A stretch of DNA of 56,009 bases from an uncultured Bacteroidales bacterium (GTDB lineage Bacteria > Bacteroidota > Bacteroidia > Bacteroidales > Muribaculaceae), in contig CACWID010000031.1 of the NCBI GenBank assembly GCA_902760865.1, positions 1-56,009 of the forward strand. Direction: 5' to 3'. Under the pieces are notes generated by a model, which saw only the letters and a list, made by a program, of their open reading frames with translations, was not told where the DNA came from and did not search any database. The position numbers and the translations under genes were made by a program. Positions 1-56,009 of this stretch are shown here, in pieces (within the stretch, counting starts at the first letter, position 1; each line of letters begins with the position of its first letter).

Positions 1-972
1 GTCGGTGTAGGTGGTAACGACGATGGTCATGCCGTTAGCCTCCTGCATCTCCTGACCGGCCATGTTGAAGTAGCGTACGCCAGCAACGGTCTTGCCTGCA
101 TTCACCTCGTCGATACCTACGATGGGCGATACGTAGCACTCATAAGCGATCTGGTAGCTGGGAAGCTTGCCGTCGGCTACGGCGTAAGCCTCAACGCGAT
201 ACAGACCCTCGCCAGTGAAGCTCAGAATGTCCTCATACTCAGCCCACTCGCTCTCGGTACCGTCGGGATAGATGATGCGGTAGTAGATGGTGCTAGGCTC
301 GGTGGGGATGATCTCAACGAAGTAAGCGTGGATGCCGTCCTCGGTGTAGCCGTTGAAGGTGGGAGCTGCGGTCAGCTCGGTGGGCTCTTCGGGAGTCTCG
401 CCAGCCTCATAGGTGAAGGTAGCCTTGGGCAGGAACTTGTGGAGGGCATCACTCGGAGTGCCATAGGACATGTAGTGCGAGTAAGAAGCGTTGTTCTCGG
501 TAGCTACACCCAGGAAGTAGGTGCTCGTCCAGTTGTAGTCACCCTCGATCGAAACGCTCACCTCCACCAAGAGGTTTCCACCCTTGTACTCATAGGGAGT
601 GTACAAATCAAAGACTAACTCGTTGCGGCCATAAATGACATCCATAGCGGAAACAACAGTTGCACCGGTCACAGCGGTAGTGGTCTCAAAGCCGTCCTGT
701 TCAACGGTCTTGAACGCCAGCTCAAGTTCGCAATTCTCAAACTCGATAACCTCCTCAGGATAGAACTTCACCTGAGTGATCTTGCCATTCTGCATCTCGC
801 TGAGCATCTCGGCGGGATAGATCATCTGGCTCATGGTACCCTCCTGATCAACATACCAGCCATTGATGGGAACCAAGTAGTTGACGTCAGAACCATCACA
901 AACGGTCAGCACATTGGCCTGAGCGGCAAATGCCATAGCGGCCACAGCAACTAAAGTAAAGAGCTTTTTCAT
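1..972 (-). CDS. Secreted protein with conserved C-terminal tail (3' end cut by window edge)
   Basis: At least 324 residues are visible; the stop lies beyond base 1. The N-terminus (MKKLFTLVAVAAMAFAAQA) is a standard Sec signal peptide. No enzyme motif is visible; the middle is rich in Tyr, Glu and Thr, like a beta-sandwich adhesin or cell-surface protein. The visible end reads GIDEVNAGKTVAGVRYFNMA and continues into GMTIVVTTYTD. This matches the short tail seen on many Bacteroidales secreted proteins, which resembles a type IX secretion sorting domain. The same tail closes the gene at the other window end. A promoter lies upstream at 1043-1074, in the wake of the htpG terminator. Function is unknown; only about 15-20 residues should be missing. 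Confidence 0.8.
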   Translation of the reverse strand, partial: MKKLFTLVAVAAMAFAAQANVLTVCDGSDVNYLVPINGWYVDQEGTMSQMIYPAEMLSEMQNGKITQVKFYPEEVIEFENCELELAFKTVEQDGFETTTAVTGATVVSAMDVIYGRNELVFDLYTPYEYKGGNLLVEVSVSIEGDYNWTSTYFLGVATENNASYSHYMSYGTPSDALHKFLPKATFTYEAGETPEEPTELTAAPTFNGYTEDGIHAYFVEIIPTEPSTIYYRIIYPDGTESEWAEYEDILSFTGEGLYRVEAYAVADGKLPSYQIAYECYVSPIVGIDEVNAGKTVAGVRYFNMAGQEMQEANGMTIVVTTYTD

Positions 973-1042
973 GTTACAATAGTGATTTAAAAGTTAAACA
1001 AATATGAAATTAATAATTGAACGTCTGCTGTTATTATGCGCA

Positions 1043-1074
1043 CAAAAGTACACACTATTTCCTTTCACCACAAG
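1043..1074 (-). promoter_or_regulatory. Bacteroidetes-type promoter for the first secreted-protein gene
   Basis: Read on the minus strand, CTTG is followed by 20 nt and then TACTTTTG, a full match to the TAnnTTTG -7 element with a 3/4 match to the -33 element. It lies about 70 nt upstream of the start codon and its -33 box overlaps the T-run of the preceding terminator. Confidence 0.6.
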
Positions 1075-1117
1075 AAAAAACGCGAGAAAAGGCGCAAAAA
1101 TATGCATCTTTTCTCGC
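1071..1117 (-). terminator. Rho-independent terminator downstream of htpG
   Basis: A perfect 10-bp stem (GCGAGAAAAG / CTTTTCTCGC, arms 1082-1091 and 1108-1117, 16-nt loop) is followed on the minus strand by GTTTTTTC. It sits about 85 nt after the htpG stop codon, in the right orientation. Confidence 0.75.
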
Positions 1118-1201
1118 ATTTGCCAATTAAGCATAAAGCCTAATCGATTGATAATCTTTTCAGTACCGTTAACGCTATCGGTATAGGCCGTAACGACGGG
1201 G

Positions 1202-3250
1202 TCACTTGAGCAGACCGATGGAGCGCTTCAGGAAGCGGTCCAGGCCCTCGCCCTTGAGCATGTTGTTGCTCAGCAGGGCGATGTCGATGAGCTGATGGAC
1301 GCGGCTCTCGCCGGCGGCATAGGCCGTGATGAGGTTCTCCTTCTTCTGTCGCAGTTCGTCGAGGTGCTTCTCGTTGTCCTCGAGGTCCTTCTTCTTGTCC
1401 TCGGGCAGTTCCTTATTGTCCTTCTTGAGGTCACGCAGGGCGTTAATCACGTTCTGGGTGGCGTTGATATCCTCATTGACAGGCTTGATCTCGGCATCCA
1501 GTGCCTTCTCGGCCAGGTCAACAATCTTCTGGACGAGGGGGTGCTTGGTGTTGAGCACCATGCTGTACATGTCGGGCATCTCGCCATAGAAGCTCATGCC
1601 GGGCTGGAAGCGGGCCATCTCCTTCATGCGGCGCATATACTCGGCCTGCACGATGACTACGGGCTTGTCCTCGGGCGACATGGCGGCGAAGGTAACCATG
1701 AACTCGGCCTTCTCGACGGGCGGAATCTGTGACTTGAACAGGGTCTGGGCGATTTCCTGCTGCTCGGGGGTGAACTGCGGCTTGTTCTCGTCCTGCTTGC
1801 GGATGAGGTTGTCGAGCACGTCGCTGTCAACGCGCACAAAGCGCATCTTCTCCTGCTTCTGCTCCAGCATGCTGGCAAAGTGCACGTCGAGCTCGCCGTT
1901 CATCAGCAGCACGTCATAGCCGCGGTCGGTGGCAGCCTTGATGTAGGCATACTGTGCCTCCTTGTCGGTGGCGTACAGGCAGATGAGGTTGCCCTCCTTG
2001 TCGGTCTGCTCGCCCTCGATGAGCTTGCGGTAGTCCTCAATCTTGAAGTACTTGCCGTCGGTGTTCTCGAGCAGGGCAAACTTGAGGCCCGAGTCACAGA
2101 ACTTCTCGTCGCTCAACATGCCGTACTCGATGAAGATCTTGATGTCGTTCCACTTCTTCTCGAACTCGTCGGGCTGGTTCTTGGCGATTTCCTCCAGACG
2201 GGCAGCGACCTTCTTGGTGATATAGGTCGAGATCTTCTTCACGGCACGGTCGCTCTGCAGGTAGCTGCGCGACACGTTCAGCGGGATGTCAGGGCTGTCG
2301 ATGACGCCCTGCAGCAGCATCAGCCAGTCGGGGACGACGCCCTCGACGCTGTCGGTGACATAGACCTGGTTGCAGTAGAGCTGGATGCGGTCCTTGCGGA
2401 TGTCCAGGTTGTTCTTGATCTTGGGGAAGTAGAGGATACCCGTCAGGGTGAAGGGATAGTCCACATTGAGGTGAATCCAGAACAAGGGGTCGTCCTGCAT
2501 CGGCTCGATGGCGTGGTAGAACTTCAGGTAGTCCTCGTCCTTGAGGTCGGCAGGCATGCGCGACCACAGGGGCTCGACGTCGTTGATGACCTTGTCCTTG
2601 TCGGTGTCCTGATACTTGCCGTCTTTCCACTCCTGCTCCTTGCCGAAGATGATGGGCACGGGCAAGAAGCGGCAATACTTCTTCAGCAGGCCCTCGATGC
2701 GTGCGGTCTCGAGAAATTCCTTCTCGTCATCGTCCAGGGTGAGGATGATGTCGGTGCCGCGCTCGGCCTTGTCACACTCCTCCATCTCAAACTCGGGCGA
2801 GCCGTCGCAGGTCCAGCTGACGGCCTTGGCGCCCTCCTGCCAACTGAGGGTGCGGATTTCCACCTTCTTGGCGACCATGAAGGCCGAGTAGAAACCCAGT
2901 CCGAAGTGGCCGATGATAGCATTGGCCGTGTCCTTGTATTTCTCGAGGAATTCCTCGGCGCCCGAGAAGGCGATCTGGTTGATATACTTGTCAATCTCCT
3001 CGGCGGTCATGCCGATGCCGCGGTCGCTCACGGTGAGCGTTCCGGCCTCCTTGTCAACAGCGATGTTTACGGTAAGACCCTCGGTCGAGCCCTTGAAGTC
3101 GCCGGCACCCTGCAGGGTCTTCAGCTTCTGCGTGGCGTCAACGGCGTTGCTCACCAGCTCACGCAGGAAAATCTCGTGGTCACTGTACAGAAATTTCTTG
3201 ATAACGGGGAAGATGTTGTTAGTCGTTACCCCAATAGTTCCTTTTGACAT
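1202..3250 (-). CDS. htpG: Molecular chaperone HtpG (bacterial Hsp90)
   Basis: The product is an ATP-dependent cytosolic dimeric chaperone. At 682 residues it is longer than E. coli HtpG (624). The GHKL ATPase domain is clear at the N-terminus: ELVSNAVDA with the catalytic-base Glu31 and Mg-binding Asn35, DRGIGMT, then GHFGLGFYSAFMV. The middle domain carries the conserved arginine region LNVSRSYLQ. The extra length is mainly a charged Lys/Glu/Asp insertion near residues 600-645, seen in Bacteroidetes homologues. ATG is preceded by AGAAAG. The gene is monocistronic with a clear terminator downstream. No heat-shock operator was recognised upstream. Confidence 0.97.
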   Translation of the reverse strand: MSKGTIGVTTNNIFPVIKKFLYSDHEIFLRELVSNAVDATQKLKTLQGAGDFKGSTEGLTVNIAVDKEAGTLTVSDRGIGMTAEEIDKYINQIAFSGAEEFLEKYKDTANAIIGHFGLGFYSAFMVAKKVEIRTLSWQEGAKAVSWTCDGSPEFEMEECDKAERGTDIILTLDDDEKEFLETARIEGLLKKYCRFLPVPIIFGKEQEWKDGKYQDTDKDKVINDVEPLWSRMPADLKDEDYLKFYHAIEPMQDDPLFWIHLNVDYPFTLTGILYFPKIKNNLDIRKDRIQLYCNQVYVTDSVEGVVPDWLMLLQGVIDSPDIPLNVSRSYLQSDRAVKKISTYITKKVAARLEEIAKNQPDEFEKKWNDIKIFIEYGMLSDEKFCDSGLKFALLENTDGKYFKIEDYRKLIEGEQTDKEGNLICLYATDKEAQYAYIKAATDRGYDVLLMNGELDVHFASMLEQKQEKMRFVRVDSDVLDNLIRKQDENKPQFTPEQQEIAQTLFKSQIPPVEKAEFMVTFAAMSPEDKPVVIVQAEYMRRMKEMARFQPGMSFYGEMPDMYSMVLNTKHPLVQKIVDLAEKALDAEIKPVNEDINATQNVINALRDLKKDNKELPEDKKKDLEDNEKHLDELRQKKENLITAYAAGESRVHQLIDIALLSNNMLKGEGLDRFLKRSIGLLK

Positions 3251-3568
3251 TTCTTTCTATATATTTTTTATGTTTTAAGTTGTTAATCATTTTAAGGCCT
3301 CGCCTTGGCGTGGCCGCTCTCTTCCCCACTCCACCTCAAATAATATGCCATTTATAATAATGTGACAAATCGTCACCCATGACTGACAACCCTGGCACAC
3401 CATCCCGCTGGCCGCTCAGGGCAATGCAAGCCCCTGGCCTATAAAACCGCAATGCGCTGACAGCGCAAAAAGTGCTGTCAGCGCAGTAGTGCTATCTAAT
3501 GTAGTAGTGTAGTCGATGTGTTACAAGTTGATAGCTTGTACAGCACCGTCGCCGCCCTCGCCCAACGG
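3251..3568. other. Intergenic region with a hairpin, no gene seen
   Basis: This 318-nt gap between the htpG start and the stop of the 76-aa orphan contains a perfect 12-bp inverted repeat (TGCGCTGACAGC, arms 3453-3464 and 3474-3485). Read on the minus strand it is followed by TTGCGGTTTTAT, so it may terminate the orphan gene. A smaller hairpin (TACAAG/CTTGTA, 3522-3540) lies just behind the orphan stop. No matching promoter box was found for htpG and no coding frame looks real. Confidence 0.5.
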
Positions 3569-3799
3569 CTAGTCAGTGAGCAGGCGGACGTAGCCGTAGA
3601 AGCCGACCTCCCGGTTGATGAGGCTGTAGTGTGTCGGTTCATCCACCACCTCGCAGCAGTCGGGGTCGATGGCGTGCATGAGGCTGTCCCGCAGCTCATC
3701 AAACTTGTCGAGCGCTGCCTGCTCGTCCTTGCAGTTATAGACGTCGCTCATCGCGCCGTCCTCAGTCTGATATTCAAAAATCACCCGATATTTCATCAT
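3569..3799 (-). CDS. Small hypothetical protein, 76 aa
   Basis: This short acidic protein begins MMKYRVIFEYQTEDGAMSDV and has three cysteines (two adjacent, CCEVVDEPTHY). It has no signal peptide or membrane segment and its family was not recognised. Composition looks coding, with charged residues alternating with beta-strand-like segments. It follows rfbB on the same strand after 63 nt, and that gap is almost entirely filled by a 9-nt-periodic CTATAG repeat. A very similar repeat leader precedes vsr elsewhere in the window, which argues that this is a real gene. Either of two adjacent ATGs may start it. Confidence 0.55.
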   Translation of the reverse strand: MMKYRVIFEYQTEDGAMSDVYNCKDEQAALDKFDELRDSLMHAIDPDCCEVVDEPTHYSLINREVGFYGYVRLLTD

Positions 3800-3812
3800 C
3801 TTGATACTTTTT

Positions 3813-3856
3813 TTATAGTTCCTATAGGTGCTATAGTCACTATAGGAAAACTATAG
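3813..3856 (-). repeat. 9-nt-periodic CTATAG leader repeat upstream of the 76-aa orphan
   Basis: The hexamer starts at 3813 (as TTATAG), 3822, 3831, 3840 and 3851, so most steps are exactly 9 nt with variable triplets between. On the coding strand of the orphan it ends CTATAGGAACTATAAAAAAA, about 12 nt before ATG. The vsr leader at 40827-40859 has the same period, orientation and A-rich ending. Confidence 0.7.
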
Positions 3857-3862
3857 TTTTGT

Positions 3863-5062
3863 TTACCGGTTGCAGTACATCTCGTCGTAGTAGCGCTGGT
3901 AGTCGCCGCTGGTGACGCTGCGGACCCAGGGCTGGTGGTCGAGGTTCCAGCGGATAGTCTTCTCGATACCCTCGGTGAAGGGGGTCTCGGGGTACCAGCC
4001 GAGTTCGCGGGCGATCTTGCTGGGGTCGATGGCGTAGCGCATGTCATGGCCGGGGCGGTCGGTGACAAACTGGATGAGGCCGTCGTTGATGTCGTCAACG
4101 CTGCACTGCAGCAGCTGCTGGTATTCAGGCTCCTCGCGCATGATGCGGGCGATGATGGCGATGACCTGCTTAACGATGTTGATGTTGCTCTCCTCGTTGA
4201 AGCCGCCGATGTTGTACACCTCGCCTACGGTACCCCGGCGCAGAACCAGGTCGATGCCCTTGCAGTGGTCCTCGACGTAGAGCCAGTCGCGCACATTCTC
4301 CCCCTTGCCATAGACCGGCAGCGGCTTGCCCTCAAGGATGTTCTTGATGATGAGCGGGATGAGCTTCTCGGGGAAGTGATAGGGGCCGTAGTTGTTGCTG
4401 CAGCGGGTGATGTTGACGGGCAGACCGTAGGTCTCGTGATAGGCCATCGTGATGAGGTCGGCGCTGGTCTTGCTGGCCGAATAGGGCGAGCGTGGCGCCA
4501 GCGGCGTCTCCTCGGTGAAGAAACGGCGGCCGTAGGTCTTCAGGTCGGTGCGGCCCTGGATCACCTCGCGCACGTCGTCGCTCACCTCCAGCGACTGCGG
4601 CTCGTTAAAGTCCTTGCTCAACGAGCCATAGACCTCGTCGGTCGAGATCTGCAGGTATTTCTTGCCCGGGGCATAGGTGTTGTGGCCCTCGGCATCCTTG
4701 CCGGTGAACCAGGCCTCGCGGGCGCAGTCGAGCATGTTCTGGGTGCCCAGGATGTTGGTCTCGAGGAAGAGGCGCGGATTGGTGATGCTGCGGTCCACGT
4801 GGCTCTCGGCGGCAAAGTTGACGATATAGTCCACATCGTTGTCCCGCATGATGCCCTGCACCAGCTCGCGGTCGCCCACGTCGCCGCGGATGAAGGTCAC
4901 ATTGGGCAACTCTATCTCGCTCTTGATGGAGGCCAAGTTGCCAGCATAGGTCAAGGCATCCAGGATGATGACCTCGATGTTGTCGCCATACTTATTGAGG
5001 ATGTATTTCACAAAGTTAGAGCCGATAAATCCGGCGGCTCCCGTCACGAGATAAGTCTTCAT
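3863..5062 (-). CDS. rfbB: dTDP-glucose 4,6-dehydratase
   Basis: This extended short-chain dehydrogenase of 399 residues converts dTDP-glucose to dTDP-4-keto-6-deoxyglucose, the first committed step to dTDP-rhamnose and other deoxysugars. The NAD-binding motif VTGAAGFIGSNF is at residues 5-16, the catalytic STDEVYG segment is present, and YSASK supplies the Tyr-x3-Lys pair. The usual partners (rfbA, rfbC, rfbD) are not adjacent, so it is a detached copy. It is divergent from the patatin-like gene; the 78-nt gap holds a -7 box for each direction. ATG at 5062 fits the promoter position. Confidence 0.95.
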   Translation of the reverse strand: MKTYLVTGAAGFIGSNFVKYILNKYGDNIEVIILDALTYAGNLASIKSEIELPNVTFIRGDVGDRELVQGIMRDNDVDYIVNFAAESHVDRSITNPRLFLETNILGTQNMLDCAREAWFTGKDAEGHNTYAPGKKYLQISTDEVYGSLSKDFNEPQSLEVSDDVREVIQGRTDLKTYGRRFFTEETPLAPRSPYSASKTSADLITMAYHETYGLPVNITRCSNNYGPYHFPEKLIPLIIKNILEGKPLPVYGKGENVRDWLYVEDHCKGIDLVLRRGTVGEVYNIGGFNEESNINIVKQVIAIIARIMREEPEYQQLLQCSVDDINDGLIQFVTDRPGHDMRYAIDPSKIARELGWYPETPFTEGIEKTIRWNLDHQPWVRSVTSGDYQRYYDEMYCNR

Positions 5063-5087
5063 ATCAATAAAGGTTTTAGTTAATGCG

Positions 5088-5095
5088 CAAAGGTA
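5088..5095 (-). promoter_or_regulatory. -7 promoter element for rfbB
   Basis: TACCTTTG on the minus strand, 25 nt upstream of the rfbB ATG. No convincing TTTG lies at the -33 position, so the element is only half supported. Confidence 0.45.
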
Positions 5096-5108
5096 ACAAA
5101 AAAACCAT

Positions 5109-5116
5109 TAACTTTG
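5109..5116 (+). promoter_or_regulatory. -7 promoter element for the patatin-like gene
   Basis: TAACTTTG, 24 nt upstream of ATG 5141. It matters because the TTG inside it would otherwise look like an upstream start codon at 5114; the transcript should begin after it. No clear -33 partner is visible. Confidence 0.5.
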
Positions 5117-5140
5117 CGGAACAATAATAAAAATATATTC

Positions 5141-7180
5141 ATGATGAGACGATTCATAATGATGATTGTGCTCCTGGCTTGTGCCGTCAACCTGATGGCC
5201 CAACCCGTAGCACAGCAGGAGGAAAACAAGGAGCGCAAAAAAGTCGCAGTCGTGCTGTGTGGCGGCGGTGCCATGGGAACCATCCACATCGGAGCCCTCA
5301 AGGTGCTGGAAGAGGCCGGAATGCCCATCGACATGGTCACCGGCACATCCATGGGCAGTATCATCGGCGGCATGTATGCTGTGGGCTATGATGCCGACGA
5401 CATCGAGAGCATCGTCAACAGCATGGACTGGGGCGACATTCTGCGCGACCGCCTGTCGATGAGGAACCAGACGCTTGCCGAGCGCGAGAAGCAGAACATC
5501 TACCTGTTCGACTACCGCATCTTCCTGGACAAGAGCCAGGACACGCTGGCAGGTGGCTTCATCCGCGGCATCAACGTCGAGAAGACGCTGCGCCACTACC
5601 TGCGCCAGCCCGAGGACATCGACTTCAAGGCGCTGCCCCGCCCCTTCGGCTGCATTGCCACCGACCTGAAAACCGACAGCGAGGTGGTGCTCGACCACGG
5701 CTCGCTGGCCCGCTCCATCCGCGCGAGCATGGCCGTTCCCGGCGTGTTCGCCCCCGTGAGGATGGACCCCTACATCCTCGTTGACGGCGGCACGAAGAAC
5801 AACTTCCCTGCCGACCTGGCCCGCAAGATGGGCGCCGACATCGTCATCGGCGTCAGGACCGACCTGGGCCTGAATGACAAGTACTACTCCACGTCTGACA
5901 TCCTGGAGCGCTCGGTGGGAGCCGACATCCACAACCGCAGCAACGAGAATGACAAGTACTGCGACCTCATCATCCGTGTCCCCGTGAGGGGCTACTCGGC
6001 GGCCCACTTCTACCGCTCGGCCATCAAGGAGCTCATCAGGCGCGGCGAGGAGGCCACCAGGGCACAGATGGACTCCATCATGATGCTCAAGCGCATGGCG
6101 GGTGTGCCCGATGACTACAAGCCCGAATACAGCATCATCAGCCTGAACGACATCGACAACACCCGCGCCGGCAAACTCGTGAACGAGGAGAACGCCAAGA
6201 ACTCCATCAAGGCCAGCGTCGGCCTGCGTTATGACAACGAGGAACTGGTGGCCGCCCAGATCGGCGCGACCTATTACTTCGGCAACAGGCTGGACAAGAC
6301 GCTGGATCTCACACTCAGGCTGGGCAAGCGCACCATGGGCCGCCTATCTTGGAACATGATGCCCAAACCTCACCGCAAAATCGGCCTGTCCTATGAGATC
6401 TGGCACGAGGATATCGACCTCTACCAAGGGAAGCATCGCTCCGATAATGTGAAATTCATCTATCAGAAGGCCAATGCCACCCTGCTCTCATTTGACGCAC
6501 TCAACCTCAACGTTGACCTGGGCATTGCCTGGGAGCACTACCACCACTATGATTATCTGGCCAACCCATTCAGCGTCAGCTACTTCAGACCCAACGAATA
6601 CTACTTCAACTACCATGCCCGCGCCCAGTACAACAGCGAGGACCACTGGTACTTCACCCACACAGGTATGCGTGCCGAGGCGCGTTATGCCTACTACACC
6701 GACAACTTCGCACAGTGGAAAGGCCATGCCGGCTTCAGCGAGGTGAGCGCCCGCTGGCGCGCGACCTTCCCGTTGACTGCCACGACCCACGTGCAGCCGA
6801 TGATCTATGGCCGCCTTCTGTTCGGCAAGGACATTCCCTCGCCGGCCATGAACATGATGGGTGGTAACCGCGGCGGCATCTATTACGCCCAGCAACTGCC
6901 CTTCTCGGGCTTCGGGCGCTGCCATATCATGGAACGGAACTTGATTGTAGGTGGTTTCAAGGTGCAACAGCGCCTGTTCAAGGAACACTACATCATGGTC
7001 AAGGGACATGTCGCCCAGGAAAGCTATGAGCTGGATGAGGTCTTTGACGGCAAGCCCATCTGGGGCGTCCAGGTCGGATACGCCTACAACAGCATCCTCG
7101 GTCCCTTGGGCGGTTCGCTCAGCTGGAGCAACTACACCAAGCAGGTCGGCATCTACATCAACCTCGGCTTCGAGTTCTAG
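5141..7180 (+). CDS. Patatin-like phospholipase with C-terminal outer-membrane barrel
   Basis: The protein is 679 residues. A signal peptide ends near Ala20 (NLMA|QPV). The patatin domain (about 35-330) has the oxyanion-hole glycines GGGAMG (41-46), the nucleophile elbow GTSMG with Ser70, and the catalytic Asp215 in DGG, so it should be an active Ser-Asp lipid acyl hydrolase. Residues from about 350 onward alternate like transmembrane beta-strands and end in GIYINLGFEF, the terminal-Phe signature of outer-membrane barrels. This layout recalls PlpD-type autotransporters and Bacteroidetes patatin family proteins. The likely site of action is the outer membrane or its surface. The start at 5141 was chosen because the upstream TTG lies inside the promoter. 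Confidence 0.9.
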   Translation: MMRRFIMMIVLLACAVNLMAQPVAQQEENKERKKVAVVLCGGGAMGTIHIGALKVLEEAGMPIDMVTGTSMGSIIGGMYAVGYDADDIESIVNSMDWGDILRDRLSMRNQTLAEREKQNIYLFDYRIFLDKSQDTLAGGFIRGINVEKTLRHYLRQPEDIDFKALPRPFGCIATDLKTDSEVVLDHGSLARSIRASMAVPGVFAPVRMDPYILVDGGTKNNFPADLARKMGADIVIGVRTDLGLNDKYYSTSDILERSVGADIHNRSNENDKYCDLIIRVPVRGYSAAHFYRSAIKELIRRGEEATRAQMDSIMMLKRMAGVPDDYKPEYSIISLNDIDNTRAGKLVNEENAKNSIKASVGLRYDNEELVAAQIGATYYFGNRLDKTLDLTLRLGKRTMGRLSWNMMPKPHRKIGLSYEIWHEDIDLYQGKHRSDNVKFIYQKANATLLSFDALNLNVDLGIAWEHYHHYDYLANPFSVSYFRPNEYYFNYHARAQYNSEDHWYFTHTGMRAEARYAYYTDNFAQWKGHAGFSEVSARWRATFPLTATTHVQPMIYGRLLFGKDIPSPAMNMMGGNRGGIYYAQQLPFSGFGRCHIMERNLIVGGFKVQQRLFKEHYIMVKGHVAQESYELDEVFDGKPIWGVQVGYAYNSILGPLGGSLSWSNYTKQVGIYINLGFEF

Positions 7181-7240
7181 CCATAAACTGATTCATCGGC
7201 ATACAGGCCTGCCGCATCACACAACTGGATGCGACGGGGC

Positions 7241-8467
7241 TCAGAACCGTATGCCCACCAGTGCCATGAAATCAAGCGTGGAATTGACCAGACGGCTATT
7301 CTTGGTCTTGTAGCGATGATGGTCACCGATGCTTTGTAAGCCCACGAAGTAGTTCTTGTGGTTATACACGGCGCCAAGGCGTGCCCGCATGTTTATCGAC
7401 ACGGCACTTGGCATATTGTTCTCAATGTGGAAATGGTTATAGCGGTAGCCCACATAGGGAGTCCCCGTGAAGTTCAGCAGCCACTTGCGGCCCAGCACCC
7501 AGTTGTAGCCGTAGCCGAAGAGCAGGCAATAGTCATTGTAAAGAATGCGGGGAGCATCGGCCTTTGTGGGGAAATAGGTGCGTATATCTTCAGACATCTG
7601 TTCCACATCAAATTTAACGTCAAAATGCTGCAGGCTGAAGCCGACCAGCCATGAGCCGGCGTTGCGTTTCTGGTATTTCGAGAAGCAGTAGGCCGCGGCC
7701 TGGGCATAACGCCGATTGTTGAAGAAGTAATAGGCCGTCAAGCCCATCGCTTTGCGGCTGACGCCTGATTGCCTGAGTTTGTACAGGCCGTTATCCATAC
7801 CCGCAACATTCTTGATTTTATAGGTGACGTTGATATCATTGTTGTTTTCCCAATAGTAGGCATCGGCGGTAAACCGTGCGCATGTGAACGAGAACTCAAT
7901 TTTATCAGACAACTTGCCACGATGAATCAAGTTGCTCAGGCCCACCGTGTAGCCCACGCTCACCGCCATGAATGACAACGACAGGCCAACGCTGGACACC
8001 AGGTTGCTGTTCATGACCTGGTTCACATTCTTGACCGGATGGCCAATGTAGGAATCCACCCAATTGTCGCTCTTGAAGATGAGTTTCCAGTTCTTGCCGG
8101 TCGGCTTGACATAGGCACTGTCATAGCTGTTGAATGCACGGTCGCCCCAGACGTAGGTCTTATAGCAGAACATCACAAACTTGGGATAACCCATGGTGCT
8201 GTCCTTGAAGTTCACCCGACCGTGCTTGAGGGCACGCCACCAGTAGCCGCTGTTGCGTGTGGTGTCGTAAGGCTCGTTGAGTTTCGCCTCGACGCGTTGA
8301 TGGAACCGCTCCTTAGCCTTCTGAATCTTGCTCAGTTGTTGAACGGTATCGACCGATTGTTGCAGGCTGTCTTGCTGCAGGACAACAAGCGGCTCCGATA
8401 CTTGTCCCCAGGACAGCATCGCTGTGGTGAGCAGTAATGACAATATCAATATGCAACGTCTCATCAT
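7241..8467 (-). CDS. Outer-membrane protein, DUF4421-like
   Basis: About 408 residues. A signal peptide (MMRRCILILSLLLTTAMLSW) ends before GQ. A short coiled-coil-prone segment rich in Gln and Lys follows. Most of the rest is Tyr/Asn/Gly-rich alternating strands ending in FMALVGIRF, typical of an outer-membrane barrel. The segment YKTYVWGDRAFNSYDSAY matches my memory of the Bacteroidales DUF4421 family, function unknown. An open frame extends to a TTG at 8476, but that codon lies inside a TATCTTTG -7 box, so ATG 8467 (or 8464) is preferred. It is convergent with the patatin gene and follows pldA by about 36 nt. Confidence 0.75.
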   Translation of the reverse strand: MMRRCILILSLLLTTAMLSWGQVSEPLVVLQQDSLQQSVDTVQQLSKIQKAKERFHQRVEAKLNEPYDTTRNSGYWWRALKHGRVNFKDSTMGYPKFVMFCYKTYVWGDRAFNSYDSAYVKPTGKNWKLIFKSDNWVDSYIGHPVKNVNQVMNSNLVSSVGLSLSFMAVSVGYTVGLSNLIHRGKLSDKIEFSFTCARFTADAYYWENNNDINVTYKIKNVAGMDNGLYKLRQSGVSRKAMGLTAYYFFNNRRYAQAAAYCFSKYQKRNAGSWLVGFSLQHFDVKFDVEQMSEDIRTYFPTKADAPRILYNDYCLLFGYGYNWVLGRKWLLNFTGTPYVGYRYNHFHIENNMPSAVSINMRARLGAVYNHKNYFVGLQSIGDHHRYKTKNSRLVNSTLDFMALVGIRF

Positions 8468-8473
8468 CGGTTG

Positions 8474-8481
8474 CAAAGATA
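8474..8481 (-). promoter_or_regulatory. -7 promoter element close to the DUF4421-like start
   Basis: TATCTTTG on the minus strand, 6-13 nt before the chosen ATG, which would give a nearly leaderless mRNA. No TTTG is seen at -33, so transcription from the upstream operon may be the main route. Confidence 0.35.
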
Positions 8482-8503
8482 ATGAGAAAAAAAGAATACC
8501 TGC

Positions 8504-9340
8504 TTAAAAATCGCTGAAGAAATTCGGGCGGATCAAGATGCCGATGCGCAGGCGCAAGTGATACTTGTTGTAGTCCAGCAGGTTCTCGCCGTAGCCGTCA
8601 TAGAAATGCAGCATCAGGTATTGGTTGTCCCTCTTGCTGAAGCGGAATCCCAAATTCAGAATCGTGTTGAAGTTGAGGTTCCATCCCTGGCGTTTCACGA
8701 AGGTGACATCGGCCACCCAGCGCCTGTTGGCCGAGATAAACTGTGAACCCACCTGGAAGATACCGCAATACTTGAGGATGTCCTTGTTCTGCTGCCCGTC
8801 GATGATGGGAATCCATGTCTTGCCATACACCTCCAGTCGAGGGTCGATCACTGCAGCATAGCCAAACGTTACCTTGTTCCAGCTGCGCGATGCCTCACCG
8901 TCACGACCGTTGGACTCATGTTCAAGCATGATCGTGGCATTTCCCACAAGTTTACCGTTATGCACAACCAGATTCTGAACACCGATGCCGGGATTGAAGT
9001 TCAGATCATGGAAGGGCAACGACTCCTCAAACACGTTCCATATCGCCTTCTGTGAGTATTGCAGGAACAGGTGGCTGTGGAAGGGCAGGATAGACTTGGT
9101 GAGCCTGTGGCGGAAGCTGATCTGGAACTTCACGTCGCTGTTGAACTCGGTGGGCTTGGTGTTCAATGCCGTACCACCGACAAAGTAAGTGTCCTTGTAG
9201 ATGCCAAAAGCCGGGCGGCTGTCAAAGTCATTGATAATGCTGTCGACATTCAATACCTCCTGCTTCGTGGTAATCTGGGCCAGTAAGGGCAAACCGACCA
9301 ATGCCATTAACGCCAAAAATAATGCTCTCGTATATTTCAT
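8504..9340 (-). CDS. pldA: Outer-membrane phospholipase A1 (OMPLA)
   Basis: The protein has 278 residues and a signal peptide ending at LLAQ (about residue 21). The OMPLA active-site signature HESNGRDGEASRSWN is intact: His141, Ser143 and Asn155 have the same spacing as the E. coli triad His142, Ser144, Asn156. The rest alternates like a 12-strand barrel and ends in FFSDF. The enzyme hydrolyses phospholipids that reach the outer leaflet of the outer membrane and is normally activated by dimerisation. It lies in a minus-strand run behind the RND pump and a lipoprotein and about 4 kb from a second, patatin-type phospholipase, suggesting an envelope-lipid homeostasis cluster. Confidence 0.93.
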   Translation of the reverse strand: MKYTRALFLALMALVGLPLLAQITTKQEVLNVDSIINDFDSRPAFGIYKDTYFVGGTALNTKPTEFNSDVKFQISFRHRLTKSILPFHSHLFLQYSQKAIWNVFEESLPFHDLNFNPGIGVQNLVVHNGKLVGNATIMLEHESNGRDGEASRSWNKVTFGYAAVIDPRLEVYGKTWIPIIDGQQNKDILKYCGIFQVGSQFISANRRWVADVTFVKRQGWNLNFNTILNLGFRFSKRDNQYLMLHFYDGYGENLLDYNKYHLRLRIGILIRPNFFSDF

Positions 9341-9382
9341 AACATCAAGCTTGAAATTTTTATTTAATTGTTTCTATTATCG

Positions 9383-10408
9383 CTAAAGTATCGTGAATCC
9401 TGCCGGAGACATACCAATATAGGTCATGATGATTTTGCCGTTCATCCACAAATGAGTCCGTGACTCATCTGTATCGTTATTATATTCATAGGTGAGCAGA
9501 TACACGTCATCACCATAGGTGTGGACTCCGACGGCATGTGAACTGGTGCATTCCCATCCCGACAGAAAATGTTCAGGGACACCATCGGTCCACATGGTGG
9601 CGAGTGACTTATTGTTGAAATCATACTCAAAGCCTGCCGCATAGATGTGGTCGTTGCACTTTGCCACCGACTCCACGGTACCTAGCAAGTACTCGTCATC
9701 TTCTAGCTCCCTGGGGTAGCTGACAGGATAAATCTCATATTCCTTGTCGACCCAGACTGCAGGCAAGTCGTCGATGAAGCCGCCGATGATGGTGTGGTCG
9801 CGGTCATAGGCATAGATGGCATGGCACTCGCCCGTAATGGCAGCCCCGGGCATGGGCAGGAATTCTTTCTTGTAATTGGTGTACAATACCGGCAAGTAAT
9901 GACCATCGGCATTGTCGTCACCGAAGCCGTAACCGATCACATAGCACTTGCCTTCGCTCACAGCGAGCGCATGACTGGCGGGAATGAAGTCATGGAGATC
10001 CTCAAGCGGGAAGATGCCGCTGTTCTTCAGCACATTGGGAATATCCAACAGATAGAGATAATAATCCCATTTGGCGATACCATAGGTCCAGTGGTCCACA
10101 TCATCGATAAAATCGACATGCAGCGTGTTCCACTTGGCGTTTTTCCAATAACCCACGCGATCCTTGCTTTGGGTACCCGACACGAAATAATCATCACCAT
10201 CGGAAATAATTTCAGCGGCAAAACGGCAGTTCGGCAATTGTGCGATCAAATCACCGACCTGGTCAAAGACATAGCCGTCATGGGTCAGCACCAGCACCGT
10301 GCGCTCGTCAACCGGCTTAATGGGGTTGACGGGTTCATCGTGCGTGCATGACGAGAACAACGATAAAGCGCAAATCGCTAACAGTTGATAAAAAATGCAA
10401 TATCTCAT
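9383..10408 (-). CDS. Putative lipoprotein, propeller-like repeats
   Basis: 341 residues. The N-terminus MRYCIFYQLLAICALSLFSS then Cys21 is a type II signal peptide with lipobox LFSSC, followed by THDEPVNPIKPVDE, so it should be lipid-anchored. The body holds recurring short blocks such as GYWKNAKW, AVWVDKEYEIYP, MWTDGVPEHF and LWMNGKI, separated by roughly 50 residues. This pattern is typical of a beta-propeller that reads text-like Kelch/WD units. No catalytic motif was recognised. It starts 20 nt after the tolC-type gene and precedes pldA by 42 nt on the same strand, so it is probably co-transcribed with them. Function unknown. Confidence 0.75.
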   Translation of the reverse strand: MRYCIFYQLLAICALSLFSSCTHDEPVNPIKPVDERTVLVLTHDGYVFDQVGDLIAQLPNCRFAAEIISDGDDYFVSGTQSKDRVGYWKNAKWNTLHVDFIDDVDHWTYGIAKWDYYLYLLDIPNVLKNSGIFPLEDLHDFIPASHALAVSEGKCYVIGYGFGDDNADGHYLPVLYTNYKKEFLPMPGAAITGECHAIYAYDRDHTIIGGFIDDLPAVWVDKEYEIYPVSYPRELEDDEYLLGTVESVAKCNDHIYAAGFEYDFNNKSLATMWTDGVPEHFLSGWECTSSHAVGVHTYGDDVYLLTYEYNNDTDESRTHLWMNGKIIMTYIGMSPAGFTIL

Positions 10409-10428
10409 CTAGTCATTTAATTATTTAG

Positions 10429-11820
10429 TTATCGTGTGGCGCCACCCAGGGCGACGTATAGGGCGATGATGCCCATAGCACCGTTGTACATGTTAGTGGC
10501 CTCGTTGAGCTGGGCATTCAGGAGCGATTCCTGGGCTGTGAGCACCTCCAGATAGCTGGCCTTGCCGTTGTCCATGAGTTCATGGGTTCCGATATAGGCA
10601 AGCTTCAGCACCTCAATCTGGCGATGATAATAGCCATACTTCTCGACCGATGCCTGGCAGTCGGCCAGCGCATCATTCACCTCGCAGCCGGCTTCAATGA
10701 CGGTCTGCACATATTGGTTCATCAAGTCCTCCTGGGTCAATTGGTTGATTTTCAGATTTGCCTTCAGCTTGCCCTGGGCGTAGATGGGCTGTGCGAGCGA
10801 TGCCACGGCATTGAGCAGTATCTTGCCTGGATTGACCACCATCGAGCCGGCACTGTTGGTCCACCCTGCCACGCCCTGCAGGCTGATGGAGGGGAAGAAT
10901 GCGGCGCGGGCTGTCTGGGTGTTATAGAAAGCCTCTTCCATAGCCAGGTCGGCCAACTTGATGTCAGGCCGGTTCTGCAGCAACTGTGCGGGCACGCCGG
11001 TACTGAAACGCCGGGGCAGCGCATAGATGCCCAAGCGGCTGCGCTCGATGTGCCGCGGCGTGATGGCCAACAGGCGGCACAAGGAGTTCTCCATCTGGCG
11101 GATGTTGTTGCGCGTGTCGACGATCGACGTTTTCACGTTCAGGTAGGATGACTCCATCTGGTTAACGGCCGTGGAATAGGACTTGCCGTTCTCCCACAGT
11201 ATCTCCTGGGTCTCAAGCGAGATTTTCCACAGGCTGTCGGTCGCCGTGAGGATTTCCAGCTGCTGGTCAAGCAGGAGCAAGGTGCTGTACTGCTGCGCCA
11301 CGGCCGAGATGATATTGGCGCGGACGGCCTGCTCGGCTATCTGGGCCTGCTTGAGTACCGCTTCAGACTTGCGCTTTTTGCTCTTGATCGAGCCGAATGC
11401 GTCAATATCCCAGTTGACCTGCAGCGGAAGGTTATAGGTCCAGGATGCAGCACTGCCGCCAAATGATCCGACCGATCCCGAGGGTGCCAAAACCACCGAC
11501 GGGAAGAAGGCCTGCTTGGCAGCGGCAAGCGAAGCCTCGGACTGCTGTATCGCGATACGTGCCGAATTGAGGTCGGCGTTGCGCACGAGGGCCGTGTCGA
11601 TGAGGCGTTGCAGCAGCGGGTCGGTGAAGAACTCACGCCACGACAGGTCGGCCATTGACGTGCTGTCAGACGCCACTTCCAAGCCCAGGCCGAAGACATC
11701 GGCAGGCACCGTCGCTTGGGACTGATACTTGCTGTGCAAACTCTTGAGCGTGTCGCAGCCTGCAAGAGACAGTGCAGCCACACAAATCACCATTATCTTG
11801 ATTGTTGTCTTCATTGTCAA
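10429..11820 (-). CDS. RND efflux outer-membrane channel (TolC/OprM/NodT family lipoprotein)
   Basis: 463 residues. The N-terminus has the lipobox LAGC (near residue 22), as in OprM-type channels anchored to the outer membrane. Two OEP repeats with long heptad-rich helices follow; the diagnostic segment RPDIKLADLAMEEAFYNTQT is present near residue 290, as is FFPSISLQG. It forms the trimeric exit duct of the pump encoded just upstream (acrA- and acrB-type genes) and is the third gene of that operon. The acrB-type stop is 48 nt away and lies inside a heptanucleotide tandem tract. Start codon: ATG at 11820 or the in-frame ATG two codons later. Confidence 0.93.
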   Translation of the reverse strand: MTMKTTIKIMVICVAALSLAGCDTLKSLHSKYQSQATVPADVFGLGLEVASDSTSMADLSWREFFTDPLLQRLIDTALVRNADLNSARIAIQQSEASLAAAKQAFFPSVVLAPSGSVGSFGGSAASWTYNLPLQVNWDIDAFGSIKSKKRKSEAVLKQAQIAEQAVRANIISAVAQQYSTLLLLDQQLEILTATDSLWKISLETQEILWENGKSYSTAVNQMESSYLNVKTSIVDTRNNIRQMENSLCRLLAITPRHIERSRLGIYALPRRFSTGVPAQLLQNRPDIKLADLAMEEAFYNTQTARAAFFPSISLQGVAGWTNSAGSMVVNPGKILLNAVASLAQPIYAQGKLKANLKINQLTQEDLMNQYVQTVIEAGCEVNDALADCQASVEKYGYYHRQIEVLKLAYIGTHELMDNGKASYLEVLTAQESLLNAQLNEATNMYNGAMGIIALYVALGGATR

Positions 11821-11860
11821 TTTCTCTTATTTTTGAGAGTCCTTTATATCACTCCAAAAT

Positions 11861-11892
11861 TCTAACTCCTAACTCCTAACTTCTAACTCCTC
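11861..11892 (-). repeat. Heptanucleotide tandem tract across the acrB-type stop codon
   Basis: Coding-strand units of the form GGAGTTA/GAAGTTA; the triplet TAA of the plus strand recurs at 11863, 11870, 11877 and 11884, exactly 7 nt apart. The last residues of the RND permease (EELEVRS) and its TAG stop are read from this tract. Confidence 0.8.
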
Positions 11893-14800
11893 TGCGGCTT
11901 TGCCCTGGAATTTCTCATGCAACCGCTGGAAGACCATGAAGAACACGGGCACCACATAGAGCAGGGCCAGCGTGCCGACTGCCATACCGGCGGTAACGCC
12001 GAGGGCAAGCACACGGTTACCGTTGGCACCCGCACCACCAGCGATGATGAGCGGAATCATACCCGCAATCATCGTGACGACGGTCATCAGGATGGGACGC
12101 AGGCGCTCCTCGCAGGCGGCAAAGGCCGCATCGCGGATGCTCAGGCCCTGGGCACGGCGCTCCGAGGCAAACTCGGTGATAAGGATGGCTGTCTTGGCCA
12201 GCAAGCCGATGAGCATGATGACACCCGTCTGCAAGTAGATGTTGTTCTCCATGCCGGGCAGGTGGAGCAGCGATACCAGCCAGATGGCGCCGAAGGAGCC
12301 CATCAGACCGAAGGGCACGCTCAGCAGCACGGCCATAGGCGTGAACCACGAGTTATACAGTGAGGCAAGGATGAGGTAAATCAGAATGACGCAGATGACA
12401 TAAATCAGGGCCGTGGCGTTAGAGCCCGATGTTTCTTCTACCTCGCGTGACATGCCTCCGTACTCGTAGCTGTATCCGTTAGGCATCTCCTGCTTGAACA
12501 CCTCGGCGATGGCCTCGTGGGCATCGCCCTCCGAGAATCCGCTGGCTGACATCACAGCACAGGTAATGCTCTGGAACAAGTTGAAGTGATCGACCGACGC
12601 CGAGCCGACGATTTCTTTCAGGGAGACAAACTCGGATATCGGGGCCATTTTACCGCCCTGCACGCGCACGAAGATATTGTTCAACGACGAGGGGTCGAGA
12701 CGGTACTCGGGGGCTGCGTTGGCCATGATGCGATACACCTTGCCGAACTGGTTGAAGTTGCCCACATAGGAGCCGCCGCAATAAGCACCCAGCGTGCGGA
12801 GCACTGCAGCGGGCGTCACACCGGAACGGTCGCACTGCGTCGCATCGATGCTGACCTGATACTTCGGGAAACGCTCGGAGTAAGTGGACATCGCCATCAT
12901 GATTTCGGGCCGTTCGTTCAGTTTAGCCAGGAACTTGGTCGCATCGGCATTGAATTCCGACATCGGGCGGTCCTGCATGTCCTCCAGCACCAGGTTCACG
13001 CTGTTGTTTGAACCGTAGCCCGGCACCTGAGGCATCTGGAAGGGGATGACGATGGCATTCTTGATTTCCTTGCAATCCATGGCAAATCGTCCATACACCA
13101 ACATGATATTGTGATTCATGCCGGGGCGGTCGTCCCAATTCTTCAGGCGGATGATGAGCGTGGCATAGCAACTGCTCGAGCGTCCAGACATAATACCGTA
13201 GCCACTGACCACAGCATAGTTCTCCAGCTCGGGAATCTTCTTCACCTTCTCCTCCACTTTCTTGACGATCTCCTGGGTCTCATGCAGGGTGCAACCCTCA
13301 GGGGCACGCACCTCGGCGAAGAATACGCCCTGGTCCTCTTGAGGAACAAGTCCGGACGGCAGGCCGCGCATGAAGAACACCAGCAGAACAGCAGCCACAG
13401 CGAGCAGTGCCCAAGCCAGTTTGGGGCGCTTGATGAAGTTGCTGACGCTTTTCTTGTACTTCTTGAGAATAGCGTTATAGCTGACGGTATAGGCCTTGGT
13501 AACGTAGTAGTTCAGATTCTTCTTCTCCTTATTGTCCTTGGAGAAGCGCATCATGATGGCGCACAGTGCGGGACACAGCGTCAGCGCCGACACACAGGAC
13601 AGGCCCACTGCCGAAGCCAGCGTGACACCAAACTGCGTGAAGAACGATCCCGAGGTGCCGGGCATGAAGGCCACGGGAATGAACACGGCCATGAACACCA
13701 GGGTACACGAGATAACGGCAATCGACACATCGCTCATGGCCTCGCGGGTGGCACGGCGGGCATCGGTGATGCCGCCCTCGATCTTGGCCATCACCGCCTC
13801 GACGACCACAATGGCGTCATCCACCACAGTACCGATGGCCAGCACCAGTGCGAATAGCGTCAATATATTCAACGAGAAGCCTGCCAGCTTGACGATGGCA
13901 AACGTTCCCAACAATGACACGATGATCGACAGCGAGGGGATTACTGTTGCCTTGAAACTCTGCAGGAAGAAATAGACCACGAGAATCACCAGGATGATGG
14001 CGATGATGAGCGTCTCGACCACATTATGGATGGCGGCAAAGAGGAAGTCGTCGCTGGTCTCCAGAATCTCGAACTCCAGGCCGGCAGGCATCGTCGGCTT
14101 GAGTTCCTCGTAGAGTTTGGCGATGCGGGCGTTCACCTCGGTAGCATTGGCGCCCGGGGCCTGGAACACCATGTAGATGGTACCCGGCTGGCCGTCGATA
14201 TTGGACGTGAAGTTATAGCTCACGGCGCCGATTTCGACCTCGGCCACGTCACTCAGGTGCAACAGGTGGCCGCCCTCGGTGGTGCGCAACACAATCTCGT
14301 TGAACTCTTCGACGGTCTTCAATGTACCCTTATACTCCATCGAGTACTGGTAGGCGTTCTCCGACTGCTCGCCCAGCGAACCCGTGGCAGCGACGAAACT
14401 CTGGCCGCCGATGGCGGCGAACACGTCGTTAGGTTCCAGCCCGTACTGGGCCATCACATCGGGCTTGAGCCAGATGCGCAGGGCATAGGTGTTACCCAGC
14501 GATATCACGTCACCCACACCGGTGATGCGCATCAGTCGGGGCTTGACGTTGATATCAATGTAGTTGGCGATGAAGTCGGTATCATACTTGCCGTCCACGC
14601 TTTTCAGCGTGCCGATGTGCAGGATGTTACTCTGCTGCTTCATCACCTGCACGCCCACCTTCGTCACTTCTGACGGCAACAGGGCAGTAGCACGGCTGAC
14701 GCGGTTCTGCACGTTCACGGCAGCCAGGTCGGGGTCGGTACCCTGCTCAAAAAAGACCTGAATCGAGACGTCGCCCGATGCCGATGCCGAGCTGGTGATG

Positions 14801-15033
14801 TAGGTCATGCCCGGCACGCCGTTGATGTTCTCCTCCAGCGGCTGCACCACCGCCTTCATGATGGTGTTGGCGTCGGCTCCCGTGTATGAGGTAGAGACGC
14901 GCACCGTGGGCGGTGCGATGTTCGGGTATTGCTCGATGGGCAGCGTGCCCATACAGATGACACCCACCAGCGTGATGACAATCGCTATCGCGCATGCCAT
15001 CACGTATCTGTTAATGAAGATGTTGTTCTTCAT
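11869..15033 (-). CDS. RND multidrug efflux permease (HAE1/AcrB family)
   Basis: 1054 residues, the usual length for AcrB. It opens with NRYVMACAIAIVITLVGVIC (TM1) and IEQYPNIAPPTVRVSTSYTG, a hallmark of HAE1 pumps. TM4 holds the proton-relay pair in GTVVDDAIVVVEAV. The second half begins near KRPKLAWALLAVAAVLLVFF, and the C-terminal membrane part includes NSWFTPMAVLLSVPFGLMG. It exports amphiphilic substrates through the adaptor and TolC-type channel encoded on either side. The C-terminus is short, and its last seven codons are formed by a heptanucleotide repeat that also supplies the stop. Substrate cannot be predicted. Confidence 0.96.
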   Translation of the reverse strand: MKNNIFINRYVMACAIAIVITLVGVICMGTLPIEQYPNIAPPTVRVSTSYTGADANTIMKAVVQPLEENINGVPGMTYITSSASASGDVSIQVFFEQGTDPDLAAVNVQNRVSRATALLPSEVTKVGVQVMKQQSNILHIGTLKSVDGKYDTDFIANYIDINVKPRLMRITGVGDVISLGNTYALRIWLKPDVMAQYGLEPNDVFAAIGGQSFVAATGSLGEQSENAYQYSMEYKGTLKTVEEFNEIVLRTTEGGHLLHLSDVAEVEIGAVSYNFTSNIDGQPGTIYMVFQAPGANATEVNARIAKLYEELKPTMPAGLEFEILETSDDFLFAAIHNVVETLIIAIILVILVVYFFLQSFKATVIPSLSIIVSLLGTFAIVKLAGFSLNILTLFALVLAIGTVVDDAIVVVEAVMAKIEGGITDARRATREAMSDVSIAVISCTLVFMAVFIPVAFMPGTSGSFFTQFGVTLASAVGLSCVSALTLCPALCAIMMRFSKDNKEKKNLNYYVTKAYTVSYNAILKKYKKSVSNFIKRPKLAWALLAVAAVLLVFFMRGLPSGLVPQEDQGVFFAEVRAPEGCTLHETQEIVKKVEEKVKKIPELENYAVVSGYGIMSGRSSSCYATLIIRLKNWDDRPGMNHNIMLVYGRFAMDCKEIKNAIVIPFQMPQVPGYGSNNSVNLVLEDMQDRPMSEFNADATKFLAKLNERPEIMMAMSTYSERFPKYQVSIDATQCDRSGVTPAAVLRTLGAYCGGSYVGNFNQFGKVYRIMANAAPEYRLDPSSLNNIFVRVQGGKMAPISEFVSLKEIVGSASVDHFNLFQSITCAVMSASGFSEGDAHEAIAEVFKQEMPNGYSYEYGGMSREVEETSGSNATALIYVICVILIYLILASLYNSWFTPMAVLLSVPFGLMGSFGAIWLVSLLHLPGMENNIYLQTGVIMLIGLLAKTAILITEFASERRAQGLSIRDAAFAACEERLRPILMTVVTMIAGMIPLIIAGGAGANGNRVLALGVTAGMAVGTLALLYVVPVFFMVFQRLHEKFQGKAAEELEVRS

Positions 15034-15040
15034 ATTTTTT

Positions 15041-15072
15041 CAGTTTTCAGTTGTCAGTTTTTCAGTTGCCAG
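15041..15072 (-). repeat. Heptanucleotide tandem tract between the adaptor and permease genes
   Basis: Coding-strand unit AACTGAN; plus-strand CAG triplets start at 15041, 15048, 15055, 15063 and 15070 (7,7,8,7 nt). The tract ends 8 nt before the permease ATG and occupies the place where a ribosome-binding site would be; no Shine-Dalgarno sequence is present. Confidence 0.75.
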
Positions 15073-15107
15073 CGGTTTCTGCACCCGGCCGACATCTGGC
15101 AGCTTTA

Positions 15108-16283
15108 TTACTTCTCAGCGTCTTTTGCAGGGGTCGGGAACAGGACGCGCTGTCCTTCCTGCACATTGTTGGCGCCGACGGTCACGATGCGGTCACCGAC
15201 ATTCAGGCCCTCGGTCACGATGACGTCCTTGCCGTTGCCGACATCGCTCGTCATCACGGTGACGGCAGTTGCGGTGCTGTCATTCTTCACTTTATATACC
15301 AGCGATTTGTCTTGCAGACGCACGACAGCGGTCTGGGGAATGACCATCACATCATGGTGGCTATAGGGCACCACTACCGTGCCCTGAATACCAGAGTACA
15401 GGATACCATCAGGGTTGGGGAATGTGGCTTTGCAGGCCAGCGAACCGGTTGTGGCGTTCACCACGCCAGTCAGGGTAGAGATGCGTCCCTTGATGGGATA
15501 CTCGGTGCCGTTCTTCATGACGAAAGTCACGTCGGGCAGGTTGGCAATGTTTCTGGCCTTGTCAGTCTGGGTATAGCCCGACGACACGCCCGCCTCGAGG
15601 ACAGACTCGGGAAGCGAGAACTCTGCCTCCATCTTCTGGTTGCCGCTGACGATGGTCAGCTGCGTCATCGGAGTCACCTGGTCACCGGCATAGACCGTAA
15701 TCTCGCCGATGACGCCCGACACCGGAGAAGTGATGGTACAGAATCCGAGGTTCACCCGGGCACGGTTCACAGCGGCCTGTGCTTGGGTGACCGAGGCTTT
15801 CGCCTGGCTCACGGTAGCCTGAGCCTGCTTGTAAGCATTAAGGGAGCTCTCCAGCATATAATTGCTCACAATCTGTTTCTCATACAGGTTCTTGTTGCTC
15901 TCATACTCGAGCTTGGCGCTGTTAGCCTGTGACTGTGCTGCGAGAAGATTGGCATTGGCGGCCTGGAGATTGGCTCTTGCCGATTCCAACTCATGCTGGG
16001 CATTGCGTGAGTCGATGACAAAAAGCGTTTGGCCTTTGCGCACCTGCTGACCCTCGGTCACCAGGATTTTCATCAGCTGGCCACTCACTTGCGGCGAGAT
16101 GGTCACATCGGCCTGGCCTTTCATCTTGGCACTGTACTTCACGGGGACTTCAATATCAGTTTTCTTTACGGTCATCGTTTCAAAAGACGACTGGGTCTCC
16201 TTGGGTATGTCAACCCCACAGGATCCCATAATGGCGACAACCATGAGCATGGACGCCCATTTCCAAATTCCCTTAGATTTCAT
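15108..16283 (-). CDS. RND efflux periplasmic adaptor (AcrA/MFP family lipoprotein)
   Basis: 391 residues with a type II signal peptide and Cys22 (lipobox MGSC). The order is typical of a membrane-fusion protein: a first lipoyl half (SPQVSGQLMKILVTEGQQVR), a long coiled-coil hairpin rich in Ala/Gln/Glu (about 95-185), the second lipoyl half (TITSPVSGVIGEITVYAGDQV), then beta-barrel and membrane-proximal domains. It links the permease to the TolC-type channel. It is the first gene of the three-gene pump operon; a -7 element lies 41-48 nt upstream. No TetR or other regulator is adjacent. Confidence 0.95.
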   Translation of the reverse strand: MKSKGIWKWASMLMVVAIMGSCGVDIPKETQSSFETMTVKKTDIEVPVKYSAKMKGQADVTISPQVSGQLMKILVTEGQQVRKGQTLFVIDSRNAQHELESARANLQAANANLLAAQSQANSAKLEYESNKNLYEKQIVSNYMLESSLNAYKQAQATVSQAKASVTQAQAAVNRARVNLGFCTITSPVSGVIGEITVYAGDQVTPMTQLTIVSGNQKMEAEFSLPESVLEAGVSSGYTQTDKARNIANLPDVTFVMKNGTEYPIKGRISTLTGVVNATTGSLACKATFPNPDGILYSGIQGTVVVPYSHHDVMVIPQTAVVRLQDKSLVYKVKNDSTATAVTVMTSDVGNGKDVIVTEGLNVGDRIVTVGANNVQEGQRVLFPTPAKDAEK

Positions 16284-16323
16284 AAAAAATATTATTTACC
16301 TTTATATTCTTCCAAAAACTCAG

Positions 16324-16331
16324 CAAAAGTA
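16324..16331 (-). promoter_or_regulatory. -7 promoter element for the RND pump operon
   Basis: TACTTTTG on the minus strand, 41-48 nt upstream of the adaptor ATG. A TTTG exists further up but at a non-standard distance (about 32 nt), so only the -7 box is supported. Confidence 0.4.
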
Positions 16332-16598
16332 GTAATTTATGGCATAACAGAAGGCTTTTGCCCCAAAAAAACTCATTACAAAACTTAAAATCGGCAATAA
16401 TCAACAGTTTATAGAGGGAAAAGACACATCTGCGACGTCGCCATGTGACGTGGACAGCCCTGCAGAAATGCATATTTTAAATTTTACGCGGGTTTGATGA
16501 AAATTTATTTTGATAATCAATGCGTTAACAACCGGGAGCGGGCCATAATCCGGCTCGTGATTTTTATCGGCCCAAATACCGAGAAATCGACATGAAAA

Positions 16599-16630
16599 CT
16601 TGCATCTTAACTCGCAATGTTATATCTTTG
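16599..16630 (+). promoter_or_regulatory. Promoter of the radical SAM operon
   Basis: CTTG, 20-nt spacer, TATCTTTG. The predicted transcription start is about 12 nt before the ATG at 16649, giving a very short leader. Confidence 0.65.
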
Positions 16631-16648
16631 CCGAATAATAATTGATGC

Positions 16649-17722
16649 ATGATGAATGTAAATCAACAACAGTGTCTGGAAATCACCCGCGACCTGGTGG
16701 AGCAGCTCAAGCGGGAGCATCCCTTGCGGCAGCTGTTCTGGGAATGCACCCTGCGCTGCAACATGGCGTGCAGGCACTGCGGCAGTGACTGCCTGAAGGT
16801 CTCTGCCGTTCCCGACATGCCTCTGGCCGACTTCCTGCCGGTGCTCGACGAGGTGGCGGCACACTGCAATCCACAGCAAGTACTGGTGAACACTGTGGGA
16901 GGCGAGCCGCTGGTGCGTCCCGACCTGATGGACTGCGGTCGCGCCATACGCGAGCGCGGTTTCATGTGGGGTTTTGTGACCAACGGCATCACCCTGGACC
17001 GCTCTGTCGCCCGCGAGCTGGCCCAGGCAGGCATCAACTCGCTGTCCATCGATGTGGACGGCACGCACGACGACCACAACTGGCTGCGCAACTCCGCCAT
17101 CGGCTTCGACCGCGCCATGCGGGCCGTGGAAGCCGTGCAGACCATTCCCCACCTCACCTGGGACATCATCACCTGCGTGAACAGCCGCAACATCAACCAC
17201 CTGGAAGAACTCAAGCAGCTGCTCATCGAGGCGGGCGTCACCCATTGGCGCTGCTTCACCATCATCCCCATGGGACGCGCTGCCGACGACGAGAGCCTGC
17301 AACTCACCGACGAGCAGTTCCGCGACCTGCTCAACTTCATCATCCTCACCCGCCGTGAGGGCAAAATACACCTGAGCTATGCCTGCGAGGGCTACCTCGG
17401 TGCTTATGAGGGGCTTGTGCGCGACTATTTCTACAACTGCCAGGCAGGGCTCACGGTGGCAAGTGTGCGCGCCGACGGCGCCATCTCAGGTTGCCTGAGC
17501 ATCCGCAGCGACTACAACCAGGGCAACATCTATCGCGACAGTTTCTGGGACGTGTGGGAGAACCGCTTCGAACAGTACCGTGACCGCGAGTGGATGCGCC
17601 GCGGTGTGTGCAGTGACTGTGAAGTGTTCCGTTACTGCCAGGGCAACGGGTTCCACCTGCGCGACGGCAACGGCGACCTGATGGTGTGCCACTACAACCG
17701 ACTGAAGAATATCAAACTCTAA
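16649..17722 (+). CDS. Radical SAM/SPASM maturase, rSAM/lipoprotein-system type (TIGR04133-like)
   Basis: 357 residues. The radical SAM cluster motif is Cys37-x3-Cys41-x2-Cys44 within ECTLRCNMACRHCGSDC, followed by GGEP at 84-87 for SAM binding. The C-terminal SPASM domain has Cys264, Cys282, Cys321-x2-Cys324-x5-Cys330 and Cys347, enough for two auxiliary iron-sulphur clusters. The phrases RQLFWECTLRCN, FTIIPMGRAADD and FRYCQGNG match what I remember of the Bacteroidetes family TIGR04133, whose members are thought to modify a partner protein. The known partner of that family is a small lipoprotein; here the next gene, 14 nt downstream, encodes a different kind of protein. The chemistry is unknown. 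Confidence 0.88.
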   Translation: MMNVNQQQCLEITRDLVEQLKREHPLRQLFWECTLRCNMACRHCGSDCLKVSAVPDMPLADFLPVLDEVAAHCNPQQVLVNTVGGEPLVRPDLMDCGRAIRERGFMWGFVTNGITLDRSVARELAQAGINSLSIDVDGTHDDHNWLRNSAIGFDRAMRAVEAVQTIPHLTWDIITCVNSRNINHLEELKQLLIEAGVTHWRCFTIIPMGRAADDESLQLTDEQFRDLLNFIILTRREGKIHLSYACEGYLGAYEGLVRDYFYNCQAGLTVASVRADGAISGCLSIRSDYNQGNIYRDSFWDVWENRFEQYRDREWMRRGVCSDCEVFRYCQGNGFHLRDGNGDLMVCHYNRLKNIKL

Positions 17723-17736
17723 CACATAGCACTATT

Positions 17737-18624
17737 ATGAAGAAGAAAAACAAGAACCAATCGCGGAAATCGATCACCGCTGTGGGTGCAGTAGTCGCTG
17801 CGGGCCTCACGCCAGGCATTGTCACCGGCACACCGCTCCCGCTCCCAGAGCCGCTGAGCTCCGACATCAATCTCACGGCTGCCGATGTAGTTTCCATCAA
17901 TGGTGAAATGTACGACTTCGAAGACCTTTTCGCAATGAATCAGGGCGATCCCGTCTCGGTGGACCAGACCTTGGTTGTCGTCTATGGCTCGCCGAAAGCT
18001 ATTAAGAAAATGGAGGAGAAGAAGAAAAAGGAGGAGAAGAAGAAGAAAAAGGAGGAGAAGAAGAAGAAAAAGGAGGAGGAAAAGAAGAAAAAGGAGGAGA
18101 AGAAGAAAGACAAAGACAAAAAGAAGAAAAACGACAAGGGCCAAGAGATGAGAGAATGGCAGATTGCCGATTCTGCCGCGAGAGAGGAAAAGAGGCAGAT
18201 CCAAGAAATGGACGAGCTCAAAGCAGCACGTGAAAAAGCTCGCCGCGACTCCATTGAACGTGTCATGCAACGAGAATATAAACTCGTCTATGGCCCGCCT
18301 CGTCCCTCGTATGAATCATCAGATCCTGAACAAGTGCGCCTCGAGATTGCCGAATACAGTAAGGATGAAGCTATTGCTTATGTCGAGAGCAAAATCATAG
18401 CTTACCTTGACAACATCTCTGATATGGGTGTGCGTTTCCGCGGCGAGGAAAGAAAAGTATTCTATAGCAAGACTGAATTGGATTCCGATGACAAGACACG
18501 TCTGATCGAAGAGGTAGAGCGCAGCTTTGGTGTGCAACTGACAGAAGAAATGATGGAGCAATTGAACACTCCGAATCGTCTCGCCCAGTTCATCGTTGAG
18601 GTTATTAAACCTGCCAACAAGTAA
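17737..18624 (+). CDS. Unrecognised protein: VYGxP motifs, Lys/Glu helix and acyl-carrier-like C-terminus; candidate rSAM substrate
   Basis: 295 residues. Order: a basic start (MKKKNKNQSRK), a hydrophobic segment (13-30, ITAVGAVVAAGLTPGIVT), Pro-rich linker, a small region with ADVVSINGEMYDFEDLFAMN (49-68), motif VYGSP (82-86), a Lys/Glu tract (90-133) continuing as a charged helix to about 180, motif VYGPP (184-188), then residues 205-291. That last part lines up with acyl carrier proteins: KIIAYL, then LDS250 followed 14 residues later by Phe in EEVERSFGV, then LTEEMMEQLNTPNRLAQFI. Ser250 would be the phosphopantetheine site, but the usual Leu after it is Asp. The hydrophobic segment suggests export or anchoring. 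The gene is 14 nt behind the radical SAM gene. The ACP relation and substrate role are inference. Confidence 0.7.
   Translation: MKKKNKNQSRKSITAVGAVVAAGLTPGIVTGTPLPLPEPLSSDINLTAADVVSINGEMYDFEDLFAMNQGDPVSVDQTLVVVYGSPKAIKKMEEKKKKEEKKKKKEEKKKKKEEEKKKKEEKKKDKDKKKKNDKGQEMREWQIADSAAREEKRQIQEMDELKAAREKARRDSIERVMQREYKLVYGPPRPSYESSDPEQVRLEIAEYSKDEAIAYVESKIIAYLDNISDMGVRFRGEERKVFYSKTELDSDDKTRLIEEVERSFGVQLTEEMMEQLNTPNRLAQFIVEVIKPANK
18013..18111 (+). repeat. Tandem 21-nt purine repeat encoding the Lys/Glu tract
   Basis: Units begin with GAGGAG at 18013, 18031, 18052, 18073 and 18094 (18 nt, then 21 nt each), nearly all A and G on the plus strand. All length steps are multiples of three, so unit gain or loss changes helix length without a frameshift. 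Confidence 0.85.
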
Positions 18625-18640
18625 CAACCACTCACAACAC

Positions 18641-18683
18641 AAGCCATCAGAACAACAGACCAATCTGATTGTTCTGACGGCTT
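18641..18683 (+). terminator. Hairpin terminator after the radical SAM operon
   Basis: A 15-nt stem with one mismatch (AAGCCATCAGAACAA against TTGTTCTGACGGCTT) whose loop itself contains CAGA/TCTG, 16 nt after the stop. The following bases (ATGCATTCCTC) are not a strong T-run, so efficiency is uncertain. Confidence 0.6.
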
Positions 18684-18764
18684 ATGCATTCCTCTAATTT
18701 CAGGAAGACGAAAAAGTCATTTGAATCCTACGGGATCGGCAAGAACCGACCATCGGGTATAAAA

Positions 18765-18799
18765 CAATGCGGGGAGCCCTGTTGAGGCTCCCCGCATTG
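18765..18799 (-). terminator. Rho-independent terminator of the ior/aminotransferase operon
   Basis: A perfect 14-bp stem (CAATGCGGGGAGCC and complement, 7-nt loop). Read on the minus strand it is followed by TTTTAT. It lies about 120 nt past the aminotransferase stop and is tail-to-tail with the hairpin of the radical SAM operon. Confidence 0.75.
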
Positions 18800-18841
18800 C
18801 ATGTGCGTGTGTCAAGAAAATCAGTTTCTCAACACTTCATC

Positions 18842-18918
18842 TTAGTCGTTAGGTTTTAGGCTTTAGGGGGCGGATGCCAACTCCTAACTTCTAACTCCTA
18901 ACTCCTAACTCCTAACTT
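18842..18918 (-). repeat. Two adjoining heptanucleotide tandem tracts after the aminotransferase stop
   Basis: Immediately behind the TAA stop, coding-strand units GTTAGGA/GTTAGAA recur five times (plus-strand TAA at 18885, 18892, 18899, 18906, 18913). After 11 nt a second word follows (plus-strand TTAG at 18842, 18849, 18856, 18863). All steps are exactly 7 nt. Confidence 0.8.
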
Positions 18919-20233
18919 ATTCAATAGGGTTGTTCTCGGCGAAGATGGCCATGCGCTCATCGAGGATGGCATACTGGTGATCCTGGATGAACGAGGTGCA
19001 CACGCGCAGGCCTTCCTGCCACGAGCCGGTAGTAGCCAGGCAGATGGCGCTCACGCCGTAGTACATCAGTTCGCGGGCCAACTGGCCGCTGGTCATGTTG
19101 CCGTAGCCGATGGTGAAGTAGAAGCCGTCGGCAATGGGCTTGTCACCATCCATGCCATAGACGATGCGGAAGCCGTGGCGGGTGAAAATCTCCTTCAGCT
19201 TGTGGGCGCGCTCGCCATAGACGATGACATCGTCACGGAAGTCATACTCGCCATTGCTGGCGGCATCCATGATGGCTGCCAGGGCATACTGGGCACTGTG
19301 GCTAGTTCCCGATGACAGGGCATAGAGTGTGCGGGTGATGAACACCTTGCCGAAGGGAAGCCCGTCGTAGCGGGCCGACAAGTCGGGATAGTGGCGGTTG
19401 AAGATGGCGGGGCTGATGCAGGTCATAGCGATGCGCTCGCCGGCATAGGAGAATGCCTTGCTGCCACTGATGTGCATGATGTAGTTGTCGGTATACTTGG
19501 CCACGCTGGGCTGGAAGGGCGGTTCAAAGGGCTTGCTGAGGTCAATGCGGAAATCCATGGCGAAGTAAGCCAAGTCCTCAAGCACAATCACATCATACTT
19601 GGTAGCCAGTTCACCGATGGTCTTCAATTCATCATCGGTCAAGCAGATCCAAGCGGGATTGTTGGGGTTGCTGTAGATCAAGCAGCAGATGTCACCCTTG
19701 GACATATACTCCTCGAGCTTGGCACGCAGCTTGTCGCCACGGAACTCGTAGATATCAAATGTCTCGTAGGGGACATCCTGAATCTCGAGCTGCAGTTTCT
19801 GCACGGGGAAACCGGGGTCGATAAACAGGGCTTTGTTTTTCTTCTTGTTGCTCTGGGTGATGGTGAGCAACGAGGCAAAGGTGCCCTGCATCGAGCCGAC
19901 GGTGGGAATGCAGCACTCGGCAGGAACGTCCACGTCGATGAACGCCTTGATGAAGCGTGACGTGGCGTCCTTGAGCATGGGCTGACCGGGCAGATCAGGA
20001 TAGAGTCGTGCGCAACCGTTCTGCAAGGCCTTGATTTGTGCCTCGACTCCGATTTTGGCAGCGGGCAGGCCAGGGATGCCCATCTCCATCTTGATGAACT
20101 CCTGTCCCGATTCACGCTCGGCACGCGCAGCAATTGCTTTCACCTCACGGATGGTGGCGTTGCCATAGTCCTGGATGCCATACTCGTTAATCGCGCGGTC
20201 GATGATCTCGCGGCTAATGGGGGTGGGTCTCAT
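18917..20233 (-). CDS. PLP-dependent class I/II aminotransferase, ior-linked
   Basis: 438 residues, fold-type I aminotransferase. The PLP lysine is in the motif SGSKAFSYAGER; YSNPNNPAW and LEDLAYFAMD supply the Asn and Asp that hold the cofactor, and a C-terminal arginine sits in GLRVCTSF. Its ATG overlaps the iorB stop (ATGA), so it is translationally coupled to the 2-oxoacid:ferredoxin oxidoreductase. The context suggests that it interconverts aromatic or branched amino acids with the 2-oxoacids used by IorAB, either for fermentation of amino acids or, in reverse, for their synthesis from aryl- or acyl-CoA. The exact substrate cannot be read from the sequence. Confidence 0.88.
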   Translation of the reverse strand: MRPTPISREIIDRAINEYGIQDYGNATIREVKAIAARAERESGQEFIKMEMGIPGLPAAKIGVEAQIKALQNGCARLYPDLPGQPMLKDATSRFIKAFIDVDVPAECCIPTVGSMQGTFASLLTITQSNKKKNKALFIDPGFPVQKLQLEIQDVPYETFDIYEFRGDKLRAKLEEYMSKGDICCLIYSNPNNPAWICLTDDELKTIGELATKYDVIVLEDLAYFAMDFRIDLSKPFEPPFQPSVAKYTDNYIMHISGSKAFSYAGERIAMTCISPAIFNRHYPDLSARYDGLPFGKVFITRTLYALSSGTSHSAQYALAAIMDAASNGEYDFRDDVIVYGERAHKLKEIFTRHGFRIVYGMDGDKPIADGFYFTIGYGNMTSGQLARELMYYGVSAICLATTGSWQEGLRVCTSFIQDHQYAILDERMAIFAENNPIE

Positions 20234-20802
20234 CGCTGAGCCTCCTTTCCGATGGCAAGTGCCTTGAGGTTTGCCTCGACAACGGCATCACCCTTGCGTC
20301 CGAAGACGCGGCGGATGGCGTTCTCGAGCTTGTCATACTCGATGTTGAGGGCCTTCTGGGCGGCACCCAGTAGGATGACGTTGGCCGAGCGGGGAATGGC
20401 GTTGTCCTGGGCCAGCTTCTCGATATCGAGGATGATGACGTTTTTCACCTTGTTCAGGTCGGCCATCACGGTCTCGACGTCGGGGTAGTTGGGGATGTTG
20501 ACAAAGGGTTTGCTCGAGGTGATGATCCAGCCTTCCTTACTGAGGTAAGGAAGGTAGCGCAGGGCCTCCATGGGCTCCATCGAGATAATCACGTCGGCAG
20601 CACCCAGGGCGATGAGGTCGCTGCTGATGGGGTCGCTGCTGATGCGCAGGTTGGACTGCACATCACCGCCACGCTGTGACATACCGTGGACCTCGGCCTG
20701 CTTGATATAAAGGTTCTCGTGCATGGCTGCTTCGCCAATGACTGTTGCGATCGAGAGGATACCTTGTCCTCCCACGCCGCAAAGGATGATATCGGTTTTC
20801 AT
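20230..20802 (-). CDS. iorB: Indolepyruvate:ferredoxin oxidoreductase, beta subunit
   Basis: 190 residues, starting MKTDIILCGVGGQGILSIAT, the glycine-rich opening of the gamma-type domain of 2-oxoacid oxidoreductases. VHGMSQRGGDVQSNLRI is a second family signature. With IorA it decarboxylates arylpyruvates to aryl-acetyl-CoA and passes electrons to ferredoxin. The open frame extends 19 codons further upstream, but the start at 20802 is chosen because its ATG overlaps the iorA TGA by 4 nt, and the stop likewise overlaps the ATG of the aminotransferase. Confidence 0.93.
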   Translation of the reverse strand: MKTDIILCGVGGQGILSIATVIGEAAMHENLYIKQAEVHGMSQRGGDVQSNLRISSDPISSDLIALGAADVIISMEPMEALRYLPYLSKEGWIITSSKPFVNIPNYPDVETVMADLNKVKNVIILDIEKLAQDNAIPRSANVILLGAAQKALNIEYDKLENAIRRVFGRKGDAVVEANLKALAIGKEAQR

Positions 20803-22409
20803 TGCTTTGCCTCCTGTGCTTTCTTTTGTTTGAGATGACGTTGTAATGTTTGCATGCACTCGCGGCGCGGGATGATCACGCTGGTACCGCGGTACTCAAT
20901 CTCCTCACGCATGACCTTGGTGATCTCGGGCATGTTCTTGGGCAGGGGAACGACCACCTTCAGGTGCTCGTCGGACAGACCCAGGCCGCGGCAGATGTCC
21001 TCAAACTTGCCGGTACCTGCCGAGTCCTGACCGCCGGTCATACCGGTGGTGAGGTTGTCGCTGATGATGACGGTGATGTTGGCGTTCTCGTTGATGGCGT
21101 CGAGCAGGCCGGTCATGCCTGAGTGGGTGAAGGTCGAGTCACCGATGATGGCAACGGCGGGCCACTGGCCGGCATCGCTGGCACCCTTGGCCATGGTGAT
21201 GCTGGCGCCCATGTCAACACACGAGTGGATAGCCTTGAAGGGCGGCATGAAGCCCAGGGTGTAGCAACCGATGTCGCCGAACACGCGGGCGTTGGGATAG
21301 TCCTTCAGCACCTCGTTGAGGGCGGTATATACGTCGCGGTGGCCGCAGCCCTGGCACAGTGCGGGGGGACGCGGAGCGACATCGTCACAGCTGGCATAGC
21401 CCTCGCACACCTCGATACCGAGGGCGCGCTTGATGGCGTCGGGGCTGAGCTCGCCCGTGCGGGGCAACTCGCCGGTGAGGCGGCCCTTGATGACGGCATT
21501 GCCGGGCATCACGCCACGCACCAGGTCCTCGACGAAGGGCTGGCCCTCCTCGGCGATAAGCACCTCGTCACACTCGGCGGTCATGCGGTTGATGAGTTCC
21601 TTGGGCATGGGATACTGGCTGATCTTCAGCACGGGATAGGGGCATCCGTCGGGATAGCACTCCATCAGGTAGTTATAAGCGATGCCGGTGGCGATGATAC
21701 CCATCTTGTGGTCGGGGCCATCGACATACTTGTTATACTCGCTCTCCACAGCGCGGCGCTCGAGGTCGGCCTGCTGGCCGGTCACGGTCACGTTGCGGCG
21801 ACGGGCGTTGCCCGGCAGCAGCACCCAGTGGCTGGCCTGGGCATTGTAGTTGAGCTCGTTCTCGGCACGCGGGGTCTCCTTGACCTCGACAACGGCGCGG
21901 CTGTGGGCCATGCGGGTCGTCACGCGCATCAGCACGGGAAGGCAGACCTCCTCGCTCAGGGCATAGGCCATCTCCATCATGTCGTAGGCCTCCTGCTGAG
22001 TGCTCGGCTCCAGCGTGGGAATCATTGCGAACTTACCGTAGAAGCGGCTGTCCTGCTCGTCCTGTGACGAGTGCATCGAGGGGTCGTCGGCCACGAGGAC
22101 CACCAGACCGCCGTTCACACCCGTCATGCCCGAGTTAACGAACGGGTCGGCGCACACGTTCAGGCCCACATGCTTCATGCAGACCAGCGCACGCTTGCCC
22201 ATGAAGGACATACCCAGGGCTGCCTCCATAGCCGTCTTCTCGTTACAACACCAGCGGCGATGAACGTTGCGTTCCACCGCTAACTTGGAATTCTGAATGT
22301 ACTCCGTGATCTCGGTCGAGGGAGTACCTGGATAGGCATACACGCCGCTCAAGCCCGCGTCAAGCGCACCCTGGGCGATTGCCTCATCACCTAAGAGTAA
22401 CTTTCTCAT
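20799..22409 (-). CDS. iorA: Indolepyruvate:ferredoxin oxidoreductase, alpha subunit, lacking the ferredoxin domain
   Basis: 536 residues. The pyrimidine-binding half starts with LLLGDEAIAQGALDAG and GVYAYPGTPSTEITEYI. The TPP half has CQGCGHRDVYTAL, FGDIGCYTLG and GDSTFTHSGMTGLLDAINEN, which bind thiamine diphosphate and magnesium. Classical IorA proteins continue into a C-terminal domain with two CxxCxxCxxxC clusters; here the chain ends soon after IIPRRECMQTL in a charged tail. Electrons must therefore leave through another route or a separate ferredoxin. First gene of the iorA-iorB-aminotransferase operon, with an excellent promoter 64 nt upstream. Confidence 0.92.
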   Translation of the reverse strand: MRKLLLGDEAIAQGALDAGLSGVYAYPGTPSTEITEYIQNSKLAVERNVHRRWCCNEKTAMEAALGMSFMGKRALVCMKHVGLNVCADPFVNSGMTGVNGGLVVLVADDPSMHSSQDEQDSRFYGKFAMIPTLEPSTQQEAYDMMEMAYALSEEVCLPVLMRVTTRMAHSRAVVEVKETPRAENELNYNAQASHWVLLPGNARRRNVTVTGQQADLERRAVESEYNKYVDGPDHKMGIIATGIAYNYLMECYPDGCPYPVLKISQYPMPKELINRMTAECDEVLIAEEGQPFVEDLVRGVMPGNAVIKGRLTGELPRTGELSPDAIKRALGIEVCEGYASCDDVAPRPPALCQGCGHRDVYTALNEVLKDYPNARVFGDIGCYTLGFMPPFKAIHSCVDMGASITMAKGASDAGQWPAVAIIGDSTFTHSGMTGLLDAINENANITVIISDNLTTGMTGGQDSAGTGKFEDICRGLGLSDEHLKVVVPLPKNMPEITKVMREEIEYRGTSVIIPRRECMQTLQRHLKQKKAQEAKQ

Positions 22410-22472
22410 TATTATAAGGTTTAACTAGTATTATCTGCCTCTTAAAATGTATTAGAAGTTTCTTTCAAGTCA

Positions 22473-22503
22473 CAAAGTTACACATTAATCTGCATCCCAC
22501 AAA
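22473..22503 (-). promoter_or_regulatory. Promoter of the iorA operon
   Basis: Minus strand: TTTG, 19-nt spacer, TAACTTTG, a perfect match to the Bacteroidetes consensus. The leader would be about 58 nt. Confidence 0.8.
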
Positions 22504-22530
22504 ATTTTTAAGCATTTTTGACCAATACCA

Positions 22531-22563
22531 TCAAGAAAAGGAGGCAGATGTGACTGCCTCCTT
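22531..22563 (-). terminator. Rho-independent terminator after the MalY/PatB-type gene
   Basis: A perfect 10-bp stem AAGGAGGCAG / CTGCCTCCTT with a 6-nt loop, followed on the minus strand by TTCTTGA. It lies 29 nt past the stop and just upstream of the iorA promoter. Confidence 0.7.
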
Positions 22564-22591
22564 CACAGTAAAGGGTTAATGTATTTTGCGG

Positions 22592-23779
22592 TTATTTCAG
22601 TGCGTTGACGGCGGCCTCGAGCTGGTGCATGGCCTGCTCAAGTCGCGCGCGCGGAGTTCCCACATTCAGTCGCATGTGGCAATAGCCAGGAACGCCATAG
22701 ATTTCACCATTATTGAGCGCAAGATGTGCATCTTCGGCAAAGAAACGCACCAGTTCGGCATGATCAAGTCCTAATCGCCTGCAGTCAAGCCACATCAAGA
22801 ACGATGCTTGAGGCTTGATGGCATAGATGCTGGGGATGTGTTCTTTGCAGAATTGAGCAACATAGAGCACATTCTGCTCAATATACTTCTTGCAAGCCTC
22901 GAGCCAAGGCTCACAATGACGATAACCCACCTCGGTGGCGAGCAGTGCCGTGATATTGGCATTGCACAACTCGTTCACCTCTACCCAACGATAGAATTCC
23001 TGACGCAATTCCGGGTTCTTGATGACCAGCCAAGTGCTCTTCACTCCCGGAATATTGAATGTCTTTCCAGGCGACCCACAGGTAATGGTCATTGCAGCCG
23101 CATCCTCGCTCACTGTTGCCAACGGGATGTGCTTGTGCCCGAAGAGTGTCATGTCGCCGAACACCTCGTCGCTGAAGATAATCACATTGTGCTTGCGGGC
23201 CAGTGCTGCAACTTGTTGCAGTTCTTCTTTTTTCCACACGATGCCGATAGGATTCTGAGGATTGCATACGATCATGAGTCGCGGTTTCTGCTCAATGAAA
23301 ACACGCTCCAGGTCGTCAAGATCCATTCGATAGAAATGGTCACCAGTGGGTACAAGGTTGTTACGCACCGCTAATCGACGGTTCCCTTCAATTACATCTT
23401 TAAAGTCGTAGTACACAGGTTCCTGTAGCACCACGCGGTCACCGGGCTTGGTGTAGAAGTTGAGGACCATGCCCAGGGCAGGCATTCCACCAGGCATGAA
23501 GGTCATCTCTTCTCGGCTGATTTCGAAGCCGTTGCGACGACGTTGCCAGTCGATAATCGATTGCCAATACTCGTCATACGGAAGGGTGTATCCATAAATG
23601 GGATGGTCACCGAACCGCGACACCAGTGCATCACTGATTTCGGGACACACAGGGAAGTCCATATCAGCTATCCACAAGGGGAGCAAATCGTGACGCCCAA
23701 AGAGGTCATCCAACATGTCAACTTTTTTACAATGGGTGCCACGTCGATCAATACTGAGGTCAAAATTGTACTTCGGCAT
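22592..23779 (-). CDS. MalY/PatB-family PLP enzyme (putative cystathionine beta-lyase/aminotransferase)
   Basis: 395 residues, fold-type I PLP enzyme. Family marks are LPLWIADMDFPVCPEI near the N-terminus, VCNPQNPIGIVW, DEVFGDM and the Schiff-base lysine in GSPGKTFNIPG. Homologues cleave C-S bonds of cystathionine or cystine, or act as aminotransferases; the real substrate here is unknown. The frame is open to a TTG three codons upstream, but ATG 23779 is the better start. It is transcribed alone, divergent from dapF, with a terminator behind it. No methionine-pathway neighbours are present. Confidence 0.9.
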   Translation of the reverse strand: MPKYNFDLSIDRRGTHCKKVDMLDDLFGRHDLLPLWIADMDFPVCPEISDALVSRFGDHPIYGYTLPYDEYWQSIIDWQRRRNGFEISREEMTFMPGGMPALGMVLNFYTKPGDRVVLQEPVYYDFKDVIEGNRRLAVRNNLVPTGDHFYRMDLDDLERVFIEQKPRLMIVCNPQNPIGIVWKKEELQQVAALARKHNVIIFSDEVFGDMTLFGHKHIPLATVSEDAAAMTITCGSPGKTFNIPGVKSTWLVIKNPELRQEFYRWVEVNELCNANITALLATEVGYRHCEPWLEACKKYIEQNVLYVAQFCKEHIPSIYAIKPQASFLMWLDCRRLGLDHAELVRFFAEDAHLALNNGEIYGVPGYCHMRLNVGTPRARLEQAMHQLEAAVNALK

Positions 23780-23829
23780 TAGAATCAAAATTTTGATTTA
23801 AGGAGAATAAGTGTTGATAAATCTGGCTG

Positions 23830-23837
23830 CAAAATTA
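23830..23837 (-). promoter_or_regulatory. -7 promoter element for the MalY/PatB-type gene
   Basis: TAATTTTG on the minus strand, 51-58 nt before the ATG. No standard -33 partner. It faces the dapF element 23 nt away. Confidence 0.4.
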
Positions 23838-23859
23838 GAGCATTTTTCTGAATTATGAT

Positions 23860-23867
23860 TACTTTTG
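23860..23867 (+). promoter_or_regulatory. -7 promoter element for dapF
   Basis: TACTTTTG, 18 nt upstream of ATG 23886. The TTG within it opens a longer frame that should not be used as the start. The -33 region lacks TTTG. Confidence 0.45.
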
Positions 23868-23885
23868 CAGACCTTAATTCATATT

Positions 23886-24713
23886 ATGATGAATCAGACA
23901 ATCCATTTTATCAAAATGCATGGTGCGGGTAACGACTACATCTTTGTCGATACCACTCTATACCCTATTGAGAATCCCGAGGCAGCCGCTGTCGCCTGGA
24001 GCCGCCACCACTTTGGCATCGGAAGCGACGGCCTGGTACTCATCGGGCGTCCAGAAACGCCTGATGCCGACTTTACAATGCGCATTTTCAACGCCGACGG
24101 CTCCGAGGGGCTCATGTGCGGCAATGCCTGCCGCTGCATCGGCAAGTACGTCTATGAGCGCGGCTTGACCGACAAGCGGCAAATCCGCTTGATGACGGCG
24201 TCGGGCATCAAAATGCTTGACCTGAAGGTGGGCGACGACGGCACGGTGGAGAGCGTCACCGTGGACATGTCGGCACCGCTCCTGGAAGACGAGCATCTGT
24301 TCCTCCCCGAGGGCGAGACCTTGCCCGAGGGGGTGTTTGTCTCGCTGGGCAATCCCCATTATGTCATCTTTGTCGATGACATCGATGCTGTGGACGTGCC
24401 CCGAGAGGGCCCACGCCTTGAACATCATTCCCGCTTCCCGGAGCGTTGCAACATCGAGTTTGCACAGGTTGGGGAAGACGGCATCCGCATGCACGTGTGG
24501 GAACGCGGCAGCGGCATCACGATGGCCTGTGGCACTGGCGCCTGCGCTACAGCCGTTGCAGCCGCCATCACTGGGCGCAGCGGTCGTCAATCGCGCATCA
24601 TCATGGACGGCGGCACCCTCGACATCGACTGGCGCGAGACCGACGGCCACGTTTACCTGAGCGGCCCCGCCACCATCGCCTTTGAGGGCACTGCCGAGTT
24701 GCCCGCACGGTAA
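23886..24713 (+). CDS. dapF: Diaminopimelate epimerase
   Basis: 275 residues. It converts LL- to meso-diaminopimelate for lysine and peptidoglycan synthesis. N-terminal [13 protein letters not shown] binds substrate. The two catalytic thiols are Cys78 in [10 protein letters not shown] and Cys215 in [11 protein letters not shown]. The first motif reads CGNACRC rather than the common CGNGARC, adding an extra cysteine next to the active site. GNPHYVIFV is also conserved. Two adjacent ATGs (23886, 23889) are possible starts. A possible terminator overlaps the stop. No other lysine genes are nearby. Confidence 0.95.
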
Positions 24714-24743
24714 ATGAGCTTGGGACCCTCAAACTCATTTTTG
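24713..24743 (+). terminator. Probable terminator of dapF
   Basis: AATGAG and CTCATT arms enclose an imperfect inner stem (TTGGG/CCCTCAA) and are followed by TTTTG. It begins at the dapF stop codon. Confidence 0.5.
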
Positions 24744-24761
24744 ATGACTGCAGAGCAGCGG

Positions 24762-24793
24762 GTTGCAGGATATTATATTTTTGTGTACCTTTG
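24762..24793 (+). promoter_or_regulatory. Promoter of the acyl-CoA synthetase gene
   Basis: GTTG, 20-nt spacer, TACCTTTG. The leader is about 60 nt and A-rich. Confidence 0.65.
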
Positions 24794-24858
24794 CGCCCGA
24801 ATTGAGAAACCGTTAACTAAAGACTAAAATCTAACAAATTAAAGACTAAATAACTACA

Positions 24859-26919
24859 ATGATTAACCAGCAATTACTGAATCCTAAGAGTATTGTCGTC
24901 ATTGGCGGCAGCAACAACGAGCAGAAGCCCGGTGGCGCTATCGTGCGCAACCTCAAGCAGGGCGGTTTCAAGAGTGACCTTTACGTTCTCAACCCCAAGG
25001 AGGACGTGGTGCAGGGCATCCAGGCCCATCACGACATGAAGGACCTGCCCAATGCAGACCTCGCTATCCTGGTTGTGGCAGCGAAGTATTGCCCCGACTA
25101 TGTGGACTACCTGACTGAGCACAAGGGCGTGCGCGCGTTCATTATCATCAGCGCCGGCTTCGGCGAGGAGACCCACGAGGGTGCCATCCTGGAGCAGCAC
25201 ATCCTGGACACATGCGAGAAGTACGGTGCCGCACTCATCGGCCCCAACTGCATCGGCCTGCTGACCACCAACCACCACAGCGTGTTCACGCTGCCCATCC
25301 CCGCACTGAACCCCAAGGGAGCCGACTTCATCAGCGGTTCGGGTGCCACGGCCGTGTTCATCATCGACTCGGGTGTGAGCAAGGGTCTGCAGTTCAACAG
25401 CGTGTGGTCCATCGGCAACGGCAAGCAGATCGGTATCGAGGACGTGCTGGAATACATGGACGAACACTTTGACCCCGAGCGCGACTCCAAGGTCAAGCTG
25501 CTCTATATCGAGAACATCTCCCACCCCGAGCGCCTGCTCAAGCATGCCCGCTCGCTCATCAGCAAGGGTTGCCGCATCGCCGCCGTCAAGTCGGGTTCCA
25601 GCGAGAGCGGTAGCCGTGCCGCATCGAGCCACACCGGTGCCATCGCATCGAGTGACACCGCCGTAGATGCCCTGTTCCGCAAGGCCGGCATCGTGCGCTG
25701 CTACTCGCGCGACCAGTTGACCACCATCGGCTGCGTGCTCACCCTGCCCGAGATGACCGGCAAGAACGTCGCCATCGTCACCCATGCCGGCGGCCCCGGT
25801 GTGATGCTGACCGACGCCCTCTCTAAGGGCGGCATGAACGTGCCCCTGCTCGATCCCAAGATCGGCGAGGAACTCAAGGCACAGCTCTATCCCGGCTCAT
25901 CGGTGGCCAACCCCATCGACTTCCTGGCCACGGGTACTCCCGAGCACCTGGGCATCTGCATCGACTTCTGCGAGAAGCGCTACGACAACGTTGACGCCAT
26001 CGTGGTCATCTTCGGCACTCCGGGTCTGGTACCCTGCGACGACGCCTACAACGTGCTCCACGAGAAGATGCTCACCTGCAAGAAGCCCATCTTCCCCGTG
26101 CTGCCGTGTCTGAACATCGCCGGCCGCGAGGTGAAGGAGTTCATCGACAAGGGCCATGTGAACTTTGCCGATGAGGTAGCCCTGGCCGAGGCGCTCATCC
26201 GCGTGAGCGACACGCCCAAGCCCGCCACAGCCGACAATCTCTGCCCCGAGGTGGATGTCAAGGCCGTGCGCGCTATCATCGACGGCATCAAGGAGGACGG
26301 CTACATCGCTCCCGACGACGTGCGCGCCCTGCTGCAGGCAGCCGCCATCCCCGTCGTGCCCGAGAAGGTATCCAGCAACCGTGACGAGCTCGTCGCCGCA
26401 GCCCGCGAGATGGGCTATCCCATCGTCGTCAAGGTTGTCGGCCCCGTGCACAAGAGCGACGTGGGCGGCGTGACCCTCAACGTCAAGGACGATGCACAGC
26501 TCGAGGCCGAGTTCGACCGCATGATGCAGATTCCCGACGCCACCGCCGTGATGATCCAGAAGATGATCAGCGGCACCGAGCTCTTCATCGGCGCCAAGTT
26601 CGAGCCCACCTTCGGCCACAACGTGCTGTGCGGTCTGGGCGGCATCTTCGTCGAGGTGCTCAAGGACGTGCAGTTCGGTCTCGCACCCCTGTCGCAGCCC
26701 GAGGCCGAGCGCATGGTGCGCTCCCTCAAGGGTTACAAGATCATCCAGGGCACCCGCGGCAAGCAGGGTCTTGACGAGGCCACCTATGTGAAGATCATCT
26801 GCCGCCTCTCGACCATGCTCCACTACGCTCCCGAGATCAAGGAGATGGACATCAACCCGCTGCTGGCCGGTCCCGACCACGTCACCGCCGTCGATGCCCG
26901 CATCCGCGTCGAGAAGTAA
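24859..26919 (+). CDS. Acetate/acyl-CoA ligase (ADP-forming), fused alpha and beta parts
   Basis: 686 residues. The first part is a CoA-binding Rossmann domain (NPKSIVVIGGSNNEQKPGG) and a CoA-ligase domain; the phosphorylated histidine is expected in SHTGAIASS (near residue 258). The last 230 residues are an ATP-grasp domain (MGYPIVVKVVGPVHKSDVGG, then AKFEPTFGHNVLCGLGGIFVE, EMDINPLL). Such enzymes turn acyl-CoA plus ADP and phosphate into acid plus ATP, saving energy during fermentation of pyruvate or amino acids. A link with the aryl- or acyl-CoA made by IorAB, 2.5 kb upstream, is plausible but inferred. Single gene with its own promoter. Confidence 0.93.
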   Translation: MINQQLLNPKSIVVIGGSNNEQKPGGAIVRNLKQGGFKSDLYVLNPKEDVVQGIQAHHDMKDLPNADLAILVVAAKYCPDYVDYLTEHKGVRAFIIISAGFGEETHEGAILEQHILDTCEKYGAALIGPNCIGLLTTNHHSVFTLPIPALNPKGADFISGSGATAVFIIDSGVSKGLQFNSVWSIGNGKQIGIEDVLEYMDEHFDPERDSKVKLLYIENISHPERLLKHARSLISKGCRIAAVKSGSSESGSRAASSHTGAIASSDTAVDALFRKAGIVRCYSRDQLTTIGCVLTLPEMTGKNVAIVTHAGGPGVMLTDALSKGGMNVPLLDPKIGEELKAQLYPGSSVANPIDFLATGTPEHLGICIDFCEKRYDNVDAIVVIFGTPGLVPCDDAYNVLHEKMLTCKKPIFPVLPCLNIAGREVKEFIDKGHVNFADEVALAEALIRVSDTPKPATADNLCPEVDVKAVRAIIDGIKEDGYIAPDDVRALLQAAAIPVVPEKVSSNRDELVAAAREMGYPIVVKVVGPVHKSDVGGVTLNVKDDAQLEAEFDRMMQIPDATAVMIQKMISGTELFIGAKFEPTFGHNVLCGLGGIFVEVLKDVQFGLAPLSQPEAERMVRSLKGYKIIQGTRGKQGLDEATYVKIICRLSTMLHYAPEIKEMDINPLLAGPDHVTAVDARIRVEK

Positions 26920-26931
26920 TATCACTACCAG

Positions 26932-26991
26932 GACAGAGCCCTGGCCCGCGAGACACGCCATCGCAACCTTGTCCCGTGGGCCGGGGCTCTG
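26932..26991 (+). repeat. REP hairpin upstream of the RAYT gene
   Basis: A 22-bp stem (arms 26934-26955 and 26970-26991) with two G-U pairs, one mismatch and a 14-nt loop. Its left arm (CAGAGCCCTGGCCC...) and right arm match the downstream element at 27990-28035 closely and in the same orientation. It also follows the stop of the acyl-CoA synthetase by 12 nt and could terminate it. Confidence 0.8.
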
Positions 26992-27016
26992 CCCCGGTTA
27001 AATAGCAAGAGAAACC

Positions 27017-27976
27017 ATGCCATTGAGCGAGAACAAGAAGCGATGGCTGGCCGCTCACCCTGAACTGGGACGGCATCAATCCATGAAGCGGCGGCATGAC
27101 CGCCATGACTACCAGTCGCCGTGCATCTACATGATCACGCTCGCCATCAAGGGGCGCCGCCCTCTATTGGGTGCCGTCTGCAATCCCGACGACAGCCATC
27201 ACCAGCCCTGGTTCAAGCCATCACCCCTCGGCGACCTCATCTCTCAATGCTGGCGCGAGATGCCCCGATTCTATCCCCAGGTCAGGTTACTCGCCCTTCA
27301 ACTCATGCCTGACCACCTGCATGGCATCATCCATGTCATTGACCGATTGCCGCGCCATTTAGGCCATGTCATCAACGGCTTCAAGGTCGGGTGCAATCGA
27401 GTGGCCCGGGAACAGTCATTGTCTCCTCTCTGGGAAGAGGGCTACAACGACCGCATCCTGCAAAGCAAAGGGCAACTCAATGCCATGTTCAAGTACCTGA
27501 ACGACAATCCTCGCCGCCTATGGATCAAACGCAACCACCCAGAATTCTTCAAAACGCAGCAGGACATCATCATCGGAGGTCAGAGTGTTTCAGTCATGGG
27601 TAACAGTTTCCTGCTCGACAGCCCCTTCAAGGTCGTCGTGAAATGCTCCCGAAGAATGACCGACGATGAAATAGGAAACGCGACAAAACGTTTCCTGATG
27701 ATGGCGCAACGCGGCGCCGTACTGGTATCTCCCCGCATCAGTCCAGGCGAAAAAGCCGTGATGGACATGATTCAAGAGGCAGGCTTTCCTTTCATCCAAT
27801 TGCTCGAGAATGGATTCTCCCCCATGTGGAAACCAGGCGGGGAGATGTTCAACGCCTGTGCCACCGGGCAAGTGCTCCTTGTCGCCCCCTGGCCTTACCA
27901 CAGCGACCGCCACACCATCACCCGCGACCAGTGCAACCGCCTCAACGACCTCGCAGCCCTCATCTGCACAATGTAA
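27017..27976 (+). CDS. REP-associated tyrosine transposase (RAYT) with extra C-terminal domain
   Basis: 319 residues. The first 175 residues are a Y1/HUH transposase domain: the metal-binding pair His100-x-His102 is in LMPDHLHGIIHV, and the likely catalytic Tyr143 in LWEEGYNDRILQSKGQ, followed by YLNDNPRRLW. RAYTs mobilise or maintain REP sequences, and this one sits between two REP hairpins. Residues about 195-319 form a separate domain with GAVLVSPRISPGEKAVM, GFSPMWKPGGEMFNACATG and ITRDQCNRLNDLAALIC. It looks like a Rossmann-type DprA/SLOG-like fold, which is my inference. It has no own promoter of consensus type. Confidence 0.85.
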   Translation: MPLSENKKRWLAAHPELGRHQSMKRRHDRHDYQSPCIYMITLAIKGRRPLLGAVCNPDDSHHQPWFKPSPLGDLISQCWREMPRFYPQVRLLALQLMPDHLHGIIHVIDRLPRHLGHVINGFKVGCNRVAREQSLSPLWEEGYNDRILQSKGQLNAMFKYLNDNPRRLWIKRNHPEFFKTQQDIIIGGQSVSVMGNSFLLDSPFKVVVKCSRRMTDDEIGNATKRFLMMAQRGAVLVSPRISPGEKAVMDMIQEAGFPFIQLLENGFSPMWKPGGEMFNACATGQVLLVAPWPYHSDRHTITRDQCNRLNDLAALICTM

Positions 27977-27989
27977 CCGCAATCACCAT

Positions 27990-28035
27990 GACAGAGCCCT
28001 GGCCCACGAGAAGTGCCCCGTGGACCAGGGCTCTG
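27990..28035 (+). repeat. REP hairpin downstream of the RAYT gene
   Basis: A 17-bp stem with one mismatch (arms 27992-28008 and 28019-28035, 10-nt loop). 20 of the first 21 bases equal those of the upstream REP, and the right arms agree at 19 of 21. Confidence 0.8.
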
Positions 28036-28102
28036 CCATAGTAAAAAAGGAACATTTCATCACCTAAAGAGAAGAGAAATGTCTATTTAGAGAAAAAATG
28101 GT

Positions 28103-28110
28103 TATCTTTG
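28103..28110 (+). promoter_or_regulatory. -7 promoter element of the BspA-like gene
   Basis: TATCTTTG, 57 nt before ATG 28168. No TTTG at the -33 distance. The TTG in the box opens an upstream frame that is not a real start. Confidence 0.45.
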
Positions 28111-28167
28111 CGAGTTATTAAAATCGATGCTGAGTCCATAGGACAAAGAATAATACACTATCATGAT

Positions 28168-30645
28168 ATGAAAAAAGGATTTCTCATTAATGCGATTGCC
28201 CTCATGGCGTGCCTGCTGTGTTCCTTCGGCGCCATGGCCCAGGAGGCCTACTCGGTTTTCACCGAGGAGGACAGCACGCTGACGTTTTTCTATGACGACC
28301 AGCGCAGTACCCGCACGGGCACTTCCTATTCGTTGGCCTTCACAGATAGCATTCCCGGTTGGCATGAGAACAGGGAGAATGTCTTCAAGGCGGTTTTCGA
28401 CACCACATTTGTCTCCGCCCGTCCTACATCGACTAGGGCCTGGTTCCAGGATCTATATCATTTGGACTCCATTACTGGCATCAAGTATTTAAAGACCGAC
28501 TCGGTGACCGACATGAGGAGAATGTTTCAAGGCTGCAAATCATTGGATTCCCTTGATGTCAGCGGCTTCAACACGTCGAATGTGATTGATATGGCCTGCT
28601 TGTTTTTGGACTGCGAATCCTTGACATCCCTCGACGTGAGTGGCTTCAACACCCAAAATGTGACCGACATGAGTGGTATGTTCGCGGACTGCCAATCCTT
28701 GGACACCCTTGACTTGAGTAGCTTCAACACCGCGAAGGTGACAACTATGAAGGCGATGTTTGCTACCTGCAGTTCCTTGACATCCCTCAACGTGAGTGGC
28801 TTTAGCACCCACAATGTGACCGACATGACGGGTATGTTCCTTGCCTGCAAATCCTTGACATCCCTTGACCTGAGTAGCTTCAACACCGCTAATGTGCTTG
28901 ATATGTCCTACTTGTTTGCTTCCTGCCAATCCTTGACATCCCTTGACTTGAGCAACTTCAACACCGCGAAGGTGATAAACATGGAGGATATGTTCCTCGC
29001 CTGTGAGTCTTTGGATTCCCTTGACTTGAGTAGTTTCAATACCTCCAGTGTGAAGGGCATGAGAGAGATGTTCTCTGCCTGCAAATCCTTGACATCCCTT
29101 GACCTGAGTAGCTTTAACACCGCTAATGTGTTTGATATGTCCTACTTATTTGCTGACTGCAGTTCCTTGACCTCCCTCGACTTGAGCAGTTTTAACACCT
29201 TAAATGTGCATTTGATGTATAGAATGTTCAAGAACTGCGATCATCTGGTAACAATATATGCCAGCAAAGGATGGTCCACCGATTCCGTGAGCTCATCCGA
29301 AGAAATGTTCTTGGGTTGCACCAGTCTTGTCGGTGAGCATGGTACAGTTTATGATGAGAACCATGTGGATGTCGCCTATGCCCACTTCGACCTAGGTCTG
29401 ACCGATCCGGGTTATCTCTCCAGAAAAAGAACTGCCTATGCACTGATTTCCGCCGACCAAACGACGTTGACGTTCTACTACGACGACGAGCGTACCATCC
29501 GCCCAACCACGACCTATCCGCTGAATACGGGAATAACCAGCCCCGGTTGGTCTGAATATGCTGGAGGCATCACCCAGGTGGTGATTGATTCTACATTTGT
29601 TATTGCCCGCCCCACTACCACTTATTGTTGGTTCAACGGTATGACTAATCTTGATTCCATTTCCGGAATCACCTACCTGAACACCAGCTCGGTGACCGAC
29701 ATGAGAAGGATGTTCGCTGGCTGTAATACTTTGACGACCCTTGACCTGAGCGGTTTCAACACCTCCAATGTGACAAACATGTGGGCGATGTTCGCCGACT
29801 GTGATTCTTTGGTTTCGCTCGACCTGAGCACCTTCAACACCTCCAATGTGAAAAACATGGCACGCATGTTCTCGGACTGCGATACTCTGACCTATCTAAA
29901 CCTGAGCACCTTCAAGGCTGATAGTCTGAAAGACATGGCCGGCATGTTTGCTGGCTGCAAACATTTGACGGCTCTTGACTTGAGCGGCTTCAACACATCT
30001 AATGTGAGATACATGGGTCATATGTTCTCGGGCTGCAAGTCCTTGGAATCCCTTGACCTGAGCGGTTTCAACACCTCGCGCGTGACAGAAATGGAATACA
30101 TGTTCCGGGGCTGCGAATCTTTGGCACCCCTGGACCTGAGCAACTTCTACACCGCCAATGTGACAGACATGGAACGCATGTTCGAGGACTGCAAATCGTT
30201 GAGGTCACTTGACCTGGGTCGCTTCAACACCAAGAAGGTGTGGAACATGGAAGCCATGTTCCAGGGCTGTAATCATCTGGAAACCATCTATGCCGGCCGT
30301 GGCTGGCGCACAGATGCCGTGACCGAATCCGATGACATGTTCTATGGCTGCACCGAGCTTGTCGGCGGCCTGGGCACAACATACGACGAGAACTATATCG
30401 ATGCGACCCGCGCCCACATTGACGGAGGCCCAAGCAACCCGGGTTACCTCACCGGGAATGGCGTCTCATTGCTTGGTGACGTGAATGGTGACGGTGAGGT
30501 GAACATCGCCGACGTGAATTGCCTGATCAGCGTCATCCAGGGTGACACCGACGACTACGAGGGAACTGCCGACGTGAACGACGACGGCGAGGTGACGATC
30601 GCCGACATCAACACCGTCATCGACATCATCCTGGGCGACTCTTAA
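28168..30645 (+). CDS. BspA-like surface protein with DUF285 repeats and dockerin-like C-terminus
   Basis: 825 residues. Signal peptide ends at GAMA|QEA (about 24). The chain is an internal duplication: each half begins with a related module (AYSVFTEEDSTLTFFYDD near 27; AYALISADQTTLTFYYDD near 423), then 26-residue repeats of the type C-x-SLTSLDLSSFNTxNVxDMxxMF (nine in the first half, seven in the second), then a cap (NxGYLxx). The end (about 768-825) has two calcium-loop motifs, DVNGDGEVNIADVN and DVNDDGEVTIADIN, as in dockerin type I. Such proteins are surface adhesins in oral and gut Bacteroidetes. No cohesin is visible here. Repeats are nearly identical at DNA level in places. Confidence 0.92.
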   Translation: MKKGFLINAIALMACLLCSFGAMAQEAYSVFTEEDSTLTFFYDDQRSTRTGTSYSLAFTDSIPGWHENRENVFKAVFDTTFVSARPTSTRAWFQDLYHLDSITGIKYLKTDSVTDMRRMFQGCKSLDSLDVSGFNTSNVIDMACLFLDCESLTSLDVSGFNTQNVTDMSGMFADCQSLDTLDLSSFNTAKVTTMKAMFATCSSLTSLNVSGFSTHNVTDMTGMFLACKSLTSLDLSSFNTANVLDMSYLFASCQSLTSLDLSNFNTAKVINMEDMFLACESLDSLDLSSFNTSSVKGMREMFSACKSLTSLDLSSFNTANVFDMSYLFADCSSLTSLDLSSFNTLNVHLMYRMFKNCDHLVTIYASKGWSTDSVSSSEEMFLGCTSLVGEHGTVYDENHVDVAYAHFDLGLTDPGYLSRKRTAYALISADQTTLTFYYDDERTIRPTTTYPLNTGITSPGWSEYAGGITQVVIDSTFVIARPTTTYCWFNGMTNLDSISGITYLNTSSVTDMRRMFAGCNTLTTLDLSGFNTSNVTNMWAMFADCDSLVSLDLSTFNTSNVKNMARMFSDCDTLTYLNLSTFKADSLKDMAGMFAGCKHLTALDLSGFNTSNVRYMGHMFSGCKSLESLDLSGFNTSRVTEMEYMFRGCESLAPLDLSNFYTANVTDMERMFEDCKSLRSLDLGRFNTKKVWNMEAMFQGCNHLETIYAGRGWRTDAVTESDDMFYGCTELVGGLGTTYDENYIDATRAHIDGGPSNPGYLTGNGVSLLGDVNGDGEVNIADVNCLISVIQGDTDDYEGTADVNDDGEVTIADINTVIDIILGDS
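28846..29157 (+). repeat. 78-nt tandem repeats with one near-identical, non-adjacent pair
   Basis: Repeat units start at the Cys codon every 78 nt. The units at 28846-28923 and 29080-29157 differ at only five positions, far less than either differs from the units between them. Confidence 0.75.
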
Positions 30646-30717
30646 CCCGCCCGCGCCACCGACGCCCAAAGCGACTTAATCATCGAGAGTTCATCAAAAT
30701 CATTGATTGTCACAACT

Positions 30718-30739
30718 CCCCCTCTAAGATTAGAGGGGG
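30718..30739. repeat. REP-like palindrome CCCCCTCTAA-GA-TTAGAGGGGG
   Basis: A perfect 10-bp stem with a 2-nt centre, followed by CCGGGGGGGCGTTGACACCCC. I recall similar words between genes in many Bacteroidetes genomes; this is the only copy in the window. Confidence 0.55.
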
Positions 30740-30807
30740 CCGGGGGGGCGTTGACACCCCAAGAGGAAGTGCTTTGAGGGTAAATCATACTCCTCCCCTC
30801 CCCGACA

Positions 30808-30841
30808 AGCGCCCGCAAGCGAACGCGCGGGCTGCTTTTTG
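30808..30841 (+). terminator. Rho-independent terminator after the BspA-like gene
   Basis: Stem AGC-GCCCGC / GCGGGC-TGCT with one bulge and a 10-nt loop, followed by TTTTTG, about 165 nt past the stop. Confidence 0.6.
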
Positions 30842-31142
30842 TCCTTGACAATCCCCATCCACAGCATTATCATTGCAAGAAAAACACCATGCCATGATTC
30901 CACAACCGCCCGTGCCATCCCCGCGTCCCCCAGTTGTAGTAGTGCAAGGCAACGCCTTGTACCACAGCAAAGCACCTATCCACCTACAAACCAGCACCTT
31001 AACACAAGAATTAACAGTATTTTAACATTCCCCCCCCCGAAAAAATGACGACTCATCGCAGTCCGACAACCGTTAATTATCCTTAAATAATGCAAAATAA
31101 CGGCCATTTTCCGCCTTTCTCAAGCCTAAATCAAAAAAAACT

Positions 31143-31174
31143 TTTGGTCAGGTAAATGTAAAGCAGTACCTTTG
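31143..31174 (+). promoter_or_regulatory. Promoter of rplM-rpsI
   Basis: TTTG, 20-nt spacer, TACCTTTG, a perfect consensus. Confidence 0.8.
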
Positions 31175-31180
31175 CGGGCC

Positions 31181-31286
31181 GATTATTATCAAAGTAATAG
31201 CCTTTTAGGCAATGCTGTGTGGAATTTGGCCGTTCCGCACGGTGTTGTTCGGGCAATTAACTAACTATTAATTAGGATTTTTAAAA
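31181..31286 (+). promoter_or_regulatory. Long 5' leader of rplM, possible ribosomal-protein leader
   Basis: About 105 nt of untranslated mRNA precede the GTG start. It includes short complementary words around GGCCGTTCCGCACGG. A Bacteroidia L13 leader class has been proposed, as far as I recall; assignment here is unverified. Confidence 0.35.
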
Positions 31287-31769
31287 GTGGATACTTTAAG
31301 TTACAAAACCATTTCGGCCAACGCCGAAACCGTTCAGAAGGAATGGGTGGTAGTTGATGCTACCGACCAGATCCTGGGCCGTTTGTGCTCCAAGGTGGCT
31401 AAGTTGCTCCGTGGCAAGTACAAACCCAACTACACTCCCCACGTTGATTGTGGCGACAATGTAATCATCATCAATGCCGACAAGTGCAAGATGACTGGCA
31501 AGAAGTGGAACGAGCACCAGTACGTACGCTACACTGGCTATCCTGGTGGTCAGCGCTTCTCGACCCCTGCCCTGTTGCAAGCCAAGAGTGAGAAGAAGAA
31601 AGACCTCCGCAAGGGTATGCACCCGCTGTACATGCAGGTGATCAAGGGCATGCTGCCCAAGAATCGCCTGGGTGCCAAGCTGTTGAAGAACGTTCACGTT
31701 TACAACGGCCCCGAGCATCCCCACGAGGCTCAGAATCCCAAAGTTATTGACATCAACAAACTGAAATAA
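31287..31769 (+). CDS. rplM: 50S ribosomal protein L13
   Basis: 160 residues, starting from GTG with MDTLSYKTISANAETVQKEW. Family signatures are LGRLCSKVAKLLRGK, HVDCGDNVIIINADK and the C-terminal YNGPEHPHEAQNP. L13 is an early-assembly protein of the large subunit. It forms the classical pair with rpsI (5-nt gap). No Shine-Dalgarno is apparent before the GTG; the A-rich sequence TTTTTAAAA is typical for this phylum. Confidence 0.98.
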   Translation: MDTLSYKTISANAETVQKEWVVVDATDQILGRLCSKVAKLLRGKYKPNYTPHVDCGDNVIIINADKCKMTGKKWNEHQYVRYTGYPGGQRFSTPALLQAKSEKKKDLRKGMHPLYMQVIKGMLPKNRLGAKLLKNVHVYNGPEHPHEAQNPKVIDINKLK

Positions 31770-31774
31770 GAAGC

Positions 31775-32161
31775 ATGGAACAGATTAATGCAGTAGGTCG
31801 CCGCAAAGCCGCCGTAGCACGCGTGTACGTGAAGGAAGGTAATGGCGAGATCACAGTGAACAAGCGCCCGTTGGCAGACTACTTCCCCAACCCCATCCTG
31901 CAATACATCGTTAAGCAGCCGCTTAGCACGCTGGATGTTGCCGAGAAGTATGACATCAAGGTTAACCTCGTCGGTGGCGGTTACAAGGGACAGGCCGAGG
32001 CCCTGCGCCTGGCTATCGCCCGCGCACTGGTGAAGATCAACCCCGAGGACAAGAGTGCCCTGCGCAAGGAGGGTTTCATGACCCGCGACCCGCGTGCCGT
32101 AGAGCGCAAGAAACCCGGTCAGCCCAAGGCCCGCAAGAGATTCCAGTTCAGCAAGCGCTAA
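31775..32161 (+). CDS. rpsI: 30S ribosomal protein S9
   Basis: 128 residues. NAVGRRKAAVARVYV opens the protein and GGGYKGQAEALRLAIARALV is conserved. The basic end RKRFQFSKR has the C-terminal arginine that reaches tRNA in the P site. It follows rplM by 5 nt and is certainly co-transcribed. Behind it lies a small hairpin (CGGGCC/GGCCCG, about 32175-32189) without a T-run. Confidence 0.98.
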   Translation: MEQINAVGRRKAAVARVYVKEGNGEITVNKRPLADYFPNPILQYIVKQPLSTLDVAEKYDIKVNLVGGGYKGQAEALRLAIARALVKINPEDKSALRKEGFMTRDPRAVERKKPGQPKARKRFQFSKR

Positions 32162-32263
32162 TCGCCGCATGACGACGGGCCACAGGCCCGATGCTTGCTC
32201 TACATTATATAATAGGTCGAGCCTCACGCGCTGGGGAATGCCTATTGAAGAGTTTAGTATCCA

Positions 32264-32309
32264 AATCGCATAGACTCACACTGGGAACTGCGGTGGCTAC
32301 TATGCGATT
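32264..32309 (+). promoter_or_regulatory. Structured leader upstream of rpsB
   Basis: A perfect 10-bp inverted repeat (AATCGCATAG / CTATGCGATT) encloses 26 nt containing CACACTGGGAACTGCGGTGG. It ends 43 nt before the rpsB ATG, with no TAnnTTTG promoter in between. It may be an S2-binding autoregulatory element or a processing signal; this is inference. Confidence 0.45.
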
Positions 32310-32352
32310 GATTTAGTCGAAAGTAAACAATTTTTTAAAAAACAAAAAAACA

Positions 32353-33189
32353 ATGCAAACACCGAATTTTGACCAACTGCTGGACGCAACTTGTCACTTT
32401 GGTCACCTGAAACGCAAATGGAACCCCGCTATGGCGCCCTACATCTTCATGGAGCGTAACGGTATCCACATCATTGACTTATACAAAACCGGCGCAAAGC
32501 TGGAAGAGGCAGCAAATGCTCTGAAGAACATTGCCAAGAGCGGCAAGCGCATTCTCTTTGTTGCCACCAAGAAGCAGGCCAAGGACGTCACCCGCGAGCG
32601 TGCCATGAGCGTTAATATGCCCTACGTTATCGAGCGTTGGCCCGGCGGTATGCTGACCAACTTCACCACCATCCGCAAGGCTGTGAAGAAGATGGACACC
32701 ATCGACAAGATGGAGACCGACGGCACCATGGACAACATGTCCAAGCGCGAGAAGCTGCAGCTCAGCCGTCAGCGCGCTAAGCTCGAGAAGAACCTCGGTT
32801 CTATCAAGGAGCTCAACCGTCTGCCGAGCGCCCTGTTCGTTGTCGACGTGCTCAAGGAGCACATCGCCGTTGCCGAGGCTAACCGTCTGGGTATCCCCGT
32901 GTTCGGTATCGTTGACACCAACAGCGACCCCAGCAACGTGGACTTCGTGATCCCCGCCAATGACGACGCCAGCAAGTCAATCGACATCATCCTGGCTACC
33001 GTCTGCGAGGCTATCAAGGAGGGTCTTGAGGAGCGCAAGGTCGAGCAGATCGACAACAAGGACGAGAACGCCGAGGACGAAGAGGCTCCCAAGCCCCGCC
33101 GCCAGCGTGTTCGCCGCCCCAGGGCTGAGGAGGCTCCCGCCGAGGAAGAGGCTCCCGCAGCTGAGGAAGCACCCAAAGCAGAGGAATAA
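32353..33189 (+). CDS. rpsB: 30S ribosomal protein S2
   Basis: 278 residues. The conserved core runs to about residue 230 (FGHLKRKWNPAMAPYIF, RWPGGMLTNFTTIRKAV, LPSALFVVDVLKEHIAVAEA, GIVDTNSDPSNVDFVIPAND). Residues from about 230 are an added low-complexity tail of Glu, Ala, Pro and Arg (repeats of EEAPA), common in Bacteroidetes S2. It precedes tsf by 46 nt in the usual rpsB-tsf order. The 190-nt spacer in front holds a strong inverted repeat. Confidence 0.98.
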   Translation: MQTPNFDQLLDATCHFGHLKRKWNPAMAPYIFMERNGIHIIDLYKTGAKLEEAANALKNIAKSGKRILFVATKKQAKDVTRERAMSVNMPYVIERWPGGMLTNFTTIRKAVKKMDTIDKMETDGTMDNMSKREKLQLSRQRAKLEKNLGSIKELNRLPSALFVVDVLKEHIAVAEANRLGIPVFGIVDTNSDPSNVDFVIPANDDASKSIDIILATVCEAIKEGLEERKVEQIDNKDENAEDEEAPKPRRQRVRRPRAEEAPAEEEAPAAEEAPKAEE

Positions 33190-33235
33190 TTCCAAACAAT
33201 AACAACTAACAAATTTAGTTCACAAAAACAGAATT

Positions 33236-34183
33236 ATGGCTGTAACCATCAATGACATCAAGAAACTGCGCGACATGACCGGCGCAGGCTTGAGCGACTG
33301 CAAGAAGGCGCTCATCGAGAGCGACAACGACATCACCAAGGCTATGGAGCTGATCCGCAAGCGCGGACAGGCCATCGCAGCCAAGCGTGAAGACCGTCAG
33401 GCAGCTCAGGGTATCGCTATCGGTAAGACCGACGGCAAGTTTGCTGCTATCATCGCCCTCAAGTGTGAGACCGACTTCGTCGCTATGGACCAGAAGCCCG
33501 CTAACCTCGACGAGCTCAACGCCCTCCAGATGGACGGCAAGGCCGTGAGTGAGCAGATCACCGCACTGAGCGGTATCACCGGCGAGAAGATGGAGTTGGG
33601 TGCCTATGAGTGCCTGAATGCCCCCTCGACCGTTGTTTACAACCACTTCAATGGTATGCTCTCGGCTGCTGTTGCCTTCAACCAGGAGAACGTGGCCGAG
33701 GACGTTGCCAAGGCTATCGCTATGCAGGTTGCATCGATGAACCCCATCAAGGCCACCCGCGACCAGATCTCTCAGGAGGTTATCGACGAGGAGCTGCGCA
33801 TGGCTATCGACAAGACCAAGGCCGAGCAGGTAAGCAAGGCTGTTGAGAACGCCCTCAAGAAGGCCGGTTTCAACCCCTACTACTGCGCTACCGAGGAGCA
33901 CCGCGACGAGGCCATCCGCAAGGGTTACATGACCGAGGAGCAGGTTGCTGCCGCTCTCAAGCTCATGGATGAGACCGCCAAGCAGAAGGAGGCCAACATG
34001 CCCGAGCAGATGATCCAGAACATCGCCCAGGGTCGCCTGAACAAGTTCTATCAGGAGAACGTCCTGATGGAGCAGGTCTATGAGGCTGGTGAGAACAAGG
34101 AGACTGTTGCACAGTTCCTGGCTGCCGCCGACAAGGACCTCAAGGCCATCGACCTGAAGCGTGTCAACCTCAACGTTGACTAA
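33236..34183 (+). CDS. tsf: Elongation factor Ts
   Basis: 315 residues. The N-terminal UBA-like domain has KLRDMTGAGLSDCKKAL, and the core has KCETDFVAMDQ, the segment that contacts EF-Tu and displaces Mg-GDP. It is the nucleotide exchange factor for EF-Tu. A strong terminator lies 23 nt downstream. Confidence 0.98.
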   Translation: MAVTINDIKKLRDMTGAGLSDCKKALIESDNDITKAMELIRKRGQAIAAKREDRQAAQGIAIGKTDGKFAAIIALKCETDFVAMDQKPANLDELNALQMDGKAVSEQITALSGITGEKMELGAYECLNAPSTVVYNHFNGMLSAAVAFNQENVAEDVAKAIAMQVASMNPIKATRDQISQEVIDEELRMAIDKTKAEQVSKAVENALKKAGFNPYYCATEEHRDEAIRKGYMTEEQVAAALKLMDETAKQKEANMPEQMIQNIAQGRLNKFYQENVLMEQVYEAGENKETVAQFLAAADKDLKAIDLKRVNLNVD

Positions 34184-34206
34184 TTTCTCATTTCGAGATA
34201 CATCGA

Positions 34207-34245
34207 GTGGGTGCCAGTTGTTTTTCAGCTGGCACTCACTTTTTT
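34207..34245 (+). terminator. Rho-independent terminator after tsf
   Basis: A 14-bp stem with two G-U pairs (GTGGGTGCCAGTTG / CAGCTGGCACTCAC), TTTTT loop, followed by TTTTTT. Confidence 0.85.
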
Positions 34246-34256
34246 ATGCCAATGGC

Positions 34257-34287
34257 ATTGCCATGTCAAAAAAAAGCAGTATCTTTG
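34257..34287 (+). promoter_or_regulatory. Promoter of rplY-pth-hslR
   Basis: ATTG, 19-nt spacer, TATCTTTG. The leader is about 90 nt. Confidence 0.7.
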
Positions 34288-34383
34288 CCGCGCTTTTTTA
34301 AACTTTTCCAGTGTGATGGGAAATTAAAGGAAGCGTTTTTATAAACCAATTACTTTAATTTTGAGTAACACAACCAATTAAAA

Positions 34384-35079
34384 ATGAAGACTTATCAACT
34401 GAACGCAGAGGCTCGTACTGACCTCGGCAAGAAGGCCGCTAAGGCCCTCCGCAAGGAGAACAAGATTCCCGTTGTCCTGAATGGTGGCAAGCTCGTTGAC
34501 CTCGACAAGGACGGCAAGTACAATGGCAAGCTCCTCGCTGGTGAGAAGGTGGTTCCCGTGGGCCGTGACGGCAAGGGCATCATCACCACTGACCTGGTAG
34601 TGAATTTCGCCGACGTGCGCAAGCTCATCTACAGCACCGACGTGTGCGTGATTGACTTGACCTACGACGGACAGACCCGCAAGGCTGTCCTGAAGGACCT
34701 GCAGTTCCATCCCGTTAGCGACGCCGTTCTGCACATCGACCTCCTGGAGGTTAGCGATGACAAGCCCGTCGTTGTTGAGATTCCCGTGCACCTCGAGGGT
34801 CACGCTGTCGGTGTTAAGGCCGGTGGTAAGCTCTACCTGAGCATGAAGAAGGTGAAGGTTAAGGGCCTGTACAAGGACATTCCCGAGACCATCATCCTCA
34901 ACGTGGATGCCCTGGAGATCGGCAAGACCATCAAGGTTCGCGACTGCCACTTCGACAACATCGAGCTGGTTAACGCCAAGGATCTCGTGATCGCTGGCGT
35001 ACGCACCACCCGTGCTGCTGCCAACGCTGCCACCACCGAAGAGGGCGAGGAGGCTGAAGGCGAGGCTGCTGCCGAGTAA
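34384..35079 (+). CDS. rplY: 50S ribosomal protein L25/general stress protein Ctc
   Basis: 231 residues: an N-terminal 5S-rRNA-binding L25 domain ([20 protein letters not shown]) and a C-terminal TL5/Ctc beta domain (about 95-185), then an acidic tail of Glu, Gly and Ala. The long two-domain form is typical of Bacteroidetes. First gene of a small operon with pth and an S4-domain gene, all concerned with the 50S subunit and peptidyl-tRNA. Confidence 0.96.
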
Positions 35080-35126
35080 TGTTCACCCTTGCGGCGGACG
35101 ACACCGCTGCACAGCTACTACAACCT

Positions 35127-35690
35127 ATGAAGTACCTCATTGTCGGCTTGGGGAACATTGGTGCAGAGTACCAGGGGACCCGCCACAACATAGGATTTAC
35201 AATATTGGATGCTCTCGCCGAGGCATCCAATATTGTTTTCACGACCCAGCGCTATGGAGCCGTGGCCGAGATGCGCGTCAAGAACCAGCAGCTTGTGCTG
35301 CTTAAGCCCTCGACCTACATGAACCTGAGCGGTGAGGCCGTGCGCTACTGGATGATCAAGGAGCACATCGACCTTGACCACCTGCTGGTCATCGTCGATG
35401 ACATCGCGTTGCCCTTCGGCCACATACGCATCCGCCCCAAGGGTGCCGACGGCGGCCACAACGGCCTGAAGAGCATCAACGACATGCTGCAGAGCCAGCA
35501 GTGGGCGCGGTTGCGCTTCGGCATCGGCAACGACTTCCCGCCGGGCGCCCAGGTGGACTATGTGCTGGGCTACCCCACCCCTGAGGAGCTCGCCGTCCTG
35601 CCCGAGCGCGCCAAGGTGGCGGCCGATGCCATCAAGGCCTTCTGCCTCTCGGGCGTGACATTCGCGATGAACAACTACAATAACAAGTAG
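35127..35690 (+). CDS. pth: Peptidyl-tRNA hydrolase
   Basis: 187 residues. [20 protein letters not shown] places the catalytic His20; Asp92 ([10 protein letters not shown]) positions it, and [10 protein letters not shown] and GGHNGLKSI are conserved. It frees tRNA from prematurely released peptidyl-tRNA. The frame is open upstream to within the rplY stop, but ATG 35127 starts at the conserved motif. Its TAG stop is followed at once by a heptanucleotide tandem tract. Confidence 0.97.
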
Positions 35691-35696
35691 ATGAGT

Positions 35697-35721
35697 GATT
35701 AGAGATTAGTGATTAGTGAAG
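35697..35721 (+). repeat. Heptanucleotide tandem tract between pth and hslR
   Basis: GATTAGN units start at 35697, 35704 and 35711, with a degenerate fourth at 35718; spacing is exactly 7 nt. The tract fills most of the 41-nt gap. Confidence 0.8.
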
Positions 35722-35731
35722 TTTTAGGGGA

Positions 35732-36256
35732 ATGAAGGAAGTGAGAATCGACAAGTGGCTGTGGGCCACACGCGTGTTCAAGACCAGGACCATTGCCACC
35801 ACGGCGTGCAAGCTGGGACGAGTGACCATCGGGGCCATGCCCGTCAAGCCGTCACACGGCATCAAGGTGGGCGACCGCATCGACGTCCGCAAACCTCCCG
35901 TAACCTATACCTTTGAGGTCATAGCCCTGCTCAATAACCGAGTGGGCGCCAAACTTGTGCCTCAATATCTGAAAAACATCACCAGCCCCGACCAGCTACG
36001 CCTGCTCGAGATGGTCAAGATCGACGGCTTTGTCAACCGCCAGCGCGGCATGGGTCGTCCCACCAAGAAGGAAGGCCGCGAGCTGCAGGACTTTACCGAC
36101 GAGGCTTTCTTCGGCTTTGATGACCCGACACCCATCGACGACGCCTTCGACTGGGACGAAGACGAGAACCCGATTTGGACCGCTGAAGACGAGGCCCGCC
36201 TGAACGAGGACATCGCCCGCCGGCAGCAGGAAAGTGAGAACAACAAGGCAGAATAA
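35732..36256 (+). CDS. hslR: S4-domain RNA-binding protein, Hsp15 (HslR) family
   Basis: 174 residues. The S4 fold is clear at 1-60: VRIDKWLWATRVFKTRTIAT, then KPSHGIKVGDRIDVRKPP. Hsp15 binds free 50S subunits carrying nascent chains and helps recycle them, which fits its position behind pth. A region GMGRPTKKEGRELQDF is followed by an acidic tail rich in Asp and Glu (130-174), longer than in E. coli HslR (133 residues). Confidence 0.88.
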   Translation: MKEVRIDKWLWATRVFKTRTIATTACKLGRVTIGAMPVKPSHGIKVGDRIDVRKPPVTYTFEVIALLNNRVGAKLVPQYLKNITSPDQLRLLEMVKIDGFVNRQRGMGRPTKKEGRELQDFTDEAFFGFDDPTPIDDAFDWDEDENPIWTAEDEARLNEDIARRQQESENNKAE

Positions 36257-36299
36257 AGCGATTCCCGGCTAAGTGCCGACGCTCAATTCGCCCGCATTG

Positions 36300-36386
36300 T
36301 AGAGACGCAAAATATGGCGTTTTGTGAACGAAATTTTTGAAACGTCCAACGACTAGAGACGCAAAATTCTTGCGTCTCTAGTCGTT
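36300..36386. repeat. TAGAGACGCAAAAT repeat with 17-bp perfect palindrome between convergent genes
   Basis: The word TAGAGACGCAAAAT occurs at 36300 and 36354. The second copy is part of a perfect 17-bp inverted repeat (arms 36348-36364 and 36370-36386, loop AATTC) that reads the same from both sides. It lies between the convergent hslR and addB-type genes and may end transcription in both directions. Confidence 0.7.
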
Positions 36387-36436
36387 ATCTCAAAGGAATA
36401 AGATTGTGCTGCACAAAACCCCTCACTACCGGGCCG

Positions 36437-39400
36437 TCAATAACTGGACTTGGAGGGCGTGCGGCGGCAGAAGTCGATAAACCTGCAATAATTGCAGCAG
36501 CGCGACTTGGGATTCTCGGGCGCCTGGCCGAAACTGCCGTCATAGATTGACCGGATGACCCCAGCCATCGCATCGATGAACTCTCGAGCCATCCCGTCGC
36601 CCATCGAGAAGACATACTGCTGCAACGGGGCGCTCTTGCCGGTTTTGTACATGACGCCGCTGTCCTTCATCGACGACAGCTTGTAGATGACAGGCATGAC
36701 ACGGCCCGCATCAGGGAACTCCTTGAGGTAGGCATAGCTGTAGAGGAACAGCTGCAGGATGGCCTTGCGCCGCTTGTCCATATCACATTCAAACAGAGGG
36801 CTCAGGCCCTCGTTTTCATTATAGGTAAACGATGTCTCGTCCCTGCCGGTCTTGTAGTCCACAATGCGCACGGTGCCATCGGCCAGCCGGTCAACGCGGT
36901 CGGGCTTATAGGTGAAGTTGAATCGCTCGCCGCCCATCTCCATGGAGGGCATGTTGTGGGTCTGCTCACACTCCAGCACGGTGAAGTTTCCTTCCTTGTC
37001 AATCAGTTCCAGGTCATAGTCGATGACAAACTTCACATAGCTCTCGATGGTGTCGATGAGCATATAGGCCTCGCCGCGCAAGGGCTGCGTGTCAGTGTCG
37101 AGTTTTTCCTCGGGAACGCGCAGGTAGGTCTTCTTGATGTTGCGGACGACGGCAGCCTTGAGCTTCTTACTCTTGAAATCCTGCAGATAAGGCTTATCAA
37201 TCAGTCCTCCACGCTGTCTCACGCCCTCGTTGTCATAGCAGTCGCCCAGCGTGTCGTGGATGATGGTGCCGAAGGTGCCGCTGTCCATGAAGTCGCTCGT
37301 CTCGTTGTCATCGTTCAGTCCCTGGACATAGTGCAGGTAGAATTGCAACGGGCAGTTGATATACTTGTTGATAGCACTGGCCGACAGATATTTACCACCC
37401 TGCACCGGGTCACGCGTGTAGCGGTCGCGCAGGTCACCAGCGAGCATCGTCGGCACCTCGATGGCAATCACCGAGGAAGTCTCCACCTCGGGGGTCATCT
37501 CGACGTGATGCAGTTGCCGGCCATAGACTTTTTCGAGCTGCGTGATGTAGCGTGACGGCTCGGCCGAGCCCATCTTCTGGGCACTGGAGTCGTAGATGAG
37601 CGTGACGTTGCGTGAGCGATTTAGCAAGCGATAGAAGTTATAGGCCACGATGGCCTCCTGCTGCTCGATGGTGGACATGCCGTGGGCACGGCGGATGTAG
37701 TTGGGGATGAACGAGTTGATGCTGCGACGGCGCGGGAACACGCGCTCATTCATCGACAGGATGACCACGTTCTCGAAGTCCAGACTGCGCGTCTCGAGCA
37801 GGCCCATGATCTGCAGGCCCTGCAGCGGCTCTCCGGTAAAGGGCACGATGGCTGCCGCCGTCAGTCGGTCAATCAGGTAGAACACGGTGCTGCGCGCGAT
37901 AACCTGGTTGCATTCGGCAAGCGAACGCTTCAGCTGGCTGAGCACGTCGATATACATGACCAGGAATGCCTGTTGCAAGGGCACCTCCACGCCGTCCATC
38001 TTCGGGCCATCCTCCTCATCATCACGGGCATCGACAGCGGGCATCATCTTGCCGGCCAGCAGGTTGCAGAAGGCCAGCAGGTGGTCCAGATAGCCCACCT
38101 GGCTGGTGCGGATGTCGCCCTCCTGGGCGCTGTCCATGGCGGGGACAAAAAGGTCGCCGAACTCCAGCGTCGTCAACTCCTTTGCCGGCACACGGAAGCG
38201 GTTGGTCCGCGCCAGCTCGGTCGCTACGGTCAGGGCCTCGCTCGTGAAATAGGTCTTGATGAGCGGATGGGAAAGGATGTCGTTCACGTCCTCGCGGTAA
38301 TAGGTCCACTCGTCGCGCTCCTTGCTCGCCTGATGGTGCAGACGGGCCACAATATGCATCAGCGAGACGATGCCCGAACTGCGCAGGGGGTAACCCAACG
38401 TCACGTTCAGGTGGGAAACGCCGTGGACCGAGTGCAACAGCGGCACCAGCAAGCCCTCGTCGGGCAACACAATCGCCGTCTCGATGCCGGGAATGGCCTG
38501 GCCTTGCTGGCCCTGCCTCATGAGTTTTACCTCGTTGAAAGCCTGCTTTGTCTGCCCCACATTGGACGGGACTGAGACGACGCGAACGTGCTGCTCAACG
38601 GCCTCGAGCGGCGCGATGGGCATGGCCTTGAAACGGTCGCAGTACCCCTTGATGAGCAATGCTCCAGGGTCATGGGGCGCCTTCTTGAGCAATGCCTCGA
38701 TGCCCGCATTGTCCCACCAGAAGTCGGCCTTATCCTTGAAGCGGTCGAAGATACGGACCTCGGCGGCCGACAGCACGCCGAAACCGACAAACACCATCCT
38801 GACATAATGCAACGCCTCATCGCCACTGGCCTCGGCGGCCATGCGCAGCTGACGTCCGGGTGCCGTGACGCCCTTGCGGGCCAGCGCCTCATGGTAGCCC
38901 TCATAGATGGCAGCCAACGCATTCCACAGGCTCATGAATTCGCGCTTCACCTTGTCGTCGCTGGCGGCTGACTGGCGGCGATGCTGCCACAGGTCGGCCT
39001 CGGCACTGGTGTCGAAAAAGGCAGAGAACAGGTTCACGCCGAAGATGCGTCGCACCTGGGCCTCGACCTCGGGCGTGAGGTAGTTGCTGCTCAGGTTGTG
39101 GAGGTCATCCAGATTGCGGTAGATCTCTCCTGCATCGGCCAGCGAGCGGTCGATATCGTTAAAGTCACTTACGATGAGTTGAGCCCAGTAGATGAATTTG
39201 TCGAACTCCTGGGCAACGTCGCCCATGGCGCGGCAATAGGCATCATAGAGGGCAAATACCATCTCGATGTCGCTGGCGACGGTGGTATCGGTCAGCTCGG
39301 CCACGAGCTCGTTGATGGATGTCACACACGGCATCAGGTGGGGTTTCACCGTTGCGGAGCCCCTGTCTCGGGCAATGAGTTCCTGCTGCAGGTAGTGTGT

Positions 39401-39502
39401 GAAGAACTGTCCGCTGCGGCGGTTGGGGAACACGAAGCAATAGTCTTCAAGCCCCTGGACATCAAGGTAATGACGTGCGACTTGTTGCAGAAAGGGATTC
39501 AT
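36437..39502 (-). CDS. addB: AddB-type PD-(D/E)XK nuclease with iron-sulphur staple
   Basis: 1021 residues. N-terminal parts resemble a UvrD-like helicase fold, but the P-loop position reads VFPNRRSGQFF, so it should not hydrolyse ATP, as for AddB proteins. The C-terminal nuclease has GTIIHDTLG, the catalytic KPDRVDRLADGTVRIVDYKTG region (Asp, Asp, Lys) and the QLFLYSYAY helix. Four cysteines for a 4Fe-4S cluster are present: one in YINCPLQFY and three in Cys1003-x2-Cys1006-x5-Cys1012. The partner AddA helicase is not in the window. Its role is double-strand break resection. It follows holB after 45 nt made almost wholly of heptanucleotide repeats. Confidence 0.88.
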   Translation of the reverse strand: MNPFLQQVARHYLDVQGLEDYCFVFPNRRSGQFFTHYLQQELIARDRGSATVKPHLMPCVTSINELVAELTDTTVASDIEMVFALYDAYCRAMGDVAQEFDKFIYWAQLIVSDFNDIDRSLADAGEIYRNLDDLHNLSSNYLTPEVEAQVRRIFGVNLFSAFFDTSAEADLWQHRRQSAASDDKVKREFMSLWNALAAIYEGYHEALARKGVTAPGRQLRMAAEASGDEALHYVRMVFVGFGVLSAAEVRIFDRFKDKADFWWDNAGIEALLKKAPHDPGALLIKGYCDRFKAMPIAPLEAVEQHVRVVSVPSNVGQTKQAFNEVKLMRQGQQGQAIPGIETAIVLPDEGLLVPLLHSVHGVSHLNVTLGYPLRSSGIVSLMHIVARLHHQASKERDEWTYYREDVNDILSHPLIKTYFTSEALTVATELARTNRFRVPAKELTTLEFGDLFVPAMDSAQEGDIRTSQVGYLDHLLAFCNLLAGKMMPAVDARDDEEDGPKMDGVEVPLQQAFLVMYIDVLSQLKRSLAECNQVIARSTVFYLIDRLTAAAIVPFTGEPLQGLQIMGLLETRSLDFENVVILSMNERVFPRRRSINSFIPNYIRRAHGMSTIEQQEAIVAYNFYRLLNRSRNVTLIYDSSAQKMGSAEPSRYITQLEKVYGRQLHHVEMTPEVETSSVIAIEVPTMLAGDLRDRYTRDPVQGGKYLSASAINKYINCPLQFYLHYVQGLNDDNETSDFMDSGTFGTIIHDTLGDCYDNEGVRQRGGLIDKPYLQDFKSKKLKAAVVRNIKKTYLRVPEEKLDTDTQPLRGEAYMLIDTIESYVKFVIDYDLELIDKEGNFTVLECEQTHNMPSMEMGGERFNFTYKPDRVDRLADGTVRIVDYKTGRDETSFTYNENEGLSPLFECDMDKRRKAILQLFLYSYAYLKEFPDAGRVMPVIYKLSSMKDSGVMYKTGKSAPLQQYVFSMGDGMAREFIDAMAGVIRSIYDGSFGQAPENPKSRCCNYCRFIDFCRRTPSKSSY

Positions 39503-39509
39503 GGTGTTT

Positions 39510-39549
39510 CAGTTTTCAGTTGTCAGTTTTCGGTTTTCAGTTGTCAGTT
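39510..39549 (-). repeat. Heptanucleotide tandem tract between holB and addB
   Basis: Coding-strand unit AACTGAN; plus-strand CAGTT/CGGTT starts at 39510, 39517, 39524, 39531, 39538 and 39545, exactly 7 nt apart. It runs into the holB stop and ends 7 nt before the addB ATG. Same word family as the tract at 15041. Confidence 0.8.
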
Positions 39550-40678
39550 AGCGTCTGATCAGGATTGACAGGCGGATGGTCAGGTCGAACAGGATGAGCT
39601 TGGCGTTGCCGTTGCCGGCGATGTCAGTGCTGGCGCGCTCCAGCTCGGCGGCAATCGGCTCGACGTTGCGCTCGTTGATGAATGGGGAGAAGCGTGTTGA
39701 GAAAGCCTCCTCCTCGTGGGTCATGTAGTTCAGTTCCGGGTTGTGCAGGTTGTAGATGAAATTCTCGCGCACCTGACGCACGGCATAATCCAGGAAACGG
39801 CGCGACTTCTCGCGCTTCATTTCGGCGATGACCTCGCTCCAAGGTTTGAGTTTGGCCAGATCATGCTGATAGGAAAGGCGCATCAGTTCGATGAAGCGCT
39901 CACGGAACTCGTGGAACTCGCTGCCGGTCTGGACCATGCGCTCGGCCATCGTCACGTTGCCGTCGGCAGGGGCAGCCAGGGCAAGGGCGTTCTGCATGTC
40001 CATTCCATACCGTTTCACCAGATACTGGGCCACCATCGGTGTGGAGGGCTTGCGTAGCTCGATGCGCTGGCAACGGGACAGGATAGTCCCGAGGATGCCC
40101 TTCTCGTTGTCGCTCACGAGGATGAACTTGCAGTCGTCGTAGGGTTCCTCGATGAGTTTCAGCAACTTGTTGGCGGCTTCATCCTTCAGCTTCTCGGGAA
40201 GCCACATGATCAGCACCTTATATTTGGACGTGTAGGCGCTCAGCGTCATTTTGCGCATGATGCTGTCCGCCTCGCGCACAAAGATCTGCGGTTGTGCGTT
40301 GTCGTTCTTCAGCAGGCCGAGCCACGCCTGGTAATCCTCAACGGGATACTTGGTGACAAACTCGTGCCACTCGTCGATATAATCATCGGCATCACACGGG
40401 CTGTTGCTGTCTCCCTTGCGATTGGTGAACGGGTAGCTGTAGTGGGTATCTACCTGGTTGAACGACTGGTGCTGGCGGCACATCGGACACACGCCGCAGG
40501 AGTCACCGTCCACATGGTTCTTGCAGTGCAGATACTGCGCCGCAGCCATCGCCAGGCCCAGCTTGGGCACACCCAGCTCGCCATAGAGCAGCAACGCATG
40601 GGGCAAACGGTCGGCGTCAATCATGCGACGAATCTGCCCTATTGCCTGCTCATTACCTAAAACTTCGCTGAATTTCAT
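39548..40678 (-). CDS. holB: DNA polymerase III subunit delta prime
   Basis: 376 residues, clamp-loader AAA+ fold. The P-loop is degenerate (LLYGELGVPKLG), as expected for delta prime. The zinc module has Cys52, Cys61, Cys64 and Cys67 (SCGVCPMC). The sensor region ends in LSRCQRIEL, and NKLLKLIEEPYDDCKFIL is conserved. It serves as the fixed wrench of the sliding-clamp loader. The start at 40678 (MKFSEVLGNEQAIGQI) was chosen over an upstream frame extension because it matches the family start. Confidence 0.93.
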   Translation of the reverse strand: MKFSEVLGNEQAIGQIRRMIDADRLPHALLLYGELGVPKLGLAMAAAQYLHCKNHVDGDSCGVCPMCRQHQSFNQVDTHYSYPFTNRKGDSNSPCDADDYIDEWHEFVTKYPVEDYQAWLGLLKNDNAQPQIFVREADSIMRKMTLSAYTSKYKVLIMWLPEKLKDEAANKLLKLIEEPYDDCKFILVSDNEKGILGTILSRCQRIELRKPSTPMVAQYLVKRYGMDMQNALALAAPADGNVTMAERMVQTGSEFHEFRERFIELMRLSYQHDLAKLKPWSEVIAEMKREKSRRFLDYAVRQVRENFIYNLHNPELNYMTHEEEAFSTRFSPFINERNVEPIAAELERASTDIAGNGNAKLILFDLTIRLSILIRR

Positions 40679-40793
40679 CTTCTGTGTTCTCCGTATTTTT
40701 TTCGGAGTGTAAAGATACAACTTTTTCCCCACACTGCCTAATCTACCCAAGTTTTTCTATCAAAAAGTTTTCAGAGGCCCCGCCATATTAATG

Positions 40794-40824
40794 ATTGCAA
40801 TCTCAAGTTATTGTACTAACTTTG
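40794..40824 (+). promoter_or_regulatory. Promoter of vsr
   Basis: ATTG, 19-nt spacer, TAACTTTG. The CTATAG repeat begins immediately after the -7 box, so it covers the predicted transcription start and most of the leader. Confidence 0.65.
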
Positions 40825-40826
40825 CA

Positions 40827-40859
40827 AAATAGTTACTATAGTTGCTATAGAACTATAAA
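40827..40859 (+). repeat. 9-nt-periodic CTATAG leader repeat upstream of vsr
   Basis: Hexamers at 40827 (AAATAG), 40836, 40845 and 40854 (CTATAA), each step 9 nt, ending ACTATAAAGAAAAG 15 nt before the ATG. Same design and orientation as the repeat upstream of the 76-aa orphan (3813-3856). Confidence 0.7.
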
Positions 40860-40873
40860 GAAAAGAGAAGACT

Positions 40874-41419
40874 ATGGCGGACAAGATGACACCGGAGCAG
40901 CGGCATCGTTGCATGAGCCGCATCAGGGGGCGCGACACCAAGCCCGAGATGGTGGTGCGGCGCTGGTTGTGGCATCAGGGATTCCGCTATCGGCTGTATG
41001 TCAAGGCTTTGCCAGGCACACCGGACATTGTAATGAGGAAGTGGCGGACGGCCATCTTTGTCAACGGATGTTTCTGGCACGGCCATGAGTGCCAGAAGCA
41101 TAGCCCCACGACCAATGCCCAGTTCTGGCAGGACAAAATCAGGCGCAATCGGGAGCGCGATGCCCGCAACCAGCAACTCCTGCAGGAGGCCGGCTGGCAC
41201 GTGATTGTCGTGTGGGAATGCCAGCTCACGGCCAAGCGGCGCATGGCCACGCTGCGCGAACTCGACCTGGAAATCAGCCGCATCGTGCTGGAAAGAACGC
41301 CAAAGACAGCAAAGCCCTCCTACACCCTACCCGAGCATGAAGAGCTGCCACTGGCAGCCGAACCCGCCGCAGAATATGCCAGCAAAAGCAAACAGGGTGC
41401 CAAAAGTAAACCCGAATAA
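40874..41419 (+). CDS. vsr: Very short patch repair (Vsr) endonuclease
   Basis: 181 residues. The Vsr core is intact: MSRIRGRDTKPEMVVRRWLW, then PGTPDIV with catalytic Asp51, and FVNGCFWHGHECQKH with His69, the same numbering as E. coli Vsr, plus FWQDKIRRNRERDARN. It nicks 5' to T in T:G mismatches that arise by deamination of 5-methylcytosine. A cytosine methyltransferase normally sits next to vsr; none is in this window. The C-terminal 40 residues are an unrelated Ala/Glu/Lys/Pro-rich tail. Its leader carries a periodic CTATAG repeat. Confidence 0.95.
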   Translation: MADKMTPEQRHRCMSRIRGRDTKPEMVVRRWLWHQGFRYRLYVKALPGTPDIVMRKWRTAIFVNGCFWHGHECQKHSPTTNAQFWQDKIRRNRERDARNQQLLQEAGWHVIVVWECQLTAKRRMATLRELDLEISRIVLERTPKTAKPSYTLPEHEELPLAAEPAAEYASKSKQGAKSKPE

Positions 41420-41439
41420 TAGCCGATAATTCCTAAAGA

Positions 41440-41612
41440 TTGCATTACCGTTGCTTTCAGCTAAGGTAGGCGGCGCCATGACAAAAAAATGAAAAATTTC
41501 ATTTTCATTTTGTTCTGTCCATGGCTTGCATTACCGTTGCTTTCAGCGAAGGTAGGCGGCGCCATGACAAAAAAAATGAAAAATTTCATTTTCATTTTGT
41601 TCTGTCCATGGC
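41440..41612 (+). repeat. 86/87-nt tandem duplication containing promoter elements
   Basis: Copy 1 (41440-41525) and copy 2 (41526-41612) are almost identical; they differ by a T/G change (CAGCTAAGG, CAGCGAAGG) and an A7/A8 tract. A truncated third copy starts at 41613. Each copy carries TTTG near its end and TACCGTTG near its start, so TTTG of one copy is 19 nt from the -7 box of the next. Confidence 0.9.
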
Positions 41613-41626
41613 TTGCACTACCTTTG
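41596..41626 (+). promoter_or_regulatory. Promoter of the acyltransferase gene
   Basis: TTTG (end of copy 2), 19-nt spacer, TACCTTTG (start of the partial third copy), a perfect consensus 15 nt before the ATG. A weaker duplicate with TACCGTTG lies at 41509-41539. Confidence 0.75.
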
Positions 41627-41640
41627 CCTTTTGTTTTGTC

Positions 41641-42732
41641 ATGGGAACCAAGAAATCATACCTCCAATCCCTGGGCAGCCTGCAGCTGCTGGCTATCGTG
41701 ATGGTTGTCGTCGGCCACTTCGGCTTCACCGACAATGCGTTCATGAACAGCCTGGGCGTGGGGTTCTGCTTCGTCTATAGCGGCTTCTTTACCGCCCTTC
41801 ACCATCGGTTTGACTCTTCCTACGGGCTGAAGGATCATTGCCGGTTCATGCTCAACAAACTGGTCAAGCTATACCCCCTTCATCTACTGGCGATTGCGCT
41901 CAACATCATTGTCATGTGGAGAAACGGAATGATTCATGACGTGTCCCTCAAGGTGCTGTTCTACCACCTGACATTGCTCAGTTCGTGGATTCCCATCGAC
42001 GACTACTATTTCGGCTACAATCCGGTGGCGTGGTACATCTGTTCGCTGTTTTTCCTGTACCTGATGGCCCCCGTTGTCGTGAGGCTGTTGCGGCGCATTC
42101 CTGTAACCTGTCAAATCCTGATTATCACGGTGTTACTGGTGCTGGAATATATCGGCGGTTACGTTCCTGGCATCGGTCAGGGGCATGGACTCATCGGCAC
42201 CTATTACCTGTATCAGTTCCCGCCCATGAGGCTGCTTGATTTTACCCTGGGAATCATCCTCTTCAACGTCACGCTCACCCCCTGGTGGAGCGACCGCACC
42301 AGCCGCCTGTCATCCCGGTCGAGCACCTTGCTCGAGGTCGCTGCCATAGTGGCGTTCGCAATCCTGTTCTGGCTAGGCAAGACACACCTGAACATCCACT
42401 GTTACAGAGCCTTGTGCGTATCGGCTCCCGCCATCGTCGTGATACTGGCAACCTTCATTCTCACCTCGTCCCATCCGGGCGCTATCTCGCGGGCCTTGTG
42501 TGTCAATCCCTTCCCCTCGCTGTGCAAGGTATCAACCGAGGTTTACCTGCTGCAGTTCTTTGCCTATTTCTCGTTGATGCCCTGGTTCGAGCACGCCCAT
42601 ATCGACCAGAATCCGCTGCTCACTGTGCCCATCACCGTCGTGGCACTTTTCCTGGAATCATACCTGATCCACCGCTACTTCACACAGCCCCTGAACAGGT
42701 TGCTGAGGGGTAAGCGCAAGGCCGCCAATTAA
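41641..42732 (+). CDS. Membrane acyltransferase, acyltransferase-3 family (OafA-like)
   Basis: 363 residues, about ten hydrophobic segments. TM1 carries LLAIVMVVVGHFGF with the conserved histidine of the family; the Arg usually before it (R-x-x-x-R-AxA) is replaced by SLGSLQ. YNPVAWYICSLFFLYLMAP and YLLQFFAYFSLMPWF are typical. Such proteins transfer acetyl or other acyl groups to surface sugars, peptidoglycan or antibiotics; the acceptor is unknown. No glycan cluster is nearby. The start at 41641 was chosen because the best promoter ends 14 nt upstream; a longer frame reads through the duplicated promoter. Confidence 0.85.
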   Translation: MGTKKSYLQSLGSLQLLAIVMVVVGHFGFTDNAFMNSLGVGFCFVYSGFFTALHHRFDSSYGLKDHCRFMLNKLVKLYPLHLLAIALNIIVMWRNGMIHDVSLKVLFYHLTLLSSWIPIDDYYFGYNPVAWYICSLFFLYLMAPVVVRLLRRIPVTCQILIITVLLVLEYIGGYVPGIGQGHGLIGTYYLYQFPPMRLLDFTLGIILFNVTLTPWWSDRTSRLSSRSSTLLEVAAIVAFAILFWLGKTHLNIHCYRALCVSAPAIVVILATFILTSSHPGAISRALCVNPFPSLCKVSTEVYLLQFFAYFSLMPWFEHAHIDQNPLLTVPITVVALFLESYLIHRYFTQPLNRLLRGKRKAAN

Positions 42733-43090
42733 CCGGCCGCGGAGGCTGGTTGCCGAAATCTGAATAAAAATGACAAAATGAAAGCTAAAACGGAGCAAAA
42801 TGCCTGTTTTTTCGTTTTTCCGACAAGAAATACTAGTTTTTCAAAGTGCCCGAAAAAACGCGCATTTCGGCCTCGCTAAAGGTGTAGAAAAAAGGTGGTT
42901 AAAATATTTTGTCAGTAATAAAATAATATCTAATTTTGAGCGCTTTTAATACAACTTGACGACGCCTCAACCATTAAAAAGAACCTTTAATTGTTTTCGG
43001 CTTGCACAAGTTCATGATTAAGCAACCATCTAATTGACAACATTAACGAACTTTTATTAATATTTTAAAAACGTTTTTCGAACTTAAACA
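42733..43090. other. Intergenic region and leader upstream of the citrate lyase operon
   Basis: 358 nt, AT-rich. A weak hairpin (AACCGGC/GCTGGTT) follows the acyltransferase stop. The cit promoter is at 42908-42938, and about 145 nt of leader precede citD. The leader contains repeated CGAACTT words near its end and a short AAAAACGTTTTT palindrome. No regulator gene or known riboswitch was recognised. Confidence 0.5.
42908..42938 (+). promoter_or_regulatory. Promoter of the citrate lyase operon
   Basis: TTTG, 19-nt spacer, TAATTTTG, a perfect consensus. Confidence 0.8.
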
Positions 43091-43372
43091 ATGGAGATCA
43101 AAACGGCAATGGCCGGAACGCTCGAATCCGGCGACATTTTCATCCAGATTGCGCCCAACGACAACGCTGGACTGCACATTGATCTTGACAGCACGGTGGC
43201 CTACCAGTTTGGCGACCAAATCAAGAAAGTTATCACCGAGACCCTGCAGGGCCTGGGCATCGATCAAGCCGAGGTGAAAGCCACGGACAAGGGAGCCCTG
43301 GACTGCACCATCCGCGCCCGCGTAACGGCTGCCGCCGTTCGCGCTACTGGCAAAGACGTGTGGGCCGACTAA
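43091..43372 (+). CDS. citD: Citrate lyase acyl carrier protein (gamma subunit)
   Basis: 93 residues. MEIKTAMAGTLESGDIFIQI matches CitD, and Ser13 in TLES is the attachment point of the phosphoribosyl-dephospho-CoA group (Ser14 in Klebsiella). KGALDCTIRARVTAA is conserved. It carries the acetyl and citryl thioesters during cleavage of citrate to acetate and oxaloacetate. First gene of the operon. Confidence 0.96.
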   Translation: MEIKTAMAGTLESGDIFIQIAPNDNAGLHIDLDSTVAYQFGDQIKKVITETLQGLGIDQAEVKATDKGALDCTIRARVTAAAVRATGKDVWAD

Positions 43373-43411
43373 TTAACACCGAAAAAACCATCTAAAAACG
43401 AGAAAATTGTT

Positions 43412-44317
43412 ATGCAACGACTCAGAAGAACAATGATGTTTGTCCCTGGTAACAACCCGGGAATGATGGCCGACGCCCACATCTATGCACCCGATTCCAT
43501 CATGCTCGACCTCGAGGACTCTGTATCGATGGCCGAGAAGGATGCAGCGCGTCTGCTGGTTCACAACGCACTGAAGACCATTGACTATGGCAACACCGAA
43601 ATGGTGGTACGTATCAACCCGCTGAGCACCCCCTACGGCAAGAAGGATGTCGAGGCCGTGGTAAAGGCCGGTGTTCACGTGATCCGTATGCCCAAGACCG
43701 AGACTGCCGAGGAGGTAAAGGAACTCGAAGAGGAAATCATCAAGGTGGAGACCGAGCTGGGCTGCGTGGGCCGCACCCAGATCATGGCTGCCATCGAGAG
43801 CACGCTGGGCGCACTCAACGCCTATTCTATCGCCACCGCCAGCAAGCGCATGATGGGTATCGCCCTGGGCGCTGAGGACTACTGCGCTAACCTGAAGGCA
43901 CAGCGCACGACGGGCGACTCGCCCTTCTTCGGCATGGAGCTGCAAATGGCTCGTCAGTGCATCGTGACGGCTGCCCGTGCTGCCGGCATCGACGCCCTGG
44001 ACACCGTGTTCAGCAACCTCAACGACATGGACACCTTCCGTCGCGAGGTTGAGATGATTAAGGCTATGGGCTTCGACGGCAAGTCGATCATCAATCCCCG
44101 TCAAATCGAGGTTGTCAATGAGATTTTCGCTCCCAAGGAGAAGGAAATCGAGAAGGCCAAGACCATCATCGCCGCCATCAAGGAAGCCGAGAAGCGCGGC
44201 AGCGGCGTTATTGCCGTCAACGGCAAGATGGTTGACCGCCCCGTGGTTATCAGAGCACAACGTACCATCGACCTGGCCATCGCGTCGGGCATCTTGACAA
44301 AGGAGGACTTAGCATGA
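43412..44317 (+). CDS. citE: Citrate lyase beta subunit (citryl-ACP lyase)
   Basis: 301 residues, TIM-barrel HpcH/CitE family. RRTMMFVPGNNPGMM opens the protein, DSIMLDLEDSV and NPLSTPYG are conserved, and AAIESTLGALNAYSIA and ALGAEDYCANL provide acidic residues for Mg and substrate. It splits citryl-ACP into acetyl-ACP and oxaloacetate. Its stop overlaps the citF start (ATGA). Confidence 0.96.
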   Translation: MQRLRRTMMFVPGNNPGMMADAHIYAPDSIMLDLEDSVSMAEKDAARLLVHNALKTIDYGNTEMVVRINPLSTPYGKKDVEAVVKAGVHVIRMPKTETAEEVKELEEEIIKVETELGCVGRTQIMAAIESTLGALNAYSIATASKRMMGIALGAEDYCANLKAQRTTGDSPFFGMELQMARQCIVTAARAAGIDALDTVFSNLNDMDTFRREVEMIKAMGFDGKSIINPRQIEVVNEIFAPKEKEIEKAKTIIAAIKEAEKRGSGVIAVNGKMVDRPVVIRAQRTIDLAIASGILTKEDLA

Positions 44318-45852
44318 ACAGTATCAAAGATAGAGCAGCCCTGATTGCCGAGGCTGCAAAGCAGATGAATAAGGAAGTCTATAACGACTCCCAGGTGAAG
44401 AAGAACATCACGCCGCGCCATGAGTTGCAGCGCAACTGCGGCAAGGTAGTCACCCTCGAGGAAGCCATCCGCAAGACTGGCCTCAAGGACGGCATGACCA
44501 TCTCGTTCCACCACCACTTCCGCGGCGGTGACAAGGTCATCAACATGGTTGTCGCCAAGCTCGCCGAGATGGGCTTTAAGAACCTGACTCTGGCATCGTC
44601 AAGCTTGATTGACGTGCACGAGCCCCTGATTGAGCACATCAAGAACGGCGTTATCACCCAGTTGCACACCAGCGGCCTGCGCGGCAACCTCGCTACCGAG
44701 GTTTCGCACGGCCTGATGGAGAAGCCCGTCATCTTCCGTTCACACGGTTCGCGCGGCTATGCCATCAAGAGTGGTGAGCTGCACATCGACGTCGCCTTCC
44801 TCGGCGCATCGTCGTGCGACCCCCTGGGCAACGCTGCCGGTTACTCCACCAGCGAGAATGCCAAGAGCATCTGCGGTTCTCTGGGCTACGCCCTGCCCGA
44901 TGCCAAGTATGCCGACCACACCGTCATCCTGACCGATGACCTCGTTGACTATCCCAACCAGCACAGCGCCATCAGCGAGGCTGACGTGGAATATGTCGTT
45001 GTGGTTGACTCTGTCGGCGACTCGAGCAAGATTTCCTCGGGTGCCATCCGCGACACCAAGAACCCGCGCGACATCCTGCTCGCCAAGCAGGCTGCCAAGG
45101 TGGTCATGAACAGTGGCTACTTCGAGAACGGTTTCTCACTGCAGACCGGCTCGGGCGGTGCTTCGCTCGCCGTGACCAAGTACCTGCGCCAGGGTATGAT
45201 CGACAAGGGCATCAAGGCCAGCTTCGCTCTGGGTGGAATCACCAGCCACATGGTCAAGCTGCACCAGGAGGGCCTCATCGGCCGTCTGATCGACGTTCAG
45301 TCGTTTGACAAGGTGGCTGCCGAGTCACTGATGAACGACCCGATGCACAAGAGCGTGTCGGCCAACGAGTATGCCGCCATGCTGGAGCCGGGTTCAGCAA
45401 CCCACTTCCTGGATGTTGTCATCCTGTCGGCCCTCGAGGTTGACGTTAACTTCAACGTCAACGTGCTCGTCGGCAGCGACGGTATCATCCGTGGCGCCAT
45501 CGGCGGACACCCCGACACCGCTCAGGACAGCGCCCTGTCGGTTATCGTATGCCCGCTGCTGCGCGGCCGCATCCCCTGCGTCGTTGACGAGGTGACCACC
45601 CTGATCACCCCGGGCAGCAACGTGGACGTTGTCGTTACCGAGTACGGTATCGCCGTCAACCCCAACCGTCCCGAGATCAAGGAGCGTCTGGTAGCCGCCG
45701 GCCTGAAGGTTGTGGATATCCACGACCTCGCAGCCAAGGCTCGCTCCATCATCGGCAATCCCGCTCCCCTGCCCTTCGGCGACAAGGTGGTGGGCGTCGT
45801 TTTGAACCGCGACGGCTCGGTACAGGATGTAATCAAGAACATCGTTGGCTAA
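44314..45852 (+). CDS. citF: Citrate lyase alpha subunit (citrate:acetyl-ACP transferase)
   Basis: 512 residues, CoA-transferase family I fold. GMTISFHHHFRGGDKV, LGASSCDPLGNAAG, QTGSGGASLAVTKYL and VTEYGIAVNPNRPEI are characteristic CitF segments. It exchanges the acetyl group on CitD for citrate. Coupled to citE by a 4-nt overlap. Confidence 0.96.
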   Translation: MNSIKDRAALIAEAAKQMNKEVYNDSQVKKNITPRHELQRNCGKVVTLEEAIRKTGLKDGMTISFHHHFRGGDKVINMVVAKLAEMGFKNLTLASSSLIDVHEPLIEHIKNGVITQLHTSGLRGNLATEVSHGLMEKPVIFRSHGSRGYAIKSGELHIDVAFLGASSCDPLGNAAGYSTSENAKSICGSLGYALPDAKYADHTVILTDDLVDYPNQHSAISEADVEYVVVVDSVGDSSKISSGAIRDTKNPRDILLAKQAAKVVMNSGYFENGFSLQTGSGGASLAVTKYLRQGMIDKGIKASFALGGITSHMVKLHQEGLIGRLIDVQSFDKVAAESLMNDPMHKSVSANEYAAMLEPGSATHFLDVVILSALEVDVNFNVNVLVGSDGIIRGAIGGHPDTAQDSALSVIVCPLLRGRIPCVVDEVTTLITPGSNVDVVVTEYGIAVNPNRPEIKERLVAAGLKVVDIHDLAAKARSIIGNPAPLPFGDKVVGVVLNRDGSVQDVIKNIVG

Positions 45853-45896
45853 CCCCTCGGGTTTTAGCCTGACACTTACACTATAAGACATCAGCG

Positions 45897-46400
45897 ATGG
45901 AGATTACGCTCGACGCTCTACTGCAAAGCCGTGACAACCGTCACGCGCTACAACAGCAACTGCTCCAGCAGCACCCCGGCGGCACACTCGTGTGCCTCAC
46001 CGTGGTCATGCCCGGCAGCGTCAAGCGTAATCTCTACTCGGTGGTGACCGCACAGGCGGCGCTCACCGCATTGCTCGACCGGCTGGGAGAGCATGTGGTG
46101 GCCACACGTGCCCGCGACCTGGTGACCGGCTATGAGGCCTACCTCATTACCGACTTGCCGGCGCTCGAGGCCAAACGTGTGACTTGTGACATTGAAGACA
46201 GCCACCCGTTAGGGCGGCTGTTCGACATTGATGTCATGGGTGTCGACGGCGTTCCCGTCAGCCGCCAGTCGGTGGGCGGGCAACCTCGCCGCTGCCTGCT
46301 GTGCGACCACGAGTCCCGCTGGTGCATGCGCAACCACAGCCACACCCAGGAGGAGCTGATGGCCCATATCACCAAGCTGGTCAACGACTATGTACGATAA
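45897..46400 (+). CDS. citX: Holo-citrate lyase synthase (apo-CitD phosphoribosyl-dephospho-CoA transferase)
   Basis: 167 residues. RDNRHALQQQLLQQHPGGTLVCLTV and the C-terminal block SHPLGRLFDIDV, QPRRCLLCDHESRWCMRNHSHT match CitX. It loads the prosthetic group on CitD Ser13. It is a separate gene here, while in some bacteria it is fused to CitG. Its 3' end overlaps the next gene by 11 nt. Confidence 0.95.
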   Translation: MEITLDALLQSRDNRHALQQQLLQQHPGGTLVCLTVVMPGSVKRNLYSVVTAQAALTALLDRLGEHVVATRARDLVTGYEAYLITDLPALEAKRVTCDIEDSHPLGRLFDIDVMGVDGVPVSRQSVGGQPRRCLLCDHESRWCMRNHSHTQEELMAHITKLVNDYVR

Positions 46401-48153
46401 CTTTGAAATCTGCGACATGCCGCTCTCGCTCAAGTCCAACAGGACAAGGGTAGAGCGCTTCCTTGCCGACAGTGGCCTGCGCCTTGAGGGCGTGGACTAC
46501 TATGCCGCCGTCACCGACGACGACGGCAACATCATCGCCGGCGGGGGCCTGCAGGGCAACGTCATCAAGTGCATCGCCGTGGGCGAGGCCGCCCGCGATA
46601 CCGGCTTGAGCAACAAGCTCATCAGCCACCTCATCGGCATGGCGACCCAGCAGGGCGCCGACTCGGTCAAGGTCTATACCAAGCCCGGCAACAGCGCCAT
46701 CTTCGAGAGCATGGGATTTACGGTCATTGCCCGTGCGCCCCAAGCCATCCTCATGGAGAACGGCGTGAAGGGCATCGGCCGTTACACCAGCTACCTGCGC
46801 AGCATGCGTGGCGACCGCCCCGACGGGGCCACCGCCATCGTGATGAATGCCAACCCATTCACCCTGGGCCACCGCTACCTAATCCATCTGGCCGCACAGG
46901 AGGCGACGACGCTCTATGTCATCGCTGTGCGCGAGGATCGGTCCGCATTCAGCTATCAGGAGCGCCTGGCCATGATACAGGACGGCTGCAAGAACCTCGA
47001 CAACGTCGTCGTCCTTGAGGGCAGCGACTACGCCATCAGCGAGCTGACGTTCCCCACCTACTTCCTCAAGCAGGTGACCGACGCCACCGACACGCACATC
47101 ACGCTCGACCTGGACCTGTTCGCGCGGCACATCGCGCCCGCCCTGGGCGTCACCGTCCGCGTCGTGGGCAGCGAGCCCATCGATGCCCTGACGGCTCGCT
47201 ACAACGAGCTCATGCTCGAGCAGTTGCCGCCGCGCGGCATCGAGGTCAAGCCCATCGAGCGCCTGATGCTCGACGGCCAGCCCGTCAGCGCGTCGCGTGT
47301 GCGCCAAGCGATGGCCGACGGCTCTTTTTGCATGGCTGGAGCCCTGGTTCCTCAGACCACCGACCCCTACATCATTGCCCACCTGGCCTGCGACGCCTTG
47401 CGTGCCGAGCTCCACACGACCCCCAAGCCCGGCCTGGTGGACCGCAATGACAACGGTGCGCACCGCGACATGGACCTGGCGCTGATGAACAAGAGCATCA
47501 CCGCGCTGCAGCCCTACTTTGTCAAGCTGGCGTTATACGGCAGGTCCTGTGCCGAGGACTACGAGATTCCCGATGGTCAGGAGGTGCGCCGCATCGGCCT
47601 TGAGGCCGAGGAGGCGATGCTCCATGCCACCGGCGGTGTCAACACCCACCGCGGAGCGCTGTTCGCCATGGGGCTGACCACACTGGCGGCCGCATGGTGC
47701 GCGACACGCGACGAGGTGGTGGGTAGCAAGCAGCTGCGTGAAATCATCATGCAGGTGGCCGAACAGTTCAAGCCCACGGCAGGCACCCACGGCAACAATG
47801 CCGTGACTGCCCACCGTGTGTCCGGAGCCCTCGACATGGCTCAGGCGGGCTATGAGCAACTGTTCAACGACTGGCTGCCGGCTTACCGCAGTTACCTTGC
47901 CGAGGATGCCGTGACGGCCCCACAGCGGTTGCTGCTGCTCATCATGAGCCAGCTCGACGACACCAACGTCATCCACCGCGTGGGCTACGACCAGGCCCAG
48001 CAGGTCAAGATCGAAGCCCGCCAGCTGCTCGACAACTACACCGAGCAGGCCATGCAGCAGATGAACCGCGACTATATCGCCCGCAACATCTCGCCCGGCG
48101 GCAGCGCCGACATGGTTGCGCTCACTTTATTTATTCACTCGATATTGAATTAA
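46390..48153 (+). CDS. citC-citG: Fusion of citrate lyase ligase (CitC) and triphosphoribosyl-dephospho-CoA synthase (CitG)
   Basis: 587 residues. Residues 1-320 are CitC: an N-terminal GNAT-like part, then a nucleotidyltransferase with NANPFTLGHRYLIH (His161) and the SASRVR motif (300-305). It acetylates CitD to activate the lyase. Residues about 325-587 are CitG: TTPKPGLVDRNDNGAHRDMD, HATGGVNTHRGALFAMG, GTHGNNAV. It makes the prosthetic group from ATP and dephospho-CoA. The junction (LVPQTTDPYIIAHLACDALR) shows no gap or frameshift, and both halves keep their motifs. Together with citX the operon is complete for making active enzyme. Confidence 0.93.
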   Translation: MYDNFEICDMPLSLKSNRTRVERFLADSGLRLEGVDYYAAVTDDDGNIIAGGGLQGNVIKCIAVGEAARDTGLSNKLISHLIGMATQQGADSVKVYTKPGNSAIFESMGFTVIARAPQAILMENGVKGIGRYTSYLRSMRGDRPDGATAIVMNANPFTLGHRYLIHLAAQEATTLYVIAVREDRSAFSYQERLAMIQDGCKNLDNVVVLEGSDYAISELTFPTYFLKQVTDATDTHITLDLDLFARHIAPALGVTVRVVGSEPIDALTARYNELMLEQLPPRGIEVKPIERLMLDGQPVSASRVRQAMADGSFCMAGALVPQTTDPYIIAHLACDALRAELHTTPKPGLVDRNDNGAHRDMDLALMNKSITALQPYFVKLALYGRSCAEDYEIPDGQEVRRIGLEAEEAMLHATGGVNTHRGALFAMGLTTLAAAWCATRDEVVGSKQLREIIMQVAEQFKPTAGTHGNNAVTAHRVSGALDMAQAGYEQLFNDWLPAYRSYLAEDAVTAPQRLLLLIMSQLDDTNVIHRVGYDQAQQVKIEARQLLDNYTEQAMQQMNRDYIARNISPGGSADMVALTLFIHSILN

Positions 48154-48192
48154 ACAACTCTATATATCAATTAACATTTTCAAAATTTTATC

Positions 48193-50439
48193 ATGGTAGA
48201 ATTAATCAAACAAGGAGTTTACTTAATCAACGGTAACGAAATTCGCACTGATGCAACTGGTCTTCCCACGCCTGACGAGGCTCGTGAGAACACCATCACC
48301 TACGGTATCCTGCGCAGTCACGACGTGGACGGCAGCAAGGGCAAGAAGATGCGCATCCGCTTTGACGCGATGATGTCGCACGACATCACCTACGTGGGCA
48401 TTATCCAAACCGCCCGCGCCAGTGGTCTCGAGAAGTTCCCCCTGCCCTATGCAATGACCAACTGCCACAACTCGCTGTGCGCTGTCGGCGGTACCATCAA
48501 CGAGGATGACCACGTGTTCGGTCTCTCGGCTGCCAAGAAGTACGGCGGTATCTACGTGCCCGCTAACCAGGCCGTTATCCACCAGTTCGCCCGCGAGGCA
48601 ATGGTGAAGTGCGGTAACATGATCCTGGGTAGTGACAGCCACACCCGCTACGGTTCGCTCGGTAACATGGGCGTCGGCGAAGGCGGTGGTGAGCTCGTGA
48701 AGCAACTCCTGCGCAACACTTGGGACATCAACGCTCCCGAGGTTGTCCTGGTATGGTTGGAGGGTGCTCCCCGCAAGGGTGTAGGTCCCCACGATGTTGC
48801 TATCTCGCTCGTTAAGGCTACCTTCGAGAGCGGCTTTGTTAAAAACAAGGTCCTCGAGTTCGCTGGCCCCGGCGTGAAGAACCTGCCCATCGACTTCCGT
48901 AACGGTATCGACATCATGACCACCGAGACCACCTGCTTGAGCTCGATCTGGGTTACTGATGACGAGGTGAAGCACCACTACGAGATCCACAAGCGTCCGG
49001 AGGACTTCAAGGTGCTCCAGCCCGGTGAGGTAGCTTACTATGACAGCATGATCAAGATCGACCTGAGCACTCAGGAGTGTATGATCGCTCTGCCCTACCA
49101 CCCCAGCAACGCTTTCACTATCCACGAGCTGCAGGCTAATCCCGTCGAGATCCTGCGCAAGGTCGAGGAGGACACCAAGAAGCGCTTCGGCGACAAGGTA
49201 CAGTGCGACCTCGTCGACAAGGTGATGAAGGACGGTAAGGTACAGGCCGACCAGGGTATCATCGCTGGCTGCTCGGGCGGTACCTATGACAACCTGAGCG
49301 CTGCTGCCAGCATCATGCGCGGCAAGAGCATCGGTAACGACTACTTCACCATGAGCGCTTATCCCCAGTCGGTTCCCGTCTACATGGCAGCCGTTCGTCA
49401 GCGCATCGTTGAGGAGTTGCTCGAGACTGGTACGATCATCAAGCCCGCCTTCTGCGGTCCTTGCTTCGGTGCCGGTGACGTGCCCAGCAACAATGGCCTG
49501 TCAATCCGCCACACCACCCGTAACTTCCCCAACCGCGAGGGTTCCAAGCCCGGCCAGGGTCAGATTTCGCTGGTTGCCCTGATGGATGCCCGCTCAATCG
49601 CTGCTACCGCAGCTAACGGCGGCGTCATCACCGCTGCTACCGACGTTGACTACACCGACGACCACAAGCCCTACGAGTACGATGCCAAGATCTATGAGCG
49701 CCGCGTTTACTACGGCTTCGAGAAGGAGCAGCCCGACGTCGAGCTGCGCTACGGTCCCAACATCAAGGACTGGCCCAAGATGTATGCTATGGAGGACAAC
49801 ATGCTGCTCGAGCTGGCAGCCGTTATCCACGACAGCGTAACCACCACCGACGAGTTGATCCCCAGCGGTGAGACCTCGAGCTACCGCTCCAACCCGCTGA
49901 AGCTCTCTGAGTTCGCCCTGTCACGCCGCGTGCCCGAGTACGTTGGCCTGAGCAAGCGCATCCAGGCACAGGATCACGAGCGCCGCGACGGCAAGTGCCC
50001 GCAGAACGTCCTCGACGCTCTCGCTAAGGTAGGTGCCAAGCCCGAGAACACCTCGTTCGGTTCTTGCGTATTCGCCCACAAGCCCGGTGACGGTTCCGCC
50101 CGCGAGCAGGCCGCATCGTGCCAGAAGGTGCTCGGCGGTGACGCCAACATCTGCTACGAGTACGCTACCAAGCGCTATCGCAGCAACTGTATCAACTGGG
50201 GTATCGTGCCCTTCACCATCGCTCCCGATGTTGAGTTCAACTACAACCCCGGTGACATGGTATTCGTTCCCGGCATCCGCGAGGCCATCATCAACGGCAA
50301 GGAGGAGATCGATGCCAAGGTTATCGCTGCCGACGGCGTACATGACCTGCACCTGTTCTTCCAGAACCTCACTCCCGACGAGCGCACCATCCTCGCCGAG
50401 GGCTGCCTGATGAACTTCTACGCTTCACAGAAGAAGTAA
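48193..50439 (+). CDS. acnA: Aconitate hydratase, mitochondrial-like Bacteroidetes type
   Basis: 748 residues. The 4Fe-4S ligands are in GCSGG and CGPC; ILGSDSHTRYGSLGNMGVGEGG and SFGSCVFAHKPGDGSAREQ are substrate-binding regions. The C-terminal swivel domain ends with NLTPDERTILAEGCLMN. It isomerises citrate and isocitrate. A mitochondrial-type aconitase next to NADP-ICDH has been reported for Bacteroides fragilis. Here it follows the citrate lyase genes after 39 nt without an obvious promoter, so it may be part of the cit transcript. Confidence 0.95.
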   Translation: MVELIKQGVYLINGNEIRTDATGLPTPDEARENTITYGILRSHDVDGSKGKKMRIRFDAMMSHDITYVGIIQTARASGLEKFPLPYAMTNCHNSLCAVGGTINEDDHVFGLSAAKKYGGIYVPANQAVIHQFAREAMVKCGNMILGSDSHTRYGSLGNMGVGEGGGELVKQLLRNTWDINAPEVVLVWLEGAPRKGVGPHDVAISLVKATFESGFVKNKVLEFAGPGVKNLPIDFRNGIDIMTTETTCLSSIWVTDDEVKHHYEIHKRPEDFKVLQPGEVAYYDSMIKIDLSTQECMIALPYHPSNAFTIHELQANPVEILRKVEEDTKKRFGDKVQCDLVDKVMKDGKVQADQGIIAGCSGGTYDNLSAAASIMRGKSIGNDYFTMSAYPQSVPVYMAAVRQRIVEELLETGTIIKPAFCGPCFGAGDVPSNNGLSIRHTTRNFPNREGSKPGQGQISLVALMDARSIAATAANGGVITAATDVDYTDDHKPYEYDAKIYERRVYYGFEKEQPDVELRYGPNIKDWPKMYAMEDNMLLELAAVIHDSVTTTDELIPSGETSSYRSNPLKLSEFALSRRVPEYVGLSKRIQAQDHERRDGKCPQNVLDALAKVGAKPENTSFGSCVFAHKPGDGSAREQAASCQKVLGGDANICYEYATKRYRSNCINWGIVPFTIAPDVEFNYNPGDMVFVPGIREAIINGKEEIDAKVIAADGVHDLHLFFQNLTPDERTILAEGCLMNFYASQKK

Positions 50440-50450
50440 ATCTTTAAAAA

Positions 50451-50479
50451 CCTGACCCTGGGCATCTGCCCAGGGCAGG
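50451..50479 (+). repeat. Strong hairpin between aconitase and ICDH genes
   Basis: CCTG-A-CCCTGGGC pairs with GCCCAGGG-CAGG (12 bp, one bulged A, loop ATCT). No T-run follows on the plus strand, so it is more likely an mRNA-stabilising or attenuating structure than a terminator. Confidence 0.6.
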
Positions 50480-50481
50480 TT

Positions 50482-50511
50482 GATTAGTGATTAGGGATGA
50501 GTGATTAGAGA
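50482..50511 (+). repeat. Heptanucleotide tandem tract between aconitase and ICDH genes
   Basis: GATTAGN or GATGAGT units start at 50482, 50489, 50496 and 50503, plus a partial unit at 50510, exactly 7 nt apart. Same word family as the tract at 35697. Confidence 0.8.
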
Positions 50512-50588
50512 CACTATCCCTGAGCACGACAACCAATAACAACAAATCATTTTTTATCAATAACAACTGATCACATTAAATTTCAATC

Positions 50589-51803
50589 ATGATCGAAAAA
50601 ATTAAGATGACCACTCCCATCGTGGAGATGGACGGTGACGAGATGACCCGCATTCTGTGGAAGATGATCAAGGACGAACTCATCCTCCCGTTTGTTGACC
50701 TCAAGAGTGAGTACTACGACCTGGGTCTTGTAAAGCGCGACGAGACTGGTGACAAGATTACCATCGAGGCTGCTGAGGCTTGCAAGAAGTATGGTGTCGG
50801 CGTGAAGTGCGCTACCATCACCCCCAACCTGAAGCGTATGGACGAGTACAAGCTGCACGAGATGTGGAAGAGCCCCAACGGCACCATCCGTTCGATCCTC
50901 GACGGTACCGTGTTCCGCGCTCCCATCACCATCCCGAGCATCAAGCCCGTTGTGAAGAACTGGGAGAAGCCCATCACCATCGCTCGTCATGCCTATGGCG
51001 ACGTTTACAAGAGTGTTGAGCTGCGTGCCGACGAACCCGGTGTTGCCAAGCTCGTCTTTGACGGCGTCAGCGGCAAGCACGAGGAAGTCGTTATCCACGA
51101 GTTCAAGGGCGAAGGCGTCCTCCAGGGCATGCACAACCTGGACAAGTCCATCCGTTCGTTTGCTCACAGCTGCTTCAAGTATGCTATCGATACCAAGCAG
51201 GATCTGTGGTTCTCGACCAAGGACACCATCAGCAAGAAGTATGACGCTCAGTTCCGCATCATCTTTGAGGAGGTTTACGAGCAGAACTACAAGGCTGAGT
51301 TCGAGAAGCTCGGTCTGGAGTACTTCTACACCCTGATCGACGACGCTGTTGCTCGCGTGATCCGCAGCAAGGGTGGTTACATCTGGGCTTGCAAGAACTA
51401 CGACGGCGACGTGATGAGCGACATGGTCAGCACCGCCTTCGGTTCACTCGCTATGATGACCAGCGTACTCGTTAGCCCCGAGGGCAACTACGAGTATGAG
51501 GCTGCCCACGGTACCGTAACCCGCCACTACTACAAGTACCTCAACGGCGAGGAGACCTCCACTAACCCCATGGCTACCATCTTTGCATGGAGCGGTGCCC
51601 TGCGCAAGCGCGGTGAGAAGGACGGTCTGAAGGACCTCATGAACTTTGGTGACCAGCTCGAGGGCGCTTGCTTCGACACCCTGAACGCTGGTATCGTGAC
51701 CAAGGACCTCGTGAACTTGATGGAAGGTGTTGAGGCTAAGGCTGTCAACAGCGCTGACTTCATCAAGGCCATCCGCACCAACCTCGAAAAGCGCCTCGGC
51801 TAA
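50589..51803 (+). CDS. icd: NADP-dependent isocitrate dehydrogenase, eukaryote-like type
   Basis: 404 residues. VEMDGDEMTRILWKMIKDELILP, CATITPNLKRMDEYKLHEMWKSPNGTIRSILDGTVFR and NYDGDVMSDMVSTAFGSLAMM identify the homodimeric type II enzyme found in eukaryotes and Bacteroidetes. It converts isocitrate to 2-oxoglutarate with NADPH. Paired with the aconitase gene it makes the oxidative arm toward glutamate. A bidirectional terminator follows. Confidence 0.97.
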   Translation: MIEKIKMTTPIVEMDGDEMTRILWKMIKDELILPFVDLKSEYYDLGLVKRDETGDKITIEAAEACKKYGVGVKCATITPNLKRMDEYKLHEMWKSPNGTIRSILDGTVFRAPITIPSIKPVVKNWEKPITIARHAYGDVYKSVELRADEPGVAKLVFDGVSGKHEEVVIHEFKGEGVLQGMHNLDKSIRSFAHSCFKYAIDTKQDLWFSTKDTISKKYDAQFRIIFEEVYEQNYKAEFEKLGLEYFYTLIDDAVARVIRSKGGYIWACKNYDGDVMSDMVSTAFGSLAMMTSVLVSPEGNYEYEAAHGTVTRHYYKYLNGEETSTNPMATIFAWSGALRKRGEKDGLKDLMNFGDQLEGACFDTLNAGIVTKDLVNLMEGVEAKAVNSADFIKAIRTNLEKRLG

Positions 51804-51827
51804 TCCCTGACGTTTCCCCTGTACTAA

Positions 51828-51872
51828 AATGAGAGGGTCCCACAACAGTGAGGCCCTCTCGTTATTGTATTT
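51828..51872. terminator. Bidirectional terminator between icd and the Na/Pi transporter
   Basis: Stem GAGAGGG / CCCTCTC (51831-51837, 51854-51860) with an inner CAC/GTG; followed by GTTATTGTATTT on the plus strand and by ATTTTAG on the minus strand. The flanking genes converge on it. Confidence 0.65.
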
Positions 51873-51893
51873 GCAGAGACGATGCGAGATGCG

Positions 51894-53585
51894 CTACATC
51901 TGTCCGAAACGCGCCTCAACGACATTGACCACATAGTCACCCAATTTCTCTAATTCTCCCACCAGGTCACCATAGGCCGTTCCTAACGCGTAGTCATACT
52001 GCCGTTCGTCAACAGCCTTGGCATTGTCGGCCTTGAACTGGTCGCGCAAGGTGTTAATCTGGTTCTCGTAGTAGTAGGACTGCCGCATGTCGTGGTCTTC
52101 CAGACGCTCTTCCAGCACAAGGTTCATCTGGGCCAAAGCTTTCTCACACAACGCCATCATCTGGTTGAGATTTTGCTGCTGATCGTCATTAAAGTCACGC
52201 CCCTGATGATTGCGTCGCTGTATTGTGCGGGCAAGGCGATAACAGGAGTCCCCGATGCTCTCGATTTCGCCAATTTCACGCAGCATCTGTCTCACTTTCA
52301 TCTTTGACTCGTCGCTCAGGTGCCCATCGCTCACCTGTTCCAGGAAACGGGCGATGCTGATTTCGGCTTGATCGGTGACATCTTCGTCACGTTCAATCTG
52401 CTGGTAGATTTCTTCAATCTTGTCACTATCATGCTCATTTTGCATGGTTTGCACGAGATTGAACATCTCCTGCACCCGCTTGCCATAGTGAGCGGTCTCC
52501 TTCTGGGCCTGCATGACTGCAATCTCGGGGGTCTGGATCAGGTTATCCCTGATATAGAGCAACTTGAAATCCTCATGCTCGCCCTCTTTCTTGTCAGGCA
52601 ACAGCCAGCGGACCACTTTCTCCATTTGGGGGATAAAGCCGATGAGCAGGGCGGTATTGGTCACATTGAAGCATGTGTGAAACATGGCCAGCACGATAGG
52701 GAGCCTCTCATGCTGCCCCCCGGCCGTCGCATCATAGCCCGCCAGCCAGCACACCATGTCAACAAACGGATAGAACACCAGCATGACCCATATCACGCCA
52801 AACACATTGAATAGCAGATGGGCGAGGGCGGCACGGCGCGCCTCGTTGTTGGCTCCCAACGCCGCCAGATTGGCGGTCGCTGTCGTACCGATGTTCTCGC
52901 CCATGACCAGAGCAATGCCCAAGTAGATGGGCAAGACACCTGTCGAACATAGTAGGATCGTGATGGCCATCACTGCTGCCGACGATTGCACGATGCAGGT
53001 GATAATGGTGCCGATAGCCAGGAAAGCGAGAATCGACAGGTGACTGCTGGTGTCAAACGACGCAAAGAATTGCATCACTGCCTCGTTATGTTCCAAATCC
53101 AATTCCTTACCGGCACTGCTCAACAGCACCAATGAGAAAAACATGAACGCGATGCCAAACAAGAAATCACCTTTATAGCGGTGGCGCTTGTGATAGATGA
53201 GCAAGATTCCGACCAGAAAGGCGGGAAAAACCACATTGGTCAAGTCCACGTTGTAACCCAGGCTCATGATCCACGCCGTCAATGTGGTGCCGATGTTGGC
53301 ACCCATGATGACACTGATGGCTTGGCCCAGGGTGAGCAGGCCTGCCGACACAAACGAGACCGTCATCACCGTCGTTGCCGATGACGACTGCACCGCGCAG
53401 GTTACCCCGGCGCCTGTCAGCATGCCCATGATGCGGTTGTTGGTCATACGCCCTAGCACATGCCGCAAGTGTGAGCCTGCCATCTTCTGCAGCGCGGTAC
53501 TCATCATCCGCATGCCGAATATCAGGAGACCTAATGTGCCTAAAATCTTTAGTAAAACCGTTACATATTGCTGAGTCGTTTCCAT
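51894..53585 (-). CDS. Na/Pi cotransporter family protein with PhoU-like domain
   Basis: 563 residues. Two inverted-repeat transport units each carry a QSSS-type motif (QSSSATT at 66-72, QSSAAVM at 200-206) and a glycine-rich motif (GANIGTT, GENIGTT). The C-terminal 200 residues are a helical PhoU-like domain (AQKETAHYGKRVQEMFNLV; GELEKLGDYVVNVVE). It probably moves phosphate with sodium; in several bacteria such proteins are tied to phosphate or peptidoglycan/capsule homeostasis. The start at 53585 (METTQQYV) was chosen over an 18-codon extension that crosses a -7-like element. Confidence 0.92.
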   Translation of the reverse strand: METTQQYVTVLLKILGTLGLLIFGMRMMSTALQKMAGSHLRHVLGRMTNNRIMGMLTGAGVTCAVQSSSATTVMTVSFVSAGLLTLGQAISVIMGANIGTTLTAWIMSLGYNVDLTNVVFPAFLVGILLIYHKRHRYKGDFLFGIAFMFFSLVLLSSAGKELDLEHNEAVMQFFASFDTSSHLSILAFLAIGTIITCIVQSSAAVMAITILLCSTGVLPIYLGIALVMGENIGTTATANLAALGANNEARRAALAHLLFNVFGVIWVMLVFYPFVDMVCWLAGYDATAGGQHERLPIVLAMFHTCFNVTNTALLIGFIPQMEKVVRWLLPDKKEGEHEDFKLLYIRDNLIQTPEIAVMQAQKETAHYGKRVQEMFNLVQTMQNEHDSDKIEEIYQQIERDEDVTDQAEISIARFLEQVSDGHLSDESKMKVRQMLREIGEIESIGDSCYRLARTIQRRNHQGRDFNDDQQQNLNQMMALCEKALAQMNLVLEERLEDHDMRQSYYYENQINTLRDQFKADNAKAVDERQYDYALGTAYGDLVGELEKLGDYVVNVVEARFGQM

Positions 53586-53928
53586 TTTTGTTGATGTTTT
53601 CTTTTTTTGCTGCAAAATTACATATTGCTGCATTGCCAACCGTTTACGAAGGCATTACAAACCCGTTATTATATTGTTACATCCAAGCAGGAGATACCTG
53701 CATATCAAGATTCACGAGTTCACAAGCGAGTGCGCCATCTTGCATACAGGAGATTACAGAACAACTTATCAGCCATGCAATTTACGCACTTTTTTCCTCA
53801 CTTTTTGGCTTTATTTCGCATTTTATTACTATATTTGCAGACGATTAGCAGAATACTGATCTCCAAACATAAAAGGATTGATTGTTTTTATTCACTATAT
53901 GTATTAATTCTTAAACCTAACATCATTT
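53586..53928. other. Divergent intergenic region with promoter elements
   Basis: 343 nt. TAATTTTG on the minus strand (53613-53620) may serve the Na/Pi gene, but CAAC at the -33 side is only 16 nt away. A 13-nt direct repeat TTACATATTGCTG occurs at 53561 (in the gene) and 53618. The promoter of the last gene is at 53804-53837. No coding frame looks real. Confidence 0.45.
53804..53837 (+). promoter_or_regulatory. Promoter of the last secreted-protein gene
   Basis: TTTG, 22-nt spacer (long), TATATTTG, about 90 nt before the ATG. Confidence 0.45.
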
Positions 53929-56009
53929 ATGAAAAAAGCATTTATTACTCTTGCTGCCCTGTTCATAGCAAGCACAGCACTTGCTGACAGTGGTTTCTTC
54001 TTTGGTACTTTTGACGAGTCCACCCTGGGATCGACCAACGAGTCCACACTGGTGTTGACACCCGAGGATCTCACTGGTGAGTTCGAACTCGGTCTAGGCG
54101 CTTACTGGAGCGCACGCGTGAGCGGTACCGAGTGCCAAATCACCTTCCCCGAGGGCATGCACGCCGTGTTTGCCGAGCTTGGCTCAGACTGCATCGTCAA
54201 TACGCTGAACGGTCGTGGTCGACCTGCCACCGAAACGCCCGCTTTTGCTGGTCTGGTAGATCCCTATAATCATTGGGTTTCCACGTTCTCTACCGCAGGT
54301 TACTACTACAACGAGAATGGCGATCTAGAATGCTACGGCGTTAACAAGTGGGAAGCCGGATTCTATGACGAGATGTTACTGTACTACTTCCAGTTCGATG
54401 AGGGCTTCACGGGCGGTGACATCGTTGTTTACACTGTCGTTGCTTCTGGCAATGATACCCGTGGCGGCACAGTACGTGAGAATGGTGAGCACGCTCATGG
54501 CTTCACCTTCACTTGCCACGTGACTGTTGAGGGCAGTGTACCTCCCCAGCCTGAACTGCCCGGTTACATCATCGTTGGCTCGCCTGCCAGCAACGGTCAG
54601 TTCTATGTGAACTACCTGCCTGGCGACTATGAGGGTGAATACGAGATCGTTGTCACCATCAACGGCGAAGTAGTTGAGCCCATCGTTGAGGGTACCTACG
54701 CAGCCGTTGAGGGCGAGAACCATGTGGTCGTTACCGTTAAGGCCGATGGCTACAAGGACAAGGTGGCCACCAACGACTTCTACTACCACTACCCCACCAC
54801 AGCTCCCACTCCCGAGTTCAACTGGAACGCCGAGACCTTCACGATGGAGGCCGTTTGCAGTGATCACACCGTTGTTCTGTACAAGGACGGTGTCGAGGTT
54901 GAGAACCCCTACACTGTTGAGCAGACCGACGTCGAGCAGACCATCGTCTTCAGCGCAAAGACCCTTGCTGCCGACGAGGACTACAACAGCCCCGTTGTCT
55001 ATGCTGAGCCCGTTGTCGTTCCCGCCAAGGAGGTTGTCGTAACTCCTCCCGCAGCTCCCACCTACGTGGTAACCTATGATGCCGACTTCATGTACATCAC
55101 CTTCTCCTGCGAGGAAGGCGAACTCACCATCTATGATGAGTATGGTCAGGAAGTTGCCGAGAACCCCGTTGTGATTGAGCGTCCCGAATATGACGAGACG
55201 GCTGAAACCGTTTACGTTCACTTCAGCGCCAAGGCCACCAAGGACGGCGTTGACAGCGAAATCATCTATGTGACCGAGAAGGTGAACCAGAAGGCTAAAC
55301 CCGAGCCTCAACCCGAGCCCACCGCAACTCCCGAGATCTCCTACGAGATTCTTGACGATGTTGTTATCATCACCGCTACCGGTGAGGGCACTGTAACCAT
55401 GTACGTTGACGGCGTTGAGGTTGACAATCCCTACACCATCGCGCGTGGCAATGCCGACGTTGTAGTTGCTGTTACCGCTACCGCTCAGGCCGAGGGCCAG
55501 CTCATCAGCGAGATTGCTAGCATGGATATCACCATCCCCGCTCTCGAAGGCGAACAGCCCGAGGATCCCCACGATGCTGGTGTTTGGGTTGTATTCTTCG
55601 ACAAGAATGACAACGAGGTTTGGTATGAGATGACTCCGGGTGCCGGAACTCCCACTCCTTACAACATCACCCTGCCGCTGAACAAGAAGGTTTATGGCTA
55701 TCCCACCGCTACCGAGTGGCCCAACGCTGACTTCTACATCATGATCAATGGTGTACAGTATGGTCCCGAGGCTTACGAGCCTCTGACCGAGGACGAGCAG
55801 TTCGGCAATGCCAACCACCACGAGCTCTTCGAGGGTACTGAGCACTTCGCAGTTCCCACCGGCTACTGGTACACCATCGGCGTGATCACCGACCGTGAGA
55901 CCGGCAACTACTACATGCAGATCTCCCGCGGTATCTTCACCGGTGTTGAGGAGCTCAACGCTGACAAGACCGTTGCTGGCGTACGCTACTTCAACATGGC
56001 TGGCCAGGA
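53929..56009 (+). CDS. Large secreted protein with beta-sandwich repeats and conserved tail (3' end cut)
   Basis: At least 693 residues; the gene runs off the window. Signal peptide MKKAFITLAALFIASTALA. The N-terminal third (to about 200) resembles a structural domain rich in aromatic residues. Several Ig/FN3-like modules follow, each with a phrase such as VVLYKDGVEVENPYTV or VTMYVDGVEVDNPYTI, separated by Pro/Glu linkers (KPEPQPEPTATPE). The end GVEELNADKTVAGVRYFNMA is the same tail as in the first gene of the window. Likely a surface-exposed or secreted adhesin-like protein; function unknown. Confidence 0.85.
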   Translation, partial: MKKAFITLAALFIASTALADSGFFFGTFDESTLGSTNESTLVLTPEDLTGEFELGLGAYWSARVSGTECQITFPEGMHAVFAELGSDCIVNTLNGRGRPATETPAFAGLVDPYNHWVSTFSTAGYYYNENGDLECYGVNKWEAGFYDEMLLYYFQFDEGFTGGDIVVYTVVASGNDTRGGTVRENGEHAHGFTFTCHVTVEGSVPPQPELPGYIIVGSPASNGQFYVNYLPGDYEGEYEIVVTINGEVVEPIVEGTYAAVEGENHVVVTVKADGYKDKVATNDFYYHYPTTAPTPEFNWNAETFTMEAVCSDHTVVLYKDGVEVENPYTVEQTDVEQTIVFSAKTLAADEDYNSPVVYAEPVVVPAKEVVVTPPAAPTYVVTYDADFMYITFSCEEGELTIYDEYGQEVAENPVVIERPEYDETAETVYVHFSAKATKDGVDSEIIYVTEKVNQKAKPEPQPEPTATPEISYEILDDVVIITATGEGTVTMYVDGVEVDNPYTIARGNADVVVAVTATAQAEGQLISEIASMDITIPALEGEQPEDPHDAGVWVVFFDKNDNEVWYEMTPGAGTPTPYNITLPLNKKVYGYPTATEWPNADFYIMINGVQYGPEAYEPLTEDEQFGNANHHELFEGTEHFAVPTGYWYTIGVITDRETGNYYMQISRGIFTGVEELNADKTVAGVRYFNMAGQ

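Follow-up and report, generated by a model that had tools for sequence, protein, structure and literature searches.

A TIGR04133 Radical SAM Enzyme and an Exported Partner With Two VYGxP Motifs: A Candidate Splicease-Like System in Bacteroidales

Locus Organization

The window analyzed, 56,009 nt of a contig from an uncultured Bacteroidales bacterium of the Muribaculaceae, carries on its forward strand a two-gene unit in which a gene encoding a TIGR04133 enzyme is followed, after 14 nt, by a gene encoding a 295-aa partner protein (Table 1). This spacing had been given in an earlier note on the same DNA and is confirmed by the coordinates of the enzyme ORF end and the partner ATG. The pair is preceded by TATCTTTG, which fits the Bacteroidota -7 promoter element (consensus TAnnTTTG), and is followed by a strong hairpin. 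With one such signal before the pair and the other after it, the two genes are probably transcribed as one unit. The flanking genes look unrelated: upstream lie genes for an RND efflux adaptor and an outer-membrane protein, and downstream, on the other strand, one resembling aminotransferase genes.

TABLE 1. Features of the two-gene locus, in positions of the window.
Feature	Position	Strand	Basis or remark
TATCTTTG, presumed promoter element	16623..16630	+	Fits TAnnTTTG, 18 nt 5' of the enzyme ATG; a match is not proof
TIGR04133 radical SAM/SPASM enzyme, 357 aa	16649..17722	+	NCBIfam TIGR04133, Pfam Radical_SAM and SPASM
Partner, 295-aa exported-type protein, proposed substrate	17737..18624	+	ORF and linkage to the enzyme
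Lys-rich and hydrophobic N-terminal segment (GAVVAAGLTPG), putative export/membrane segment	17737..17829	+	Sequence and alignment
LTAADVVSINGEMYDFEDLFAMN block, proposed recognition element	17872..17940	+	T47, A48, A49, V52 and G56 invariant, 28 partners
VYGSP, residues 82-86, first proposed modification site	17980..17994	+	Y83 and G84 invariant, 28/28; low pLDDT
21-nt tandem repeat, 4.9 copies, encoding the Lys/Glu-rich helix, spacer between both sites	18012..18115	+	Repeat analysis
VYGPP, residues 184-188, second proposed modification site	18286..18300	+	Overlaps low-pLDDT residues 181-185
C-terminal acyl-carrier-like domain, diverged	18304..18621	+	Pfam PP-binding, profile A3, model, Foldseek
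Strong hairpin 3' of the partner gene	18641..18683	+	-23.4 kcal/mol, z -7.28; likely end of the two-gene transcript

Enzyme Family and Cysteine Content

The enzyme belongs to TIGR04133, as had been supposed earlier, matching the NCBIfam model with 518 bits (E = 1e-155; cut-off 425) from residues 6–353 of the protein to positions 3–350 of the 350 in the model. Against the TIGR04103 model it scores 128 bits, below the cut-off of 725, and it is therefore not a member of that family. Of 295 Bacteroidales genomes sampled, 61 have a TIGR04133 match above the cut-off. A sequence search of the PDB with the enzyme returned four weak radical SAM matches, none of which is a splicease.

The canonical SPASM arrangement consists of CX9-15GX4C, then CX2CX5CX3C, and then a last cysteine. 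The CxxxCxxC motif of the window enzyme (Cys37/41/44) and the seven cysteines of its C-terminal region (246, 264, 282, 321, 324, 330 and 347) are present as first reported, and Pfam SPASM matches above its cut-off (E = 8.9e-8), but the reading of the seven as a SPASM set does not hold in the canonical form, CX2CX5CX3C being found in none of 26 TIGR04133 sequences versus all 18 of TIGR04103. Three family-specific cysteines, Cys48, Cys176 and Cys246, each occur in 26 of 26 TIGR04133 sequences, the last being extra to the SPASM set. The presence of these residues together with the absence of CX2CX5CX3C indicates that the auxiliary clusters of TIGR04133 may differ.

Architecture of the Partner Protein

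No family was found above its cut-off for the partner among the 13 Pfam matches and the 25 listed of 28 NCBIfam matches. Both VYGxP motifs lie at the residues where they had been placed in the earlier note, and the Lys/Glu-rich helix of roughly 90 residues that it put between them is also recovered, AlphaFold predicting a single repeat-built helix at residues 90–179, with the ten-residue blocks of 101–170 at pLDDT 91–97. Low-confidence segments of the same model include residues 70–88, which enclose VYGSP, and 181–185, which VYGPP overlaps. In the partners of loci L012 and L013 a short spacer is aligned in place of this helix.

The distinct C-terminal domain that had been recognized is acyl-carrier-like, an assignment by profile and predicted structure that is weak for the window copy and clear for the family. 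Taken alone, the window copy reaches E = 0.0015 and 19.2 bits against PP-binding (PF00550), below the gathering cut-off of 20.8, while PP-binding is found in 10 of 28 partner homologues at E ≤ 0.01 (best 1e-11) and the family profile, A3, matches acyl carrier proteins of the PDB at E = 1.2e-16. The model of the domain has a mean pLDDT of 79.3, and most of the titles listed by Foldseek, none at E ≤ 0.001, are carrier proteins or, by interpretation, synthases and complexes holding one. The DSL/DSI serine motif is kept in five partners (L007, L011, L014, L025 and L035) and reads DSD in the window copy. In 11 of the 28 homologues the acyl-carrier-like domain is replaced by TonB_C.

Linkage of Partner and Enzyme

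A profile of the N-terminal part of the partner (A2), built on 25 rows from enzyme-linked copies, was used to search 61 congeneric genomes in full, giving 47 matches in 26 of these genomes, a few of which are fragments of a single broken or long frame. Each of the 47 shares its contig with a TIGR04133 gene, at a distance of at most 2,971 nt, so the association on which the earlier proposal depended stands, with no homologue of the partner found apart from the enzyme.

The same Val-Tyr-Gly-type tag is present beside most relatives of the enzyme. In the discovery set, an adjacent same-strand ORF with YG was found at 62 of 66 TIGR04133 loci, under a rule that did not demand an export signal, such that a few of the 62 could be chance ORFs. 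At two of the other four (L029 and L038) a YG ORF was found by hand further away, one (L045) has none, and one (L061) ends within the gene. The most frequent partner at other TIGR04133 genes is an upstream lipoprotein-like protein with CYGTP, EYGTP or VYGPP. For one TIGR04134 lipoprotein, which carries EYGCP, the surrounding 6.5 kb contains no TIGR04133 gene.

Conservation of the YG Motif

Thirty partners were selected by their leader pattern rather than by YG, and all 30 contain YG; 28 of these were aligned, omitting one truncated where its locus stops and a double-domain copy, each of which also holds YG. The invariant columns of the alignment are the leader residues, T47, A48, A49, V52, G56, Y83 and G84, of which the AAG..G leader residues belonged to the selecting pattern, so that their invariance is no test. 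Of the YGxP motif that had been expected to be conserved, Tyr-Gly proved invariant (28/28), whereas Pro stands at +2 in many partners but not in all, with MYGVR and RYGAW as exceptions. Neither of the two outcomes that the earlier note had named as refuting its proposal was thus observed.

This result extends to a held-out set of 69 additional loci, drawn from the class and the order with the enzyme model alone. Under a fixed rule, an exported adjacent ORF is present at 60 of these, with YG in 55 of the 60 and YGxP in 50; where several ORFs qualified at a locus any one was counted, which favors hits somewhat. As background, 97 mechanical ORFs of at least 300 aa (44,036 aa in total) hold 137 YG and 3 YGxP, corresponding to an expectation of 0.35 YG and 0.0095 YGxP per ORF of the held-out length, or about 0.6 YGxP in total, so that the 50 observed exceed chance.

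Nine held-out loci lack an exported adjacent ORF under the rule. At L231 and L256 a YG partner lies slightly further off than is permitted; at L220, L248 and L261 the enzyme gene is near the edge of its contig; L223, L240 and L252 are without a YG partner and unexplained; and the ninth, L263, is a weak enzyme match far below the cut-off. So are two of the five loci where the adjacent exported ORF lacks YG (L262 and L264), and the other three (L208, L227 and L260) have an adjacent lipoprotein without YG; the one at L260 reads CYASQ, and another lipoprotein farther up from it reads CYGSP.

In 109 partner proteins chosen for holding YG, there are 124 instances of YG.P against a single FG.P and a single WG.P. 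The position between YG and P is freely variable, with Gly at 4 of the 124 sites. The residue X before the Tyr is V in the window partner; TonB_C-type partners have K, R or L there, and several acyl-carrier-type partners M or V. The folded domains differ from partner to partner while the tag stays. Among 64 lipoproteins recognized by a simple lipobox pattern, the Tyr comes directly after the lipobox Cys (distance 1) in 23 and within a distance of 16 from it in 49. Such closeness of the Tyr to the lipidated Cys would be expected if YGxP were a sorting or structural signal of exported Bacteroidota proteins, unrelated to catalysis by the neighboring enzyme, but in window-type partners the motif is distant from the N-terminus, all 47 matches have the enzyme as a close neighbor, and YGxP is rare in the background ORFs, making this explanation very improbable.

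A second explanation is that YGxP serves only for recognition or docking, with modification taking place elsewhere, for example in the TAAD/FDEL block or at the helix Lys residues. The tight linkage of motif and enzyme would also be explained by recognition, and TAAxxVxxxG is equally invariant in window-type partners. Against this, TAAxxV occurs in only 1 of 34 lipoprotein-like discovery partners (L019, which is really window-type) and at none of 55 held-out loci, which leaves YG as the element common to the partner types, and the repetition of the motif, with three copies in L034, L041 and L046, fits modification sites better than a single tag. A docking-only role is therefore considered improbable, and modification at the Tyr-Gly itself is preferred.

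The earlier note had offered the YGxP sites or residues near the FEDLFAMN block as the modified positions, and only the former agree with the alignment. TAAxxVxxxG is invariant and the FEDLFAMN block just after it variable, which makes the TAAxxVxxxG region look more like a recognition element than a modified site. TAADEVQID is retained in the L021 partner, which has no hydrophobic segment and carries N at the G56 position. As a candidate for the modified site, the TAAD/FDEL block was set aside, TAAxxV being missing from the lipoprotein partners.

Relationship to Spliceases

Spliceases, with which the earlier note had drawn no connection, cut a piece of tyrosine from a protein at X-Tyr-Gly (PMC10533398; PMC10373908; PMC9415263). 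The PlpXY site is X-Y-G and the tags on the PlpA2 core read PIRP(L/G)YGLPI (PMC10533398), protease inhibition is reported for the beta-residues of spliced peptides (PMC10373908), and PlpX is filed under IPR026482 (PMC11002830). As a pattern search for the PlpA2 core in the genome contigs gave no matches, a Nostoc TIGR04103 gene was used as a stand-in for PlpX. TIGR04103 is presumably the splicease family of PlpX (IPR026482). On a Nostoc plasmid, this gene lies after a Nif11 precursor ending in GGRGSIALYGLPPELF, which contains a whole XYGxP (ALYGLPPELF), and before a 71-aa ORF in the position of PlpY. In all, 81 TIGR04103 loci were compared, this one and 80 more from cyanobacteria, of which 77 have a small ORF with GG followed by YG under a loose rule and 67 pass another filter; both filters demanded YG, and some of the rows are not precursors. 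Among 196 YG sites at these loci, X is L or M in 135 and YG.P occurs in only 31, so X-Y-G is shared between the two families whereas the Pro is mostly a TIGR04133 trait. An ORF of 45–130 aa follows at the radical SAM stop in 55 of 79 cyanobacterial TIGR04103 loci (loose rule), while no PlpY-like small RRE-type gene was found among the window ORFs beside the enzyme.

By phmmer, the window enzyme scores 99–132 bits against cyanobacterial TIGR04103 proteins, 109–120 against GDL maturases, 83–92 against MftC and 57 against PqqE. In a tree of 59 sequences rooted on PqqE, with long branches present, the 26 TIGR04133 sequences are monophyletic (100/100) on a long branch (1.6) and group at 100/99 with TIGR04103, GDL (TIGR03913) with L069, L068, and L169/L170/L172; the MftC, PqqE, TIGR04053 and AhbD-like sequences fall outside. 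Within this clade TIGR04133 stands beside TIGR04103 and is not nested in it. Neither TIGR04545 (0 of 61 genomes) nor TIGR04103 (0 of 148) was found above cut-off in Bacteroidota.

The evidence from motif, linkage and tree suggests, with a probability of roughly 0.55, that the enzyme works as a radical SAM maturase of splicease-like kind and acts on the Val-Tyr-Gly of the partner, its substrate. Some observations count against this reading. In the FtsZ insertions tabulated in PMC10533398, the two that are spliced are both GYGLPI and the LYG versions of the PlpA2 tag are unspliced. The xP is atypical of TIGR04103 precursors, X varies widely at the TIGR04133 partners, and in the 23 lipoproteins where the Tyr directly follows the lipobox Cys this is an odd place for X. 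Further points against it are the missing PlpY-like gene beside the window enzyme, the cysteine set specific to TIGR04133, the position of this family outside TIGR04103, on a branch of 1.6 beside a clade that also holds TIGR03913, the loci without YG (L208, L227, L260, L223, L240, L252 and L045), and the lone EYGCP lipoprotein.

The Tyr of YGxP may instead be modified by other radical chemistry, such as epimerisation, cleavage of the side chain, or a cross-link joining the Tyr ring or side chain to a neighboring residue (three-residue cyclophane type). Cross-links are the product of many SPASM peptide maturases, the family-specific cysteines could point to a different reaction, TIGR04133 is placed as the sister of TIGR04103, and Pro at +2 is rare beside TIGR04103. 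However, with Gly at four of the 124 sites a Cbeta cross-link at the middle residue of YG-P cannot be general, the Tyr is almost never Phe or Trp (in a set chosen for YG), and the Gly after it is invariant, as XYG splicing requires. Chemistry of this kind is considered less likely, and the splicease-like reading is retained.

Comparison With Named Systems

With PlpX-type spliceases the window system has in common an XYG substrate next to a SPASM radical SAM enzyme, the possibility of several sites per substrate, and proximity in the tree. It differs in its substrate, an exported or lipid-anchored protein rather than a Nif11/NHLP peptide with a GG site, in the far commoner Pro at +2, in the lack of an adjoining PlpY-like gene, with which spliceases work, and in the cysteine set of a separate family. 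The hallmark of the PlpX type is the excision of tyramine (-135.08 Da), leaving an alpha-keto-beta-amino acid. It is suggested, on comparison, that the window pair works like a splicease system without being a member of the PlpX family, a view held at slightly better than even odds.

The TIGR04133/TIGR04134 system, whose second component is annotated in NCBIfam as "radical SAM-associated putative lipoprotein" (cut-off 39.8 bits), shares the enzyme family and an exported partner with YGxP near the anchor (L065, L066 and L054). TIGR04134 has no match in the genome of the window nor in control genomes, and is not among the family matches listed for the partner; the model finds members in other genomes. 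The window partner differs from TIGR04134 in having no Cys in its N-terminal part, in lying downstream rather than upstream of the enzyme, in its two motifs and long K/E spacer, and in a domain that is acyl-carrier-like rather than CarboxypepD_reg-like.

The GDL motif maturases (TIGR03913), which occur with DUF1843 peptides, fall in the same supported clade as TIGR04133. Their peptides have an X-Tyr near the N-terminus (L153, L154 and L069), followed in the small peptides by Met, Ala or Gly, and no YGxP was seen in them. For MftC, the substrate Tyr is C-terminal, its score against the window enzyme is lower than that of TIGR04103, and it lies outside the clade. Like the window enzyme a radical SAM protein, MftC decarboxylates a Tyr and bridges it to the adjacent Val (PMC8326336). 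Among the papers searched, none names TIGR04133, TIGR04134 or "radical SAM-associated ... lipoprotein", and none pairs VYGPP with a radical SAM enzyme; the survey of Scott et al. (2022; Chem) may overlap.

Proposed Mechanism and Significance

In the proposed mechanism, the enzyme would recognize the LTAADxVxIxG block in the N-terminal part of the partner before export, and would act on the Val-Tyr-Gly of each VYGxP by excising tyramine in the cytoplasm. The partner would then be exported with a ketoamide left in a flexible stretch; in the window protein there would be two of these electrophilic groups, separated by the long Lys/Glu helix and placed at its two ends. More tentatively, and with some doubt, XYG(xP) may be a warhead tag set before unrelated modules (CarboxypepD_reg, TonB_C, acyl-carrier-like domains or short tails), with X setting the target protease and two warheads held apart on the 90-residue helix in the window protein. 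Because protease inhibition has been reported for spliced peptides, a ketoamide near the anchor or before a folded domain could serve as a displayed inhibitor that binds proteases covalently and reversibly, X being its P1 residue; of the claims made here, this role is held with the lowest confidence. By analogy, the system suggests that these bacteria may place chemically reactive sites on secreted proteins.

With these findings, TIGR04133, a radical SAM family that is common in Bacteroidales yet an orphan, gains a concrete and testable substrate motif and reaction. If the proposal is true, these bacteria would display genetically encoded electrophiles on their exported proteins, and the family would open a way to covalent protease inhibitors and supply splice-tag labelling with natural protein substrates.

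Discussion

The radical SAM (rSAM)/SPASM enzyme family TIGR04133 and its TIGR04134 lipoprotein partners were also found outside Bacteroidota, as a pair on a spirochaete plasmid (L065; see table), which suggests inter-phylum transfer. The lipoprotein of this pair carries CYGMP at its lipobox, and the pair is adjoined by an Mpi-family invertase. At a second locus (L268), no TIGR04133 gene was present in the 6.5 kb read around the lipoprotein, and the two enzyme matches in this genome both lie away from it; the lipoprotein is possibly modified in trans.

Coordinates of rSAM and partner loci read from other genomes
Locus	Position	Source	Content
L065	3565-5041	Treponema saccharophilum plasmid	TIGR04133 gene, TIGR04134-type lipoprotein
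L268	1483	G092:C135	TIGR04134 lipoprotein bearing EYGCP
L069	3144-5347	Aureibacter plasmid	three DUF1843 peptides, rSAM, methyltransferase (in this order)

Outside TIGR04133, the L069 peptides carry LYAAG, MYAAS and PYGAG close to the N-terminus, and their rSAM clusters with TIGR03913. Four further Bacteroidota rSAMs (L169, L170, L171 and L172) scored 177-205 bits against TIGR04103, with no XYG precursor evident in the short stretches read at these loci.

The whole window holds 36 occurrences of TAnnTTTG, where shuffled sequence would give 14, an excess fitting Bacteroidota promoters.

At L038, two copies of the window-type partner lie 3' of the rSAM, truncated within the FDELY block (the segment before the first Tyr-Gly tag) or just past it, and a further copy with RYGVP and YYGVP was observed 1.6 kb on. 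In the exported-type proteins of L007, L011, L014, L025 and L035, the C-terminal domain is an acyl carrier that bears the serine motif DSL/DSI; a non-cytoplasmic acyl carrier would be unusual.
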